DNA from: Hyphococcus sp.
GTDB lineage: Bacteria > Pseudomonadota > Alphaproteobacteria > Caulobacterales > Parvularculaceae
Direction: 5' to 3'
Assembly (NCBI GenBank): GCA_028281665.1
Contig: JANQJK010000014.1
Location: 1 to 64,000, forward strand
Length of the DNA stretch: 64,000 nucleotides
The notes under the pieces were generated by a model. The model was not told where the DNA came from. It did not search any database and saw only the letters and a list, made by a program, of their open reading frames with translations. The translations under genes and the position numbers were made by a program. Below are positions 1 to 64,000 of the stretch, piece after piece (positions within the stretch are counted from its first letter, which is position 1; every line of letters begins with the position of its first letter).

Positions 1-84
1 TCTGTTCGCTGGTGAAATATATCCGATGCCGTCGTTTCATGATCACACTCCATCTTTCCAACAAAGATTAAAGTGTTGCGACGA

Positions 85-585
85 TCAGTTGAGCGCGCCA
101 CAACTATCCGACGATTCGATAATGACCGGATTGACGACGCTCCCATCCGCGGCGACGTCGAACTGGACGAGCACGGTCCCTTCGGCGCCGCGAGACCGGC
201 ATCGTTCCGGATAGGCGGGCGCAACGCGGATAAGGGGCGCGGCGATCAGACCTGCGCCGTCGCCAGGTCCGGTCTCAACTGGCGTGTGAGCAGGCGGATC
301 CACCGGAACCGGCGGCCTGGCGCCGGCGATGGTTTTCCGGATTTCGATCGGCGGCTGCTTTTCCTCTATCGGCTTGACCGGTTTCGGTGGAAGCACCGGG
401 CTTTCGATAATCTGCGCCGTGATCACGATCCGCGGCGTCGGTTTCGGCGTCGTCCAGCCGTCATCGGGCTGGCTTATCATGGCCGCCATCAGCGCAAAAA
501 GCGCTGCGGTGACAAGGGCTGCTATCGGCGTTCCGGCGATCCATCTTACAAACAACACTGTCGGCCTCCTGAACATTTCGCGCAC
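85..585 (-). CDS. TonB-like energy transducer with short C-terminal domain
   Basis: The 166-residue protein has the layout of TonB family transducers, which pass proton-motive-force energy from the inner membrane to outer-membrane receptors. An N-terminal transmembrane helix (about residues 17-38) is followed by a Pro/Lys-rich spacer with PPKPVKP-type repeats, then the start of a TonB C-terminal domain (APAYPERCRSRGAEGTVLVQFDVAADGSV). The protein stops only a few residues after the VIIESSDS strand. Family members normally continue for 25-35 more residues (a helix and a last strand), so this copy looks truncated or frameshifted near its end. No ExbB/ExbD genes are adjacent. Identification of the family is confident; whether it is functional is not. 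Confidence 0.75.
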   Translation of the reverse strand: MREMFRRPTVLFVRWIAGTPIAALVTAALFALMAAMISQPDDGWTTPKPTPRIVITAQIIESPVLPPKPVKPIEEKQPPIEIRKTIAGARPPVPVDPPAHTPVETGPGDGAGLIAAPLIRVAPAYPERCRSRGAEGTVLVQFDVAADGSVVNPVIIESSDSCGALN

Positions 586-690
586 GTTCTCGCCTGCGCG
601 TAAGTCGGCGCCGCTTGCGAATGGTAGTTCGCATGCAGAATAAAAGTCGCACCCCGAACTCGCGGTGCGAATTGGTCAATTCACACCGCC

Positions 691-773
691 GCTCATTCCG
701 GCGAAAGCCGGAATCTCAGGCCCAAAGCACAGAAACTTTTGCCATAGATCCCGGCTTTCGTCGGGATGAGCGG
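691..773. repeat. REP-like palindromic repeat pair, copy 1
   Basis: Two convergent palindromes, ATTCCGGCGAAAGCCGGAAT and ATCCCGGCTTTCGTCGGGAT, flank about 35 bases of unrelated sequence. Each is a short GC stem around a GAAAG or CTTTC loop. The same arrangement recurs at 906-988 and 10341-10405, so this is a dispersed intergenic repeat family of the kind common in alphaproteobacteria. Confidence 0.75.
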
Positions 774-905
774 TTGAACGAGGCGATGCGTATCATCGCC
801 AAGCTTAAAATGGTTGCGACATATGTAGCATCATGGCGCAGAAAGAAACGCGGCGCAAGGGAAAACTTGGGCCGCGGACGGGAATTTACTGGATTATATC
901 TTCCG

Positions 906-988
906 CTCTCCCCGGCGAAAGCCGGGGTCCAAAGATGCGAGCGTCGGCGCTTGTGGTTCCGGATCCCGGCTTTCGCCGGGATGATCGG
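906..988. repeat. REP-like palindromic repeat pair, copy 2
   Basis: CCCCGGCGAAAGCCGGGG followed about 35 bases later by the opposite-facing ATCCCGGCTTTCGCCGGGAT. The stem sequences match copy 1 with compensatory changes. It lies just beyond the 3' end of ahcY and could act as a bidirectional transcript end. Confidence 0.75.
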
Positions 989-1021
989 TGTTAGGTTTTA
1001 GTTCGTGTGCGTTGGAAAATC

Positions 1022-2443
1022 CTAGTACCGATAGTGATCGGTTTTATACGGGCCCGCCACGTCGACGCCGATATAGTCCGCCTGTTCTTCGGAGAGCTTG
1101 GTCAGCTGCGCGCCGATCTTGTCGAGGTGCAGTTTCGCGACCTTTTCGTCGAGATGCTTCGGCAGAATGTAAACTTCATTCTTATACTGATCGCCTTTGG
1201 TCCAGAGTTCGATCTGCGCCAGCGTCTGGTTCGTAAACGACGCTGACATAACGAACGACGGATGGCCGGTGGCGTTGCCGAGGTTCAAGAGGCGGCCCTG
1301 TGACAGAAGCAACATGCGATTGCCCTCCGGGAAGGTAATCATGTCGACCTGGTCTTTGACATTCGCCCATTTGAAATTCTTGAGGCCCTCGACCTGAATT
1401 TCATTATCGAAATGGCCGATATTGCCGACGATCGCCATGTCTTTCAGAGACCGCATGTGATCGACGGTGAGAACGTCCTTGTTGCCCGTCGCGGTGATGA
1501 TGATGTCGGCGCGCGGCGCGCCTTCTTCCATGGTGACGACTTCATAGCCGTCCATCGCCGCCTGCAACGCGCAGATGGGGTCTATTTCCGTCACCATGAC
1601 GCGGGCGCCGGCGCCTTGCAGCGAGGCGGCGGAACCTTTGCCCACATCGCCATAGCCTGCGACGAGCGCAACCTTGCCGGCCATCATCACATCGGTGCCG
1701 CGGCGGATGCCGTCCACGAGCGACTCTTTACAGCCATATTTGTTGTCGAACTTCGATTTGGTGACGGAGTCGTTGACGTTGATCGCCGGGAAGGGGAGCG
1801 TGCCTTTCTTCTGGCGCTGGTAAAGCCGCAACACGCCGGTCGTCGTTTCTTCGGTGACGCCTTTAATGTTGGCTTTGACTTTCGAATACCAGTCCGGCTG
1901 TTTGGCGAGACGGCGCTTGATCGTTTCGAACAGCGCGGTCTCTTCCTCATTGGACGGATGATCGAGGATCGACGGGTCTTTCTCCGCGTCGGCGCCGAGG
2001 AGGATAAGCAGCGTTGCGTCGCCCCCGTCGTCGAGGATCATGTTGGCGGTTTCGCCGCCATTTTTATCTGAAGGGGGCCATTCAAAGATCTTGTCCGCAA
2101 GGTCCCAGTACTCTTCCAGCGTCTCGCCCTTGAACGCGAAGACCGGCGTGCCGGCGGCGGCGATGGCGGCGGCGGCGTGGTCCTGGGTCGAGTAGATGTT
2201 GCACGACGCCCAGCGAACGTCTGCGCCGAGGGCTTGCAGGGTTTCGATGAGCACGGCGGTCTGGATGGTCATATGCAGGGAGCCGGCGATGCGCGCGCCC
2301 TTCAGGGGCTGGCTGGCGCCGTACTCTTCGCGGGTCGCCATAAGGCCCGGCATTTCCGTTTCCGCGATCTCGATCTCGCGGCGGCCGAAATCGGCGAGGT
2401 TGATGTCTTTGACATGATAGTCGTGATGGGCGGGCGCGGTCAT
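1022..2443 (-). CDS. ahcY: Adenosylhomocysteinase (S-adenosylhomocysteine hydrolase)
   Basis: This enzyme reversibly splits S-adenosylhomocysteine into homocysteine and adenosine, with bound NAD, in the cytosolic activated-methyl cycle. The 473-residue product is full length and of the long type, with the usual bacterial insertion in the first half. Visible signatures are the substrate-domain sequence [24 protein letters not shown], the NAD-binding glycine motif [10 protein letters not shown] followed by VTEIDP, and the conserved C-terminal KTDHYRY. I place the start at the ATG giving [14 protein letters not shown]; an upstream in-frame ATG would add 22 residues of low-complexity leader not expected for the family. 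A perfect palindrome at 2515-2534, 72 bases upstream, is a likely operator. Confidence 0.97.
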
Positions 2444-2514
2444 AGCGGCGATCCTTTTGTTCTGTCGTGGATTTGAGCCGCCTATACCAGCGCCGCGCGG
2501 CCCTGCCAAGAGAC

Positions 2515-2534
2515 ATATAAAGATTTCTTTATAT
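2515..2534. promoter_or_regulatory. Perfect palindromic operator upstream of ahcY
   Basis: ATATAAAGA and TCTTTATAT form a perfect inverted repeat with 9-base arms and a 2-base spacer. It lies in an otherwise GC-rich interval, 72 bases before the ahcY start and 120 bases before the divergent lipoprotein gene. Its form resembles operators described for ArsR-family S-adenosylhomocysteine sensors (SahR-like) that control methionine-cycle genes in proteobacteria. The palindrome is seen directly; the regulator is inferred and no such gene is in the window. Confidence 0.7.
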
Positions 2535-2653
2535 CATTTTCGTGAAGTCGCAAACCGGCGGGGATGTTCACAAAAGCCAGCTCCCGTGTGAACATCCTGT
2601 CGGCGGGCGAGGCCGCCCGCACGGGAAAAGGCGGGCGCAAAACGGAGACGGGT

Positions 2654-3121
2654 ATGACCAAAAAGGCTTTTCTGTTTGCAGCCGTCGCGGCGCTTGGCGC
2701 GGCGGCGTGTGAGACGCCGGCGTCGAACCAAGCCGGCGCCGATGCGGGCCCAACCGCGCTTCAAAAAGCCGATCCGCGGCTTGGCGCCGAGGTCAATCGT
2801 ATCTGCTTCCAGCGAAGTATTAACAGCTGGCGCACGATTGACGGCGACGATGACGCCATTCTTTTGCGCCGCGGCGTCAACGATTTGTACCGGGTCGAAT
2901 ATACGGGGAATTGCCGGTCGTCGGACTTTCGGTTCGCCCAGACCATCGGCATCGTCGGCCGTCCCGCCGGGGGGTGTCTGACCCCGGGCGACCGGCTGCT
3001 GGTGGAAGGCCCCGGCGATTTCGTGAACCGGTGCCTCATTACGCAAATCAACGAATGGGATGAGGACGCCGGCGAGGAAGACGCGGCGGACGAAGAGGGC
3101 GAGAGCGAGAACGAAGACTAG
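2654..3121 (+). CDS. DUF6491 family lipoprotein
   Basis: A 155-residue envelope protein of unknown function. The N-terminus (MTKKAFLFAAVAALGAAAC) is a lipoprotein signal peptide with a plausible lipobox ending at Cys19. The middle (ADPRLGAEVNRICFQRSINSWRTIDGDDDAILLRRGVNDLYRVEYTGNC and the later GGCLTPGDRL) matches the DUF6491 pattern of alpha- and gammaproteobacterial lipoproteins. The C-terminal 20 or so residues are very acidic. The start at 2654 is favoured because it creates the signal peptide and has a GGAG behind it; an upstream in-frame ATG at 2564 would bury it. The stop codon overlaps the stop of the convergent SDR gene. Confidence 0.82.
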   Translation: MTKKAFLFAAVAALGAAACETPASNQAGADAGPTALQKADPRLGAEVNRICFQRSINSWRTIDGDDDAILLRRGVNDLYRVEYTGNCRSSDFRFAQTIGIVGRPAGGCLTPGDRLLVEGPGDFVNRCLITQINEWDEDAGEEDAADEEGESENED

Positions 3122-3993
3122 GCGCCGCGCTCGCCGGCAAGGATCGCCTTTAGCCCTTCACGATAGGTCGGGTAGCGAAGCGTAACGCCCAGCGCATTTT
3201 TCATGCGCTCGTTCGAGACGCGTTTATTGTCCGCGTAGAAACTTTTCGCCATCTCCGACAGCGCTGCTTCCTCAATCGGAACCAGCGGCGGCGGCTCGAC
3301 GCCCAGGAGTTTGCATGCATATTCGATGACGTCCTGGGGCGGCGCGGGTTCGTCATCGGCGAGGTTGAAAAGGTCGCCGGCGGCGGGATCGGCGATGCTT
3401 GCGGCAAGCGCGGCGGCGATATCGTCCACATGCATGCGCGAGAAGACCTGGCCCTTCTTGTATATGCGTCGCGCCTTTCCGGCCCGTACGGTCTCGATGG
3501 CGGAGCGTTCGGGGCCGTAAATGCCGGGCAGACGAAAAATCGCCAGCGGGATTGAATGAGCCAGCGCAAAGGCGCGCCACGCGTCTTCCGCCGCGATGCG
3601 CCGCATCGCCCGCGCCGAACGCCCGCGCAACTCGGACGCTTCATCGACCCAGTCGCCGTTATGATCGCCATAGACCCCGTTGGTCGACAGATAGCCAATC
3701 CACTGAATATCGCTCGCCCGCGCGGCAATCGCGGTCGAGCCGGCGTTCAGTGCAGGACAGGCGTCCTCACTGGGCGGGGTTGAAACGAGGATATGCGTGG
3801 CGCCGTCAAGCGTTTGCGCGTCGAAGTCGTCGCGCCAGATGACTGCGCTGACGTCCTGTGATCCCAGCTGCTCTGATTTATCCGGGGATCGCGTCGTGCC
3901 TGCAAAGGACCAGCCGGGCGCCGCGCGCAGCCTTTTCACAAGCGCCGCGCCGGTGTAGCCGTAGCCGAAAACAAAGAGCCTTCTTTCTGACAT
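3118..3993 (-). CDS. NAD(P)-dependent epimerase/dehydratase-like SDR protein
   Basis: An extended short-chain dehydrogenase/reductase fold of 291 residues, similar to YeeZ-type proteins annotated as NAD-dependent epimerases. The N-terminal nucleotide-binding motif is FVFGYGYTGAALVKRL; a YLSTNGVYGDHNGDWVDE segment marks the active-site region, and GLPGIYG-like (RLPGIYGPERS) and FSRMHVDDIAAAL segments follow. The substrate is unknown. I prefer the ATG at 3993 (MSERRLFVFGYGYTG), which puts the glycine motif at the N-terminus as in relatives; an ATG at 4011 would add six residues. The 3' end overlaps the DUF6491 gene by four bases in convergent orientation. It is divergent from thpR. Confidence 0.85.
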   Translation of the reverse strand: MSERRLFVFGYGYTGAALVKRLRAAPGWSFAGTTRSPDKSEQLGSQDVSAVIWRDDFDAQTLDGATHILVSTPPSEDACPALNAGSTAIAARASDIQWIGYLSTNGVYGDHNGDWVDEASELRGRSARAMRRIAAEDAWRAFALAHSIPLAIFRLPGIYGPERSAIETVRAGKARRIYKKGQVFSRMHVDDIAAALAASIADPAAGDLFNLADDEPAPPQDVIEYACKLLGVEPPPLVPIEEAALSEMAKSFYADNKRVSNERMKNALGVTLRYPTYREGLKAILAGERGA

Positions 3994-4032
3994 CAGCCCT
4001 ATTCGTCCCATCTAAAGTCCGAACACTAAACC

Positions 4033-4575
4033 ATGTCACGCCTCTTCGTCGCCCTCTCTCTTTCTGAAATTGTCGCCGACGCGCTCTCCGTTCTTCAATA
4101 CGGTGTTGAGGGCGCGCGCTGGCGCCCGGTTGAGAACTTTCACCTGACGCTCGCTTTTATTGGAGAGGCGGATCGCCACGGCTTCGGCGCCGCCGTCGAC
4201 GTCCTGTCGACGATTGAGGCGCCGGCGTTCGACATGCGCCTGAAGGGCGCGGGGTTTTTCGGCGACAAGCGCCCGACATCTTTGTGGGCCGGCGTGGAAC
4301 AGAACGACGCCCTTGCCCATCTGCAGGGGAAGGTCGAAGCGGCCTTGCGCCGGGCTGGCTTCGAGCTGGAGCGGCGGAAATTCACGCCGCATGTAACGCT
4401 CGCCTACCTCAGGAATACCCAGCAGGATGCGGCGGCGCGATATTGCGCGGAACACGGATTATTTTCCTGCGGGCCGTTTCCCGTCGAAGCGTTTCACCTC
4501 TATTCGTCCCAGCTTGGGGGCGAAGCCAGTCACTATGAAATCGAGGCGAGTTACTCGCTTTCGTCTTCAAGATAA
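4033..4575 (+). CDS. thpR: RNA 2',3'-cyclic phosphodiesterase
   Basis: A 180-residue member of the 2H phosphoesterase superfamily, which opens 2',3'-cyclic phosphate ends of RNA to 2'-phosphates and can ligate tRNA halves in vitro. Both catalytic HxTL motifs are visible: HLTLAFIGE near residue 37 and HVTLAYL near residue 119, about 80 residues apart as expected for ThpR/LigT. MSRLFVALSLSE at the N-terminus is also typical. The last 25 bases overlap the convergent phosphatase gene. Confidence 0.93.
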   Translation: MSRLFVALSLSEIVADALSVLQYGVEGARWRPVENFHLTLAFIGEADRHGFGAAVDVLSTIEAPAFDMRLKGAGFFGDKRPTSLWAGVEQNDALAHLQGKVEAALRRAGFELERRKFTPHVTLAYLRNTQQDAAARYCAEHGLFSCGPFPVEAFHLYSSQLGGEASHYEIEASYSLSSSR

Positions 4576-5015
4576 TCGAGGAACGCCTCTGCGCCTTCTT
4601 CGATCAGATCCAGAACGCGCTCGAATCCCTGGTCGCCGCCATAATAGGGGTCGGGCGTCTCGCGGGTATCGCAGTCGGCAAAATCAAGAAACAGGCGGAT
4701 GTCGCATTCGCGATTGGGCGGCGCCATTTCCAGAAGACTGGTTTGGTTGGAGAGGTCCATGGAGAGGAGATAATCGAATTCAAAAAAATCGGCGTCAGTG
4801 ACTTTCCGCGCGCGCTGATAAGAAAGGTCGTAGCCGCGCCGGCCCGCTGCGCGGATCATCCGCGCGTCGGGCGGATCGCCTGCGTGCCAGCCGCCTGTGC
4901 CTGCCGATTCAATATAGAGCTTCATGTCGCGATCGCGGGCTTTGTTGCGCAGAATGCCTTCTGCCGCCGGCGAACGGCAGATATTGCCAAGGCACACAAA
5001 TAGAATGCGTTTCAT
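4551..5015 (-). CDS. Low molecular weight protein-tyrosine phosphatase
   Basis: A 154-residue cytosolic phosphatase. The P-loop CLGNICRS (Cys8, Arg14) follows a hydrophobic strand at the very N-terminus, and the general-acid loop DPYYGG lies near the C-terminus, as in the family. Substrates cannot be told from sequence; relatives act on phosphotyrosine proteins or arsenate. It is transcribed alone, convergent with thpR, and its upstream region contains a repeat (5044-5136). Confidence 0.94.
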   Translation of the reverse strand: MKRILFVCLGNICRSPAAEGILRNKARDRDMKLYIESAGTGGWHAGDPPDARMIRAAGRRGYDLSYQRARKVTDADFFEFDYLLSMDLSNQTSLLEMAPPNRECDIRLFLDFADCDTRETPDPYYGGDQGFERVLDLIEEGAEAFLDYLEDESE

Positions 5016-5043
5016 CTGGCGCTGCGCTCGAATTTGAAAAGAT

Positions 5044-5136
5044 GTGTCATTGCCGGGCTTGTTCCCGTAATCCGGCTCATTACGTTCAGCGGTGTTTTAT
5101 GCATCATGGATCGCCGGAACAAGTCCGGCGATGAAA
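5044..5136. repeat. Second type of palindromic intergenic repeat
   Basis: ATCGCCGGA (5110-5118) and TCCGGCGAT (5124-5132) form a perfect 9-base stem around ACAAG. About 60 bases before it, CATTGCCGGGCTTGTTCCCG is a related but imperfect palindrome facing the other way. The stems differ from the GAAAG-loop family at 691, 906 and 10341, so this is a separate repeat type. Confidence 0.6.
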
Positions 5137-5153
5137 ACCTTTGGGAATAACTG

Positions 5154-5669
5154 ATGACCAATACCATTTCGTCGAGCCTCAACGCCGCTGTTGGCCAGAT
5201 GTTCACTGCTCTGGACGGCATTCTAGAAAAGGCTGCCGCCCATGCGGCCGCGAACGAAACTGATGAAACCGTATATCTGAACTGGCGTCTTGCGCCTGAC
5301 ATGCTGCCTTTGTTGCGGCAGGTCAGGATTGCGACGGAACTGCCCGCCCGCGCCATGTCGCGCCTGGCCGGCGGGGACATGCCGACTTTTACCGATGACG
5401 AAGAAACCATCCCGCAATTGCGCGACCGTATAAAAAAAGCCCATGCGCACATTAAATCGCTGCCCGCCAACGCCCTCGATACTGACCCGGGCGAACCGAT
5501 TTCGTTTCCTGCGGGCCCCGGAACGGAAATGACGTTGCCGCGGCTCGCCTATGCGCAGAACTTTATTCTGCCTAATCTCTATTTCCATGTAACGACGGCG
5601 TATGCGATCCTGCGCAGTATCGGCGTTGATATCGGCAAGCGTGATTTCCTTGCCGCACAGCAAAGCTAA
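5154..5669 (+). CDS. DUF1993 family protein
   Basis: A 171-residue soluble protein matching the DUF1993 pattern: N-terminal SSLNAAVGQMFTALDGILEKAAAHAA, the central YLNWRLAPDMLPLLRQVRIATELPARAMSRLAG segment, and the C-terminal FHVTTAYAILRSIGVDIGKRDFL. Family members are predicted four-helix bundles related to DinB-type folds; the function is unknown. It ends directly against the sirtuin gene (stop at 5669, next start 5670), so the two are probably co-transcribed. Confidence 0.88.
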   Translation: MTNTISSSLNAAVGQMFTALDGILEKAAAHAAANETDETVYLNWRLAPDMLPLLRQVRIATELPARAMSRLAGGDMPTFTDDEETIPQLRDRIKKAHAHIKSLPANALDTDPGEPISFPAGPGTEMTLPRLAYAQNFILPNLYFHVTTAYAILRSIGVDIGKRDFLAAQQS

Positions 5670-6383
5670 GTGACCGCGAAGACAGAAAACATCGTCATCC
5701 TTACTGGTTCCGGCGTATCTGCGGAGTCGGGCGTCGCGACGTTTCGCGATAAGGACGGGATCTGGGCGAAATATGATTACCGCGACGTGGCGACGCCGGA
5801 GGGCTTTGCCGCCAATCCGGACCTTGTCCATTCATTCTACAACGATCGGCGGCGGAAACTGCCGTCGGTCGAACCGAACGCCGCCCATATTGCGCTGGCG
5901 GAACTTGAGGCCGGATTGGCGGCGCGCGGCGGCGGCCTGACGCTCGTTACGCAGAATGTCGATGACCTCCATGAGCGCGCCGGGTCGAAAAACATTCTGC
6001 ACATGCATGGCGAACTCGGCAAAGCAACCTGCGCCCGGTGCGGCGCTGTTTGCGATTGTGTCGAGGATCTGTCCGTCGATCATGGCTGTTCTGTATGCAG
6101 ACAAAATGGCGGCATGAGGCCCTATGTGGTCTGGTTCGGAGAAATGCCGCGCTTCATGGACGAGGCGATGGACGCCATCCTTCGCGCCGACCTTTTTGTT
6201 TCCATCGGCACGTCCGGTTCCGTTTACCCGGCCGCCGGCTTTGCGGGGGAAGCGCGCGCAGCCGGCGTGAGGGCTATGGAGCTGAACCTTGAGCCGTCCG
6301 AAAACGCATATGTTTTTGAAGACAGCCGCTACGGCCCGGCGACGAAAGTCGTCCCTGACTGGGTTCGCGAAATTCTCGGATAA
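5670..6383 (+). CDS. cobB: NAD-dependent protein deacylase, sirtuin family
   Basis: A 237-residue Sir2-type enzyme that removes acyl groups from lysine while consuming NAD. The NAD-binding motif LTGSGVSAESGVATFR sits at the N-terminus, TQNVDDLHERAG and the catalytic-His segment LHMHGEL follow, and two cysteine pairs (CARCGAVCDC and CSVC) form the zinc site before RPYVVWFGE. The start is a GTG directly after the DUF1993 stop codon. The second cysteine pair lies only about 18 residues after the first, within the family range. Confidence 0.93.
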   Translation: MTAKTENIVILTGSGVSAESGVATFRDKDGIWAKYDYRDVATPEGFAANPDLVHSFYNDRRRKLPSVEPNAAHIALAELEAGLAARGGGLTLVTQNVDDLHERAGSKNILHMHGELGKATCARCGAVCDCVEDLSVDHGCSVCRQNGGMRPYVVWFGEMPRFMDEAMDAILRADLFVSIGTSGSVYPAAGFAGEARAAGVRAMELNLEPSENAYVFEDSRYGPATKVVPDWVREILG

Positions 6384-6428
6384 CCGGCTGGGAACGTCTG
6401 CAACCGTCAGGAACAACGTCGCAGACCG

Positions 6429-7466
6429 CTAGTCGCCGCCATCGAACATGGCGCGAAGATCAACCGAAGACTCCACGCCGATTTTGTCGTAGTTCCGGTC
6501 GATCCACGTTGTCGCGATGGCGCGGCCTTTGTCTCGCAGCTCGGTCAGAAACGGCCAGTCCGTTCGGAACTTCGAGGAAATGTCATAATCGACGAGCGCT
6601 TTGTCCGAGCGAACCGAATGAATGCGTATGTCGCGCAGGCGGTCGCGATATTCATCCTTCAGCCAGCCGTCGTCCAGCAGCCTGTGCACGAATGAGATCG
6701 CACGTAATTCGCGCAGCAGCGATGAGTTGAAGCTGATTTCGTTGACCCGGTTCATGATTTCGGGCGCCGTTGTCGGCGTCTCGTCGCGTTCGAGCGGATT
6801 GACGTGAACGATAACAATGTCCGATGACGGCGCGTCGTAGAAAAACGGGTAGAGCACCGGATTGCCCATATAGCCGCCGTCCCAATAGTGCTCGCCGTCA
6901 ATCTCGACAGCCTTAAAAAGAAACGGCAGGCAGGTTGATGCGCATATTGCGTCGACGGAAACGTCCTTGGTCTCGAATACGTGCACCTTGCCGTTTCGCA
7001 CATTGGTGGCGGCGACAAATAGCTGCGTTTTCCGGCACTGCCGCAGGCTCTCGAAGTCGATGCACCGGTTCAAGACATCTTTCAGCGGGTTAAAGTCGAA
7101 AGGGTTGAGCTGATAGGGCGAGAACGTCCGGGTGATCGCGTCGAACACTTGATAGGACAGCGCGTTGACGACATCGGTCCCGCCAAAAAAAAGCGCGAAC
7201 GGATTGCCGCGGACAGGGCTGTATATCTCGCCGGCGTCCGAGACCGCGCGCCAGAGCTTCTCAAGCGTTTCGCGCGCGCCGTCCGCGCCGCCCTTATGCA
7301 GGCCGTAGGCGAGGGCGACAGCGTTCACTGCGCCCGCGCTCGCGCCGGAAATGGCGGCGACGTCTATGCGCGGGTCTTCAAGAATTTTGTCGGCGACGCC
7401 CCACGAAACCGCGCCGTGGGCGCCTCCGCCCTGAAGGGCGAGGTTTACTTTTTTGTCTTCAGCCAT
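6429..7466 (-). CDS. Patatin-like phospholipase family protein
   Basis: A 345-residue serine lipid acyl hydrolase with a Ser-Asp dyad. The oxyanion motif LALQGGGAHGAVSWG is at the N-terminus, the nucleophile elbow is GASAGAVNA, and the catalytic Asp lies in YWDGGYMGNP. There is no signal peptide, so it is probably cytosolic. It lies 29 bases downstream of a 3-hydroxybutyrate dehydrogenase gene on the same strand, a pairing that suggests a role in mobilising intracellular polyhydroxybutyrate or acyl lipids. I chose the ATG at 7466 (MAEDKKVNLALQGGGAHG); a longer frame would overlap the neighbouring gene. Confidence 0.9.
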   Translation of the reverse strand: MAEDKKVNLALQGGGAHGAVSWGVADKILEDPRIDVAAISGASAGAVNAVALAYGLHKGGADGARETLEKLWRAVSDAGEIYSPVRGNPFALFFGGTDVVNALSYQVFDAITRTFSPYQLNPFDFNPLKDVLNRCIDFESLRQCRKTQLFVAATNVRNGKVHVFETKDVSVDAICASTCLPFLFKAVEIDGEHYWDGGYMGNPVLYPFFYDAPSSDIVIVHVNPLERDETPTTAPEIMNRVNEISFNSSLLRELRAISFVHRLLDDGWLKDEYRDRLRDIRIHSVRSDKALVDYDISSKFRTDWPFLTELRDKGRAIATTWIDRNYDKIGVESSVDLRAMFDGGD

Positions 7467-7495
7467 CGCGGAGCATCCCTTGGTCCGCCTTTGGA

Positions 7496-8278
7496 CTAAT
7501 GCGCAACCCAGCCGCCGTCGATTTGCAGCGCCGCGCCGGTGATGGAAGCGGCGCCGTCCGTACACAGAAAACACGCAAGGGCGCCGACTTCCGCAACTTC
7601 GACAAACCTCTTCGTTGGCTGCGGCCCGAGCATCACGTTCTTGATCACGTCTTCCTCCGAGATGCCGCGTTCTCTCGCCGTATCGGGGATCTGTTTTTCG
7701 ACCAGCGGCGTTTTCACATAGCCGGGACAGATGGCGTTTGCCGTGACACCGAATTCGGCGCCTTCAAGGGCGACGGTTTTTGTCATGCCGACAATACCGT
7801 GCTTTGCGGCCACATAGGCCGATTTGAACGGCGAGGCGACGAGGCCATGGGCGGAAGCGACATTGATGATGCGTCCGAAACCGCGCTGCTTCATCCCGGC
7901 CATGGCGGCTTTGGTCGTGTGAAAAGCGGAGACGAGATTGATGGCGATAATCGCGTCGAATTTTTCTTCCGGAAACTCCTCGATCTTCGACACATGCTGG
8001 ATGCCGGCATTGTTGACGAGCACGTCCACCTGACCGAAGGCCGTTTCCGCCTCGCTCATGAGCGCGCGGATTTCTTCCGGTTTCGTCATGTCCGCGCCGT
8101 TGTAGCGCACCGCGACGTCGTGCTTTTTCTCCAGTCCCGCCCGCGTCGCCTCGATTTCGTCAGCGTCTCCGAACCCGTTGAGCATCACATTCATGCCGTT
8201 TTCGGCGAAAGCGGCGGCAATGCCGAGGCCGATGCCGGAGGTTGAGCCGGTGACGACGGCGTTAAGGGGCGCAGGCAT
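7496..8278 (-). CDS. 3-hydroxybutyrate dehydrogenase (SDR)
   Basis: A 260-residue classical short-chain dehydrogenase that interconverts 3-hydroxybutyrate and acetoacetate with NAD. Seen are the cofactor motif TGSTSGIGLGIA, NNAG, the catalytic SAYVAAKHG (YxxxK), and the subfamily-typical C-terminus ITGAALQIDGGWVAH. The segment NAICPGYVKTPLVEKQIPDTARERGISEEDV is characteristic of 3-hydroxybutyrate dehydrogenases. The start at 8278 (MPAPLNAVVTG) is preferred over an upstream ATG at 8344. It is first in a two-gene unit with the patatin gene. Confidence 0.9.
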   Translation of the reverse strand: MPAPLNAVVTGSTSGIGLGIAAAFAENGMNVMLNGFGDADEIEATRAGLEKKHDVAVRYNGADMTKPEEIRALMSEAETAFGQVDVLVNNAGIQHVSKIEEFPEEKFDAIIAINLVSAFHTTKAAMAGMKQRGFGRIINVASAHGLVASPFKSAYVAAKHGIVGMTKTVALEGAEFGVTANAICPGYVKTPLVEKQIPDTARERGISEEDVIKNVMLGPQPTKRFVEVAEVGALACFLCTDGAASITGAALQIDGGWVAH

Positions 8279-8390
8279 GGAATCTCCTCTGTGTCGAAGG
8301 TTTCGGATTTGGCGCGACCATATTTGTTGCAGCGCAAAACGCAAATCACGAGTGCCAGCGCCGGGCTTTTTGCGCTAGGCTGACATCGTC

Positions 8391-8933
8391 ATGATCCGGT
8401 ACCTCCACTTTTTCGTCACGCTGGCGGTTGCCCTGCCGTTGTTCTTTGGGGGCGCCGCGGCGCAGTTGTCCATCACAACGATCGGCGCCACCGACGCTTC
8501 AGCATGTTACAAGAATGCGCAGGATCAATTCGCCGAAAGGACTGACCCGTGCGATGCAGCGCTTGACGATCGCAACACGTCGCGGACCGACCGCAAGAAG
8601 ACGTTCGTCAATCGCGGCATCATCTACAACCGCCGCGGCGACTACAATGAGGCGCTCGCCGATTTCAATGCCGCCATCGCAATCGATACGGACTTGGCGG
8701 AGGCGTATCTTAATCGGGGCAACACGTGGTTTTACGCGGGCCGTCACGACGACGCCATGGCCGACTACGAAAAAGCCCTGGCCCTTGACGTCGCGAAACC
8801 ATGGGCGGCGTGGTATAATATCGGTCTCGTGCACGATGCGCGCGATGAGGCGCAAAAGGCGCAGGCGGCCTATCGTAAATCGCTTGAACTCAATCCTGAC
8901 TTTTATCTTGCGCAGCAAAAGGTCAGTGATTGA
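8391..8933 (+). CDS. Secreted tetratricopeptide repeat protein
   Basis: A 180-residue protein with an N-terminal signal sequence (MIRYLHFFVTLAVALPLFFGGAAAQ, probable cleavage after AAA) and three TPR units from about residue 74 to 177 (KTFVNRGIIYNRRGDYNEALADFNAAIAID and two more). TPR proteins scaffold protein-protein contacts; no catalytic residues are visible. A cysteine pair lies between the signal and the repeats (ACYKN and DPCDAAL). The stop overlaps the TTG start of the threonine synthase-like gene. Confidence 0.82.
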   Translation: MIRYLHFFVTLAVALPLFFGGAAAQLSITTIGATDASACYKNAQDQFAERTDPCDAALDDRNTSRTDRKKTFVNRGIIYNRRGDYNEALADFNAAIAIDTDLAEAYLNRGNTWFYAGRHDDAMADYEKALALDVAKPWAAWYNIGLVHDARDEAQKAQAAYRKSLELNPDFYLAQQKVSD

Positions 8934-10141
8934 CCTTCGCCACCCATCTTGAATGCTCCTATACCGGCGAACGGTACGAGCCGGGTGTTCCGCACGGGCT
9001 CTCGCGCGCCGGCAAGCCCTTGCTCGTCCGCTATGACCTTGAGGCTGTCGGCAAGGCGATTTCGAAGGAAGTATTGGCTACGCGCACGGAAGGGTTCTGG
9101 CGTTACCGGGAATTCCTGCCGGTGCGCCATGCGGAGAACCGCATTTCGCTGGGTGAGGTCGTGACGCCGCTTCTTCGCCTTCCCCATGCGGAGAAAAAAC
9201 TGGGTGCCGCGGAAATCATCGTAAAAGACGAAGGCCGCCTGCCCACCGGATCGTTTAAGGCGAGGGGCCTCGCGCTCGCCGTTTCCATGGCGAAAGAATT
9301 TGGAATCGATCACCTCGCCATGCCGACCAACGGCAATGCGGGCGCCGCGATGGCTGCATATGCAACCTGCGCCGGAATCAAAACGACGATCTTCTGTCCT
9401 GACGATACGCCGGCGGTGAATGTGGAAGAGATCGCGCTGCAGGGCGGCGACGTCTATCGCGTCAACGGGCTGATCAATGACTGCGGAAAGATCGTTGGCG
9501 ACGGGAAAGAGAAGGCGGGTTGGTTCGACGTTTCGACTCTGAAGGAGCCCTATCGGATTGAGGGCAAGAAAACGATGGGTCTTGAACTCGCCGAGCAGCT
9601 CGGCTGGGCGTTGCCCGACACAATTTTCTACCCCACCGGCGGCGGCACCGGGCTCATCGGCATGTGGAAAGCCTTCGACGAGCTCGAAGCCATAGGCTGG
9701 ATCGATTCGAGGCGACCCAAAATGATCGCCGTGCAGGCGGCCGGCTGCGCGCCGATTGTCAAAGCCTTTGAAAGCGGCGAGGAGCATGCGCCGCTTTGGG
9801 AAAATGCATGGACGGCCGCGGCCGGCATTCGCGTGCCGGTCGCGGTCGGCGACTTCCTGATCCTGCGCGCCGTGCGCGCATCGGGCGGCTTCGCGGTTGC
9901 CGTAGAAGAAACAGACATATTTGAAGCGCGCGACCGGATCGCCCGCCAGGAGGGCGTCCTGCTTTGTCCCGAGGGCGCGGCGACTTACACCGCCTACGAA
10001 CAATCGCTGAAAAACGGCCTTATCGGCAAAGGCGACCGGGTTGTTCTCTTTAACTGCGCCACGGGACTGAAATATCCGATGCCGCCGGTCGAGAAGACGT
10101 TGGATCGAACAAAGCCCGTAGATTACTCGGTGTTTGGATGA
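8930..10141 (+). CDS. thrC: Threonine synthase-like PLP enzyme
   Basis: A 403-residue fold-type II pyridoxal-phosphate enzyme. The N-terminal module (CSYTGERYEPGVPHGLSRAGKPLLVRYDL) is the degenerate zinc-finger-like start of plant/archaeal-type threonine synthases, which convert O-phosphohomoserine to threonine. The PLP lysine lies in PTGSFKARGLAL, the phosphate-binding loop is PTGGGTGLIGMWKAFDELEA, and NGNAGAAMAAYA is present. It starts with TTG overlapping the TPR stop by four bases, indicating coupled translation. Other enzymes of this fold (threonine deaminase, diaminopropionate lyase) are less likely given the N-terminus. Confidence 0.85.
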   Translation: MTFATHLECSYTGERYEPGVPHGLSRAGKPLLVRYDLEAVGKAISKEVLATRTEGFWRYREFLPVRHAENRISLGEVVTPLLRLPHAEKKLGAAEIIVKDEGRLPTGSFKARGLALAVSMAKEFGIDHLAMPTNGNAGAAMAAYATCAGIKTTIFCPDDTPAVNVEEIALQGGDVYRVNGLINDCGKIVGDGKEKAGWFDVSTLKEPYRIEGKKTMGLELAEQLGWALPDTIFYPTGGGTGLIGMWKAFDELEAIGWIDSRRPKMIAVQAAGCAPIVKAFESGEEHAPLWENAWTAAAGIRVPVAVGDFLILRAVRASGGFAVAVEETDIFEARDRIARQEGVLLCPEGAATYTAYEQSLKNGLIGKGDRVVLFNCATGLKYPMPPVEKTLDRTKPVDYSVFG

Positions 10142-10370
10142 GACGACTTTTCGTCCTTTGTGGTGTTGTCTCATCGCCGCTGCAGCAGGCGCTTTGCTCG
10201 TTGTGCGTATGAACGTGATCGATCCCGCGGGCGACTGTTTGGATATGGGAGGGTGTTGGGATTACGAAGCGAAGGGTTGCCGAAGGGATGAAGGCAATGC
10301 GCAGGTTTTGTGCGATCGGAGTAACCCGTATAAGCTCGACCTCCCCGGCGAAAGCCGGGGTCCGGAATAG
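10134..10370 (+). CDS. Small cysteine-containing membrane protein
   Basis: A 78-residue frame starting with TTG inside the end of thrC. One hydrophobic helix (about residues 8-25) is followed by DCLDMGGCWDYEAKGCRRDEGNAQVLC, whose four cysteines and CLDxGGxWDY pattern I associate with short conserved alphaproteobacterial proteins, although I cannot name a family. The final residues LDLPGESRGPE and the stop codon come from the REP-like repeat at 10341-10405, so the natural C-terminus may have been altered by the repeat. It may instead start at the ATG at 10209, without the helix. Confidence 0.5.
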   Translation: MDETTFRPLWCCLIAAAAGALLVVRMNVIDPAGDCLDMGGCWDYEAKGCRRDEGNAQVLCDRSNPYKLDLPGESRGPE

Positions 10371-10405
10371 GGAGCGTGGATTCCGGCTTTCGCCGGAATG
10401 AACGG
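10341..10405. repeat. REP-like palindromic repeat pair, copy 3
   Basis: CCCCGGCGAAAGCCGGGG and ATTCCGGCTTTCGCCGGAAT in opposite orientation, here only about 18 bases apart. The first palindrome forms the 3' end of the small cysteine protein frame. Same family as 691-773 and 906-988. Confidence 0.75.
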
Positions 10406-10422
10406 GGGAGAGGGAACCAGGA

Positions 10423-11016
10423 ATGCGGATTGTCGTCGCGACTATCGCCATTCTGCTTATCGCCGCTGTGGGCGCGTTTTACCTGCTCCGCGACCGCGAC
10501 TATGTTTTCCGTTTCTCCGAACCGGAGCTGCGCGGCAAACTCGACGAACAACTGCCGTGGTCGGAGCGTTATCTCTTCATCTTCGAGGTTACGCTCGACA
10601 ACCCGCGCATCGACCTGATTGAAGGAAGCGACCGGGTCGCCGGCGGCGTCGACGCCACATTGAACATCTACGTCAACAACAACCCAAAGCCGCTTGCCGG
10701 CGCGGTCGACCTTACTGGCGGCGTCCGATACGCCAGCGAAGAAGGCGCGTTTTATCTGACCGATCCGGTGATCGAAAAAGTTGCTATTCGGGGGATACCG
10801 GGCGCCTATGCAAACAAGGCCAACGCGGCGCTGTCGAGCGCGCTGTCGGCGTTCTATCGCTCGCGACCGATTTACAAACTCGACGGAACGAAAGCGCCTC
10901 ATCAGGCGACAAGACTGTTGCTGAAAGATGTCGTCGTGAAGGACGAGCATCTTGTCGTGACCTTGGGGCTGGACAAGTCCGGCAAAGATGAGCCGGCAAT
11001 GAAGGGATCGGAATAA
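10423..11016 (+). CDS. DUF1439 domain protein
   Basis: A 197-residue membrane-anchored or exported protein with an N-terminal hydrophobic helix (MRIVVATIAILLIAAVGAFYLL). The rest follows the DUF1439 (YceB-like) pattern: FSEPELRGKLDEQLPWSERYLFIFEVTLDNPRIDL, a strand-rich centre GGVDATLNIYVNNNPKPLAG, and YRSRPIYKLDG near the end. YceB-like proteins are envelope lipid-binding-like folds of unknown role. There is no lipobox here, unlike the E. coli protein. It is two bases upstream of the DUF1304 gene and probably co-transcribed. Confidence 0.8.
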   Translation: MRIVVATIAILLIAAVGAFYLLRDRDYVFRFSEPELRGKLDEQLPWSERYLFIFEVTLDNPRIDLIEGSDRVAGGVDATLNIYVNNNPKPLAGAVDLTGGVRYASEEGAFYLTDPVIEKVAIRGIPGAYANKANAALSSALSAFYRSRPIYKLDGTKAPHQATRLLLKDVVVKDEHLVVTLGLDKSGKDEPAMKGSE

Positions 11017-11018
11017 TC

Positions 11019-11393
11019 ATGTTGAGAACAGTCGCCGCCATCGCCGTCGCCATTGTCGCTGTGGAACATTTCGGCATTCTCGTGCTGGAAGTGTTTTTGT
11101 GGGATCATGAGGTCGGCCGGGAAGTTTTTTCCATGACGGCGGAAGAATCGGCGATCACCAAGACCCTCGCCGCCAATCAGGGGCTTTATAATGGTTTTCT
11201 TGCGGCAGGCCTCCTCTGGGGGCTGATCGCCGGCAAGCGCGATGTCGTCATCTTTTTTCTCCTCTGCGTGATCGTTGCCGGCGTTTTTGGCGCGGCGACG
11301 GCGAAACCGTCGATCCTGTTTACGCAAGGAGCGCCGGCCTTGCTGGCGCTGGTCCTGACATTCCTCGCCCGCCCGCGCGCCGCCATTGGTTGA
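11019..11393 (+). CDS. DUF1304 integral membrane protein
   Basis: A 124-residue protein with four predicted transmembrane helices. The family pattern is clear: AVEHFGILVLEVFLWDHEVGREVF, then ANQGLYNGFLAAGLLWG, and a third helix with AGVFGA. DUF1304 proteins are small inner-membrane proteins of unknown function. It starts two bases after the DUF1439 stop, so the pair forms an operon. Confidence 0.87.
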   Translation: MLRTVAAIAVAIVAVEHFGILVLEVFLWDHEVGREVFSMTAEESAITKTLAANQGLYNGFLAAGLLWGLIAGKRDVVIFFLLCVIVAGVFGAATAKPSILFTQGAPALLALVLTFLARPRAAIG

Positions 11394-11465
11394 TCTGCTG
11401 ACAAAAACCGTAGGCCGGGCCTGCAAAACGCCTTAATGATGCGCCTCCGTTTTCTGGAGGCTCTC

Positions 11466-11891
11466 ATGACCCAAGCCATGTTGCTCCCTGTCGCCGCACT
11501 CGTTGCGTGGACCCTTGTGATGGCGGTCTGGATGCTGGCGACGCGCGTCCCCGCCATGAAGGCGGCGCGGATCCATCCGCAAAAGGCCACGCATACCAAC
11601 AGCGAGGCGATGAGGACCCTGCCGAGCGACGTTCGTCAGGTTGCGGACAATTACAACCACCTGATGGAACAGCCGACGATCTTTTATGCTGTCGCATTGG
11701 CGATCGCCGTCAGCGGCGAGGCGGCGGCGGTCGATGTCGGGCTTGCCTGGGGTTATGTGGCCCTTCGGATCGTTCACTCGATCTGGCAGGCGACCAGGAA
11801 TGTCGTCATGATCCGGTTTTACATTTTTCTGGCCGCATCGGCGCTTCTCTTCCCCCTCGCGGGCCGGGCGCTTTTTTTGCTGGCGACCTGA
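11466..11891 (+). CDS. MAPEG family membrane protein
   Basis: A 141-residue four-helix membrane protein of the MAPEG type (membrane-associated eicosanoid and glutathione metabolism). The segment RQVADNYNHLMEQPTIFYAVALAIA corresponds to the conserved EQPxxFY region, and LAWGYVALRIVHSIWQATRNVVMIRFYIF is the following RxxH..xxN..RxxxF helix pair. Bacterial members are often of unknown substrate. I use the ATG at 11466 rather than 11436 because it opens directly into the first helix. Confidence 0.87.
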   Translation: MTQAMLLPVAALVAWTLVMAVWMLATRVPAMKAARIHPQKATHTNSEAMRTLPSDVRQVADNYNHLMEQPTIFYAVALAIAVSGEAAAVDVGLAWGYVALRIVHSIWQATRNVVMIRFYIFLAASALLFPLAGRALFLLAT

Positions 11892-12035
11892 GCGCCGGCG
11901 GATCGGTCCGGTATTGCTGAACGCCCGCTTGGCAGGGCGGCGATAAATCTTGCCGCGGAACAGACTGGACAGGAGAACAAAAAGGGAATATAGAACAAAA
12001 GACGAACAGAACGCAGTCAGAGTCGGGAGAACCTT

Positions 12036-12131
12036 ATGGAAAACGAAACCTTGCGTGACGTCGTCGGACTCGGCGTACTTCTTACGGTAATTGGCGCGGC
12101 GCAATTCTGGGGAGCGTTGCTGGGCGCGTAG
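12036..12131 (+). CDS. Predicted 31-residue single-helix peptide
   Basis: A short frame, ATG to TAG, encodes 31 residues: a polar N-terminus (MENETLRDVV) followed by one hydrophobic helix rich in Gly, Leu and Ala, with a Trp. A GGGAGA sequence lies about eight bases before the ATG. It sits alone between the MAPEG gene and dnaE. No family is recognised; the support is the start signal and the clean transmembrane segment. Confidence 0.4.
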   Translation: MENETLRDVVGLGVLLTVIGAAQFWGALLGA

Positions 12132-12163
12132 GGCTGAACTTATCTACGGGAAGGCGGACGCCC

Positions 12164-15619
<3,456 letters not shown>

Positions 15620-15780
15620 CCCGCGCGTTCCGGCTGATTCCGCAGTTGCAAACCGGTCAAAGCCCGCGTATACGGCGCGCCATCTCTCACGCGAGGCCAT
15701 CCTTTCGTGGCCGGTCGGGGCTTACGCTCCATCCGGTTAAATCGGCGTCGCGGCGGTAACAACGAACAGGAGCAACCAAG

Positions 15781-16623
15781 ATGGCGCTGCCAGAATTTTC
15801 CATGCGCCAGCTACTCGAAGCTGGCGTGCATTTCGGTCACCAGACCCACCGCTGGGACCCGAAAATGAAGCATTACATTTTCGGCGATCGCAACGGCATT
15901 CACATTATCGATCTCTCCCAGACCGTGCCGATGCTGCATCAGGCGCTGGTCAAGGTGCGCGATGTCGTCGCCGGCGGCGGACGCGTGCTTTTCGTCGGCA
16001 CCAAGCGCCAGGCCCAGAGCCCGGTTGCGGAGGCCGCACAGCGTTGCGCGCAGTACTATATGAACGTCCGCTGGCTGGGCGGCACGCTCACCAACTGGGA
16101 AACGATCTCGGATTCGATCCGGCGCCTCAAGGATCTTGAGGAAAAGCTCGAAAGCGGCGGCGCGGGTTTTACCAAGAAAGAGCTTCTCGACCTGACGCGC
16201 CAGCGCGAAAAACTTGAAGCCTCGCTCGGCGGCATTCGCGACATGGGCGGCCTGCCCGACCTTATGTTCGTGATCGACGTCAACAAGGAAGCGATTGCCA
16301 TCAAGGAAGCGCGAAAACTCGGCATTCCGGTGGTCGCTGTGGTCGACACCAATTGTTCGCCGGACGACATTGACTATATCATCCCCGGCAATGACGACGC
16401 TTCGCGCGCCATCGCTCTTTACTGCAACCTCGTTGCGGACGCGGTGATTGACGGCATTGGCGAGGGACAGGCCGCCCTTGGCGTTGATCTCGGCGCCGCC
16501 GAAGAGGCGCCGGTCGAGCCGGCCCTTGCCGAAGCGCCGCCGGCGGACGCCGCAGAGGGCGCTGCCGACGCTGTCGCGGAAACGCCGGCCGCACCGGCGG
16601 ACGAGCAGCAGGCGAGCGCCTGA
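15781..16623 (+). CDS. rpsB: 30S ribosomal protein S2
   Basis: A small-subunit ribosomal protein of 280 residues. [29 protein letters not shown] at the N-terminus and the later [10 protein letters not shown] and [24 protein letters not shown] are diagnostic. The last 45 or so residues are an Ala/Glu/Pro-rich tail beyond the conserved fold, as seen in many alphaproteobacteria. An AGGAGCAACCAAG ribosome-binding site precedes the start. It is followed by tsf, the usual order. Confidence 0.98.
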
Positions 16624-16645
16624 CCCACGACGGGTTCCGCGAAGT

Positions 16646-16671
16646 CGGGGCCCCTTGAACTCAGGGCCCCG
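16646..16671 (+). promoter_or_regulatory. GC hairpin between rpsB and tsf
   Basis: CGGGGCCC and GGGCCCCG form a perfect 8-base stem around a 10-base loop, 22 bases after the rpsB stop. No run of T follows, so it is more likely an mRNA processing or attenuation structure that sets the rpsB/tsf ratio than a full terminator. Confidence 0.45.
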
Positions 16672-16810
16672 CGAATTCCGCTTTCGCAAAACCGTCGCCG
16701 GCGCCGTTTATAGGCCCCGGCGAGACAGTGAAGGCGGCTTGAAAACAGCATTATCCGGCGCTTCGGGATCGCCCGTCGCGCTCACATTCGAAGACAGGAG
16801 CAAACGAACA

Positions 16811-17719
16811 ATGGCTCAAATCACGGCAGGCATGGTCAAGGAACTGCGCGACAAAACCGGCGCGGGCATGATGGACTGCAAGACGGCGCTGAACGAAACC
16901 GGCGGCGACATGGAACAGGCCGTCGACTGGCTGCGCAAGAAAGGTCTCGCAAAAGCGGCCAAGAAGGCTGGACGCACGGCGGCGCAGGGGCTTGTCGCAG
17001 CGACGGTCGAACCGGAGGGCGCCGGCGCGATCGGCGTGCTTGTCGAAGTTAACTCCGAAACCGACTTTGTGGCGCGGAACGACATCTTCCAGAAGATGGT
17101 GGGCGACATTGCCGCGACGGCGATTTCCGTCAACGGCGACCTCGCGGCGCTGCAATCGGCGAAGTATCCGGGTACGGAAATATCGGTCGATGAGCACGTT
17201 TCGGAAATGGTCGGGCAGATCGGCGAGAATATGGCGCTGCGCCGCGCCGACGGCGTCGCCGTCGAGGAAGGCGTTGTGGCGTCCTACATTCACGGCATGG
17301 TGACGGACGGCGCTGGAAAGATCGGCGTGATCGTCGGGCTGAAATCGTCGGGCGACAAGGCCAAGCTGACCGCGCTCGGCAAGCAGATCGCCATGCATGT
17401 GGCCGCTGCGCGCCCGCTTGCCGGCCGCATCGAGGATCTCGATCCGGCGGTGGTCGAGCGTGAAAAAACCATCCTCGCCGATCAGGCGAGAAGCTCCGGC
17501 AAACCGGAAAACATCATCGAAAAGATGGTGGAGGGACGCCTGCGCAAGTTTTACGAGGAATCGGTGCTGCTTGAGCAGGTTTTCGTCATCGACGGCGAGA
17601 CGAAAGTCGGGAAAGTCATCGAAAACGCCGCGAAGGACGTCGGCGGGCCCATCGAATTTGCCGGCTTCGCCCGGCTTGAGCTGGGCGAGGGCGTCGAAAC
17701 CTCCGACGAGGACGAGTAA
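16811..17719 (+). CDS. tsf: Elongation factor Ts
   Basis: The guanine-nucleotide exchange factor for EF-Tu, 302 residues. The N-terminal domain MAQITAGMVKELRDKTGAGMMDCKTALNETGGD contains the conserved TGAGMMDCK, and VEVNSETDFVARN in the core is diagnostic. The frame extends far upstream without a stop, but the family N-terminus fixes the start at 16811. A strong terminator (17777-17819) follows. Confidence 0.98.
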   Translation: MAQITAGMVKELRDKTGAGMMDCKTALNETGGDMEQAVDWLRKKGLAKAAKKAGRTAAQGLVAATVEPEGAGAIGVLVEVNSETDFVARNDIFQKMVGDIAATAISVNGDLAALQSAKYPGTEISVDEHVSEMVGQIGENMALRRADGVAVEEGVVASYIHGMVTDGAGKIGVIVGLKSSGDKAKLTALGKQIAMHVAAARPLAGRIEDLDPAVVEREKTILADQARSSGKPENIIEKMVEGRLRKFYEESVLLEQVFVIDGETKVGKVIENAAKDVGGPIEFAGFARLELGEGVETSDEDE

Positions 17720-17776
17720 AGCGGCGCCATCGCCCGCCGCGCCGCTATTTGACGGCGCGGATCAAACAGTTAGAAC

Positions 17777-17819
17777 AACGCCGCGGAGAAGAGCGAACGG
17801 CTCTTCCCGCGGCGTTTTT
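17777..17819 (+). terminator. Rho-independent terminator after tsf
   Basis: AACGCCGCGG-A-GAAGAGC pairs with GCTCTTC-CCGCGGCGTT, giving a 17-base-pair stem with one bulge and a small loop, followed by TTTT. It ends the rpsB-tsf unit before pyrH, so pyrH must have its own promoter within the remaining 40 bases or rely on read-through. Confidence 0.85.
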
Positions 17820-17861
17820 GCGCCGCGAGATATCGGCGCGTTCGCGAACAGAGTGTGACCC

Positions 17862-18608
17862 ATGACCGACGCCAGCCCCGCCTCAGCCGCCACCGCGTCT
17901 CGCTATAAACGCGTCCTTTTGAAGATCTCCGGCGAGGCGCTGATGGGCGCCGGCGCCTACGGCATCGACAATGAGACGGTCGGGCGCATCGCGGGCGAGG
18001 TCAAAGACGCCAAGGAGCTCGGCGTTGAAATTTCCCTCGTCATTGGCGGCGGCAACATATTTCGCGGGGTGTCCCCCGGCGCGGAAGGCATGGAACGGGC
18101 GAGCGCCGACTATATGGGCATGCTGGCGACGGTAATGAATGCGCTCGCCGTGCAGAATGCGCTGGAGAAAATCGGCCTGTATACGCGGGTCCTCTCGGCC
18201 ATTGAAATGACCGCAATCTGCGAGCCTTACATTCGCCGCCGCGCGCTTCGCCATATGGAGAAGGGCCGGGTCGTGATTTTTGCAGCGGGCACGGGCAATC
18301 CGTTTTTCACGACCGACACGGCCGCCGCGCTCCGGGCCGCGGAGATGGGATGCGACGCGCTCCTCAAAGGAACGCAGGTCGACGGCGTTTACTCGGCCGA
18401 CCCGAAGAAGGATCCGAAGGCGGAACGATTCGAAAAACTGACCTATCATGAAGTGCTGATGCGGGATCTCAAGGTCATGGATCAGGCGGCGATTTCGCTG
18501 ACCCGCGAGAGCGGCATTCCGATTGTCGTGTTTCCTATCGGTGCAGCCGGCGGCGTTGTCGGCGCGTTGACCGGCGCCGGGCCTTCGACGATCATTTCCG
18601 ATCGCTAA
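17862..18608 (+). CDS. pyrH: UMP kinase
   Basis: Phosphorylates UMP to UDP using ATP, a cytosolic step of pyrimidine nucleotide synthesis. The 248-residue product belongs to the amino-acid-kinase fold: [11 protein letters not shown] near the start, [24 protein letters not shown] and the nucleotide-binding [20 protein letters not shown] are all present. It leads the pyrH-frr pair, which is conserved in nearly all bacteria. Confidence 0.98.
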
Positions 18609-18675
18609 CCCCTTTTCGCCCGAATTCCGGCGTATTATTCGGGAAAAAGACGAACCAATTCAGGAGAATAAACCG

Positions 18676-19224
18676 ATGAGCAGCGGGGTGGACTTAAAAG
18701 ACCTGAAAAAACGCATGGACGGTGCGATCGCAGCGCTGAAGTCGGAGTTCGGCGGCTTGCGCACGGGCCGCGCGACGACGAGCCTCGTAGAACCGATTGA
18801 CGTTGACGCCTATGGTTCGAAAATGCCGATGAATCAGGTGGGCACGATTTCCGTGCCGGAGCCGCGGATGATTTCGATCCAGATCTGGGACAAGGGACTC
18901 ATCGCGGCGACGGAAAAAGCGATCCGCGAATCCGGCCTTGGCATTAATCCGGTGGTTGACGGCCAGAACATCCGCATCCCGATCCCGCCGTTGACGGAAG
19001 AACGTCGCGCCGAGTTGGCCAAGGTCGCGGCGAAATATGCGGAGCAGGCTCGCGTCGCCGTCCGCAATGTGCGCCAGGACGGCATGAACCAGGCGAAGGG
19101 CGCCGAAGGCGGCGAAGACGAGCAAAAGCGTCTCCATGACGAAGTGCAAAAACTCACCGACGAATATGTAAAGAAAGTCGACGAAGCGCTCGCCGCCAAG
19201 GAAGAGGAGATCATGCAGGTTTGA
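18676..19224 (+). CDS. frr: Ribosome recycling factor
   Basis: Splits post-termination ribosomes together with EF-G. The 182-residue product has the typical pattern [46 protein letters not shown] and the C-terminal helix [14 protein letters not shown]. It is preceded by an AGGAG site and lies 67 bases after pyrH in the standard order. Confidence 0.98.
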
Positions 19225-19273
19225 CTGCCGCCATGGTCGACATACGGAGTGTTACGGGTAACGGGGCAAGGCC

Positions 19274-20029
19274 TTGAGTGCGGCCGAGATGCCCGCGCCG
19301 GGCGCGCCCTCGACGGGGGTCGGCGCCCCGCCGCGCCATGTGGCGATCATCATGGACGGCAACGGCCGCTGGGCCAAAGCGCGCGGCCTTGAACGGACGG
19401 CCGGTCACCGCGAAGGGGTCGCCGCGGCGCGACGCGCGGTCGAAGCGGCCCGCGATCTCGGGGTTGCGTATCTGACGCTCTATTCATTTTCGACGGAAAA
19501 CTGGCGTCGTCCGGCCGGCGAAGTTCGCGATCTGATGGGCCTTCTGAAGCAGTTCATCGTCGACGACTTGCCGCGGCTGAAAGAAGAAGGCGTCAAGGTG
19601 CGTATTATCGGCGATAAGGAAAACCTTTCCGCCGACGTTAAAGCGCTGGTGCGGCGGGCCGAACGGGAAACGGAAAAGAACACGAAATACAATTTGCAGA
19701 TTGCCTTCAATTATGGCGGCCGCGACGAATTGGTTCGGGCGGCGCGCGCAGCGGCGGAGGCCGTTAAGCGCGGCGATATTGATGCCGGCGATATTGATGA
19801 AGCAGCGTTTGGCCTTTTTCTCGATACGGCGGGCACCCCCGATCCCGACCTTGTTATTCGCACCAGCGGCGAACGGCGCACTTCGAATTTCCTGAACTGG
19901 CAGGCCGCCTACGCTGAATATGTTTTCACCGACGTGCTGTGGCCAGACTTTGATGCGACGATCTTTGCCGACGCCATTGCGGAATATAATGCGCGCGAAC
20001 GGCGCTATGGCGGCGTCGGTGGCGCCTGA
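19274..20029 (+). CDS. uppS: Isoprenyl (undecaprenyl) diphosphate synthase
   Basis: Adds isopentenyl units in cis to farnesyl diphosphate to make the C55 carrier lipid for cell-wall and O-antigen synthesis. The family start [27 protein letters not shown] is intact, [10 protein letters not shown] follows, and [31 protein letters not shown] ends the catalytic core. The start is probably the TTG at 19274; an ATG at 19289 is the alternative. The stop overlaps the cdsA start by one base. Confidence 0.96.
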
Positions 20030-20868
20030 TGCCGGTGCCTGCAATTGAAAAATCGACTGCCGAGGGTAGCGCAGAAGTCCGCCGGGCGCTCCGTTTACGA
20101 ATTATTTCGGCCGCCTTCATGATCCCGCCCGTGATCGCGGCGGTGATTATGGGCGGGCGCATCTTCACGGCGATGGTGGCGTTTGCGGCGATGCTCATGG
20201 TTTTTGAGTGGACGCGCATGGTGGAGGGGCGGGCCTATTCCTGGCGCTTTTACCTGTTGAGCGTCGGCGCCGCGGCGGCGCTCATTCTCGCCAGTATCGG
20301 GATGTACGAGATGGCGCTCGCCGCCTCTGTTATCGCAGGCGTCGTGAGCCTTCTTCCCATTGGCGGGTTTACATTCTGGCCGGCGATCGCCGCGGCCTAC
20401 ATCATTGCCCCGTCCGTGGCGCTCATCTGGCTGCGGTTCGATCCGGCATACGGCCAGGCGCTGACGGTTCTGATCTTCGCGACCGTGTGGGCGGCTGACA
20501 CCGGCGCTTTCATCTTCGGAAAGCTGATCGGCGGGCCGAAAATCTCGCATGCGCTGTCGCCGTCAAAGACCTGGGCGGGTATTGGCGGCGGGGTGGTCGG
20601 CGGTTCGCTTGTTGCGGCGCTCGCGGCCTATTTTCTGTTCGGTGCGGGGGCGGCGGCGGCGTTCCTCCTCGCCGGCGGCCTTCTGGGGGCGGCGTCGGTC
20701 GCCGGCGATCTCGCTGAATCGGCGTTCAAAAGGCGTTTCGGCGTGAAGGATATTTCGGGGTTTGTGCCGGGCCATGGCGGCGTTCTCGACCGGCTGGACG
20801 GGATGATTTTCGCCACTGTCGCCATGATGAGCGTATATTTGCTCTATAATGTGTTCGAAAAACTGTAA
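20029..20868 (+). CDS. cdsA: Phosphatidate cytidylyltransferase
   Basis: Makes CDP-diacylglycerol, the branch-point of phospholipid synthesis, in the inner membrane. The 279-residue protein has multiple transmembrane helices and ends with the CDP-alcohol signature region: AADTGAFIFGKLIGGPKISHALSPSKTWAG followed by LAESAFKRRFGVKDISGFVPGHGGVLDRLDG. The gene overlaps uppS by one base and is eight bases before dxr, so it sits inside a tight operon. Confidence 0.96.
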   Translation: MPVPAIEKSTAEGSAEVRRALRLRIISAAFMIPPVIAAVIMGGRIFTAMVAFAAMLMVFEWTRMVEGRAYSWRFYLLSVGAAAALILASIGMYEMALAASVIAGVVSLLPIGGFTFWPAIAAAYIIAPSVALIWLRFDPAYGQALTVLIFATVWAADTGAFIFGKLIGGPKISHALSPSKTWAGIGGGVVGGSLVAALAAYFLFGAGAAAAFLLAGGLLGAASVAGDLAESAFKRRFGVKDISGFVPGHGGVLDRLDGMIFATVAMMSVYLLYNVFEKL

Positions 20869-20876
20869 GGGGTGGC

Positions 20877-22100
20877 ATGGGACAGAAGACTGTCGGGGCC
20901 GGCGCGCCCCCTGAAAAACGCAAGGTAACGATCCTCGGGTCGACCGGCTCGATCGGCGTAAACACGCTCGATCTCATTGAGTTTGCAGGCGGCAAGGGCG
21001 AGGCGGACGTGGAGATCGTCGCGCTGACCGCCAATCGAAACCTCGAAACGCTGGTGGAGCAGGCGAAGAAGTTTTGCCCCGACTATGTCGCCATCGGCGA
21101 CGCCTCGTTGGGCGACGATCTGAAATCTGCGCTGTCGGGAACCGGCATTGAAACGGGCACCGGCCCTGAAGCCATCGAAGAGGCCGCGATGCGCGACGCC
21201 GACTGGGTGATGGCGGCCATTGTCGGTGCGGCGGGATTAAAGCCGACATTGAAGGCGGCGGAGCGCGGCGCCGATATTGCGCTGGCCAACAAGGAATGCC
21301 TCGTATGCGCCGGCGATGTGGTCACGGCCGCGATCGCGAAGGCGGGCGGGCGGCTGTTGCCTGTTGATTCCGAACACAATGCGATTTTTCAGGTTTACGA
21401 TTTCGAGCGTCCGCACCGGATATCCCGTTTGATCCTGACGGCGTCCGGCGGTCCGTTTCGCACCTGGACGGCCGAGGAGATGGCCGTCGCGACGCCGGCG
21501 CAGGCGGTGGCGCACCCCAACTGGTCGATGGGCGCGAAAATCTCGGTCGATTCCGCAACGCTTATGAACAAGGGCCTGGAGCTGATCGAGGCGGCGCACA
21601 TTTTTCCAACCCCGCACGACGAGATCGACATTCTCGTGCATCCCCAGTCCGTCATTCACTCCATGGTTGAATATGCCGACGGATCGGTACTCGCCCAGCT
21701 CGGCACGCCGGATATGCGCACGCCCATCGCCACGACACTCGCCTGGCCCGACCGCACGCCCAGTCCGTCGGCGAAACTCAACTTTGCGGAGGTTGCGAAG
21801 CTGACGTTCGAAGCCCCTGATTTAAAACGCTTTCCAGCGCTTCGGTTGGCGCGCGAGGCGATTGCTGCGGGGGGCGTGATGCCTGCCAGTCTAAACGCGG
21901 CGAACGAGATCGCCGTCGCGGCATTTCTCAATGGAAACGTCAAATTTCTTGATATCGCCGCAATTTCCGAGCAGGTACTCGACGAGGTATCAAGGGTGAA
22001 CGCGCCCGCCAAGCTGACGGCGCTCGAAGACGCCGTCGCCGCCGACGAAGAAGCCAGGCGGCGCGCAGAAGCATGCGCAGCGGCGCGCGCGGCGGCGTAG
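20877..22100 (+). CDS. dxr: 1-deoxy-D-xylulose 5-phosphate reductoisomerase
   Basis: First committed enzyme of the non-mevalonate isoprenoid pathway, converting DXP to MEP with NADPH. The 407-residue product carries the cofactor motif TILGSTGSIGVNTLDLI, the substrate and metal region LPVDSEHNAIFQ, SGGPFRTWTAEEM and the MNKGLELIEA loop. It feeds the precursor for UppS encoded two genes upstream. Confidence 0.97.
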   Translation: MGQKTVGAGAPPEKRKVTILGSTGSIGVNTLDLIEFAGGKGEADVEIVALTANRNLETLVEQAKKFCPDYVAIGDASLGDDLKSALSGTGIETGTGPEAIEEAAMRDADWVMAAIVGAAGLKPTLKAAERGADIALANKECLVCAGDVVTAAIAKAGGRLLPVDSEHNAIFQVYDFERPHRISRLILTASGGPFRTWTAEEMAVATPAQAVAHPNWSMGAKISVDSATLMNKGLELIEAAHIFPTPHDEIDILVHPQSVIHSMVEYADGSVLAQLGTPDMRTPIATTLAWPDRTPSPSAKLNFAEVAKLTFEAPDLKRFPALRLAREAIAAGGVMPASLNAANEIAVAAFLNGNVKFLDIAAISEQVLDEVSRVNAPAKLTALEDAVAADEEARRRAEACAAARAAA

Positions 22101-22119
22101 CAGGGCGGAAACGATCGTA

Positions 22120-23400
22120 ATGAATATTGCCGGCTTGTCGCTTGAATCGATTCTGATTCTACCGCTTTCCGTGGTCGCGTTTCTTATCCTTCTTTCGATT
22201 ATCGTTTTTGTTCATGAGTACGGGCATTTCTCCGTTGCCCGTCTGCTCGGCGTCAAAGTCGACGTCTTTTCCATCGGCTTCGGCAAAACCCTGCTCAAAT
22301 GGGTCGATCGGAAAGGCACCGAGTGGCGCATCGCGATGCTGCCGCTCGGGGGTTATGTGAAGTTTTTCGGAGACGTGAACGCGGCATCTCAGGCGCCCGC
22401 GGAAGCGGCGGCGCCGCGTGATCATGATGATGACGGCCATCCCGTTACGACGCAGTTTCCCCGCCCAGGGCATGAGGACGATGTTGCCGCGCACATGACG
22501 CCGGAAGAACGCGCGGTGTGTTTTCACTTCAAACCGGTCTGGGCCCGCGCGCTGATCGTCGCTGCCGGTCCCGTTTTCAACTTTATTCTCGCCGTCGCGA
22601 TATTCACCGGCGTATTCATGATGGTGGGCCGATACGATCTTGATGCCGTCATCGGCAATGTCGCCGAGAATACGCCGGCGGCCGAGGCCGGTCTCGAACC
22701 CGGCGATCGAATACTGGCGATCAACGGGCGCGAACTCGATTCCTTCAACCCCATTTACGACATCGTTCTTTTAAGCGGCGGCAGCGAACTCGATTTCGAA
22801 ATTCTGCGCGACGGTGATGCCATCCGTATGGCTGCGGCGCCCCGGCGGGTCGAGTCGACGGACCGATACGGCAACAAGATCGAAGTCTGGCAGCTCGGCA
22901 TCAGCCCTGACGGCAACGCCTTCACATTCCAGAAATACGGATTTGGCGCCGCGGTGCAGCAAGGCGTTCACGAATTATGGCGGGTTTTGTCAGTGACTGT
23001 GCGGTTTCTGGGCAAGATCATTACGGGCCGGGAGGACCCCAGTCAGCTCGGCGGCCCCATCAAAATGGCCCAGTATGCCGGGCAATCGGTCATGTCGGGC
23101 TTTGACGAGTCATCCTATAGCGAGCCTCCAAGTTTCTGGACGAAGCTCAAAATGAGCCTCTTCGACTTCATTTCGCTGGCGGCTGTCGTGTCGATTTCGA
23201 TTGGCTTCCTCAATCTTTTGCCTGTGCCGGTTCTCGACGGCGGTCATCTTGTGTATTACGCCTACGAGGCGGTCGCCGGGAAGCCGTTGGGGCCACGGGC
23301 GCAGGCGGTCGGTTTCAGAGTGGGCATCGTCCTCTTGGCGTCGCTCATGATTTTCGTCACGTGGAACGACATCAATAATCTGATCTCATCAATCAGCTAG
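22120..23400 (+). CDS. rseP: RIP metalloprotease RseP (site-2 protease)
   Basis: An inner-membrane zinc protease that cuts anti-sigma factors and leftover signal peptides within the membrane. The 426-residue protein has the metal motif HEYGH in the first transmembrane helix, a PDZ-like region (AEAGLEPGDRILAINGRELD), and the third ligand motif NLLPVPVLDGGHL near the end. A roughly 30-residue acidic/His insertion (about residues 95-125, PRDHDDDGHP) interrupts the region after GGYVKFFGD. It might process the FecR-like anti-sigma factor encoded at 33404, although that link is only inferred. Confidence 0.96.
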   Translation: MNIAGLSLESILILPLSVVAFLILLSIIVFVHEYGHFSVARLLGVKVDVFSIGFGKTLLKWVDRKGTEWRIAMLPLGGYVKFFGDVNAASQAPAEAAAPRDHDDDGHPVTTQFPRPGHEDDVAAHMTPEERAVCFHFKPVWARALIVAAGPVFNFILAVAIFTGVFMMVGRYDLDAVIGNVAENTPAAEAGLEPGDRILAINGRELDSFNPIYDIVLLSGGSELDFEILRDGDAIRMAAAPRRVESTDRYGNKIEVWQLGISPDGNAFTFQKYGFGAAVQQGVHELWRVLSVTVRFLGKIITGREDPSQLGGPIKMAQYAGQSVMSGFDESSYSEPPSFWTKLKMSLFDFISLAAVVSISIGFLNLLPVPVLDGGHLVYYAYEAVAGKPLGPRAQAVGFRVGIVLLASLMIFVTWNDINNLISSIS

Positions 23401-23409
23401 GGCGACCGA

Positions 23410-26097
23410 ATGAGTTTCTTACTGTCCGGGGGGGCTTTCCACCGCGTTATCGTTTCCGCCATCGCCGCCATTGCGGCGACGGCAGGCGTTGCAATGGGGC
23501 AGACCCAGCCGCCGGCGCAGCCGTTCGCGGGAGGCGTGGAGACGCACGCGCAACAGGCGCCGATCATCCAGGGGCTCTCGGTCACGGGCAATCAGCGCAT
23601 CGAGCCGGAAACCGTCGGCTCTTATCTGCCGTTGCAGGCGGGGATGCCCGCTGACCCGGAACTGCTCGATCTCTCGTTGAAGACGCTCTTCAATACCGGG
23701 CTCTTTTCGGACGTGTCCCTGGAGATGCAGCCTAACGGCGTCCTGCTGATTACCGTGAAGGAAAACCCGATCGTCAACCGCGTCATCTACGAAGGCAACA
23801 AGCGCGTTAAAGACGACAAGATTACCGAGGAAGTGCAGCTCACGCCGCGCGCCATTTACACGCGCGCGAAGGTGCAGTCCGACACGCAGCGGATCATTGA
23901 GCTCTATCGGGCCAAGGGGCGCTTCGCGGCGCAGGTCACGCCGAAGGTCACGCCGCTCGATCAAAACCGCATCGACGTGGTTTTTGAAGTCGACGAAGGG
24001 CCGAAGACCGGCATTGCGAAAGTCAATTTCGTGGGCAACCAGATCTTTACCGACAGCCAGCTGCGCGGCGTCATTTTGACAAAGGAGAGTCGCTGGTGGC
24101 GGTTCTTCTCGTCAAACGACAATTACGATCCCGATCGCCTCGAATATGAACGCGAACTCCTGCGCCAGCATTATGGCAAGGAAGGGTATGCGGATTTTCA
24201 GGTGGTTTCCGCGGTCGCGGAACTGACGCCGGATCGAAAGAATTTCTTTATTACGTTTACCGTCGACGAGGGGCCGAAATATACGGTCGGCGAAGTCCGC
24301 GTGAAGACGACGCTCGCGAAACTTGACGGCGATGCACTGAAACGGTTCGTGCCGATCCGGGAAGGCGAGACATTCAATTCCGAGAAGCTTGAAAAGGCTA
24401 CCGAGGCGATCACCTTTGCGACCGGTGCGACGGGATACGCATTCGTCGACGTCAATCCGCAGCTTCAGCGGTTCGAAGACACCAGAACGATCGACCTGAC
24501 CTTCCAGGTCAATGAGGGCCCGCGGGTTTACGTGGAGCGCGTGAACATCAAGGGCAATACGCGCACCCTGGACAAAATTATTCGACGGGAGATCCGCATC
24601 GCGGAGGGCGATCCGTTCAATCGCGTCCTGGTGGACCGGTCGCGCGCGCGGGTCCGCTCGCTCGGGTTTTTCAAGGAAGTTGCAATTGAAGAGAAACCGG
24701 GGTCCGCGCCGGACCGCACCGAGCTTGACGTAACCGTCGAAGAGCAATCGACGGGCTCGTTCTCCGTAGGCGTCGGCGTGTCGTCGACCGATAACTTCAT
24801 TATTGACTTTTCAATTCAGGAACGAAACCTGATGGGGCGCGGCCAGGCGCTGACATTCCGCGTGCAGGCGAGTTCGCGCACGCGCCTCGTCGATTTGCAG
24901 TTCAACCAGCCCTATTTCCTGGGACGCAACCTCAATGCCGGTGTTTCTGCATTTAACCAGCGCACGAATTTCCGTGAGGCGGGTTTCGTCCGCAACCGGA
25001 TTGGTTTCGGGGTCAACACCGGCTTCTTCGTCTCAGAATACGGTCGCGGCGGCATCTCCTACTTGCTGAGTAAGGATGATGTAGAGGTCGATATTCCTAG
25101 TGCGCTAACGATTTCCGGTACGGAGAACCCCGCCGACATACTTGTGCCGGGCGCGATGTTTACTGCGACGCCCGCAACCCGGTTTCAGCGGGACGCAATG
25201 GGCATGCTGATTTTGGATGACGAGGGACGACCAATCTCTGAGCCTGATCTGGATGAAAACGGGCTCCAGCGAATTTCTGTCGAAGCCCAGCAGTGCGATT
25301 TCCTTCAACTGGCCCTCACCCCGACATGTCAATCACGTGGGAACTTTTTGACATCCCTCGTGGGGGTATCGCTGACTTTCGACACGCGCAACGATCCCAT
25401 CCGGCCGACTCGCGGCTGGCGCCTTGGCGGTTCCGTTCGGTTCGCCGGTCTCGGCGGCGACGTAAACTACTACCAGGGAGAGGCGACCGGCGCGATTTAC
25501 CATCCGCTGTTGCTTGGCCTTGTTGGCGCTCTGAAGGGGCGTGCAGGCTATATCGAAGGATATGGCGGTGACGATGTGCGCCTCTCCGACCGCTTCTTTG
25601 AGGGCGCGTCGTCGTTTCGCGGCTTTGAAGTGGCCGGCGTCGGCCCCCGTTTCCTGACGTCGAGCGGGGCCATCAGGGATGACGCGGGCGATATCACCGG
25701 TCAGTTGCCGACCCGGCGTGAAGGTGCATTGGCCGGTCAGGCAATCGGCGCCAAGGCTTACGCCATCGGGTCGGCGGAAATCCTGATTCCGCTGCCATTG
25801 CCGGAAGAGTACGGCATCCGCGCGGCGCTGTTCAGTGATTTCGGTGCAGTCGGCCTGGTCGATGATTCCACAAAAATCCTGAATAACGACCCGACCCAGT
25901 TTATTGATACCGATGGCAACGGCATCGGCGATCTGGCGCCGGTGCAGGATGATTTCGCCTTCCGCGTTACCGCGGGGGTTTCCGTCAGTTGGGATTCGCC
26001 GTTCGGGCCGGTTCGGTTTGATTTTGCTGAGATTATCCGCAAAGAAGAGTATGACAGAACCGAGGGCTTCCGCTTCAGCGCCGGAACCAACTTCTAG
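23410..26097 (+). CDS. bamA: Outer membrane protein assembly factor BamA
   Basis: The core of the Bam complex that inserts beta-barrel proteins in the outer membrane. The 895-residue product has a signal peptide (cleavage near GVAMGQ), five POTRA domains (starting IIQGLSVTGNQRIEPETVGSYL and recurring as VNFVGNQIF and VNIKGNTRTLDKIIRREIRI), and the C-terminal barrel with the conserved SFRGFE loop and the final strand ending in Phe (RFSAGTNF). It lies nine bases after rseP and is followed by a Skp homologue. Confidence 0.97.
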   Translation: MSFLLSGGAFHRVIVSAIAAIAATAGVAMGQTQPPAQPFAGGVETHAQQAPIIQGLSVTGNQRIEPETVGSYLPLQAGMPADPELLDLSLKTLFNTGLFSDVSLEMQPNGVLLITVKENPIVNRVIYEGNKRVKDDKITEEVQLTPRAIYTRAKVQSDTQRIIELYRAKGRFAAQVTPKVTPLDQNRIDVVFEVDEGPKTGIAKVNFVGNQIFTDSQLRGVILTKESRWWRFFSSNDNYDPDRLEYERELLRQHYGKEGYADFQVVSAVAELTPDRKNFFITFTVDEGPKYTVGEVRVKTTLAKLDGDALKRFVPIREGETFNSEKLEKATEAITFATGATGYAFVDVNPQLQRFEDTRTIDLTFQVNEGPRVYVERVNIKGNTRTLDKIIRREIRIAEGDPFNRVLVDRSRARVRSLGFFKEVAIEEKPGSAPDRTELDVTVEEQSTGSFSVGVGVSSTDNFIIDFSIQERNLMGRGQALTFRVQASSRTRLVDLQFNQPYFLGRNLNAGVSAFNQRTNFREAGFVRNRIGFGVNTGFFVSEYGRGGISYLLSKDDVEVDIPSALTISGTENPADILVPGAMFTATPATRFQRDAMGMLILDDEGRPISEPDLDENGLQRISVEAQQCDFLQLALTPTCQSRGNFLTSLVGVSLTFDTRNDPIRPTRGWRLGGSVRFAGLGGDVNYYQGEATGAIYHPLLLGLVGALKGRAGYIEGYGGDDVRLSDRFFEGASSFRGFEVAGVGPRFLTSSGAIRDDAGDITGQLPTRREGALAGQAIGAKAYAIGSAEILIPLPLPEEYGIRAALFSDFGAVGLVDDSTKILNNDPTQFIDTDGNGIGDLAPVQDDFAFRVTAGVSVSWDSPFGPVRFDFAEIIRKEEYDRTEGFRFSAGTNF

Positions 26098-26141
26098 GCG
26101 CGCCCGGTCGGCAGAGAACAACCAAGGTAAGAGGTGTACCC

Positions 26142-26786
26142 ATGAGAAAGAGTATTATCGCAGTCGCGGGCGCGGGGCTTCTGGGTCTTTCGGCGCTTGT
26201 CGGGCAGGCGGCGTTTACGGCCGTCGAAGCGCAAAACGACGCGAAAGCGCCGATTATCCTGACTGTTAGCCTTGAGAGCGTCGTCGCGCAGTCAAAGGCG
26301 GGAAAAACCATTCCCGGCCAGGCTGAAAACGTGCGCAAAGGCGTCGCGTCGGAGCTGGAGGCGGAAGCGTCCAAACTCCAAAAGGATATCGAGAACTTCC
26401 AAAAGAACGCCGAATTGATGTCCGAGGAAGTGCGTCAAAAAACCGGTCAGGAGCTTCAGGCTCGCGCGCAATACGGACTTCCCCAACGCCAGCAAATTGT
26501 TGAGCAGGCGTTCCGGATCGCCATTCAGAATGCGCAAGGCAAGATTCTTGCGGAAGTTGATCCTATCCTGAAGGACTTGATCGACAAGCGCGGCGCCACG
26601 GTCCTTCTGGACAAGTCGGCGGTCCTTTACGCGGCCGTCGAAACCGACGTTACGCAGGAAGTCATTGCGGCTCTCGACAAAAAAATGGATACGGTCGAGG
26701 TGCAGAAGATCTCCCTCGCGGAAATCGAGAAACAGTTGCAGGAAGCTGCGGCCAAGGCGCAAGCTGAGGCGGCGAAAAATCAGTAG
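26142..26786 (+). CDS. OmpH/Skp family periplasmic chaperone
   Basis: A 214-residue periplasmic chaperone that holds unfolded outer-membrane proteins on the way to BamA. A signal peptide (MRKSIIAVAGAGLLGLSALVGQAAFT) is followed by a long coiled-coil region (about residues 60-150) rich in Lys, Glu and Gln, typical of Skp tentacles, and the C-terminal VDPILKDLIDKRGATVLLDKSAVLYAA strand. The last residues are Ala/Glu/Lys-rich. Position immediately after bamA supports the call. Confidence 0.93.
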   Translation: MRKSIIAVAGAGLLGLSALVGQAAFTAVEAQNDAKAPIILTVSLESVVAQSKAGKTIPGQAENVRKGVASELEAEASKLQKDIENFQKNAELMSEEVRQKTGQELQARAQYGLPQRQQIVEQAFRIAIQNAQGKILAEVDPILKDLIDKRGATVLLDKSAVLYAAVETDVTQEVIAALDKKMDTVEVQKISLAEIEKQLQEAAAKAQAEAAKNQ

Positions 26787-26822
26787 CCGGAGACGTGTTT
26801 TGACGGCGCTGTAATCATGTAG

Positions 26823-26853
26823 GCCGGCGCGGTGTTCGCGCCGGCTGTTTTCT
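26823..26853 (+). terminator. Terminator hairpin between skp and lpxD
   Basis: GCCGGCGCG pairs perfectly with CGCGCCGGC around GTGTT, followed by TGTTTTCTT. This is a 9-base-pair GC stem with a T-rich tail, and it probably limits transcription from the bam unit into the lpx genes. Confidence 0.72.
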
Positions 26854-26888
26854 TCTGTGCGATCCGCATCAGCGAGAAGGCGCAACGA

Positions 26889-27902
26889 ATGCCCGACGGG
26901 CGCTTTTATCAAATCGGACCGGCGCTTTCCGTCGGTGATGCGTTGGCTGTCGCGCGCGAAAGCGATCGCGCGGCGCGGCTGATCGGGCAGGGCGCCGGCG
27001 CCGTAGAGCGGGTTGCGCGATTGGACGAGTCGGACCTTGCCGGCGCTGTCGTCTTATGCGCCCGGGCGGACATCGCCGAACGGGCCGCGGGACGCGGTTT
27101 CGGTCTCTCCATTGCCGTTCCCAAATTCGCCGAAGCTCTCGCACGCAGCGGCCCTGTAATTGAGACGGCTGCGGCGAAGCTTGTTTTCGCGGAGATCGCC
27201 GGGCGTCTGCATGCCCCGCTTGTCGACAGTGGCGGCGAGCCGCATCTGGGCGCCGATGTCGTCCGCCATCCCACGGCGGTGATTGGCGAAGGCGCGGAGA
27301 TTGGCGACCGCTGCGTTCTCGGACCAAACGCCGTAATCGGCCCCGGCGTGAAGCTGGGCGCCGAATGCGTAATAGGCGCTGGCGCGTGCGTCCATTTCGC
27401 GATCCTGGGTGAGCGCGTGCGGATCCTCTCCGGCGCGCGTCTTGGTGAAGACGGCTTTGGATTTGTCGAGGGACCGGCAGGGATCGTCCGGGTGCCCCAG
27501 CTCGGCCGGCTGATCGTCGGCGACGATGTGGAGATCGGCGCGAACGCAACAGTCGATCGCGGCGCCCTTGGCGACACCGTGATCGGCGCGGGCACGAAAA
27601 TCGACAATCTTGTCCATATTGCGCACAACGTGCAGATCGGTCGAAATTGTCTTATTGCTGGTCAGGTCGGTTTTGCGGGAAGCTGTAAACTGGCTGATGG
27701 CGTTATGGTTGGCGGTCAAGCCGGCTTTAGCAATGGCGTAAAGATCGGCGCCGGCGCCCGCATTGCCGCGCAGGCCGGCCTCGTGCGAGACGTGCCGGCG
27801 GGCGAAAGTTGGGGCGGCACGCCGGGAATGCCGCAAAGCGTTCACCTGCGGGCTGCGTTCTGGTTGGTGCGCCAATCAAAGAAGAAAGCGGACAAGAAAT
27901 GA
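26889..27902 (+). CDS. lpxD: UDP-3-O-(3-hydroxyacyl)glucosamine N-acyltransferase
   Basis: Third enzyme of lipid A synthesis, adding the N-linked hydroxyacyl chain. The 337-residue protein has the LpxD N-terminal domain followed by left-handed beta-helix hexapeptide repeats (for example [22 protein letters not shown]). The catalytic His lies in [22 protein letters not shown]. The start at 26889 ([15 protein letters not shown]) fits the family; a frame from 26832 would overlap the terminator. The stop overlaps fabZ. Confidence 0.97.
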
Positions 27903-28378
27903 CGGACGAACGAAAACCGCCGCTCGAACCGGACAAGTCGGTCCTGGAGCTCGACGAGCTGATGCAGCTATTGCCGCATCGCTATCCGATTTTGATGATC
28001 GACCGTCTTGTCGAAATTAAGCCGGGCGACAGCGCCGTCGGCATAAAGAACATTTCCTATTCCGATCAGATATTTCAGGGGCACTTCCCGCAAAAGCCGG
28101 TCATGCCCGGCGTCCTTATTATCGAGGCGATGGCGCAGGCGGCCGCGGCTTTTACATCCTACACCGAAGGGCTCGACGTCGAAGGCAAGATCGTTCTCTT
28201 TATGGGCGTAGACCGGGCGCGTTTCCGCAAGCCGGTCGTTCCGGGCGATCAATTGCGGATTCACGTGCGCACCGTACATCGCAGGGAACCGGTATGGCGT
28301 TTTGCGTCGGAAGCGAAAGTCGATGGAAAGCGTGTTGCCGATGCGCAATTCTCCGCCATGCTGGCGCAGGGCATATAA
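27899..28378 (+). CDS. fabZ: 3-hydroxyacyl-ACP dehydratase FabZ
   Basis: Dehydrates hydroxyacyl-ACP in fatty acid elongation and competes with LpxA/LpxD for the same substrate pool. The 159-residue hot-dog-fold protein has [14 protein letters not shown] and the catalytic [20 protein letters not shown] (His and Glu). The ATG overlaps the lpxD stop (ATGA), the expected arrangement. An upstream extension in the same frame lies inside lpxD and is rejected. Confidence 0.97.
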
Positions 28379-28393
28379 CCGCTTCGGGGCGCG

Positions 28394-29182
28394 ATGAAAG
28401 TTCATTCAACAGCAATTGTCGAAGAAGGGGCTGAAATCGGCGAGGGCGGCGCTATCGGTCCTTACTGCGTTGTCGGCGCCGGCGCACGCTTGGGCCGGGG
28501 CGTCGTCTTGAAGAGTCACGTCGTGATCGAGGGAAGCACGACGATTGGGGAACGGACGATTGTCCATGCCTTTGCCGTTCTTGGCGGCCCCCCGCAACAT
28601 TTGCAGTATAAGGGCGAGGAAACCCGGCTGGAAATCGGCGCCGACGTCATGATCCGTGAGCACGTGACGATGAATCCGGGAACGCCCGCCGGCGGCGGCG
28701 TCACGCGAATCGGCGACCGCGGCTTTTTCATGACCGCATCACATGTGGGCCATGACTGCCAAGTCGGCGACGACGTCATCTTCGCCAACAATGCAACCCT
28801 TGGCGGCCATGTGAAAATCGGGGATAATGCATTTCTCGGCGGGCTTTGCGCCATCCATCAGAACTGCCGGGTCGGCGCCTACGCCTTTGTCGGCGGCTGC
28901 GCGGCGGTCGCCTGCGATATCATCCCTTACGCATCCGCCTTCGGAAATCACGCGCGCCTTGGCGGCCTCAATATCATCGGCATGAAACGCCGAAACATGC
29001 CGCGGGCAAGTATTCGGGCGTTGCGTGAGGCGTATCGCTTGCTGTTCGACGGCGAGGACGGGACGTTTCGCGACCGGCTGGAGATGGCGCGGACGCGGTT
29101 TGCAGAAAACCCGGAAGTCGCCATGATTATCGATTTTATCGAGAATGGCGCAGTGCGGTCATTGATGACGCCGGCGCGATAG
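28394..29182 (+). CDS. lpxA: UDP-N-acetylglucosamine O-acyltransferase
   Basis: First step of lipid A synthesis. A 262-residue left-handed beta-helix with hexapeptide repeats from the start ([30 protein letters not shown]), [19 protein letters not shown], the catalytic-His region [25 protein letters not shown], and a C-terminal helical domain including [10 protein letters not shown]. It sits in the standard lpxD-fabZ-lpxA order. Confidence 0.97.
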
Positions 29183-29189
29183 GCGGGCG

Positions 29190-30038
29190 ATGGCGCGTTG
29201 GCGGAAACTTGGGTTAATTGCCGGCGGCGGATCTCTGCCGGCGCGCATCGTCGCCGAGCGCGAAGCCCTGGGGGAACCCTATCATCTGATCCGCATCGCC
29301 GGCTCGGCCGACGATCATCTGACGTCAAAGCCTGGCGACGATTGCGGTCTTGGCGAAGCCGGCAAGATTTTGCGCCTGTTGCGCGAGGCCGATTGCGACG
29401 CTGCGTGCTTTGCGGGCGTCGTGCGCCGGCCTGACTTTGCGTCGCTGAAAGTCGACTGGCGCGGCGCGGCGCTGCTGCCGAAGATCGTCGCGGCGGCGGG
29501 GAGGGGCGACGGCGCAATCCTCCAGGTGCTTGTTGAAACGCTCGAAGCGGAAAATTTTCTTGTTGTCGGCGCCGATGAAGCCGTCAGCGGACTGACGGCG
29601 CCGCAAGGCGTGTTCGGGGCTCATGCACCGTCTGCGGACGACTTCGCGGACATCGCCAAGGCCGCGGCGTTGATCAACGCGATCGGGCCTTTTGACGTCG
29701 GGCAGGCGGCCGTCGTCGATGTGGGGCACGTGCTCGCCATCGAGGCCGCGGAGGGAACGGACCTGATGCTTGCGCGCTGCGCCGGGTTGCCGGGCGCGTC
29801 TGATCGCAAAGGAAATGGCGTTCTCGTTAAGAGGCCAAAGCCGGGGCAGGAGCTCCGTGTCGATCTGCCCGTTATTGGGCCGGAAACCGTGCGGCGGGCC
29901 CATGCCGCGGGGCTGCGCGGCGTCGCAGTGGAAGCAGGACTCGCTCTGGTGATGAATCGCGACGAAGCGGTCGCGCTTGCCGACGATGCGGGGTTGTTTC
30001 TGTACGGATTTTCAGAGGCGGACCTCAACCGAAAATGA
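29190..30038 (+). CDS. lpxI: UDP-2,3-diacylglucosamine diphosphatase LpxI
   Basis: Hydrolyses UDP-2,3-diacylglucosamine to lipid X and UMP, replacing the unrelated LpxH of gammaproteobacteria. The 282-residue protein shows the LpxI (formerly DUF1009) pattern: KLGLIAGGGSLPARIVAE at the start and VEAGLALVMNRDEAVALADDAGLFLYGF at the end, with RCAGLPGASDRKGNGVLVKRPKPGQELRVDLPVIGPETV between. The use of LpxI supports an alphaproteobacterial host. The stop overlaps lpxB by four bases. Confidence 0.95.
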   Translation: MARWRKLGLIAGGGSLPARIVAEREALGEPYHLIRIAGSADDHLTSKPGDDCGLGEAGKILRLLREADCDAACFAGVVRRPDFASLKVDWRGAALLPKIVAAAGRGDGAILQVLVETLEAENFLVVGADEAVSGLTAPQGVFGAHAPSADDFADIAKAAALINAIGPFDVGQAAVVDVGHVLAIEAAEGTDLMLARCAGLPGASDRKGNGVLVKRPKPGQELRVDLPVIGPETVRRAHAAGLRGVAVEAGLALVMNRDEAVALADDAGLFLYGFSEADLNRK

Positions 30039-31189
30039 ACCGACCGCCAACGGTAATGATCTGCGCCGTCGAGCCGTCAGGCGATGCGCTGGGCGGCGCG
30101 CTGATGGAGGCCCTTGCCGCGCGCGCCCCCGGTATTCGGTTTTGCGGCTGCGGCGGACCGGTCATGATGGCGCGCGGCATGGAAAGCCTTTTCGACATTC
30201 GCGCATTCTCGGTGATGGGTCCGGTCGCGGCGCTGAAGGCGCTGCCGGCGGCGATGAGGAGTGCGCGTCAGCTTGCCGATTGCGCAGCACGCGAAAAGGC
30301 CGACGCCGCCGTGCTGATCGACAGTTGGGCGTTTTCCAAAATCGCCGCGGAACGCATCCGCAAGGCGTCGCCGGAAACCATGTTGATCAAATACGTGGCG
30401 CCGCAGGTCTGGGCGTCGCGTCCGAAGCGCGCGGAAAAACTGGGCCGGTTATTCGATGGCGTGATCACGCTGTTCGAGTTCGAAAAGCCGTGGTTTGAAA
30501 CTCACGGGGTGCGAACCGTCTGCGCGGGACATTCCGGGTTTCAAAGCCTCATGGCTGCGCGCGGCGGCGGTTCCGCGTTTCGCGAAAGACACGGGGGCGC
30601 CGACCGGCCGCTCGTGATCCTCGCGCCCGGCAGCCGGCGCGCGGAAATCCGTCAGCTTGCGGATCGGTTTCGCCGGGCGATCGACTTTGTTCGCCGCGAC
30701 GCGCCGGCGCTGAAAATCGCGATCCCCGTTGCGCCCGGTCGTGAGAATGACATTCGCGCCGCATTCGAAGGGTGGGATGCGGCGCCGATCCTGATCGGTC
30801 CGGAGGAAAAAATTGCGGCGTTTGACGCCGCCGATGCCGCGCTCGCCGCGTCCGGCACGCTGTCCACGGAACTCGCCATTTGCGGGACGCCCATGGTCGT
30901 TGCATATCGGTTCGATCCGCTCACCGCCGCCTGGGGGCGGGCGGTCGTCACGTCGAAATGGGCCGCTCTCGTGAACATCGCCGAGGACGCAAGCGTGATC
31001 CCTGAGTTCATCCAGGAGGATTGCCGGCCGGCGGCGCTGGCGAAGGCGCTCGCGCCATTATTGTCGGGCGCCGATGCGCGCGCGCGACAGCTCAACGCGT
31101 TCCCCGCCGCGCTCGCAAAGCTCGGAACCGGCGGCCCGCCGGCGGCGGAAACGGCGGCGGAGGCGGTCCTCGCTTGGATAAAGGATTGA
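30035..31189 (+). CDS. lpxB: Lipid-A-disaccharide synthase
   Basis: Condenses lipid X with UDP-diacylglucosamine to the lipid A disaccharide at the inner-membrane surface (GT-B glycosyltransferase). The 384-residue product shows CAVEPSGDALGGALMEAL at the N-terminus, APQVWASRPKRAEKL in the middle, and LAPGSRRAEIRQL in the donor domain, all family signatures. It is the last gene of the lpx operon and the last core gene before the tRNA and island. Confidence 0.96.
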   Translation: MNRPPTVMICAVEPSGDALGGALMEALAARAPGIRFCGCGGPVMMARGMESLFDIRAFSVMGPVAALKALPAAMRSARQLADCAAREKADAAVLIDSWAFSKIAAERIRKASPETMLIKYVAPQVWASRPKRAEKLGRLFDGVITLFEFEKPWFETHGVRTVCAGHSGFQSLMAARGGGSAFRERHGGADRPLVILAPGSRRAEIRQLADRFRRAIDFVRRDAPALKIAIPVAPGRENDIRAAFEGWDAAPILIGPEEKIAAFDAADAALAASGTLSTELAICGTPMVVAYRFDPLTAAWGRAVVTSKWAALVNIAEDASVIPEFIQEDCRPAALAKALAPLLSGADARARQLNAFPAALAKLGTGGPPAAETAAEAVLAWIKD

Positions 31190-31251
31190 TTTTTTAGGCC
31201 CCGCGCCCCTTGCAGTAACGGGCGCCCGGCCCTAATCCTCGGTCACGGCCT

Positions 31252-31327
31252 AGGGGTGTAGCTCAGTTGGTAGAGCATCGGTCTCCAAAACCGAGGGCCG
31301 GGGGTTCGAGTCCCTCCGCCCCTGCCA
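31252..31327 (+). tRNA. tRNA-Trp (CCA anticodon)
   Basis: A complete cloverleaf can be drawn: acceptor AGGGGTG/CGCCCCT, D arm GCTC-AGTTGGTA-GAGC, anticodon stem TCGGT/ACCGA with loop CTCCAAA (anticodon CCA), T arm GGGGG-TTCGAGT-CCCTC, discriminator G and encoded CCA. It lies 62 bases after lpxB. Its 3' end is followed 64 bases later by a tandem repeat pair typical of integrase arm sites, so it has probably served as an insertion target. Confidence 0.96.
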
Positions 31328-31391
31328 TTTAACGAAATAAAAACAATCCCTTATGAGAGGTGCAAAAAACTGAGAAATCCGCCGCGCAAAT

Positions 31392-31410
31392 TAGGGTCAC
31401 TATAGGGTCA
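31392..31410. repeat. Tandem pair TAGGGTCA, 11-bp spacing
   Basis: TAGGGTCA occurs at 31392 and again at 31403, eleven bases apart and 64 bases past the end of tRNA-Trp. Short tandem repeats with one-turn spacing next to a tRNA end resemble the arm-type binding sites of tyrosine integrases. This is an inference from arrangement only. Confidence 0.5.
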
Positions 31411-31513
31411 AGAAAAATCGCTGCGTTTGTCGGACTTTCTCGTTGGTGTTGGCCTTGTTGACGATGAAGACGATGATTCCTTCATACAATTCGTGTTGTT
31501 TGAGACCAAAATT

Positions 31514-31558
31514 CTGTCACGCCGGAGGTCGCGGGTTCGAGTCCCGTCACTCGCGCCA
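31514..31558 (+). other. Orphan 3' fragment of tRNA-Asp (attachment-site core)
   Basis: The 45 bases run from the anticodon loop CTGTCAC (anticodon GTC) through the 3' anticodon stem, variable loop, T arm (GCGGG-TTCGAGT-CCCGT) and acceptor CACTCGC to discriminator G and CCA. No 5' half is present: the bases before it do not pair with it. Such 3' fragments are produced when an element uses a tRNA as its integration site. Identity as tRNA-Asp comes from the GTC loop and the family-typical GCCGGAGGTCGCGGGTTCGA sequence. Confidence 0.8.
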
Positions 31559-31620
31559 TTTTTAAAAGAAAATCAATAAGTTACGAAGATGGCCCGAGCG
31601 CGAGTTTTGCGCTGCGCCGC

Positions 31621-31641
31621 GAGGGTACCAAGAGGGTACCA
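31621..31641. repeat. Tandem pair GAGGGTACCA, 11-bp spacing
   Basis: GAGGGTACCA occurs at 31621 and 31632, eleven bases apart and 62 bases past the end of the tRNA-Asp fragment. Distance and spacing match those of the first pair behind tRNA-Trp, which suggests an arm-type site of a second integrase. Confidence 0.5.
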
Positions 31642-31699
31642 AAAGGTAGAAAACCACGTCGCATAAAATAATTTCAAAAGAAATTTGGTCTCAGTGAAT

Positions 31700-31718
31700 G
31701 TGCCGTTTGAGTGCCGTT
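31700..31718. repeat. Tandem pair GTGCCGTT, 11-bp spacing
   Basis: GTGCCGTT occurs at 31700 and 31711, again eleven bases apart. It is the third such pair within 330 bases, with a different sequence, and no tRNA fragment is visible in front of it. Confidence 0.4.
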
Positions 31719-32030
31719 GGCCTGGGCCCGAGAACGCGTGGACGCTATCAGGACGCGCATCTGTTTAGCTCGGCATCGAAACGTAAACGCGAGCCGTTCG
31801 TGCTTCGGTTTCGTCATGCTCTAATGGCGGGCATCTAACTTCTTCGTTGTCGGTTTTCCTCGACCTATAAACCTCTCCGTGACGCGGCGCGCTGTTCCGT
31901 CAATTGCCTGCCCGCGCCAGACTTCCGTGTTGGCAATAAGCCTCCAACAAGTGGCGGTGACGGCGCAGCTTTGCACCGGCGTCTATCGGCAGGCGTATCG
32001 AGAAAACTCCCAACAGTAAGGAGCAAGACC

Positions 32031-32255
32031 ATGACGACCGCCAATCAAACATCCAGAACCAAACCAGATGTCCGCGAGACCCGGCCTCCGTCACTGATAG
32101 CCTATCATGTAGCTGAACGCGGCGGTCAATCCTACTGGACGCGCCTCGGCGCTGCCTGGGATCACGATGACGCCAAGGGCCTTACTGTTCAGCTCGACCT
32201 CATGCCCGTCAGCGGCGGCCGCATCGTATTGCGCGAGCCTTCAGAGCGCGAATAG
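32031..32255 (+). CDS. Small conserved ICE protein of unknown function
   Basis: A 74-residue protein. The segment LIAYHVAERGGQSYWTRLGAAWDHDDAKGLTVQLDLMPVSGGRIVLREPSE is of a type I recognise from short genes in alphaproteobacterial integrative elements, but I know no assigned function. An AAGGAG site eight bases before the ATG at 32031 supports that start over an upstream ATG at 31971. It stands alone, the first gene of the accessory region, and a strong hairpin follows it. Confidence 0.7.
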   Translation: MTTANQTSRTKPDVRETRPPSLIAYHVAERGGQSYWTRLGAAWDHDDAKGLTVQLDLMPVSGGRIVLREPSERE

Positions 32256-32267
32256 CGATGCGAGCGT

Positions 32268-32297
32268 AATGCACAGGCGCGCAGGCGCCTGTGCATT
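32268..32297 (+). terminator. Perfect 13-bp hairpin after the small ICE gene
   Basis: AATGCACAGGCGC and GCGCCTGTGCATT form a perfect stem around GCAG, 12 bases after the stop codon. There is no clear T tract, so termination strength is uncertain, but position and stability suit a transcript end. Confidence 0.55.
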
Positions 32298-32351
32298 CTC
32301 GCTCGTCGTTAAACGCCGCTAACGATGGCTGCGACTGCTCTGTAAACAGAA

Positions 32352-32384
32352 GAAGCGGCGCTGAATCTTGTCCGGCGCCGCTTC
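32352..32384. promoter_or_regulatory. Second hairpin before the sigma-factor gene
   Basis: GAAGCGGCGC and GCGCCGCTTC form a perfect 10-base stem with a 13-base loop. No T run follows. It may be a terminator remnant, an operator or a structured RNA; the sequence does not decide. Confidence 0.4.
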
Positions 32385-32772
32385 AAGGTAATAGAGGGCG
32401 TTTGCTGAACGGAGGGGCTCAGCATTGAGTATAAGCAATGTTATCGCATGCTCGCATTGTAAGACGCGTGATGCTTCAATTTCCGCCATTGACGCAGAGT
32501 TATGCTGCGTTCATTCGCGAGAAAATTTAGGACCGTAAAGTTCAGAGTAAAAAACACCCTAATGCATAGACGTGCGAGCGCGCGACAGCCGCCACTATTA
32601 TGCGAGTTTTTTCACCAGGACCCGTGTTTCCCTGGCCACATCTGGACTGTTCGTCAGAAAAAATTCATGATTGCGCCTGCGCGGCTGCCCCGAAACTTGC
32701 AGGGGAAACAAAACTTGGCCCGCGAGAAAGGACTGCCGGCGACCGCCTTTAAGGCAGCCGGCGACGACGTGA

Positions 32773-33393
32773 ATGGGGAAGAACGACGATCATAAAGCGC
32801 CGCCTGCCAGTGACTGGTTTATGCGCCATGTGCTGCGCCACCAGCCGTCGCTGAAGCGCTATCTGCGGCGGCTGTCGAAATCGGACGCAGATGCGGAAGA
32901 CATCGAGCAGGAAGCGTATCTAAAAGTCTACGAAGCGAACAAAAGCAGTGAGATCAAGAATCCTCGCGCCTTTCTATTTCGCACCGCCTACAACCTTTTC
33001 GTTCAGGGTTACCGAAAGTCAAAAAACGCGCCGTACTCAGAAGTGGCGGATATCGACGCCTTAAGCGTCAAAGATATGTGCGCCGCTGCGGACGAACACC
33101 TGATCATGCGCGAGCGGCTTGGCGCGCTTGCGGAGGCTGTTGACCGGCTGCCGCCGAAGACGAGGTCAATATTCATCATGCGAAAGGTCTACAACCTTTC
33201 GCAGAAGGAAATCCGGGAGGCGCTTGGCGTGCCGGAAAGAACAATAGAAAGACATGTGAGAAAAGGCCTGCAGGCGTGCCGCGACTACCTTCGCGAGCGC
33301 GATCACTACTGGGATGTGGACGAAGAGCCTGGCGATGACGCGCGCGCATCTGGCGACAGGCCTTCCTCTAGGTCGCGTAAAGACGAGTTATGA
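32773..33393 (+). CDS. FecI-like ECF RNA polymerase sigma factor
   Basis: A 206-residue extracytoplasmic-function sigma factor. Region 2 is seen at about residues 20-85 (RHQPSLKRYLRRLSKSDADAEDIEQEAYLKVYEA, then PRAFLFRTAYNLFVQGYRKS) and region 4 at about 115-170 (LPPKTRSIFIMRKVYNLSQKEIREALGVPERTIERHVRKGLQACRDYL). The C-terminal tail is charged and unconserved. It is followed 10 bases later by a FecR-like anti-sigma factor, then by a receptor carrying the signalling domain, so its target is probably the receptor promoter or the cassette itself. Confidence 0.93.
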   Translation: MGKNDDHKAPPASDWFMRHVLRHQPSLKRYLRRLSKSDADAEDIEQEAYLKVYEANKSSEIKNPRAFLFRTAYNLFVQGYRKSKNAPYSEVADIDALSVKDMCAAADEHLIMRERLGALAEAVDRLPPKTRSIFIMRKVYNLSQKEIREALGVPERTIERHVRKGLQACRDYLRERDHYWDVDEEPGDDARASGDRPSSRSRKDEL

Positions 33394-33403
33394 GGAACAA
33401 CGG

Positions 33404-34528
33404 TTGAGCAACGTTCACCGCATAAAGGACAAATCCGCCATAGATGACGAGGCGGCCGAGTGGGTCTGGCGCCTCGATGATGAGGACGTGCAACCGGAAG
33501 CTAAAGCGGCGTTCCAGAGGTGGCTGGACGCCGACCCGCGCCATCGCAAAGCGGTTGAAGATTTCAAAGAAATCTGGGGCCGGCTCGACGAGCTTGCCGT
33601 CTTGAAACATGATAGCAAGATTAGAACCGTGCGCCGCGGCGTTAATGAAGACGAACTCCAGCGGGCTTTTCCTGTTCCTTTGCGGACTGTGCGTTACGGC
33701 GCGATCGCCGCGTCTTTATGTATAGTCGCGCTTGCGACATTTCTATTCATGGGGCCGCGCATTGCATCGCCTGATACAGCGAACTATGCGACGGCTGTCG
33801 GGCAGCAGCGCGTGGTGGAGCTGGCGGATGGTTCCATTGTCGAACTGAACACAAACACCATTGTTGAGGTTGATTACAGCGGGGCGGAACGCCTAGTGCG
33901 TCTGCAGAAAGGCGAGGCGCACTTCGTTGTTGCGAAAAACCCGGACAGGCCGTTCATCGTTAAAGCCGGCGACACGGCGGTGCGTGCCGTTGGAACAGCG
34001 TTTAATGTCTACATAGCGCCGGAGGGAGTAACGGGCGCGCCGGTTGAGGTCATCGTCACCGAAGGCAAAGTTGAGGTGACGAAGGCATCCGAAGCGGTGC
34101 CGGCGCAGTCAGTCGCTATTGCTGAAACGGGTGGGAGTCTGCCTTCGCCTGTGTTCCTTGAGGCGGGAGAAAGCCTGCGGGCGCAGGCGCCCGTCCGTGA
34201 ACAATGGGGACCGCAACTTGTCGCCGCTGTGACGGAGACGGATCTCGAACGGGAACTCGCCTGGCGCAATGGCATGCTCATCTTCGAGGGCGAGCCGCTT
34301 GAGAAAGCTGTTGAGGAACTGAGTCGTTACACTGAGGCGCGTTTTGTTATTGTGGACGACGCAATCCGCGATAGACGCGTCGGCGGCTATTTCCGGACGG
34401 GCGATGTGGACAGCCTGTTAAGCGTTCTTGAAGAAGGCTTGTTTATCACCGTGCAGCGCCAGGGCGATATGGTGATCCTTCTTTCCGATGCGAAGCGGGA
34501 CGTTGGCGCAGGTGCGAGCGACGGCTGA
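33404..34528 (+). CDS. FecR-like anti-sigma factor / transmembrane sensor
   Basis: An inner-membrane regulator of the neighbouring sigma factor, 374 residues. The N-terminal cytoplasmic domain (AIDDEAAEWVWRLDDEDVQPEAKAAFQRWLDADPRHRKAVEDFKEIW) is of the DUF4880 type; a transmembrane helix follows (about 102-120, YGAIAASLCIVALATFLFMG), then the periplasmic FecR domain with ATAVGQQRVVELADGSIVELNTNT. The last 70 residues (YFRTGDVDSLLSVLEEGLFITVQRQGDMVIL) resemble the STN-like end seen in many FecR proteins. I prefer the TTG at 33404 with GAGGAAC behind it, because the upstream in-frame ATG lies deep inside the sigma-factor gene. Confidence 0.9.
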   Translation: MSNVHRIKDKSAIDDEAAEWVWRLDDEDVQPEAKAAFQRWLDADPRHRKAVEDFKEIWGRLDELAVLKHDSKIRTVRRGVNEDELQRAFPVPLRTVRYGAIAASLCIVALATFLFMGPRIASPDTANYATAVGQQRVVELADGSIVELNTNTIVEVDYSGAERLVRLQKGEAHFVVAKNPDRPFIVKAGDTAVRAVGTAFNVYIAPEGVTGAPVEVIVTEGKVEVTKASEAVPAQSVAIAETGGSLPSPVFLEAGESLRAQAPVREQWGPQLVAAVTETDLERELAWRNGMLIFEGEPLEKAVEELSRYTEARFVIVDDAIRDRRVGGYFRTGDVDSLLSVLEEGLFITVQRQGDMVILLSDAKRDVGAGASDG

Positions 34529-34790
34529 CCTGCGATCAGACCAATGTGGCATTTGTGCAACTGCAACGCCGCCGGTCATAAAACTTTAAAAAATGCGCCC
34601 GGTAAGTGGCGGCGAAAATTTGCTCAAGCGTCGTTGGGGTATCGAACCCTATTTCGGTATTCATTGGACTGATGACAATCGCCGAATTGGGTGGGGAAAC
34701 AAAACCCAAGGGAGGGACGGCGTGAATAATCCTGGTAAAGATAAAGCAGAGTCAGTATCGGCGTGCGGCGCGGAGCATAATGGAGGCCGG

Positions 34791-37775
34791 ATGAAAAAAG
34801 GCTTGCTGCGAGCAGGCGCTTCATTGATGGCGGTATCCATCGCATCATTTTCAACGGCGATGGCGCAAGCGCGCGATTTCGATATCGACGCCGGCCCGGC
34901 CGAGAAAACCCTTAATCAGTTCGCCAGCCAGGCAGACGTTTCCGTCGTCTATACCTACGACGCAGTCGAAGGGTACAGGACGAACGATCTCGACGGTTCA
35001 TACGAGCCCGAAGACGCCCTCAAGCTAATGACAGACGGCACGGGACTTTCTGTCTTCGAAGGCGAAGGCGGTGCCTTTGCCGTGCGTGTTGTCAAAACCG
35101 CAGCGGCGGACTCCTCGCTCATTCGCGTTGCTCAATTGAATCAGGAAGATGATGTTCAAGAAGTAAGCACAAGGAATGATGACGATGAGACGGAGCAAGA
35201 CGTCATAATTGTTACAGGAACAAATATTAGGGGTGCCGCGCCAGTGGGGTCAGACCCCTTTGTGTTTTCTCGTGATGATATAGACAGAGCTGGATTTTCT
35301 ACACCTCAAGACTTGTTTCGTGTACTTCCGCAGAATACCGGGATAGGGGGCAACGAAATCACGTCGGCATCGTTTATTTCCAACAATGATGCAAATCTAA
35401 ACACTAGCCTTGGGTCGGGCATAAATCTACGCGGGCTTGGAACTCAATCGACTCTAACTTTAATAAATGGGAGGCGTGTCGCGTCAAATAACTTTGGTAC
35501 GCTAACCGACATATCGCTTATCCCTTTAGTTTCTCTGGACCGGGTTGAGGTCTTGGCAGACGGGGCTTCCGCAATCTATGGCTCGGATGCTGTCGGCGGC
35601 GTAGTTAACTTTATCTTGCGATCAGATTTTGATGGAGCGGAGACGCGTTTTCGCTACGGGACTGTTACGGACGGAATTCAGGACGAATACCAAGCAAGCC
35701 AAATCTTCGGGACCACATGGGATAGCGGCGATGTAGTAATTGCATACGAATATTACAAGCGTGATGCACTTCCTTCTTCTGATCGAGAATTTGCAGCGAA
35801 CGCTGATCTTACGTCATTGGGCGGCGACGATCTTCGTACAAGAAATAGCAACCCTGGAACTATTCGCGCCGGTGGAACAACATTTGCGATTCCAGGCGGT
35901 CAGGACGGCACATCCCTAGCGCCTAGTGACCTTATTGCCGGAACGGCGAATTTTGGGAACCAACGAGAAGGCACATTCGTATTGCCGTCGCAAGAGAGGC
36001 ATAGTGCATTTGTCGCGCTTAATCAAAAACTCACCGATGGAGCATCTGTATTTCTGGAAGGACGCTATGCGACACGTGAGTTTGAAACCCGCACTGCTGC
36101 GTTCGAAACAAATCTCACTGTACCAGCTTCGAATGCTTTCTTTGTCGATCCGGTAGGAGGTCTAAGCAGCTACCGGATACGGTATTCATTTATTGATGAT
36201 TTAGGACCGCAAACAAGCAACGGAGAGGTTGAAGCTTACAATATAGTCGCGGGCGCGAACTTCGAACTCTCACGCACTTGGCGAGCCGAAGTATTTGGTA
36301 GCTATAATCGGGAAAACGAGGATGTAAGATCGTCGGGCTTGCCTAATCGGTTTTTGCTTGCAGGCGTCCTTGCGGACTCGGACCCGTCTACGGCATTTAA
36401 TCCATTCGGTGATGGATCAAATTCCAACCCTTCCACGATAGATGCGATACGCGGTTTTTTTACAGCAGATCGCGACTCTGAATTATGGTCGGTGCAAGCT
36501 AAGGCGGATGGAGCCCTATTTCTCCTCCCCGGCGGAGAAATGAGAGCGGCAGTTGGTCTCGAATACAGGGAAGAAAGCCTCAAATCCGCCGGTATCGATT
36601 TTCGCAATAGCGCCGCGCCTATCGACGACCCATTGGAGGAATTTGGTAGAGACGTATTCGCAGCTTTCGGAGAGATCTTTGTTCCGTTGGTTGGCGCCAA
36701 TAACAGGCGTCCAGGTCTCGAAAATATTGAGCTTTCAGCAGCGGTTCGGTTTGAAGACTACAGTGATTTTGGCAGTACGACGAATCCGAAATTTGGAGCG
36801 CGGTGGTCTCCGTCCGAAGGATTTAATATTCGCGGGACGTGGGGCACATCATTTCGTGCGCCCGGTCTCCGATTACTGGACACGAGCGGGAATGGAATAT
36901 TTCTGACAAATATCATACCAGACCCAATGGCGACTGACGGAAATACGCAAACCGCCGTCTTTTTTGGCAACGACGATGACATCGGACCTGAAAACGCTAC
37001 AGTTTGGACGGTGGGCGCTGATTATTCTCCGCCGAGCATACCAAACTTGGCAATTAAACTCACATACTTCGACATAAGTTACGAAGATCGGATTGCTGGG
37101 TTGTTTGGTAATTTGATTTCTGTATTCACGAATGAAGATCAATTCGCGCCAATCATTACGCGTAATGTTGATCCAGCAACCGCCCAGATGATTCTAAATT
37201 CCCCCGATCTAACAAGTAATTTTTGTGGCTGCACAGAAGTTGAAGCTATCGTGAATGTGCGTGATGCGAACGTTTCAGTCACGGAAGTTAGTGGTTTTGA
37301 CGCTACGATAGCATACGACTTCGAGACCGATTTCGGCGAGTTCGATCTTTTCCTCAACGGCAGCTATTATTTGAGTTTCGATGAGGCGCTGACAAGCACG
37401 GCGCCTTTGGTCGAGACTCTGGATACTGTTGGCAATCCAGTTGATTTGCGCCTGCGTGGGAGCATGTCTTGGGCCAAGGACGGGTTTTCGGCCGCAGCAT
37501 TTGTGAACTACGTAGATAGTTACACCGACAATACGACCGACCCGTCTCAAAAGATCGAGTCTTACACAACAGTCGATCTACGCCTCTCCTATGAACTCGG
37601 CGAGAGCGTAAAGAGCGCATTGCTTAAAGATACTGAAATTGCGCTGACGATGAATAACGTATTTGATCAAGATCCTCCGTTTTTCAATAATAGAATCCGC
37701 GCAATCGGATTTGATCCTGAGCAAAGTAATCCTCAGGGCCGCTTTATCGCCGTTCAGCTTTCGAAACGGTGGTAA
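34791..37775 (+). CDS. TonB-dependent receptor with signalling (STN) domain
   Basis: A 994-residue outer-membrane receptor that binds an unknown ligand and needs TonB energy. Order: signal peptide (MKKGLLRAGASLMAVSIASF, cleavage near AQA); STN domain (about 27-102, FDIDAGPAEKTLNQFASQADVSVVYTYDAVEG), which contacts FecR; TonB-box-like DVIIVTGTNIRG; plug with INLRGLGTQSTLTLINGRR and LADGASAIYGSDAVGGVVNF; and a long barrel ending in a Trp (IAVQLSKRW). The start at 34791 has GGAGG behind it and makes a clean signal peptide. The STN plus upstream sigma and anti-sigma genes indicates surface signalling. Codon use is visibly AT-richer than in the core genes. Confidence 0.93.
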   Translation: MKKGLLRAGASLMAVSIASFSTAMAQARDFDIDAGPAEKTLNQFASQADVSVVYTYDAVEGYRTNDLDGSYEPEDALKLMTDGTGLSVFEGEGGAFAVRVVKTAAADSSLIRVAQLNQEDDVQEVSTRNDDDETEQDVIIVTGTNIRGAAPVGSDPFVFSRDDIDRAGFSTPQDLFRVLPQNTGIGGNEITSASFISNNDANLNTSLGSGINLRGLGTQSTLTLINGRRVASNNFGTLTDISLIPLVSLDRVEVLADGASAIYGSDAVGGVVNFILRSDFDGAETRFRYGTVTDGIQDEYQASQIFGTTWDSGDVVIAYEYYKRDALPSSDREFAANADLTSLGGDDLRTRNSNPGTIRAGGTTFAIPGGQDGTSLAPSDLIAGTANFGNQREGTFVLPSQERHSAFVALNQKLTDGASVFLEGRYATREFETRTAAFETNLTVPASNAFFVDPVGGLSSYRIRYSFIDDLGPQTSNGEVEAYNIVAGANFELSRTWRAEVFGSYNRENEDVRSSGLPNRFLLAGVLADSDPSTAFNPFGDGSNSNPSTIDAIRGFFTADRDSELWSVQAKADGALFLLPGGEMRAAVGLEYREESLKSAGIDFRNSAAPIDDPLEEFGRDVFAAFGEIFVPLVGANNRRPGLENIELSAAVRFEDYSDFGSTTNPKFGARWSPSEGFNIRGTWGTSFRAPGLRLLDTSGNGIFLTNIIPDPMATDGNTQTAVFFGNDDDIGPENATVWTVGADYSPPSIPNLAIKLTYFDISYEDRIAGLFGNLISVFTNEDQFAPIITRNVDPATAQMILNSPDLTSNFCGCTEVEAIVNVRDANVSVTEVSGFDATIAYDFETDFGEFDLFLNGSYYLSFDEALTSTAPLVETLDTVGNPVDLRLRGSMSWAKDGFSAAAFVNYVDSYTDNTTDPSQKIESYTTVDLRLSYELGESVKSALLKDTEIALTMNNVFDQDPPFFNNRIRAIGFDPEQSNPQGRFIAVQLSKRW

Positions 37776-37790
37776 GTAATTTTGTTAGTC

Positions 37791-37823
37791 GGAGGGCTTT
37801 ACGCAAATTGCAAAAAGCCCTCC
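37791..37823 (+). terminator. Hairpin between the receptor and protease genes
   Basis: GGAGGGCTTT and AAAGCCCTCC form a perfect 10-base stem with a 13-base loop, 16 bases after the receptor stop and 30 bases before the protease start. A T run is lacking on the + strand, so it may attenuate rather than end transcription, giving less protease than receptor. Confidence 0.6.
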
Positions 37824-37853
37824 GCCTAAACGTATCCTAAAAACTCAATAGGC

Positions 37854-40800
37854 GTGTTAACTCATATAGTGTGCAATTTGGTAATACTCACCACACCACA
37901 GTTCTTTAAGTTGCCGGTCTTCCTCCTTCTCCAATTACTGTTGTTAAGTTTATCTTCGGACGTTTTTGCCGCGCATTTATCCAAAGAAAATCAAGCAAGA
38001 CTTTCCTTTGCGATTGCAAATGAAATGGAGGCTGTCTCAGTGGCAGTCGCGGCCAAGCCTGGAAGAACAGGGGAAGCATCTCGGTTAATTGAAATCCTCG
38101 GAGGCAAAGTTAGATTTTTGTCGGCCGAAGTAGATTATCTCGCGATTTCGTTGCCGGTTGGCGCAATTGAACAATTAGTCGCAAGTGAACATGTGCAATC
38201 GGCGACAATCGATCTTCCTTCGGAAGAGTTCTCACCATACACAAGTCTCTTTCTTACCGACCCGAAAGAAAGCAAGAGTGATTCAAATTCAAGAAGAGGA
38301 CAAGATTCAAAAAACTACACTGTAGACGCCAATGAAAAAGATGAGTCTATAGGAGAGTCTGGTTCGATCATAAGCCCACTCGATAACCAGTATGAAATAC
38401 TACGAGATTTAAGCGCATTATCATTGAGAAAGAAGAGTCCAACGTTTGACGGACGTGGTGTCGTCATTGCGCACGTCGAAGGGTTTCCAGATTTCTTAGC
38501 GCCTGAACTTCAGGTCGCATACGATATTGAGGGACGCCAGCTCAACAAATTTGTCGATATCGTTAGTGTGATGGCCTACAAGTCATCGCTTTCAACGAGC
38601 GCTGAACCCCTAACTTTGGGTGCTGAGTGGTTTGAACTCGTGGGCCCGGTTTTTGGATCAGGGAGAATTACTATTAATGGAGAGGCTTACCAGCTTCCAC
38701 ACGAAGGAAATTTTCGGTTTTCAGAATTCATAGTCCCGAACAAGGCACCTTATCAGAAAATTTTTGATCTTCTTAAGCGCTCCTATCGGTCAGCGGGAAA
38801 TGGTTCCGAGAAAGAAGTCGATGTTTTCTCTCGCGCGATGATTTGGAGTCAGAGTGAACAATCTCTGCGAATTGACCTCAACAATGACCATGACTTTCGG
38901 AATGACGATGCAATCGTTAGTTTTCCTATAAGTAATTCGTTTGGAGTATTGGGGCGGGATGATCCAAAAACTCCTGTTCGAGAAACTATTGGCTTTGCGG
39001 TACGAAAAGTAGGCAACTACCTAAGCGTCATGTACGGCGTTGATTCGCATGCAAGCATGGTTGCGGGCGCAGCAGCAGCCTCGCATGGCGTAGCGGGTAA
39101 ATTAGAAGGTATTGCCCCGGGGGCACAACTACTATCAATAGCACACGGCAAACGTGCAACTTCCTTTGGCCAAGCCATGATTGTTGCGTTTTCCGATCCG
39201 CGCGTAGATGTTGTGCTTATTGAAGGGTACTATTCCGCGAATGCAGTAAACCATCTCAAGGACGGTAGCTCGGCTTTGGCAGTTGTGTTGCAACGTCTCG
39301 TTCGCCGGTACAACAAGCCAGTCTTCTTTACAGCGTTCAACGCCCCGGGTATGTCGACCTCGGTTGATACGGCGAATGGATCGGACGTGTTGTCAATCGG
39401 TGCGTATCATAGTTCTGCGAGTATTCTCGCTAACAATGGCGCGAAGATTCAATTTCAAGACAATTTACATTGGACTGGCGCCGAAGGCCCGTCAGGCAAC
39501 GGTTCTCTAAAACCCGATTTTTTAGCGCCGGCTAATCCCATTTCGATTGGCGCTGGCCATAGGAAGGGTTCCGAGGTTGCCGGGGCATTCGTTTTACCGC
39601 CGGGATATAGGATCGGAGCCGGAACTTCAACGGCAACACCAGTTGCAGCAGGTGTGTCAGCCATGTTGATAAGCGCTGCAAAACAAACCGGCACTAACTA
39701 CGACGCAGGGAGAATCAATCACGCTCTTCGTTCAACGGCACGATTTCTCCCCCAGATTCCGGCATATAAGCAAGGCACAGGACTGATCCAGGTCGACTCC
39801 GCCTGGAAGTGGCTTAGCGCCAATGCAAACAATTCTGATCTTATCGAAATCCAGGTCGATGCGCCTGTGCGAACGGCGACTAGCAGATTTTTAGAAACTC
39901 CGAACCGCGGCGTCGGGTTATTTGAGCGAGAAGGTTGGCGATTAGGGCAAAAAGCCAATAGAGTTCTCTATTTGACTCGTCAAACGGGTCCGGTTGAACC
40001 AATTGAATTCGATGTTGGTTGGGTCGGAAACATCAGCAATATTTTTTCGAGCGAAAACAACATAGTTTTACCACTAGGTACACCGGTTCCATTTCAAATC
40101 GTGATAGATGCAAAAGAAATTGGCGATCATAGCGCTTTGTTAGAAGTAAAGCATGAGAATGGGTACGGTGCCGTAGCGCATGTTCCTGTGACAATCGTCG
40201 TCCCGTACGAACTTAATTCAAAGTCAGACGATGAGGCTGGAAAACGTATTACGTTCAGTATGACCCGCCCTGGCAGAAAAAATTTGTTCGTTAGAGTGCC
40301 TGAAGGCGTAGAAGAATTGAATATTGCTTTTTCGAGTAATCGTGATGGGCTTGGGGCGCGAATCATTGGGCCTGCAAACTTGGCGCTCGGGCAAGCTGTA
40401 TATTTACCCACTCAATCGAATGGGTCTGGACAAGGGAAAATTACCTTTCCTGATGCTGGTGTTTGGCAAATTACATTTCTTGAACGATCAGACATGCAAC
40501 GCTTCGATCAAAGTGCCGCAGATCTGGATTATCTTCCCCACGTAGAGGTAAGACTTAGCGTTTCAGTAGACATGCCTCCCGCGGCGTTTGGCAATTCTGA
40601 TACCGATGGTGACTGTAGACTCAGGTTGCAGAATAATGTCAGATCGGTACTCAGTGAATCCGCTGACACAGTCGAAAATGTTTCTTCAACTTTTGGGTTG
40701 CTTGAGAAGAACGACGGTGTCGTAGAAGAACTCTATGTCGAGCCCGGAACGTCATCGATTGTTGTGGGTGTATCCGGACACAAATCAAAGGAATCTGACT

Positions 40801-41036
40801 TAGACTTGTATCTTTATGATTGTTCAATTGGGAATTGTAGGCCAGCACGATTAGAAACATCGTATAGTGCATACGAACAAGCTGTTGTTTCCAACCCAGC
40901 GCCTGGTCTATGGAAAGCCGTCGTCTTTTCAGCAGATGCTTCCAACGAATCCGTTTGTTATCTCTTTCAGCTTACTGAACTAAAATCAGAGTTAAGTAAT
41001 GCGAAAGGTGCTTCATCCGTCAAGAAAATCCAATAG
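37854..41036 (+). CDS. Exported S8 (subtilisin-like) serine peptidase, atypical
   Basis: A 1060-residue secreted or periplasmic protein. The signal segment is very hydrophobic (FFKLPVFLLLQLLLLSLSSDVFA). The subtilase catalytic His is His399 (VDSHASMVAGAAAASHG), the oxyanion Asn is Asn496 (TAFNAPGMS) and the nucleophile is Ser592 (GAGTSTATPVAAG). Where an Asp is expected, the first strand reads GVVIAHVEGFPDF, with Glu209 at the usual place. About 190 residues separate Glu209 from His399, a tripeptidyl-peptidase-II-like long insertion. The C-terminus (DLDLYLYDCSIGNCRPAR, GLWKAVVFSAD) resembles a pre-peptidase C-terminal beta domain. The start is GTG. It follows the receptor gene directly and shares its AT-rich composition. 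Confidence 0.85.
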   Translation: MLTHIVCNLVILTTPQFFKLPVFLLLQLLLLSLSSDVFAAHLSKENQARLSFAIANEMEAVSVAVAAKPGRTGEASRLIEILGGKVRFLSAEVDYLAISLPVGAIEQLVASEHVQSATIDLPSEEFSPYTSLFLTDPKESKSDSNSRRGQDSKNYTVDANEKDESIGESGSIISPLDNQYEILRDLSALSLRKKSPTFDGRGVVIAHVEGFPDFLAPELQVAYDIEGRQLNKFVDIVSVMAYKSSLSTSAEPLTLGAEWFELVGPVFGSGRITINGEAYQLPHEGNFRFSEFIVPNKAPYQKIFDLLKRSYRSAGNGSEKEVDVFSRAMIWSQSEQSLRIDLNNDHDFRNDDAIVSFPISNSFGVLGRDDPKTPVRETIGFAVRKVGNYLSVMYGVDSHASMVAGAAAASHGVAGKLEGIAPGAQLLSIAHGKRATSFGQAMIVAFSDPRVDVVLIEGYYSANAVNHLKDGSSALAVVLQRLVRRYNKPVFFTAFNAPGMSTSVDTANGSDVLSIGAYHSSASILANNGAKIQFQDNLHWTGAEGPSGNGSLKPDFLAPANPISIGAGHRKGSEVAGAFVLPPGYRIGAGTSTATPVAAGVSAMLISAAKQTGTNYDAGRINHALRSTARFLPQIPAYKQGTGLIQVDSAWKWLSANANNSDLIEIQVDAPVRTATSRFLETPNRGVGLFEREGWRLGQKANRVLYLTRQTGPVEPIEFDVGWVGNISNIFSSENNIVLPLGTPVPFQIVIDAKEIGDHSALLEVKHENGYGAVAHVPVTIVVPYELNSKSDDEAGKRITFSMTRPGRKNLFVRVPEGVEELNIAFSSNRDGLGARIIGPANLALGQAVYLPTQSNGSGQGKITFPDAGVWQITFLERSDMQRFDQSAADLDYLPHVEVRLSVSVDMPPAAFGNSDTDGDCRLRLQNNVRSVLSESADTVENVSSTFGLLEKNDGVVEELYVEPGTSSIVVGVSGHKSKESDLDLYLYDCSIGNCRPARLETSYSAYEQAVVSNPAPGLWKAVVFSADASNESVCYLFQLTELKSELSNAKGASSVKKIQ

Positions 41037-41369
41037 TAGCGTTTCCGAGAACATGCGAACATGCAACATGAGAATTTCGAACAATAACGAAAAAGCCGAA
41101 TACTAAGCTTCACACATCGGCTGGTTAAGATTCTATGTAGCGCTGCATCTACGGCGATATTTTTTAAAATTCAGATTTCTCGATCATCGAACAGATTTAT
41201 CAGATATCTCAGTTGAAGTCCTAAGGGGCGTCGCCCCTCGCGCGCGCAAGGCATCCAACCGTCTCCCTGAAGGGGCCCTCGGTCGGAGCCTCCTTGCGCT
41301 TTCGATCCCCATCCTCGCCGGAAGCAGGGTTGCAGCAGCGCAACCCTTTTCCAAAGGAGGATAAGACAG
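41037..41369. other. Interval between protease and methyltransferase
   Basis: No convincing gene. The first 180 bases continue the AT-rich composition of the cargo, with a weak stem AGCCGA/TCGGCT. From about 41218 the base composition jumps to GC-rich (GGGGCGTCGCCCCTCGCGCGCG), which marks a probable junction between inserted cargo and the conserved ICE backbone. AAAGGAGG just before 41370 is the methyltransferase ribosome-binding site. Confidence 0.55.
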
Positions 41370-42032
41370 ATGCAGACCAATACCATTATGTGCGGCGACG
41401 CCCGCGAATTGCTTGCAGCATTGCCTGGCGAGAGTGTCGATCTGGTGGTGACGGACCCGCCTTATCTATGCCGCTATCGCGATCGCGATAGTCGCCGCAT
41501 CGCCAATGACGATAATCCGGAAGCGGTTTTGTCGGTTTATGACGAAGTGTTCCGCGTTTTGAAACCCAATAGCTATTGCATTTCGTTCTATGGCTGGACG
41601 GCGATTGCGGCGTTCGCGGGGGCCTGGGAGCGGGCGGGTTTCCGCAGCATCGGGCATATCGTCTGGACCAAGCCTTACGCCTCGCGCGCGAGCCATACGC
41701 AATACAGGCACGAATCCGCCTTTGTGCTGGCGAAAGGGTATCCTCGGAAACCAGCGCAGCCCATCAGCGACGTTCGGGATTGGCAATATACTGGTAACAA
41801 GGCGCACCCGACTGAAAAAGCGGTGAGCGTGATCGCGCCGCTAGTAAACGGGTTTTCAAAGCTTGGCGATCTCGTTCTTGATCCATTTTCCGGTACAGGA
41901 TCGACCGCCGTTGCCGCCGCATTGAACGGTCGACAGTACATCGGCGTAGAGCTTGAACAGAAATACTGTGCTATCGCTGAAAAGCGTCTTGCCGGCGTAG
42001 AGAACAAACGGAAGTTGCAAAAAGCCGCTTAA
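41370..42032 (+). CDS. Orphan DNA methyltransferase (N4/N6, beta-type order)
   Basis: A 220-residue amino-methyltransferase. The catalytic DPPY is at residues 29-32, and the S-adenosylmethionine motif DPFSGTG is at about 171-177, C-terminal to it, which is the beta-class order of adenine-N6 or cytosine-N4 enzymes. A YTGNKAHPTEKAVSVI segment precedes the cofactor motif. No restriction endonuclease gene is near. On ICEs such enzymes can protect incoming DNA or set a regulatory methylation mark; the target site cannot be read from sequence. A strong terminator follows. Confidence 0.93.
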   Translation: MQTNTIMCGDARELLAALPGESVDLVVTDPPYLCRYRDRDSRRIANDDNPEAVLSVYDEVFRVLKPNSYCISFYGWTAIAAFAGAWERAGFRSIGHIVWTKPYASRASHTQYRHESAFVLAKGYPRKPAQPISDVRDWQYTGNKAHPTEKAVSVIAPLVNGFSKLGDLVLDPFSGTGSTAVAAALNGRQYIGVELEQKYCAIAEKRLAGVENKRKLQKAA

Positions 42033-42084
42033 AAAAACGAAACGCAATGCCGTAAGCGGCGGAATGTACTTGTAAAAAATAGAA

Positions 42085-42112
42085 GCGAGGCGGGAAACCG
42101 CCCGCTTTTTTT
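42085..42112 (+). terminator. Rho-independent terminator after the methyltransferase
   Basis: GCG-A-GGCGG pairs with CCGCCCGC around a GAAA tetraloop, with one bulged A, followed by seven T. It is a textbook terminator that isolates the methyltransferase from the rdfS-traF-rlxS unit. Confidence 0.9.
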
Positions 42113-42326
42113 GTATTTCAAATCAATGCCACGAAGTAATCGCTGCATGTCTTCATGGGTTGCGATGCTGTGAAACTTTTTTGACGTACAGTTTACGAAA
42201 ATCTTTGGTTAACACTTGAAAATACCGGCGGCGAAAACGCGCTCAGGCGTCTTTCATATGTTAGCGCAGTTTCGGCGTTCGACCTCGCGGCGAAACATGT
42301 AGTTGTGTTGTGGGGGATGACGTGCG

Positions 42327-42569
42327 GTGGACAAGTGTCGTGTAAAGACGCCGGAAATTGAGAGCCCGTATCTGACAACGGAAGAAGCGGCAGCCTATTT
42401 GCGCATTTCCGTGCGGACGCTTGAGTCTTTTCGCCAGCAGAAAATCGGTCCCGCTTTTCAGAAACACGGCGGTAAAGTCGTCTATCTTAAAGAAGACCTC
42501 GACGCCTGGTCGCGCCAGGTGCGCTTTGACTACTCGGGCTGTCCGCAGCCGGGCGCGTCTCAGTCATGA
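42327..42569 (+). CDS. rdfS: Excisionase-like winged-helix protein (RdfS-like)
   Basis: An 80-residue MerR-like DNA-binding protein: LTTEEAAAYLRISVRTLESFRQQKIGPAFQKHGGKVVYLKEDLDAWSRQ is the standard helix-turn-helix plus wing of excisionases. In ICEMlSymR7A-type elements the recombination directionality factor RdfS occupies exactly this place, first in an operon with traF and rlxS, and switches the integrase to excision. The same order is seen here: its last four bases overlap traF. The start is GTG. Family membership is certain; the RdfS role is inferred from context. Confidence 0.85.
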   Translation: MDKCRVKTPEIESPYLTTEEAAAYLRISVRTLESFRQQKIGPAFQKHGGKVVYLKEDLDAWSRQVRFDYSGCPQPGASQS

Positions 42570-43072
42570 GACGGAAACGTCGCCTTTCGCTTTGCCTCAC
42601 CGCTATTGCGATTGCGGTAATTGCCTTCGTTTCGGTCGCAGACTTCAACCCGAAACTGGTCTGGAACGGATCGCAGAGCGCGCCACAGGGGCTTTACCTG
42701 ATCCGCGGTCAAGCGCCCGAGCTGAATCACTATGTGCTGGTAAACCCGCCGCCGGCGACGAAAGATTTCATCGTGACTAGGGCGTATCTGCCGCCGGGAA
42801 CGCCGCTGATTAAACGCATCGCGGGCCTTTCCGGCGATGAAATCTGCCGCGAAGGAACGGCGGTATTCATCAATGAAACCTATGCCGCAGAGGCGCTTCT
42901 GACGGACGGTTCGGGCCGTCCCATGCCCCGCTGGGACGGGTGTTTTAAGCTCCAAACCGACGAGGTTTTCCTTCTAAACCATCATGAAAACTCTTTCGAC
43001 GGACGATATTTCGGTGCGATTAAGCGCTGGCATGTAATGGGAATCGCGGTCCCGATCTGGGTAGTGGAGTGA
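42566..43072 (+). CDS. traF: Conjugative transfer signal peptidase TraF
   Basis: A 168-residue membrane-anchored S26 family peptidase that matures (and in RP4 cyclises) the TrbC pilin. One N-terminal helix (LSLCLTAIAIAVIAFVSVA) is followed by the catalytic-Ser region SAPQGLYLIRG, the catalytic Lys in TPLIKRIAGLSGDEIC, and the C-terminal NSFDGRYFG. It overlaps the rdfS-like gene by four bases. Its substrate gene, trbC, is 9 kb downstream on the same strand. Confidence 0.94.
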   Translation: MRRKRRLSLCLTAIAIAVIAFVSVADFNPKLVWNGSQSAPQGLYLIRGQAPELNHYVLVNPPPATKDFIVTRAYLPPGTPLIKRIAGLSGDEICREGTAVFINETYAAEALLTDGSGRPMPRWDGCFKLQTDEVFLLNHHENSFDGRYFGAIKRWHVMGIAVPIWVVE

Positions 43073-43139
43073 TGCTGACAATCGCGGGCCAGGCGGTGGC
43101 GTTCATCAATAAGAACAGTAGACAGAGGAAGTCGGCCGT

Positions 43140-43246
43140 ATGGCAAGATTAAAGCATTGGTGCAGCAACTACCCCAAAGCCAGTCTGCACATCGTTTTTT
43201 TATGCACCAAAGCCAAGCGTGATGGCGCCAGTTTGGTGCAGGCTAC
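43140..43246 (+). other. Candidate origin of transfer (oriT)
   Basis: The interval just before the relaxase gene carries TTGGTGCAG at 43157 and 43233 and its inverse TGCACCAA at 43203, so direct and inverted copies of one 8-9-base word lie within 85 bases, with a T7 tract (about 43195-43201) beside the inverted copy. Clusters of inverted repeats next to a relaxase gene are typical of oriT. The nic site cannot be read by eye. Confidence 0.45.
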
Positions 43247-45214
43247 ATGAAGAGCGGAGACGACGACTTTCGTCCGCGTTTGGGGCGCATTCGCGCGAAG
43301 GGCGGCAGGGCGTCGAAGCGCTATCTCGGAAAACTTTACGCGGCGATGGAAAAGGCTCGACCCGGCGTCTTCGCGCGCCGTTCGCGTGCGCGCTTTACCG
43401 GCGCGCGGATTGGGCGGGGTTCGGGTGTAGCCGCCGCCTTCGCGTCACGGTCTCATCCGTTCGCAAAATTCCGCGCGCGCCGGGTCGCGGTGAAGATCCG
43501 CTCGGTGCGCTTAGGCGTCAGCGGATTGTCGAAAGCGCGGGCGCATCTGCGTTACATTCAACGCGACGGGACCGATAAAGATGGAGCGCCGGGCAAACTC
43601 TATGGCCCGGACAGCGAGCGTATTGATAACAAAGCATTTCTTGAAAGCGGCGGTGAAGACCGCCACCAGTTTCGGATCATCATCTCGCCGGAAGACGCCG
43701 GCGATCTCGAAGACCTCAAAGGTTTTACGCGCGACGTGATGGCGGCGGCTGAGCAGGACCTCGGAACAAAACTCGATTGGGTTGCCGTCGACCACTACAA
43801 CACCGACCATCCGCATTCCCATGTGGTGTTGCGCGGGAAAGCCGATGACGGCAAGGATCTCGTCATCGCGCGCAATTACATCACCCATGGGTTTCGCAGG
43901 CGCGCGGAGGAAATCACGACGTTGGAGTTGGGACCGCGCCGCGATGTCGATATCGCCCGCAGCCGTGTGAAGGAAGTCTCGCGCGAAGCGTTCACAAAGC
44001 TCGACCAGGAAATCGCCAGCGTTACCGATGCGGACGGCGCCGTCAAGATTGCGAAGGCGGCGACGCCCTACGACCAATTCCGCAAACGGCTGTGGATGGC
44101 GCGGCTTAAAAAGCTTGAAGCGATGAATCTCGCGGCGCGTGACAGCGACGGATGGCGTTTGTCCTCTGACGTTGAAACCGCCCTGAAAGAAATCGGACGG
44201 TGCGGCGACATCATCCGATCCATGGGCGCGGCGCTGGGCGCCGACCTTGCGCCCGCAAGGGTTGGAGACTTTGCCGATGATGGGGTGCCCGGGACGCTCA
44301 CCGGCCGCGTCGCCGGCGGCGGCGCGATCGACGACGGCCATGACAATCGCTTTCTCGCAATCGAAGGCGCCGACGGCAATCAATGGCGCGTGGCGGTCGA
44401 CTTCGAGCCCGGCGCCGCGCCGCCGGCCGGCGCGGTCGTTGAGATTGAAAAGGCCGGGGCGGCCCCGCGAAAATCCGACGTGACGATTTCTGCCATCGCC
44501 AACCGGCACGGGGGCGTCTATTCCGACGTATTGCATCGACAGTCCGATCCGTCCGCAGGCGAGGCTTATCGCATGGCGCATAAGCGCCGCCTGGAAGCAT
44601 TGCGGCGGGTTGGCATTGTGAGCCGCGCCGATGACGGGTCATGGGCGATACCGGAAAACTATCTTGAACGTGCGGCGGCGTTCGAGGGGAAAGCTGGCGC
44701 CGCGCGCGTGCGCACGCTTTCCTGGGTTTCGCTTGATGCGCTTGGCGGTGCGCCTGTGCAGACATTTCTGGATGATGTGATTGAGGGCAAGCGGGATATC
44801 TCACTCGTCGATTACGGGTTCGGCGCCGCGCTCGACAAAGCACTCGCCGCGCGCCGGCGCTGGCTTTTGTCGAAGGGGCTGGCGCAGGAACTTGGGGGAC
44901 GGATCAATATCGACCGGAAGGCGCTCAAGGCGCGCGAACATGCAAACATAAAGCAGGCCGGCGAAAAACTGTCGCAATCCCTCGGCAAGAAATTCTATGC
45001 CGTTGAAGACGGCGACCGGATTGATGGCGTCTATCGCCGTCCGGTTGATCTGCCGTCAGGGCGTTTTGCTCTCGTGGAGAAGTCGAAAGAGTTTGCGCTG
45101 GCGCCATGGCGGCCAGTGCTGGAAAAGCAGCGGGGCATGGAGATCGCCGGAACGATGAAGCGCGGTAGCGTTCAATGGACTTTTGGGCGGAAGGGGCCGG
45201 GGATTGGAGGTTGA
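43247..45214 (+). CDS. rlxS: Conjugative relaxase (RlxS / DUF3363 type)
   Basis: Nicks oriT and pilots the transferred strand. The 655-residue protein opens with a basic region; the relaxase metal site is DHYNTDHPHSHVVLRG (His183, His188, His190, His192) preceded by RHQFRIIISPEDAGDLEDL-like sequence. The second half matches DUF3363 (RMAHKRRLEALRRVGIVSR, and VALVEK-like GRFALVEKSKEFALAPWRPVLEK near the end). The position after rdfS and traF reproduces the ICEMlSymR7A transfer unit. The start is the ATG at 43247, following the candidate oriT. Confidence 0.93.
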   Translation: MKSGDDDFRPRLGRIRAKGGRASKRYLGKLYAAMEKARPGVFARRSRARFTGARIGRGSGVAAAFASRSHPFAKFRARRVAVKIRSVRLGVSGLSKARAHLRYIQRDGTDKDGAPGKLYGPDSERIDNKAFLESGGEDRHQFRIIISPEDAGDLEDLKGFTRDVMAAAEQDLGTKLDWVAVDHYNTDHPHSHVVLRGKADDGKDLVIARNYITHGFRRRAEEITTLELGPRRDVDIARSRVKEVSREAFTKLDQEIASVTDADGAVKIAKAATPYDQFRKRLWMARLKKLEAMNLAARDSDGWRLSSDVETALKEIGRCGDIIRSMGAALGADLAPARVGDFADDGVPGTLTGRVAGGGAIDDGHDNRFLAIEGADGNQWRVAVDFEPGAAPPAGAVVEIEKAGAAPRKSDVTISAIANRHGGVYSDVLHRQSDPSAGEAYRMAHKRRLEALRRVGIVSRADDGSWAIPENYLERAAAFEGKAGAARVRTLSWVSLDALGGAPVQTFLDDVIEGKRDISLVDYGFGAALDKALAARRRWLLSKGLAQELGGRINIDRKALKAREHANIKQAGEKLSQSLGKKFYAVEDGDRIDGVYRRPVDLPSGRFALVEKSKEFALAPWRPVLEKQRGMEIAGTMKRGSVQWTFGRKGPGIGG

Positions 45215-45313
45215 ATGAGATCGTGCAGGGTCGATTTCAACTGAATATCAATGCGTTTATGCGCTTCTGCCTATAACAGGAACTGGCAAGTCAAAGAACG
45301 CAGGAGCTAAGGC

Positions 45314-45988
45314 GTGGAACAATGCGGCTACAAATTATGGCCCTATTGCATCGACTGGGCTGCCACAGGCGCGATGCTCGGCGGGTTCGCTGCCATTGTC
45401 ACTGGTCTGGCGGTAATCGCAAGCGCATTGCTTGCGTGGAAGACCTATCGTGAATGGCGAGCGCGGGAAGCATACGTCCATGATCGGCAAAAGGCTGTTG
45501 AGATTTTATCCGCGTTCTACGAGGGGCGTGAGGTGATAAGCGCCATAAGAAGCCGCTTTATTGAAAAAAGCGAAAGCGAACAGGCCGCACTGGCGGTGGT
45601 TGGCGTCACGCCGGCGAATGTCGACGCTTTGTCGGAGTTTGGAAAACGGCAAGACATGACGGCGGAGGTAATGGTCCAGCGCATATACGCTCATGCCGGC
45701 TACTGGACCAAGTTAGGAGCGCTTGTCCCGGAGGCGCGAGCTCTATTCAGCGACGACGTTGGACATTTATTGAATGCGATTTTTCTTGCACGGAGAAAAG
45801 TTGAACTTGCGGCTCGTCACTACGCCGAAGCTGATCGGCAGGAACAAGTCAATATGCGTCGGATGATGTTTTCTTTGCCAGCGCTTGGCGCTAATCCAAA
45901 AACCGATACTGTCGAGACGGAACTCGCTGAAGCGCAAGAAAAAATTGAGGCGGCGCTTGAACGGTTCATCCATCGTCCTGAGACCTAA
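45314..45988 (+). CDS. Unrecognised single-TM protein
   Basis: A 224-residue protein with one membrane helix near the N-terminus (about residues 15-42, WAATGAMLGGFAAIVTGLAVIASALLAW) and a largely helical, charged cytosolic or periplasmic part; the last 40 residues look coiled-coil (ETELAEAQEKIEAALERFI). I recognise no family. The start is a GTG with GGAGC nearby. It lies between the relaxase and a convergent Fic gene, a variable spot in such elements, so it may be cargo rather than part of the transfer machinery. Confidence 0.65.
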   Translation: MEQCGYKLWPYCIDWAATGAMLGGFAAIVTGLAVIASALLAWKTYREWRAREAYVHDRQKAVEILSAFYEGREVISAIRSRFIEKSESEQAALAVVGVTPANVDALSEFGKRQDMTAEVMVQRIYAHAGYWTKLGALVPEARALFSDDVGHLLNAIFLARRKVELAARHYAEADRQEQVNMRRMMFSLPALGANPKTDTVETELAEAQEKIEAALERFIHRPET

Positions 45989-46034
45989 CACAGAATGGAT
46001 TGCCAAACGCCGCCATTGTCGTTCTGTCGGCGCG

Positions 46035-47420
46035 TTATTGAGCCCACGCTTTCCGCCATGCCTCAAATTCAGACGGTTTGATCTGATAGCGTACGAAGTT
46101 GCCTTCATGCAGGCCGAGTATTTCGCTTTCGGCGATTTCCCGAAACTTCTCGCGATCTTCCTCGTCGGTATTGCCCTGGGCCCAGGCACCGATAAAGCGA
46201 AGGGCTGCCTTTCGCTCCATGCGCCCGCGCACTATTTCTCGGATAAGCCCGCGCAAGGCCTCCCGGTATTTCAATTTAAAGGGGTCAGGTTCTCCAAGCG
46301 ACTGGCGAACAGCCGCGTAACGGGCCGCGGACCGTTCGTAAGCCCAGATGAAGACATCTTTCAGAAGATTAACCTCATTTAGTTCGTATACGCCAAGCAT
46401 CGCATCGGTGTAGCGTTTTGCCGGGACGTCGGTGAAGGCGAGCGGCGTAAGGTTGGCCTTGACGAAGGGGATGTTGGCCGCGAGCCGAGAGACGCGCTTA
46501 TTCACGTCGTCAAAAGGCTGCAGATAAGGAAGCTGCGTCATTACGAAAAAGGACTGCTCGAACGGGTCTTCGATGGCCTCGGCGCTCGCAAGCACCTGGT
46601 CGAAACATTCTTCAATACGTTGTGGAACTTCAAGGGGATGGAAGGCCGAGCGTTCGATACCGACTGCGATGCGCCTGAGCCGGCCCGTGGCTTCCGGGTC
46701 CGCCAGCAGGTTGTTCGCCAGGAGAGCGTGAAGGTTGAGAATGGTGTGACGGTTAAAGCCTATCTCATCTGCCGAGCCGATGATGAATTCGATCGCGTCC
46801 TTGTGGTTCAGGATCATCTGCGCTTCGAGTTGCTCCTTGCCCTCGGCTTGTTCGCCGAAATCAATGAGCCGCCTTGTATCGAGCAGGGAGTAGGTATTGC
46901 CTTCCAACCGGCTGGAGTTCCAGGAGAGATCGATCAGCAGGCGTCCTATGATCTGCTTTGCGTACGTCCCCGCCGGCTGCTCGCCGGCCGCGGGCGTGCC
47001 GATCTGTCGGAGGCGCGTGCGTTCGGCTTCGGTGAAATAGGCGCTTTCATTCGGCCGGTACGCATCAAGAAACGCGCGGTTGTAACCGACGGGCCTGCGC
47101 AACTCGACAGGCTGGCGAACATAGCGCTGGATCTCGGCGCTTTTTTCCGAGAGCGGAATGGCGTCCTCAGCGACAACGCCCGCACCCGCTTCTGCGGGCG
47201 CCTCTTCGCCATTTGGCAGGCGATAGACCGTCCAGCGCCGCTCGCCTTCTTTGACAAGGCGGTTTTCGTCGACCAGATATTTAAGGCGGTATTGCAGAGT
47301 GCGCCGGGGCAGGTCGAGATCGAGCAGCCGCTCGATGTCGTCGAGGCCAAGTCCTTCGGGATGATCGCGGATGACAGCCTCGATAGCCGCCAACTCCTCT
47401 TCGGGCATCCGTTTCGCCAC
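46035..47420 (-). CDS. Fic family protein with winged-helix domain and altered active site
   Basis: A 461-residue protein. The N-terminus (about 1-70, DHPEGLGLDDIERLLDLDLPRRTLQYRLKYLVDENRLVKEGERRWTVYRL) is a winged-helix DNA-binding region; the Fic fold follows from about residue 150. The usual catalytic motif HPFxxGNGRxxR is replaced by QPFDDVNKRVSR (Gln301 in the His position, Asn307-Lys308-Arg309). An SSRLEGN-like segment (WNSSRLEGNTYSLLDT) earlier could be an inhibitory helix. Loss of the His makes ordinary AMP transfer doubtful, although Fic subgroups with a DVNKR motif exist. A repeat array upstream (47435-47547) suggests autoregulation. Confidence 0.88.
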   Translation of the reverse strand: MAKRMPEEELAAIEAVIRDHPEGLGLDDIERLLDLDLPRRTLQYRLKYLVDENRLVKEGERRWTVYRLPNGEEAPAEAGAGVVAEDAIPLSEKSAEIQRYVRQPVELRRPVGYNRAFLDAYRPNESAYFTEAERTRLRQIGTPAAGEQPAGTYAKQIIGRLLIDLSWNSSRLEGNTYSLLDTRRLIDFGEQAEGKEQLEAQMILNHKDAIEFIIGSADEIGFNRHTILNLHALLANNLLADPEATGRLRRIAVGIERSAFHPLEVPQRIEECFDQVLASAEAIEDPFEQSFFVMTQLPYLQPFDDVNKRVSRLAANIPFVKANLTPLAFTDVPAKRYTDAMLGVYELNEVNLLKDVFIWAYERSAARYAAVRQSLGEPDPFKLKYREALRGLIREIVRGRMERKAALRFIGAWAQGNTDEEDREKFREIAESEILGLHEGNFVRYQIKPSEFEAWRKAWAQ

Positions 47421-47434
47421 TAGAAACTCCGGTT

Positions 47435-47547
47435 TTGCGCATCGGCTCTATGCGCAATTAAAACACTTCTATGCGCAATTATCAAGCCTATGCGCAAGTA
47501 ATAGTTGCGCATAGGCTACGTTTGTTGCGCATAAAGCCTATGCACAA
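47435..47547. repeat. Array of TATGCGCAA operator-like repeats upstream of the Fic gene
   Basis: The word TATGCGCAA appears at 47449, 47470 and 47489, its inverse TTGCGCATA at 47505 and 47525, and close variants at 47435 (TTGCGCAT) and 47539 (TATGCACAA). Spacings are about 16-21 bases, near two helix turns. All lie within 130 bases of the Fic start, whose product carries a DNA-binding domain, so this is probably a cooperative operator. Confidence 0.75.
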
Positions 47548-47660
47548 AGCTCCGCCAGTACCCGGCAAGCGCCCGGCGAACCGGCGCACTGAACCGGACC
47601 GTCGCAGGCGGATGTGCTGAGAAGGGAGCTTTGAATGCCAAGGCTTCTCAAATTATATTT

Positions 47661-47695
47661 CCGGTAACAAATGATAGTATATAACCGGTAACAAA
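47661..47695. promoter_or_regulatory. Direct repeat CCGGTAACAAA before a small gene
   Basis: CCGGTAACAAA occurs at 47661 and 47685, 24 bases apart, ending 18 bases before the start of the 114-residue gene, with an AT-rich stretch (ATGATAGTATATAA) between that could hold a -10 element. The layout suits an autoregulatory operator. Confidence 0.55.
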
Positions 47696-47712
47696 ACCTT
47701 CAGGACCGGATA

Positions 47713-48057
47713 ATGGCCAAATCGCCAATCAACGCCCGCGTAAGTCAGTCGCGAGAACGCCGCCGTAAAGCAGGACTGAAGCGCGTCGAGGTTTACGCTC
47801 CTGCCGACAAAGTCCACTTGGTGAAGGCCTATGCCGCGCAGCTTCGCGAGGGCGGCGCTTCGGAGAAAATAATTGCGGCGCGGAAACTGATCGCGCGGGC
47901 ATACAAACGCTTCCACGCAAGCTGTCTCGACAATATCGCAATTGATCCGGACGGCGCCGATCTTTCCGATGCGGCGGTGGTGGCGGCGGCGCTCATGCAT
48001 CGGGGCAATGCGGAGGCGTACAGACTCGGCAGAGACATTCTCAATCTAGTCAAGTGA
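47713..48057 (+). CDS. Small basic protein, possible ribbon-helix-helix-type regulator
   Basis: A 114-residue protein whose N-terminal part (RERRRKAGLKRVEVYAPADKVHLVKAYAAQLREGG) looks like the strand and first helix of ribbon-helix-helix proteins related to antitoxins and Arc/CopG regulators; the rest is helical without a known motif. A paired direct repeat in front of it (47661 and 47685) supports DNA binding and autoregulation. No toxin gene is adjacent. Function is not known. Confidence 0.65.
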   Translation: MAKSPINARVSQSRERRRKAGLKRVEVYAPADKVHLVKAYAAQLREGGASEKIIAARKLIARAYKRFHASCLDNIAIDPDGADLSDAAVVAAALMHRGNAEAYRLGRDILNLVK

Positions 48058-48399
48058 CAGCGGCCATACAGCACGCAGTACGAACACGGACAGATCGGGA
48101 AAAACGAACGCTCGCAATCAAAGCTGCTTCGTGAAAGAACGTGACTGTCGAAGTAGGGCGCTTTCCAGAAATCCGCAACGCGCCGCAAATCTCCGAAAAC
48201 AATTACGCTTAACGCATTTCACTGCTCAATGGCGCCGCATTGACGAAAGCGGTAGCAAAACAGTGCAACGCGCATCCGGTACCGCACGGTTTCGCGGAAT
48301 GGACCAGATTTCTGCAAATATTCTCTGGTGACATTTTTTTGTTTGTAGACCGATGATGATTCGCGAATGAGCCATTTGGCTCTTTGGGGATCAACTGTC
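48058..48399. other. Interval before the coupling-protein gene
   Basis: About 340 bases with no gene I can support. GACATTTTTTTG near 48330 and an AT-rich patch (ATTTCTGCAAATATTCTC, about 48308-48326) could belong to the promoter of the traG-trb operon. Nothing else stands out. Confidence 0.5.
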
Positions 48400-50412
48400 G
48401 TGACGCCAACAAAAATACTCATTGGTCAGGCAGTCATCGTGATGATGATCATTGCCGCGGGCGTTTGGCTGGCGACCGCTTACGTCGCGCACATCTTTGG
48501 TTACGACGCCGCGCTTGGGCGCCCATGGTTTTCCGCGTTTGGAACGCCCGTCTATTATCCCTGGCGCCTGTTCGAGTGGTGGTACTCTTACGAAGCCTAC
48601 GCGCCGGGTATCTTTCTGCGAGGCGGCGCGATCGCCGCCGCCGGCGGCATGGGCGGAGCGGCCGCCGCGGTCGCGGGCTCCGTCTGGCGCGCGCGGCAGG
48701 CCAAAAACGTCACGACCTACGGCTCTGCGCGGTGGGCGCGCGACAGAGACGTGGCGCAGGCGGGTCTGTTAAACGGCGCCGGCGTTTTTCTGGGGCGGTG
48801 GAAAGACAGCTATCTTCGCCATGACGGTCCGGAGCATGTCCTGGCCTTTGCGCCGACGCGGTCCGGCAAAGGCGTTGGGCTTGTGGTGCCGACGCTTTTG
48901 TCCTGGACTGGCAGCGCTGTCATTCACGACATCAAGGGCGAAAACTGGACGCTGACCGCAGGCTGGCGTTCGACCTTTTCTCATTGCCTTTTGTTCGATC
49001 CGACCGACCCGCGCTCAGCGAAATACAATCCTCTCTTGGAAGTCAGGAAAGGCGACAGCGAGGTTCGCGACGTTCAGAACATCGCCGACATCCTAGTCGA
49101 TCCGGAAGGTTCGCTCGAACGCCGCAATCACTGGGAAAAGACCGGCCACGCGCTGCTTGTGGGCGCCATCCTGCATGTTCTCTATGCAGAAGAAGAAAAG
49201 ACGCTGTCGCGCGTCGCTTCGTTTCTCTCCGATCCTGCGCGCTCTTTCGAGCGATCCTTGAAAATCATGATGACCACGAACCACCTCGGGACAGCGGATG
49301 CGCCGAAGGTGCATCCTGTAGTGGCGCAGGCGGCGCGGGAGCTGCTCAACAAATCAGAAAACGAGCGCTCCGGCGTTCTCTCGACCGCGATGAGCTTTCT
49401 CGGACTATATCGTGATCCGACCATTGCGCGTGTCACGTCCCGCTGCGACTGGCGGATTGCCGATCTGATGGAGGCGGCGAGCCCGGTCTCACTCTATCTT
49501 GTCGTGCCGCCCTCAGACATATCGCGGACGAAACCGCTGGTGCGGCTTGTCCTCAACCAGATCGGCCGCCGCCTGACGGAAGAGCTGGAAACAGCCAGTC
49601 GTCCCAAGCAACGGCGGCTTTTGATGATGCTCGATGAGTTTCCGGCGCTCGGGCGGTTAGATTTCTTCGAGTCCGCGCTTGCCTTCATGGCCGGCTATGG
49701 CGTTCGCGCCTACCTTATTGCGCAGTCACTCAACCAAATTGAAAAAGCCTACGGTCCCAACAATTCGATTCTCGATAACTGCCATGTGCGCATCGCTTTC
49801 GCCGCCAATGACGAACGCACGGCGAAGAGGATTTCAGACGCGCTCGGTACGGCGACGGAACTTCGCGCGCAAAAGAACTATGCTGGCCATCGCCTGGCGC
49901 CGTGGCTTGCCCATGTGATGGTCTCGCGTCAGGAAACGGCGCGTCCGCTTCTGACGCCGGGCGAAGTCATGCAGCTCCCGTCAGATGAAGCCATTGCGCT
50001 GGTCGCGGGCGCGCCGCCGGTGCGGGCAAAAAAACTGCGCTACTTTGAGGACAGGAATTTCAAGCCCCGCGTTCAGCCGGCGCCGCAGCTCAACGACACA
50101 GGCCGCAGATATGCGGACGCGCCGCCAGCAAGGGAGAACGACTGGTCCGGTTTATCTGCAGCAGCAGATGCAGGGTTTGATCTCCTTCGCAGCGATGTGA
50201 CGGCAAGCGACGATGAAGGCGGCCGATCGCTCAAACCTGAACTTGATGAGCAAGTACAGCCGGCCCGTGACGTTGACTTAAGTGATGCGTCGCCAACGGA
50301 CGAAAGCGACGACGATGCGGGTGTGCGCAGGTTGAAAGATCTGGCCGATGAAGCGACGCGGCGGGCCGCCGTCATCGACCGCGATCCTCAAAGTATTCTG
50401 CCGAGCATGTGA
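48400..50412 (+). CDS. traG: Type IV coupling protein TraG/VirD4
   Basis: The ATPase that docks the relaxase-DNA complex to the secretion channel. With the start used here it has 670 residues: two N-terminal transmembrane helices (IGQAVIVMMIIAAGVWLAT, and GGAIAAAGGMGGAAAAVAG), Walker A TRSGKG with Lys157, and Walker B RLLMMLDEFPALG. I choose the GTG at 48400 (VTPTKILIGQ), which matches the usual N-terminus and has TTGGGG behind it; an ATG at 48367 lacks a ribosome-binding site. The last 100 residues are acidic and variable. The stop overlaps the next gene by four bases. Confidence 0.95.
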   Translation: MTPTKILIGQAVIVMMIIAAGVWLATAYVAHIFGYDAALGRPWFSAFGTPVYYPWRLFEWWYSYEAYAPGIFLRGGAIAAAGGMGGAAAAVAGSVWRARQAKNVTTYGSARWARDRDVAQAGLLNGAGVFLGRWKDSYLRHDGPEHVLAFAPTRSGKGVGLVVPTLLSWTGSAVIHDIKGENWTLTAGWRSTFSHCLLFDPTDPRSAKYNPLLEVRKGDSEVRDVQNIADILVDPEGSLERRNHWEKTGHALLVGAILHVLYAEEEKTLSRVASFLSDPARSFERSLKIMMTTNHLGTADAPKVHPVVAQAARELLNKSENERSGVLSTAMSFLGLYRDPTIARVTSRCDWRIADLMEAASPVSLYLVVPPSDISRTKPLVRLVLNQIGRRLTEELETASRPKQRRLLMMLDEFPALGRLDFFESALAFMAGYGVRAYLIAQSLNQIEKAYGPNNSILDNCHVRIAFAANDERTAKRISDALGTATELRAQKNYAGHRLAPWLAHVMVSRQETARPLLTPGEVMQLPSDEAIALVAGAPPVRAKKLRYFEDRNFKPRVQPAPQLNDTGRRYADAPPARENDWSGLSAAADAGFDLLRSDVTASDDEGGRSLKPELDEQVQPARDVDLSDASPTDESDDDAGVRRLKDLADEATRRAAVIDRDPQSILPSM

Positions 50413-50864
50413 GCGTGAAAATGGCGAAGCCCCGTATCAATATTCACGTCACGCCAGAAGCGGAAAAGCTTTTGCGAAAAGCAGCGGCGGAAGGGGCGAG
50501 CAAAGCATCGATCGTCGACACAGCGCTTAAATCTCTGCTTGCGCCGCAGACGGACCAGCGCGAATTCGCGGTTCTCGCAAAGCGTCTTGATAAAATGACC
50601 CGCGCCATGGAGCGTCTCGCCGACGACGGCGCCGCGCAAACCGAAACGTTGGCGCTTTATATTCTCTATTATCTGTGCATCACACCGCCGCTGCCGGACG
50701 ATCTGCGCGCCGGCGCCGAAGCGCTCGGCCGTCAGCGGTTCGATCATTTCATTTCGCAGGTCGGCGACCGCCTTGCTGGCAATGCAAGTTATACGGACGC
50801 GCTGCTTGAGCATATGGGGCTCGAACCTCATGAGGCGGCGCCGGCCGGGGAGATGGTTCAGTGA
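50409..50864 (+). CDS. CopG-type ribbon-helix-helix protein of the trb operon
   Basis: A 151-residue protein. The N-terminal KPRINIHVTPEAEKLLRKAAAEGASKASIVDTALKSLL is a ribbon-helix-helix domain; the rest is helical with LALYILYYLCITPPLPDDLRAGAEALGRQRFDHFISQVGDRL, typical of the CopG-like gene between traG and trbB in alphaproteobacterial elements. Start GTG overlaps the traG stop, or translation may begin at the ATG at 50421. It probably regulates the trb operon, though this is untested. Confidence 0.85.
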   Translation: MSVKMAKPRINIHVTPEAEKLLRKAAAEGASKASIVDTALKSLLAPQTDQREFAVLAKRLDKMTRAMERLADDGAAQTETLALYILYYLCITPPLPDDLRAGAEALGRQRFDHFISQVGDRLAGNASYTDALLEHMGLEPHEAAPAGEMVQ

Positions 50865-51865
50865 GCGCGGCGGCGAACGCTCGCGACGGCGCCGTCGCCA
50901 ATGCAAGGCGCGCCGCCATGCTGAAAACCGCGTTCGGGCCGGTCATCGGCGCCGCTCTCGACGATCCATCGGTGATCGAGATCATGGCGAACCCGGACGG
51001 TGCGCTCTGGATCGAGCGCCACGGGACGGGGCGGCAGCGTGAAAACGTCGACATGCGTCCGGCGGATGCCGAACGCATTATACGCCTTGTCGCCAGTAAT
51101 GTCGGTTTCGACTGCGGGTGCGATCATCCGATCATTTCCGCCGAACTTCCCGAAACCGGCGAGCGCTTCGAAGGCGTTCTGCCGCCGGTATCGATCGCAC
51201 CAGCCTTCGCCATCCGAAAACCGGCAGGGCGCGTGATCAGGCTCGGCGATTACATTGAAGCCGGCGTCATCTCCGGCGCGCAAGCGCTGATTCTGAAAGC
51301 CGCCATTGCAGCACGCAAAAACGTTCTGATCGCCGGCGGTACGTCGTCGGGCAAGACGACGCTGGCGAACGCTTTACTCGCTGAGATTGCCGCCAGCGAA
51401 GAACGGATCGTCATTCTGGAAGACACGCGCGAGCTGCGCTGTGAAGCAAGCGACCGCATTGCGCTTCGAACATCGCCAGGCGTCACATTGGAACTGCTGT
51501 TGCGGTCCACCATGCGGCTGCGGCCTGACCGGATTATCGTCGGCGAGGTGCGCGGTTCCGAAGCGCTTGACCTTCTGAAAGCCTGGAATACCGGCCATCC
51601 AGGCGGCGTCGCGACCATTCACGCCAATTCCGCCGCGTCCGCACTCGGACGCTTGGAGCAACTGATTGGTGAACGGACGACCCGCATTCCGACCCAGCTT
51701 ATCGCCGATGCGGTCGATCTGGTGGTGTTCATCGCCAAAACCGGTGCCGGACGCGCCGTGAAGGAAATTCTCCGCGTCGACGGTCTCGACGCCCATCAGT
51801 GTTACCGCCTGTCGCCCGCCGAGGCGCGGGACCTTTCACTTGTCTCAGAGGGAGTCCAGTCATGA
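50861..51865 (+). CDS. trbB: P-type conjugative transfer ATPase TrbB
   Basis: A VirB11-type hexameric ATPase on the cytoplasmic face of the channel, 334 residues. Walker A GGTSSGKTTLANAL (Lys165), the ILEDTREL Asp box, the LRPDRIIVGEVRGSEALDLL Walker B region and the HPGGVATIHANSA His box are all intact. The GTG start overlaps the CopG-like stop by four bases. Confidence 0.96.
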   Translation: MSAAANARDGAVANARRAAMLKTAFGPVIGAALDDPSVIEIMANPDGALWIERHGTGRQRENVDMRPADAERIIRLVASNVGFDCGCDHPIISAELPETGERFEGVLPPVSIAPAFAIRKPAGRVIRLGDYIEAGVISGAQALILKAAIAARKNVLIAGGTSSGKTTLANALLAEIAASEERIVILEDTRELRCEASDRIALRTSPGVTLELLLRSTMRLRPDRIIVGEVRGSEALDLLKAWNTGHPGGVATIHANSAASALGRLEQLIGERTTRIPTQLIADAVDLVVFIAKTGAGRAVKEILRVDGLDAHQCYRLSPAEARDLSLVSEGVQS

Positions 51866-52188
51866 CCGCTAACCACTTCATCCGAACCTTCTTGCTGACG
51901 GCGCTCATCGCCGGCGCGTTTCTTTTGCTGGTGGCGCCGGCGCATGCGGCGGGCTCAGGCATGCCCTGGGAAGCGCCACTGACGCAGATCCTCGCGTCGA
52001 TCGAAGGCCCGGTCGCGCGCATCGTCGCCGTGATCATCATTATCATCACCGGGCTGTCGCTTGCCTTCGGCGACACGTCCGGCGGTTTCCGCCGGCTGGT
52101 CCAGATTGTTTTCGGTCTGTCGATCGCCTTCGCCGCGACGAGCTTCTTCCTCGCCTTTTTCTCATTCGGCGGTGGCGCCGTCATCTAG
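51862..52188 (+). CDS. trbC: TrbC/VirB2 family pilin
   Basis: The major pilus subunit, 108 residues before processing. It has a signal sequence (FIRTFLLTALIAGAFLLLVAPAHAA) and two hydrophobic helices (IVAVIIIIITGLSLAFG and IVFGLSIAFAATSFFLAFFSF), matching VirB2/TrbC. It should be matured by the TraF peptidase at 42566. The start overlaps the trbB stop by four bases. Confidence 0.93.
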   Translation: MTANHFIRTFLLTALIAGAFLLLVAPAHAAGSGMPWEAPLTQILASIEGPVARIVAVIIIIITGLSLAFGDTSGGFRRLVQIVFGLSIAFAATSFFLAFFSFGGGAVI

Positions 52189-52199
52189 GAGGCAGAGCC

Positions 52200-52454
52200 A
52201 TGCTTGAAGGATATTCCGTGCCCGTTCACCGCAGCTTGACGGAACCGATCATGATGGTTGGCGCGCCGAGGGGCGTCGCGATCCTGAACGGAACCATCGC
52301 GGCCGCCGTGGGCCTTGGGCTTCAGATGTGGGCCGCCGGTATTCTTCTCTGGATCGCAGGCCATGGCGCCGCAGTATACGCTGCCAAAAAAGACCCGAAG
52401 TTTCTGGAGGTCGGCCTTCGCCACCTTAAGCACCGGACGTTTCTGTCATGCTGA
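52200..52454 (+). CDS. trbD: VirB3-like protein TrbD
   Basis: An 84-residue inner-membrane component of the channel. VPVHRSLTEPIMMVGAPRGVAILNGTIAAAVGLGLQMWAAGILLWIAGH contains the conserved start and hydrophobic hairpin of TrbD/VirB3, and DPKFLEVGLRHLKHRTFL is the typical end. An AGGAGG site lies nine bases before the ATG. The gene overlaps trbE by seven bases. Confidence 0.93.
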   Translation: MLEGYSVPVHRSLTEPIMMVGAPRGVAILNGTIAAAVGLGLQMWAAGILLWIAGHGAAVYAAKKDPKFLEVGLRHLKHRTFLSC

Positions 52455-54901
52455 ACCTGCGCGAATATCAGCGCCGTCCGGAACGGCTTGCGGATTATCT
52501 GCCATGGGCCGCGCTTGTGGCGCCTGGTATTGTCCTCAACAAGGACGGCAGCTTTCAGCGCACGGTGCGATACCGCGGCCCGGATCTCGAAAGCGCCAGC
52601 GCCGAAGAACTGATGAGCTTCGCGGCGCGCGCCAACAACATCTTTAGGCGTTTCGGATCGGGCTGGGCGCTGTTCTTCGAAGCGGACCGGTTCGCGGCGG
52701 GACGCTATCCGCGAAGCGAGTGGCGCGACCGCGTAGCCTGGCTTGTGGACGAAGAACGCCGCGCCGGATTCGAAGCGGCGGGCCGACACTTCGAAAGCAA
52801 GTTTTATCTGACGTTCGTGTATCTGCCGCCTACGGATCAGACGAGCAAGACGGAAAGCCTGTTTTTTGAGCGGACCGAAAAGGAGCAGCGTCCGGAAGCG
52901 CGCAGCCGTCTGGAAACATTTCTGAACGAGACCGATCGCGCGATCGATCTCTTAAGCGCCATAACGCCCGACTGCGCCGCATTGGACGATGCTGAAACCT
53001 TAACCTTTCTGCATTCGACGATTTCAGAAAAACGTCACACCGTGGCGCCTCCGGCAGCGCCGGTATTTCTTGACGCGCTGCTGACCGATTCGAATCTTAC
53101 CGGCGGTCTCGAACCGAAACTCGGCGATCAACATGTGCGCGCCGTCACCGTGCGCGGGTTTCCACCCGCCAGCGAACCTGGATTTCTGGATGTGCTCAAC
53201 ACGCTCGGCTTTCCCTACCGCTGGACAACCCGGTTCATCGCCCTCGATAAAGCGCAGGCGACCCGTGAGCTGACGAAGTACCGGCGGCAGTGGTTCGCCA
53301 AACGCAAATCCGTCGCGGCGATCATCAAGGAAACCCTGTTCAACGAACAGAGCGCGCTTGTCGACAGCGACGCCGACAACAAGGCTGCTGACGCGGACGC
53401 CGCGCTTCAGGAACTGGGCGCCGACGACGTGGCGTTCGGCTATCTGACGACGACGGTCATCGTATCCGACAGAGGCCGCAATACGGTTGATCGGAAACTG
53501 CGCGATGTCGAACGTATTCTGAACGGTTGCGGCTTTGTCACGATCGTTGAGACCGTCAACGCCGTGGACGCCTGGTTCGGCAGTCTGCCGGGACACGTCT
53601 ATGCAAACATTCGCCAGCCGCTTGTGCACACCCTCAACCTCGCGCATCTGGCGCCGGTTTCCGCCGTCTGGGCGGGGCAGGCATATAACAAGACACTTGC
53701 CGGACCGCCGCTGCTGTCGGCGACGACACAGGAAACGACGCCATTCCGTCTGTCGACCCATGTCGGCGATGTGGGCCATACGATCATTGTCGGGCCGACC
53801 GGGGCCGGCAAATCAGTTCTGCTCGCTTTGATGGCGCTGCAGTTCCGGCGTTATGAGGGGGCGCAGGTATTCGCCTTCGACAAGGGTCGGTCGATGCGCG
53901 CGGCGATGCTGGCGCTCGGCGGCGGGTTTCATGATCTCGGTACGGAAGAAACGCCCGCCTTTCAGCCGCTCGCCGATATCGATGACGAGGCGGCAAGGGC
54001 GCGCGCCCAGGACTGGCTGTTGGGGCTGATCGACCAGGAAGGATTGGTGCCGGACCCGGCGGAGAAAGACGCGGTCTGGTCGGCGCTTGGCAATCTCGCC
54101 GCCGCGCCCGCGGGCGAGCGCACCATGACCGGGCTCTCTCTTTTGTTACAGCGGAGCGATCTGCGCGACGCCCTCAAACCCTTCACCATCGATGGCGCTC
54201 ATGGAGGTCTGTTCGACGCGGACCGCGAAACCCTGACGCTCGGCGATGCCCATTGCTTCGAGATGGAAACCCTGATGCGCCGGCAGTCCGCGGCGGCACC
54301 GGCGCTCGCCTACCTTTTCAACCGGCTCGATGCGCGTTTTGATGGACGACCGACCATGCTGCTGCTCGATGAAGCCTGGGTGTTTCTTGATCATCCGCTT
54401 TTCGCCGAGCGTCTGCGCGACTGGCTGAAGACCCTCCGTAAAAAGAACGTCTCGGTGATATTCGCGACACAGTCCCTGAGTGACATTCGTCATTCGAAAA
54501 TAGCGCCGGCGATTATCGAAAGCTGTCCGTCGCGCATCTTTCTTCCCAATCCGAGGGCGCAGGAATCAGACATCCGCGCCGTCTATGAAAGTTTCGCCCT
54601 GAACGCTCGGCAGATCGAGATCATCGCAACCGCAACGCAGCAGCGGGATTACTATTACCAGTCCGCGATCGGTAATCGCCTCTTTGATCTGGGACTCGGC
54701 CCCGTAGCGCTCGCCTTTTGCGGCGCATCTTCTCCGGAAGACCAGAAGCTCATCAATGCGACGCTCGAAGCTTGCGGTGCGGAGGGCTTCGCCGCCGGTT
54801 TCCTGCGCGCCAAGAGACTCGCCTGGGCGGCGGACCTTATCGGTCAAGAACATCCCAACGCCAACGACGAGAAGGAAATAATCTTATGCGCCGCAGAATA
54901 A
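52448..54901 (+). CDS. trbE: VirB4-type conjugative transfer ATPase TrbE
   Basis: The largest ATPase of the channel, 817 residues. An N-terminal CagE/TrbE domain (LNLREYQRRPERLADYLPWAALVAPG) precedes the ATPase domain with Walker A GPTGAGKS (Lys455), FAFDKGRSMRAA and Walker B PTMLLLDEAWVFLDH. FATQSLSDIRHS, the motif after Walker B, is also present. Full length, no interruption. Confidence 0.96.
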   Translation: MLNLREYQRRPERLADYLPWAALVAPGIVLNKDGSFQRTVRYRGPDLESASAEELMSFAARANNIFRRFGSGWALFFEADRFAAGRYPRSEWRDRVAWLVDEERRAGFEAAGRHFESKFYLTFVYLPPTDQTSKTESLFFERTEKEQRPEARSRLETFLNETDRAIDLLSAITPDCAALDDAETLTFLHSTISEKRHTVAPPAAPVFLDALLTDSNLTGGLEPKLGDQHVRAVTVRGFPPASEPGFLDVLNTLGFPYRWTTRFIALDKAQATRELTKYRRQWFAKRKSVAAIIKETLFNEQSALVDSDADNKAADADAALQELGADDVAFGYLTTTVIVSDRGRNTVDRKLRDVERILNGCGFVTIVETVNAVDAWFGSLPGHVYANIRQPLVHTLNLAHLAPVSAVWAGQAYNKTLAGPPLLSATTQETTPFRLSTHVGDVGHTIIVGPTGAGKSVLLALMALQFRRYEGAQVFAFDKGRSMRAAMLALGGGFHDLGTEETPAFQPLADIDDEAARARAQDWLLGLIDQEGLVPDPAEKDAVWSALGNLAAAPAGERTMTGLSLLLQRSDLRDALKPFTIDGAHGGLFDADRETLTLGDAHCFEMETLMRRQSAAAPALAYLFNRLDARFDGRPTMLLLDEAWVFLDHPLFAERLRDWLKTLRKKNVSVIFATQSLSDIRHSKIAPAIIESCPSRIFLPNPRAQESDIRAVYESFALNARQIEIIATATQQRDYYYQSAIGNRLFDLGLGPVALAFCGASSPEDQKLINATLEACGAEGFAAGFLRAKRLAWAADLIGQEHPNANDEKEIILCAAE

Positions 54902-55617
54902 AGTCCGCCCTGTTGAGCGGCATCGCCGCCATTACGCTCGCCGCAACGCCGCTGTCGTCCGCAAACGCGTTTTTCTTCGGGGGCATTGTCTACGACCCGA
55001 CGAATTACGCGCAGAATCTGCTGACGGCCGCGCGCACGCTGCAGATGATTAACAATCAGGTGAGGCAACTGACCAATGAAGCGCAGATGATCGCCAACCA
55101 GGCGAGAAACCTCGCGAACCTTCCATACTCGGCCCGCACTGCGTTGCAGACGCGCCTTGCCGAAATCGACACGCTGATCAAAACGGCGAACGGGATCGCT
55201 TACGACGTCGCGACCGTCGACGCGGCGTTCAAAAATCTGTTTCCGGAAGATTACGCGAGTTTTTCAAACGCGGAGATGGGCGCCGCAGCGCGCCAGCACT
55301 GGCGAGAATCCTCGCGCGCTTTCCACGACGCAATGCTGATGCAGGCGAAGATCGCCGAGACCGTCGCTGCGGATACGGGAACGCTGGATGAGCTGATCAC
55401 GCAAAGCCAGAACGCCGTTGGCGACTTACAGGCCGCTCAGGCCGGCAACCAGCTCGTCGCGTTACAGACCAAGCAGTCGATGCAGACCGCTGAACTTTTA
55501 AGCGTCCAGTACCGGGCCGAAGCGCTTGAGCGCGCCCGCCGGCTGCAATCGGAAGAACGCGCCCGTGTTCATCGCCAGCGGTTTCTCGGCGACGGCGCCG
55601 CGTACACGCGAAGCTGA
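54886..55617 (+). CDS. trbJ: P-type conjugative transfer protein TrbJ
   Basis: A VirB5-like minor pilus component, 243 residues. A signal peptide (MRRRIKSALLSGIAAITLAA, cleavage after SANA) is followed by FFFGGIVYDPTNYAQNLLTAARTLQMINNQVRQLTNEAQMIANQARNLANL, diagnostic of TrbJ, and long helices. The start at 54886 overlaps the trbE end by 16 bases; the upstream frame is trbE in another frame. Confidence 0.93.
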   Translation: MRRRIKSALLSGIAAITLAATPLSSANAFFFGGIVYDPTNYAQNLLTAARTLQMINNQVRQLTNEAQMIANQARNLANLPYSARTALQTRLAEIDTLIKTANGIAYDVATVDAAFKNLFPEDYASFSNAEMGAAARQHWRESSRAFHDAMLMQAKIAETVAADTGTLDELITQSQNAVGDLQAAQAGNQLVALQTKQSMQTAELLSVQYRAEALERARRLQSEERARVHRQRFLGDGAAYTRS

Positions 55618-55632
55618 GGAAACACGCCTGTT

Positions 55633-56961
55633 ATGGACGATATCAACGTCATTGATGATTTTACCAGCACGTTCACCGCCTATATCGATTCAGGCTTCGG
55701 GCTGCTTGCAGGCGATGTGGCGTTTCTGACGGCGATCCTCATCGGCATCGATATCGTTCTCGCCGGTCTGTTCTGGGCGTTCGCGGGAGAGCAGAACGTT
55801 CTCGGCCAATTCGTGAAGAAGGTGCTTTACGTCGGCGCCTTCGCATTCATTATCAATAATTTTGCTTTGCTGGCGAACATCATCTTTGCAAGCTTTGCGG
55901 GGCTCGGCTTGGTCGCCACCGGCACGACATTGACGGCGGCGGATCTGATGCAGCCGGGTTTCGTTGCCGCGACCGGGTATGATGCAGCCTATCCGCTGCT
56001 CGAAGAGACCAACTCGCTCCTTGGGTTCCCAAGTTTCTTTTCCAATTTCGTGACGATCTCCATCATTCTGCTCGCCTGGGTGATCGTCCTCTTCTCGTTC
56101 TTCATTCTGGCGATCCAGCTCTTCGTCACCATCATCGAGTTCAAACTGACGACGCTGGCGGGCTTCGTGCTGGTGCCGTTCGCGCTCTGGAACAAAACCT
56201 CGTTTCTCGCCGAGCGCGTTCTCGGCAATGTCGTCGCCTCCGGCATAAAACTCATGGTGCTTGCGATTATCGTCGGCATCGGGTCAACGATTTTCGGGAC
56301 CGTCACGTCAACTTTTACGCCTGGGTCGGTAACGCTTGAACAGGCCGCATCGACCATTCTCGGATCGCTGTCCCTTTTGGTGCTTGGCGTATTTGGGCCA
56401 GGCATTGCAACGGGGCTCGTCGCCGGCGCTCCCCAGCTTGGGGCGGGCGCCGCCGTCGCCACCGCCGCGGGAGCAGGGGCGGCAGTTGTCGGGGCCGGCG
56501 CTCTCGCCGCCACAAGCGCAAGGGCCGGCGTTGGAGCAGGACAGTCCGCTGTTCGTGCAGGGGCCAGCATGGCCGGTGGGGCAAGCGCTGCTTACTCATT
56601 CGGATCAGCCGCATCAGGCTCCGCCGGTTGGCGCGCCGCTGCATCGGGCGCCGGTGGTGTTGCGCAGGCCGGCGCAGGCGCGGCCATGCGTTCGGTAGGA
56701 TCATCCGTTTCAAGAGCATTTGGCAATCCCGGCGGTGCTTTTGAGGAAGGTGCGCGGGCGGCCTTTACGGCAACCGGCGGGCGGGGCGCCGCGTCTTCGG
56801 CGGCTTCCTCTGCTGCGGCAGGAGACGCGCCGAATTGGGCGCAGCGTTTGCGCCGCGAACAGGGAATGCGCGATGCCGGAATGACGGCGACGCATATGGT
56901 TGCGTCCGGCGACAGGCCAGGGTCGGCCGACGCGCCCAAACTTCGACAAGAGGATGAATGA
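55633..56961 (+). CDS. trbL: P-type conjugative transfer protein TrbL
   Basis: A VirB6-like polytopic inner-membrane protein, 442 residues. At least six hydrophobic helices occupy residues 20-260; the C-terminal 170 residues are a Gly/Ala/Ser-rich low-complexity tail typical of TrbL. It follows trbJ after 15 bases, with no trbK (entry-exclusion lipoprotein) gene between them as found in RP4. Confidence 0.94.
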   Translation: MDDINVIDDFTSTFTAYIDSGFGLLAGDVAFLTAILIGIDIVLAGLFWAFAGEQNVLGQFVKKVLYVGAFAFIINNFALLANIIFASFAGLGLVATGTTLTAADLMQPGFVAATGYDAAYPLLEETNSLLGFPSFFSNFVTISIILLAWVIVLFSFFILAIQLFVTIIEFKLTTLAGFVLVPFALWNKTSFLAERVLGNVVASGIKLMVLAIIVGIGSTIFGTVTSTFTPGSVTLEQAASTILGSLSLLVLGVFGPGIATGLVAGAPQLGAGAAVATAAGAGAAVVGAGALAATSARAGVGAGQSAVRAGASMAGGASAAYSFGSAASGSAGWRAAASGAGGVAQAGAGAAMRSVGSSVSRAFGNPGGAFEEGARAAFTATGGRGAASSAASSAAAGDAPNWAQRLRREQGMRDAGMTATHMVASGDRPGSADAPKLRQEDE

Positions 56962-57659
56962 AAGTGTTCAGAAGATCGTCAGTTCGCTACGGCGCTGCGC
57001 CGCAACCAGAAACGCCCTATCAGAAAGCCGGCCAAGTCTGGGATGAACGTATCGGATCGTCCCGCGCTCAGGCCGCAAACTGGCGCATCGCAGCGCTCGC
57101 CTCGCTTGCGATCGCTGCTCTCTCTGCAGGCGGATTGCTGTGGCAGTCGGGCCGGTCGATCATCACGCCTTATGTCGTGGAGATAGATGCGCAGGGCAAT
57201 GCCCGCGCCATCGGACCTGCCATCGGCGCCTATGAACCGACGGACGCGCAGATCGCTCATCATCTGGCGCAGTTTATTCGCCATGTGCGGTCGATTTCGA
57301 TCGATCCGGTTGTGGTGCGGGAGAACTGGCTGAATGCCTATGACTTTTCGACGGATAAGGGTGCGCTGGCGCTCAACGATTACGCCCGCGACAACGATCC
57401 CTTCGCTGATATCGGCCGGCGCAGCGTCAATGTCGAAGTGACAAGCGTTGTGCGCGCGTCCGACGATTCTTTTGAAATCCGCTGGACGGAAAACACTTAT
57501 GCCAGCGGTCAGTTTGAGAAGCGCGACCGGTTTACGGCCCATCTCACCATCGTCATATCGCCGCCGCGCACTGCGGAAACCCTCCATAAAAACCCGCTTG
57601 GGCTCTACGTCCATGGAATCAATTGGTCGAAAGACCTTTCTTCAGGAGACAGATCATGA
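56958..57659 (+). CDS. trbF: VirB8-like conjugal transfer protein TrbF
   Basis: A bitopic inner-membrane channel component, 233 residues. NPYQKA-type N-terminus (TPYQKAGQVWDERIGSSRAQAANWR), one transmembrane helix (about 45-63), then the periplasmic VirB8 fold with RSISIDPVVVRENWLNAYDF and FTAHLTIVISPPRTAETLHKNPLGLYVHGINWSKDL. It overlaps both trbL and trbG by four bases. Confidence 0.94.
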   Translation: MKVFRRSSVRYGAAPQPETPYQKAGQVWDERIGSSRAQAANWRIAALASLAIAALSAGGLLWQSGRSIITPYVVEIDAQGNARAIGPAIGAYEPTDAQIAHHLAQFIRHVRSISIDPVVVRENWLNAYDFSTDKGALALNDYARDNDPFADIGRRSVNVEVTSVVRASDDSFEIRWTENTYASGQFEKRDRFTAHLTIVISPPRTAETLHKNPLGLYVHGINWSKDLSSGDRS

Positions 57660-58633
57660 AAAACGCCGCAGCATGTCTGGCGCTCGCAGCGCTCATGGGA
57701 TGCGAAACAACTTATCCCGACATCGCGCTTGACGACGCGCCCATGCGTCCGGCGAAGGTTGTCAATTTCGACGACAACACGCCGGTGCGTGAGATTGTCG
57801 AAACATCGACGCCATATCCGCTGCCGGGGCAGCTAAAACCAATCGAAGAAAACACTGAACCCGCAGCACTCAAACCTTTCGAGCGGATCGATACAGCGAA
57901 TGAGCGCGCGAAGATCGAACCGGACCTCGACCGCTTTGTGAACGCCGTCCAGATCTACCCTTATATGCAGGGCGCCCTTTATCGACTGTACGCCGCGCCT
58001 GAACAGGTGACCGATATTACGCTTGAGCCGGGCGAACGGCTGAACTCTGTTTCGGCAGGCGACACCGTGCGCTGGATTGTCGGCGACACGACCAGCGGCG
58101 GCGCCAATGGCGAGCAGGTTCACATTCTGGTCAAGCCGATTGCCGCTAATCTCAAAACCAATCTTGTCATCACGACCGACAAGCGCGCCTATCATCTGGA
58201 AATGCGCTCGTTTCGCGAGACCTATATGGCCGCGATTTCTTGGACCTATCCGCAGGACCAGTTGACCCGCCGCCGCAGCGAGAATGACCGCGCGTCGGAC
58301 AAAGCGCAGCGAACGGTCAGCACCGGCGTTGCGCCAGAGGACATTAGGTTTCGTTATGCGATCGAAGGCGCGCGCCCACACTGGCGACCAGTTCGCGCCT
58401 TTGACGATGGCAAACAGGTATTCATTCAGTTTCCGGACAATATTGCGCAGGGGGAAGCGCCTCCGCTGTTTGTGCTCAGCCGCAAGGGTGAGCCGGAACT
58501 GGTAAACTACCGGATGCGCGGCAACTACTATGTGGTTGATCGCCTGTTCGCCGCCGCCGAGCTTCGTCTCGGTGAAAAGAACCAGGATATCGTGCGCATT
58601 GTCCGCACCGACCTGAAAAGGCGTTTGGGATGA
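57656..58633 (+). CDS. trbG: VirB9-like conjugal transfer protein TrbG
   Basis: An outer-membrane core complex component, 325 residues. The N-terminus (MKNAAACLALAALMGCETTYP) is a lipoprotein signal with Cys16. The VirB9 fold shows ITLEPGERLNSVSAGDTVRWIVGDTTSGG, HILVKPIAANLKTNLVITTDKRAYHLEM and RYAIEG followed by AFDDGKQVFIQFP. The start is the ATG overlapping the trbF stop; the longer frame lies inside trbF. Confidence 0.95.
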   Translation: MKNAAACLALAALMGCETTYPDIALDDAPMRPAKVVNFDDNTPVREIVETSTPYPLPGQLKPIEENTEPAALKPFERIDTANERAKIEPDLDRFVNAVQIYPYMQGALYRLYAAPEQVTDITLEPGERLNSVSAGDTVRWIVGDTTSGGANGEQVHILVKPIAANLKTNLVITTDKRAYHLEMRSFRETYMAAISWTYPQDQLTRRRSENDRASDKAQRTVSTGVAPEDIRFRYAIEGARPHWRPVRAFDDGKQVFIQFPDNIAQGEAPPLFVLSRKGEPELVNYRMRGNYYVVDRLFAAAELRLGEKNQDIVRIVRTDLKRRLG

Positions 58634-59889
58634 CGGCGGAAAAGCAAGATCCTGAAAGGCTGGCGCTGCGCGCAAAACCGCAGGCCGTCACGCGCCTCAA
58701 CAAAAAGGCGCTGATGATCGCGGCCGGCGGCGCGGCGCTCCTGATTTTCGGCTCCATGAGCGTTGCCCTGAAGCCGCCGCGCGCCATGGGCGATGGAGAG
58801 CGTAACGAGCTATATAATGTCGACACCAAGCCGACCGCCGAAGGGCTTGATGCGCTGCCCAAGTCCTATGCGGATGTAAATCCGCAGCTCGGCGCGCCGT
58901 TGCCAGGCGATCTCGGCGCCGCGCTTTTGAAAGCAGAAGAAGCGGTCGCTTTGTCAGGAAGCGAAGGAAACCTCACCGGCTATGATTATGCTGCGTTGTC
59001 GCCGACGCCGTTTCGTAATTCGCCGGAAGCGGACGCCGCGAGAGAAGCCGCTTTGCGCCAGGCGCAGATCGCAGTTGAGGCGAGGGAAGCCGGTGTTTTC
59101 TTTTCCCTCGCATCACGTGGTGGCGGTGCCATTTCGCCGGCGAGCGCTCAGGCGCCAAGCCTGCCTTTTGATTTTGGCCTGGCACAGCATCCAACGCCGT
59201 TCGGCGCTGAGCGCGATCAAGACCCCGGACGCCAGATCAGGAAGCTGGAGTTTCTGGAAGAGGGCAGCGCTTCATCGACCGACAATCCTTATGCGATCGA
59301 AGACCCGATTACCCCGTTCGAGGTGATCGCCGGCACCGTCATACCGGCGAGCCTCATCACCGGCGTGAATTCTGATCTGCCGGGAACCGTCATCGCGCAG
59401 GTAACGCAGAACGTCTACGACACCGTCACGGGGCAATATGTGCTGGTGCCGCAGGGCGCGCGTCTCATCGGCCGCTATGACAGCGTGATCGCCTTCGGTC
59501 AGTCGCGCGCGCTTCTGGTATGGTCCCGCATCATCTATCCGGATGGCGCGTCGATTATGATCGACAATATGCCGGCGAGCGACGTCGCCGGTTATGCCGG
59601 GCTGACGGACAAGGTAGATTTTCACACCTTCCGTCTCTTGAAAGGTATCGTACTATCAACGCTGCTTGGCGTCGGCACGGAATTGTCTTTCGACGATACG
59701 GAAAGCGATATCGTCGAGGCGCTGCGCGAGTCTGCGCAGAATTCCGCAAGTCAGGCGGGGCAGCGCATCGTTCAGCGCAATCTCGATATTCAGCCGACAA
59801 TCAAAATTCGTCCGGGCTGGCCGTTGCGCATAATCGTTCACAAAGATCTCGTACTTCGTCCATATGATTCAGAGGGAGCGCAGCGATGA
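58630..59889 (+). CDS. trbI: VirB10-like conjugal transfer protein TrbI
   Basis: Spans inner and outer membranes and senses energy of the channel, 419 residues. One N-terminal helix (ALMIAAGGAALLIFGSMSVAL), a Pro/Ala-rich periplasmic stretch, and the C-terminal VirB10 domain: ITPFEVIAGTVIPASLITGVNSDLPGTVIAQVTQNVYDTVTGQYVLVPQGARLIGRYDS and GWPLRIIVHKDLVL. It overlaps trbG and the DUF2274 gene by four bases each. Confidence 0.95.
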   Translation: MTAEKQDPERLALRAKPQAVTRLNKKALMIAAGGAALLIFGSMSVALKPPRAMGDGERNELYNVDTKPTAEGLDALPKSYADVNPQLGAPLPGDLGAALLKAEEAVALSGSEGNLTGYDYAALSPTPFRNSPEADAAREAALRQAQIAVEAREAGVFFSLASRGGGAISPASAQAPSLPFDFGLAQHPTPFGAERDQDPGRQIRKLEFLEEGSASSTDNPYAIEDPITPFEVIAGTVIPASLITGVNSDLPGTVIAQVTQNVYDTVTGQYVLVPQGARLIGRYDSVIAFGQSRALLVWSRIIYPDGASIMIDNMPASDVAGYAGLTDKVDFHTFRLLKGIVLSTLLGVGTELSFDDTESDIVEALRESAQNSASQAGQRIVQRNLDIQPTIKIRPGWPLRIIVHKDLVLRPYDSEGAQR

Positions 59890-60152
59890 GTTTGAAACTC
59901 GGCCGTCTGCCTGATCGCACGCCTGTCAAACTTAACCTGGCGCTGACGCCGGACGTTTATGCAGCGCTCGGTGATTACGCCGCGCTGCATGCAAAAACAT
60001 ATGGCAAGGATGCGCCGCTGCCCGATCTCGCAGCGCTGATGATTGAAGAGTTCTTGAAACGCGACACTGAATTCAAAAGAGCGAGAAGGGAACTCACTGA
60101 CAAACGTAGTACAAGGAACACACACCATGGATCGGCTGCTGACGGCGAATGA
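59886..60152 (+). CDS. DUF2274 family protein
   Basis: An 88-residue protein regularly found after trbI: LKLGRLPDRTPVKLNLALTPDVYAALGDYAALHAKTYGKDAPLPDLAALMIEEFLKRDTEFKRAR. The pattern VKLNLALTPDVYAALxDYA with a following helix is ribbon-helix-helix-like. It ends the trb operon; its role is not known. The last 26 bases overlap the AlpA-like gene in another frame. Confidence 0.88.
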   Translation: MSLKLGRLPDRTPVKLNLALTPDVYAALGDYAALHAKTYGKDAPLPDLAALMIEEFLKRDTEFKRARRELTDKRSTRNTHHGSAADGE

Positions 60153-60333
60153 AGTGTTGACACTGACTGGCTACAAAAGTCGATCGACACTTTGGCGAAA
60201 AGTACGCGGCCGGGCGTTTCCGCCGCCTGTTAAACTCGACGGCGTCGCAATAAGGTGGAAGGAGGGAGAGGTGCGCACTTGGATTGAAGACGCGCCCATC
60301 CAGTCTTACGGTACTAAAGACCGCTCCGCATGA
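60127..60333 (+). CDS. AlpA/excisionase-like DNA-binding protein
   Basis: A 68-residue helix-turn-helix protein: LLTANEVLTLTGYKSRSTLWRKVRGRAFPPPVKLDGVAIRWKEGEVRTWIE is the AlpA pattern of small phage-type regulators and excisionases. It is the second excisionase-like gene of the region after the RdfS-like one. It may serve the recombinase at 60818 or the ICE integrase. Confidence 0.85.
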   Translation: MDRLLTANEVLTLTGYKSRSTLWRKVRGRAFPPPVKLDGVAIRWKEGEVRTWIEDAPIQSYGTKDRSA

Positions 60334-60351
60334 ATGCGGCTTGCGCATATT

Positions 60352-60660
60352 TTAAAGTTCTTCGGGTTCTATCAGTGATATCGCAGTGCGTAAAAAAGCA
60401 TCTTGCTGCTCCGCGGTAAGCTTTCGGAATAACGTAAGAAGTTTCCGTTCCTGTGGGTTTGTTGCAAGCGCTTCGCCTTCCAAAATCTCGAGAGGATGAC
60501 AATTCAAAGGCGTCGCAAGCCTTGTGAGCCATTCTACCGAAAACCGCCTGCGGCCGTTCTCGAGGTGGCTAATCTGTTGATTGCTGGCGCCCGTCGCTTC
60601 AGCCAATTGCGCAAGAGTTAAGCCTCGCGCTAAGCGAAGTTCCTTTAGTCGATTATTCAA
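60352..60660 (-). CDS. XRE-family repressor
   Basis: A 102-residue protein with an N-terminal helix-turn-helix (NNRLKELRLARGLTLAQLAEATGASNQQISHLENGRRRFSVEWLTRLATPLNCHPLEIL) and a short C-terminal helical tail. The frame extends to 60756, but the domain begins exactly at the TTG at 60660, which has GGGGGCCCC behind it; the longer version would run over the operator at 60692. Two matching palindromes lie between it and the divergent recombinase gene, so it probably represses both. Confidence 0.85.
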   Translation of the reverse strand: MNNRLKELRLARGLTLAQLAEATGASNQQISHLENGRRRFSVEWLTRLATPLNCHPLEILEGEALATNPQERKLLTLFRKLTAEQQDAFLRTAISLIEPEEL

Positions 60661-60691
60661 GGGGCCCCCGGCTTCTGTTCGCAATCCAATT

Positions 60692-60707
60692 CTACCAAAT
60701 GTAGGAA
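60692..60707. promoter_or_regulatory. Operator-like palindrome, proximal to XRE gene
   Basis: CTAC-CAAAT-GTAG with extension GAA: the right half GTAGGAA and the 5-base spacing match the perfect copy at 60761. It lies 32 bases before the XRE start on the minus strand, a natural autorepression site. Confidence 0.65.
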
Positions 60708-60760
60708 GACGATTCGTAAAAAACCTCAAAAAATGCCTAATTCCGATGGACTCCAATAAG

Positions 60761-60783
60761 ATTTCCTACTATTTGTAGGAAAT
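60761..60783. promoter_or_regulatory. Operator-like palindrome between XRE and recombinase genes
   Basis: ATTTCCTAC and GTAGGAAAT form a perfect inverted repeat with 9-base arms and a 5-base spacer, ending 35 bases before the recombinase start. It is in the position of a repressor site covering the recombinase promoter. Confidence 0.75.
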
Positions 60784-60817
60784 CTCTAAATGAATTTACC
60801 CCATCTTCCGGGCGAAC

Positions 60818-62404
60818 ATGGCGGACGACACCGAATACTATGAAGCGAAATTCGCGGGTTCTGCAGTGAGCAGCGAGCAAACGCCGCTCCGAGCGGCTGA
60901 ATACGTTCGCATGTCTACTGAGCATCAGAGATATTCCATCGAGAACCAATCTGACGTGATTAAAAAGTACGCGGCACGTCACAATATGGAAATTATCCGA
61001 ACATATTCAGATTCCGGCAAAAGCGGCCTTAATGTCGATGGTCGAAGCGGACTGAAACAGTTGCTTCTAGATGTCGATCTGAAAAGGGACGAGTTTGATA
61101 CCGTTTTGGTATATGACGTTAGTCGATGGGGGCGCTTTCAGGATGCGGATGAAGCCGCTTATTATGAATATATCTGCAAGAAAGCGGGTATAGCGATTCA
61201 TTATTGCGCTGAACAATTTGATAATGACGGCAGTCCTGTTTCGACAATAGTAAAAGGCGTTAAGCGTGCCATGGCGGGCGAATATAGCCGCGAGCTTTCG
61301 GCGAAAGTATTCGCGGGCCAATGTAGGTTAATTGAGAAAGGATTTAGACAAGGCGGACCAGCCGGTTATGGGTTGCGCCGCATTCTTATCGATGAACATG
61401 GCCGGCAAAAAGGGGAATTAAAGCGAGGCGAGCACAAGAGCCTTCAAACCGACCGCGTTATATTGGCTCCTGGACCGAAAGAAGAAGTCAGAACCGTAAA
61501 TCGAATCTATGCCATGTTCACTGAACAGGGCATGTGTGAGTCAGAGATAGCAGAGCGTTTAAACAGCGAAGGACTGGTTACGGACTTTGGACGAATTTGG
61601 ACGCGGGGCGTGGTACGACAAATTTTGACCAACGAAAAATATATTGGTCACAACGTCTTTAACCGAACGTCGTTCAAACTCAAGCAACGCCGGGTTCGGA
61701 ACGCGCGTGATATGTGGATCCGCTCCGATAATGCGTTCGAATCAATCGTTCCAGCAGAAATCTTTCACATAGCGCAAGGGGTAATCCGAGAACGATCTCG
61801 GCGGTTGAGTGACGACGAAATGATCACACGCCTGCAGAATCTATATAAGCGTTATGGATATCTGTCCGGCATCATAATTGACGAAACAGAAGAAACGCCG
61901 TGCAGCAGCGCATATGCACACCGCTTTGGCAGCCTTTTGCGTGCTTACTCTCTCGTTGGGTTCAGTCCAGATCGAGACTATCGGTACATTGAAATCAATC
62001 GGAAGCTGCGTGCGTTTCATCCAAACATAGTTGGTGAGGTGGTGGCTGGCATTGAGTCGCTTGGAGCAACTGCAGTCCATGACCCCGCCACCGATCTTAT
62101 TCATGTCAATTGCGAATTCACGGTTTCGATTAGTATTTCGCGGCACTTTCAGACCCCAGCCGGCGCATCGCGTTGGAAAGTACGCTTTGATACGGGGTTA
62201 AGGCCGGATGTCACCGCGGCCGTGCGAATGGATCAACTCAACGAGCATCCTTTGGATTACTATTTTCTGCCTTTGATCGAATTTAATCGCCACGCCATCA
62301 GTCTTGCAGATCAGAACGGTCTTGCATTTGACGCTTACAGGTTCGATTCATTTGGAGCCTTATTCGATATGGCGCGGCGTCAAGCAATCTTAGAGGCTGC
62401 ATGA
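60818..62404 (+). CDS. Large serine recombinase
   Basis: A 528-residue site-specific recombinase. The resolvase domain has the nucleophile Ser33 (AAEYVRMSTEHQRYSIENQ), then TYSDSGKSGLNVDGRSGLKQLL and VLVYDVSRWGRFQDADEAAYYEY. The recombinase domain follows (GPAGYGLRR, then IWTRGVVRQILTNEKYIGHNVFNR). No zinc-ribbon cysteine cluster is obvious in the C-terminal part. It is divergent from the XRE gene and overlaps the ParB-like gene by four bases. Base composition is AT-richer than the trb operon, suggesting separate acquisition. Confidence 0.94.
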   Translation: MADDTEYYEAKFAGSAVSSEQTPLRAAEYVRMSTEHQRYSIENQSDVIKKYAARHNMEIIRTYSDSGKSGLNVDGRSGLKQLLLDVDLKRDEFDTVLVYDVSRWGRFQDADEAAYYEYICKKAGIAIHYCAEQFDNDGSPVSTIVKGVKRAMAGEYSRELSAKVFAGQCRLIEKGFRQGGPAGYGLRRILIDEHGRQKGELKRGEHKSLQTDRVILAPGPKEEVRTVNRIYAMFTEQGMCESEIAERLNSEGLVTDFGRIWTRGVVRQILTNEKYIGHNVFNRTSFKLKQRRVRNARDMWIRSDNAFESIVPAEIFHIAQGVIRERSRRLSDDEMITRLQNLYKRYGYLSGIIIDETEETPCSSAYAHRFGSLLRAYSLVGFSPDRDYRYIEINRKLRAFHPNIVGEVVAGIESLGATAVHDPATDLIHVNCEFTVSISISRHFQTPAGASRWKVRFDTGLRPDVTAAVRMDQLNEHPLDYYFLPLIEFNRHAISLADQNGLAFDAYRFDSFGALFDMARRQAILEAA

Positions 62405-63306
62405 TGGCAAACGAACCGCAAACCAAGGTTGAGCTAGTGGATGTAAACAGTATCCATGTACTAAATCCACGTGAGCGTGATAAAGCAAAATATCAAACTG
62501 TTGTTGAAAGTATATCGGCAGTTGGATTAAAGCGGCCAATAAAAATTAGTCAACGACCACCAAAGACCATCAACGGTAGCGGCAAAATCTATAATCTTGT
62601 TTGCGGGCAAGGCAGGCTAGAGGCATTTAAACGGCTAGGGGAGACAAAAATTCCTGCAATAGTCGTCGATCTATCCGAGGAAGATTGTTATCTGCAAAGC
62701 CTCACAGAAAACTTAGCTCGCAGGCTGCATTCTTCCTTAGACTTTGCTCGAGATATCGAGCGGCTCTCAAAGCGTGGATATTCGCCAACCGATATCGCGG
62801 AAAAAACGGGTCTTCGACGAGATTATGTGCAAGGGGTCTTACGCCTTTTTAGCCAGGGCGAAGTGCGTTTACTTGCGGCAGTTGAACGTGGTGAGATACC
62901 AGTATCTGTAGCGGTAGAAATAGCTGCGACGCCCGACGAGGAGGTACAGCAGGCTTTGACAAACGCCTATGACAGGAATGAACTCCGGGGCCGGAAATTG
63001 CAAACCGCAATCCGTATTGTCCGAGAACGGAAACGTTTTGGAAAAAAGATAATTCGGACGGTCAACGGTAGTAAGAGAAGCGTTTCATCGCAAGCGATCG
63101 TTCGTGAGTACAAACGTGAAACGGAACGCCAACGGATGCTCATAAAACGCGCCGATATCACCGAAGCGAGACTTGCGGTCATTAAGAGTGCGCTCCACGT
63201 GTTGTTAGGCGACGAGGATTTCGTGAACCTATTGCGCGCAGAAGGGCTGGAAACAATGCCGTCGCAAGTCGCGGAAATGATGCGCGGGAGCGAGACGGCG
63301 CAATGA
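62401..63306 (+). CDS. ParB/RepB-like partition protein with RepB C-terminal domain
   Basis: A 301-residue protein. The ParB N-terminal domain is seen at about 10-110 (VDVNSIHVLNPRERDKAKYQTVVESISAVGLKRPIKI, LVCGQGRLEAFKRLGETKIPAIV, and ENLARR), then a helix-turn-helix (GYSPTDIAEKTGLRRDYVQGVLRLF), and a C-terminal part like plasmid RepB partition proteins. No ParA ATPase gene is visible. Its ATG overlaps the recombinase stop and its stop overlaps the next ATG, so three proteins are translated as one coupled unit. Confidence 0.9.
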   Translation: MMANEPQTKVELVDVNSIHVLNPRERDKAKYQTVVESISAVGLKRPIKISQRPPKTINGSGKIYNLVCGQGRLEAFKRLGETKIPAIVVDLSEEDCYLQSLTENLARRLHSSLDFARDIERLSKRGYSPTDIAEKTGLRRDYVQGVLRLFSQGEVRLLAAVERGEIPVSVAVEIAATPDEEVQQALTNAYDRNELRGRKLQTAIRIVRERKRFGKKIIRTVNGSKRSVSSQAIVREYKRETERQRMLIKRADITEARLAVIKSALHVLLGDEDFVNLLRAEGLETMPSQVAEMMRGSETAQ

Positions 63307-64000
63307 CAGGAAAGATAGAAATTTCCTTTCAGGAAATCTGGCGTGAACTTCCTATATCGAAATTGGTCCCTTCGCGGCTTGTTAGTGCAGTATCGAAAAC
63401 TTCAACGAAGTATCGCCAGATCGCAGACTCAATTAACGAAGTTGGCGTCGTTGAACCGTTGGTTGTATTTCGAGTGTCGGGGCGCAAAGAGGAGTACCTC
63501 GTTCTTGATGGACATATGCGTTTAGAAGTGTTGAAGGATAAAGGCGACGAAAGAGCGCCATGCATTATCTCAAAAGATGACGAGGCGTATACTTACAATA
63601 AGCGAATCAACCGCATTGGCACTGTGCAAGAACATCACATGATATTGCGAGCAATTGAGAATGGAGTGCCGGAAGATCGCATCGCTGCTGCGCTTGGCAT
63701 CAAAGTATCTTCAGTAAAGAGAAAGAAAGCGCTGCTGGATGGTATATGTGAAGAGGTTACAAAAATATTGGAAAATGTACGGTTCTCGGACGTTACGGCG
63801 AAAATTCTTAAGCGCATGAAGCCAATCCGACAGATTGAAGTTGCCGAACTGATGGTCGCCACGAACAATTATTCTGCCTCCTACGCAAAAGCGCTTTTAA
63901 TTGCCACGCCAAAACCTCAAATGGCTGACCCCAATGAGAAGAAGGCGGTCAGAGGAGTTTCCGAAGAGCAATATTCAAAAATGGAACAAGAAATGAAGAC
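63303..64000 (+). CDS. Second ParB-like protein, cut by the window end
   Basis: The frame starts at the ATG overlapping the preceding stop (ATGA) and is open for 232 codons to the window edge. The N-terminus reads ISFQEIWRELPISKLVPSR, followed by ADSINEVGVVEPLVVFRVSGRKEEYLVLDGHMRLEVLKDKG, a ParB N-terminal domain. A helix-turn-helix follows (ENGVPEDRIAAALGIKVSSVKRKKALL). It is related to but clearly different from the first ParB-like protein. The C-terminus is missing from the window. Confidence 0.88.
   Translation, partial: MTGKIEISFQEIWRELPISKLVPSRLVSAVSKTSTKYRQIADSINEVGVVEPLVVFRVSGRKEEYLVLDGHMRLEVLKDKGDERAPCIISKDDEAYTYNKRINRIGTVQEHHMILRAIENGVPEDRIAAALGIKVSSVKRKKALLDGICEEVTKILENVRFSDVTAKILKRMKPIRQIEVAELMVATNNYSASYAKALLIATPKPQMADPNEKKAVRGVSEEQYSKMEQEMK

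Follow-up and report, generated by a model that had tools for sequence, protein, structure and literature searches.

A large serine recombinase encoded with two ParB-like proteins, and often followed by a conserved structured RNA, in bacterial mobile elements

Large serine recombinases are employed in genome writing and are not known to require more than a single small directionality factor. The closest described relatives of the recombinase analyzed here are the large serine integrases YokA of SPbeta, Bxb1, phiC31, and TP901-1 together with CcrB of SCC, which share its Resolvase and Recombinase domains and are its best matches in NCBIfam, among solved structures, and in Foldseek. It differs from them in having no zinc-ribbon Pfam match and in being encoded with two ParB-like partners. 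Those partners can be compared with RepB of repABC systems and with ParB/Spo0J, since the first of them also has the ParB_N, HTH_ParB, and RepB domains and the ParB motifs. Unlike repABC RepB and ParB/Spo0J, however, they are two paralogues in one operon with a recombinase and without ParA, the second lacks a conserved glutamate, and the scores lie far under the NCBIfam RepB cutoff. By description only, the recombinase may also be likened to those of Paracoccus prophages, for which the largest cluster of integration modules is reported to be 11 of 15 serine recombinases with integration sites that were not identified; neither a two-ParB operon nor an RNA is described in the available part of that paper (PMC6536676). 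Furthermore, among the open PMC papers listed by our searches, no title or abstract opening describes a unit of this kind. Our analysis suggests that the widespread gene set and its RNA represent undescribed helper machinery for moving mobile DNA. If this is true, a recombinase family with two ParB-like partners would constitute a new way to control integration, ParB clamps would gain a job outside segregation, and the RNA, which often accompanies the unit and is more alike between copies than the proteins are, would add a testable RNA family.

The window, by which we mean the whole 64,000-nucleotide stretch of Hyphococcus DNA that was analyzed, closes with an operon of three plus-strand genes. 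These encode a large serine recombinase of 528 amino acids (REC, 60818–62404), a ParB/RepB-like protein of 301 amino acids (PB1, 62401–63306), and a second RepB-like protein (PB2, 63303–64000 and on to the contig end at 64109). A divergent minus-strand gene encodes an XRE-type helix-turn-helix (HTH) regulator of 112 amino acids (R, 60352–60690), and an inverted repeat with perfect 10-bp arms and a 5-bp spacer (60760–60784, assigned to no strand) lies between R and REC. An earlier note on this DNA had described an AT-rich cassette, coupled by four-base overlaps and devoid of ParA, and all three observations held: the open reading frame positions confirm overlaps at 62401–62404 and 63303–63306, the GC content is 0.45 to 0.49 in the unit versus 0.60 in the trb operon, and no ParA is present inside the operon. 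PB2 is incomplete, with 269 codons readable up to the contig end, 109 bp beyond the window; complete relatives have 284 to 315 amino acids, and that of locus L036 is cut at 137. Because the contig stops inside PB2, the 3′ end of this unit is unreadable in the assembly.

On balance, we lean toward the explanation that R-REC-PB1-PB2, joined in many relatives by a structured RNA, is an integration/excision module of prophages, ICEs, islands, and plasmids. In the mechanism that we propose, R would repress the operon, while PB1 and PB2 would form a hetero-clamp, loaded at sites beside att, and in the role of accessory or directionality factors would pair the correct ends for REC. The RNA would take part in the REC/ParB complex or in expression of the operon. 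These roles of the ParBs and the RNA are suggested by their co-conservation and position. The interpretation in the earlier note is partly supported, namely for the conserved unit lacking ParA in its operon, the adjacent regulator, and, in some genomes, the nearby borders; that the ParBs guide the recombinase or silence the element would go further than these observations.

REC carries the Pfam Resolvase and Recombinase domains, and residues R31, S33, Q37, D100, R103, and R106 are identical in all 27 aligned REC sequences. We take these invariant residues to be the serine recombinase catalytic set, with Ser33, in an RMST motif, presumably being the catalytic serine; the catalytic serine, arginines, and Recombinase domain expected of a large serine recombinase are thus present. 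No family representing a zinc ribbon with a coiled coil was among the Pfam matches of the C-terminal part, and the sole invariant cysteine of the aligned sequences, C130, lies in the N-terminal part. The C-terminal 200 amino acids gave only HNH_repeat, below its cutoff (14.5 of 26 bits). Solved large serine integrases were the top Foldseek matches of the structure model (mean pLDDT 73, pTM 0.43), at low TM-scores of 0.21 to 0.26, and by sequence the REC profile matched solved integrases in the catalytic part or at residues 213 to 324.

PB1 matches the Pfam families ParB_N (32.7 bits), RepB, and HTH_ParB, and its AlphaFold2 model has a mean pLDDT of 80.2. Residues G69, G71-R72, A75, and E103-N104-x-A106-R107 are identical in 18 of 18 aligned sequences, so that both the GxxR and ENxxR motifs are kept; we take these conserved residues to be the ParB nucleotide-site motifs, which in ParB proteins mark CTP binding and hydrolysis. 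PB2 matches RepB at 90.2 bits, with ParB_N under its cutoff (23.7 of 26.3). The invariant positions among its 21 aligned sequences include D69-G70, R73, and N99, and the conserved ENxxR glutamate was not seen. Neither protein reached the 201.5-bit cutoff of the NCBIfam repABC RepB model TIGR03454, the scores being 39.1 and 19.1 bits with PB2 scanned without its end.

The RepB matches of PB1 and PB2 bear on a different explanation, in which the unit would be a stability module: REC would resolve multimers, and the RepB-like pair would aid segregation with a ParA supplied by the host replicon or chromosome. There is plasmid evidence in its favor, since 67 plasmid records match REC, 50 match PB1, and some host plasmids carry their own ParA. 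However, in the annotated loci that were read, ParA was found neither among the three genes nor immediately next to them, and copies also occur in chromosomal islands and viral contigs. In addition, we know of no partition layout in which two different ParBs are tied to one recombinase. A stability module is unlikely in our judgment.

A run of short palindromes follows PB2 in four enterobacterial relatives (at 13475–13600 in L026 and 23575–23700 in L080, and also in L027 and L081), and these four loci share a block that extends from a mobQ gene to about 300 bp after PB2. The palindromes are possible ParB sites. They exceeded those of shuffled DNA in all four loci (related to one another there; 10 single-base shuffles each). 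An excess was also seen after PB2 in L009 and L022 and before REC in L023, with no shared sequence, and a common palindromic site was rejected.

Conservation of the gene set was assessed by the genome survey for which the earlier note had called. A scan of species genomes yielded 28 loci, with REC 43 to 69% identical, in the Alpha-, Beta-, and Gammaproteobacteria, Planctomycetota, and Myxococcota, and REC, PB1, and PB2 occur in this order at 24 of them, including L024, whose contig holds only the 3′ part of REC. The contigs of L004, L017, and L018 end inside PB1, and L030 gave no ParB match in this survey. Frames are broken among the 24 in PB1 (three loci) and in REC (one locus). The four-base REC/PB1 overlap recurs in 19 of 27 loci (L003 to L029), as judged with script-chosen start codons.

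Within the window's own order, relatives of REC at an E value of ≤1e-60 occur in 38 of 398 genomes. A full close REC was found at 24 places; G157:C43 yielded no locus, and the other 23 all match PB1 as well as PB2, the latter over its first part or more; the PB2 matches are mostly partial, as the loci are short and most end inside PB2, and that of L036 is cut short. The 23 do not include L072 and L073, where REC is partial and lies at a contig end, or L074, where REC is split and both ParBs match. The earlier note had regarded frequent loss of the ParB genes from homologous cassettes as a point against its proposal. Such loss is not seen among the close relatives but is seen among distant recombinases (about 36 to 48% identity), of which L075 to L078 gave no match to PB1 or PB2. 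Other distant relatives have one ParB (L085) or a ParB remnant (L086), and no ParB is annotated beside REC in L087, with three tandem recombinases, or in L088, with REC alone. From this comparison of close and distant loci, the pair of ParBs therefore marks one part of the recombinase family. On sequence evidence, conservation of the REC-PB1-PB2 order beyond chance is confirmed.

Two arrangements in this wider set may be recorded here. The three recombinases of L087 (5270–11476, on a Massilia plasmid) belong to the wider family and point in the same direction, with an insertion sequence between two of them and no ParB adjoining. In L030 (8370–9105), a segment matching REC residues 321 to 389 recurs three times after the main match.

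R matches the Pfam families HTH_31 (53.9 bits) and HTH_3 (50.3 bits). In PADLOC, it gave general HTH matches, PB2 gave a weak methyltransferase match, and REC and PB1 gave none. The "own repressor" of the earlier note stands insofar as an XRE-type gene does adjoin the unit; that it represses the operon is what we infer. By eye, an HTH gene adjoins REC in 8 of 13 listed loci. Four of these genes are of the window's XRE type, the R-like genes in the open reading frame lists of L003 and L009 (minus strand) and of L015 and L028 (plus strand). The others, in L010, L013, L014, and L050, are of a second type, with no Pfam match for those of L013 and L050. The inverted repeat is a candidate operator or binding site, and a shorter version of it, with 7-bp arms and a 5-bp spacer, is found at −54 from REC in L003. 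These HTH genes and the palindrome suggest control, and ParB-family proteins such as KorB can repress genes. Both points would suit a regulatory module in which the element is silenced by ParBs spreading along the DNA and REC is an ordinary integrase with no tie to them beyond the common operon. However, co-conservation and close coupling with REC over five bacterial groups fit a joint complex better, and we consider a regulatory module of this kind quite improbable.

The carriers of the unit are plasmids, islands, an ICE end, and viral contigs. In Sphingobium, the plasmids that hold the unit have replication and partition genes of their own. In Escherichia coli, 648 of 5,426 genomes match a three-gene query from L026, 7 of them over at least 80% of the query and 641 over less (37% in the matches listed). 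All three genes are present in the six E. coli loci that were read, five of which lie in islands at ssrA. In three of the six (L079, L082, and L083), REC is not the sole integrase, because the gene next upstream of it is the integrase of the ssrA island. A profile scan of viral contigs gave 165 relatives, and the best 80 of these comprise 65 full units, six loci with PB1 only, and nine with neither ParB; in 14 of the 15 incomplete loci, at most 1.2 kb of DNA is left after REC. Of the 65 full loci, 33 have the 5′ side of REC no more than 5 kb from a contig end, 11 have the PB2 side no more than 3 kb from one, and 21 are near neither end; these thresholds are our own choice, and a contig end need not be a prophage end. 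Genes that, by eye, we take to resemble a phage tail module adjoin the unit in L231 and L235. On an Agrobacterium plasmid (L089, 8273–23083), a TniQ/TniB/Mu-type transposon gene set lies on either side of the unit; a related plasmid, L090, retains the whole second set but just one TniQ from the first.

The earlier note had also envisaged an independent mobile unit whose borders and att sites should be sought. A small unit of this kind would fit the borders in L129, L130, and L131 (genomes G257, G116, and G157), where the shared block starts 583, 326, or 303 bp before REC and ends 135 to 143 bp after PB2 and the flanks differ; other copies occur within larger islands or viral contigs or at their ends. 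In G052 and G213, the shared block runs from 455 bp before REC to 6.3 kb past PB2, near the end of the fetched DNA. At the best-resolved borders, the unit extends no more than about 0.6 kb on the upstream side of REC and 0.15 kb on the downstream side of PB2. The borders lie close to the operon in some genomes, as sought, but no att core was identified at those of L129 to L131 or of the island described below.

In G278, which comes from the same genus sample as the Hyphomonas locus L003, the unit is the last operon, at the right end, of a 16.0-kb island (C1:188100–204133). The island is absent from G221, G226, and G100, which have 18 to 20 bp between the matching flanks; G310, the fourth genome compared, holds 320 bp of other DNA at the site. 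PB2 stops at 204003, and the chromosome resumes 130 bp later as judged by the three empty sites; the island ends fall in short intergenic DNA and are not fixable to the base. The island could also have been moved by other genes that we saw on it by eye. Left of the unit (L119/L120, C1:189448–199563), we recognized, also by eye, genes that are presumably like a three-part ATPase defense set, together with what we take to be a Cas1-like protein and a large exonuclease/polymerase-like protein.

The trb end of the window matches five relatives of the same genus or family up to 60046–60076, after which those relatives run into another gene, presumably DUF736. A sixth relative (L322) matches to 60089 and then has an HTH gene. 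Past the trb homology, the window continues into an AlpA-like gene, R, and REC, and its unit may form the integration end of this ICE. The AlpA-like gene (60127–60333, plus strand; Pfam Phage_AlpA, 40.1 bits) is of the excisionase type, has its stop 19 bp before the 3′ end of R, and may be part of the ICE or of the unit. Upstream of the trb region is a tRNA-Trp gene (31252–31327), the sole tRNA found in the window and a possible ICE insertion site.

Taken together, the borders in G278 and L129 to L131, the viral contig ends, and the trb junction count in favor of an integration/excision module. The lack of an att core, the ssrA integrases, the Sphingobium plasmid location, the other genes that could have mobilized the G278 island, and the 21 mid-contig viral loci count against it.

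Several candidate target sites were considered and rejected. Long flanking direct repeats were present in 9 of 41 loci compared (L012, L016, L020, L052, L054, L084, L091, L092, and L094) and had suggested a common target gene, but the repeated genes, as seen by eye, differ: in L054 and L084 they are integrase ends, in L016 the end of a transposase, and in L012 another gene. Targeting of tRNA genes was set aside as well; complete tRNAs were found in three of 39 loci scanned (L010, L026, and L027), none adjoining the unit, and, by eye, a tRNA-like 3′ fragment lies 998 bp before REC in L127/L128. Elements lacking the unit were sought in E. coli, where 1,291 genomes matched, but among the sampled matches those with the integrase alone were only 79 to 88% alike, and no empty site was obtained. 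No empty site was found for L130 or L125, and none was taken up from a search of 28 genomes with the L009 flank. In L135, where a gene that we take to be kdpE ends 38 bp before the end of R, eight relatives (81 to 89% identity) match only to the kdpE-like gene, but the DNA after it varies among relatives, so that no junction is established. For L137, the right flank resumes in G198 206 bp after the RNA, but the left flank has no match.

Many alphaproteobacterial copies of the unit end with a conserved structured RNA of about 129 nucleotides. Mean column identity of the DNA after PB2 is 83% in ten loci, and PB2 of L005 is 44 to 54% identical to PB2 of ten other RNA-bearing loci. RNAalifold predicted 35 pairs, 11 with compensatory changes, from nine MAFFT-aligned sequences, and a covariance model gave 33 matches in 34 sources. 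In the alignment of these 33 sequences, which are related and were fitted to the covariance model in a way that favors it, 97.0% of 1,050 cells pair, and double changes occupy 116 cells versus 35 in shuffles. The covariation score is 0.374 versus 0.167 shuffled; none of 500 shuffles scored as high, and sliding gave no more than 0.113. There are 14 pairs, versus 11.5, with any double change, and 21 of 500 shuffles reached this number. G-U pairs occur in 12 of the 33 sequences at columns 70–104 and in 8 of 33 at columns 33–65. As a structure, the RNA is well supported by these comparisons. The folding of five single RNA sequences was not clearly superior to that of shuffles (z, 0.48 to −1.62), and no Rfam family reached its threshold in 701 bases of one locus, L137 (best score, 20.7 bits versus 112).

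Alternatively, the conserved element after PB2 may act as DNA, as an att or centromere-like site, and not as RNA. Its position at the unit border in L129 to L131, the variable inverted repeat that forms its last hairpin, the short palindromes after PB2 in the four enterobacterial relatives, and the shuffle-like folding of single sequences all speak for a DNA site. However, compensatory changes in long-range helices and many G-U pairs are expected for an RNA rather than for double-stranded DNA sites, and we hold a DNA role to be possible but somewhat unlikely.

The RNA was detected in 13 of 398 genomes of the order, beside the full unit in nine and beside PB2 or a remnant in three; that of G287 is without PB2 and, by eye, adjoins a transposase-like gene. 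Across the class, it was found in 14 of 385 genomes (17 places), and all 16 newly fetched loci have PB2 or its 3′ part 15 to 104 bp upstream, with the whole unit in 12. Nine plasmid records have the RNA, five of them seen with PB2 and two (L191 and L192) with no PB2 seen; Paracoccus plasmid pTAV1 carries the RNA. Two exact patterns located it in 13 viral contigs, with PB2 adjoining in eight and not within the DNA examined in five. In the aligned set, PB2 or part of it is directly upstream in 30 of 33 examples. An RNA match is absent from 14 of the 23 order-level genomes with a full close REC, the window's included, a count that assumes that the REC and RNA surveys used the same draw of 398 genomes. 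L003 and L009 gave no RNA match, and the window's DNA ends inside PB2, so that an RNA could not show there.

A REC tree of 76 rows was built from matches with at least 440 aligned residues and no stops (107 places, 79 distinct), from which L081, L083, and L084 were dropped as near copies. The RNA label needs 11 changes on this tree, with labels set by hand and L013 (22.6 bits, E value of 0.046, in the right place) counted as RNA negative; the RNA has thus been lost, replaced, or missed many times. This scatter, the 14 genomes without a match, and the single-sequence folds count against an integration/excision module in which the RNA takes part. A further reading joins the large serine recombinase, a ParB hetero-clamp, and a dedicated RNA in one complex, with the RNA or its variable terminal hairpins as a working part that directs the recombinase to the ends to be joined. 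Such a complex, which would be a serine-recombinase counterpart of RNA-assisted transposition, is in our view distinctly improbable.

Downstream of the RNA, similar ParB-like, small, and terminase-like genes follow, as seen by eye, in L135 (13786–17077), L171 (10394–13712), and L172 (10376–13694), a gene set that resembles the start of a prophage.
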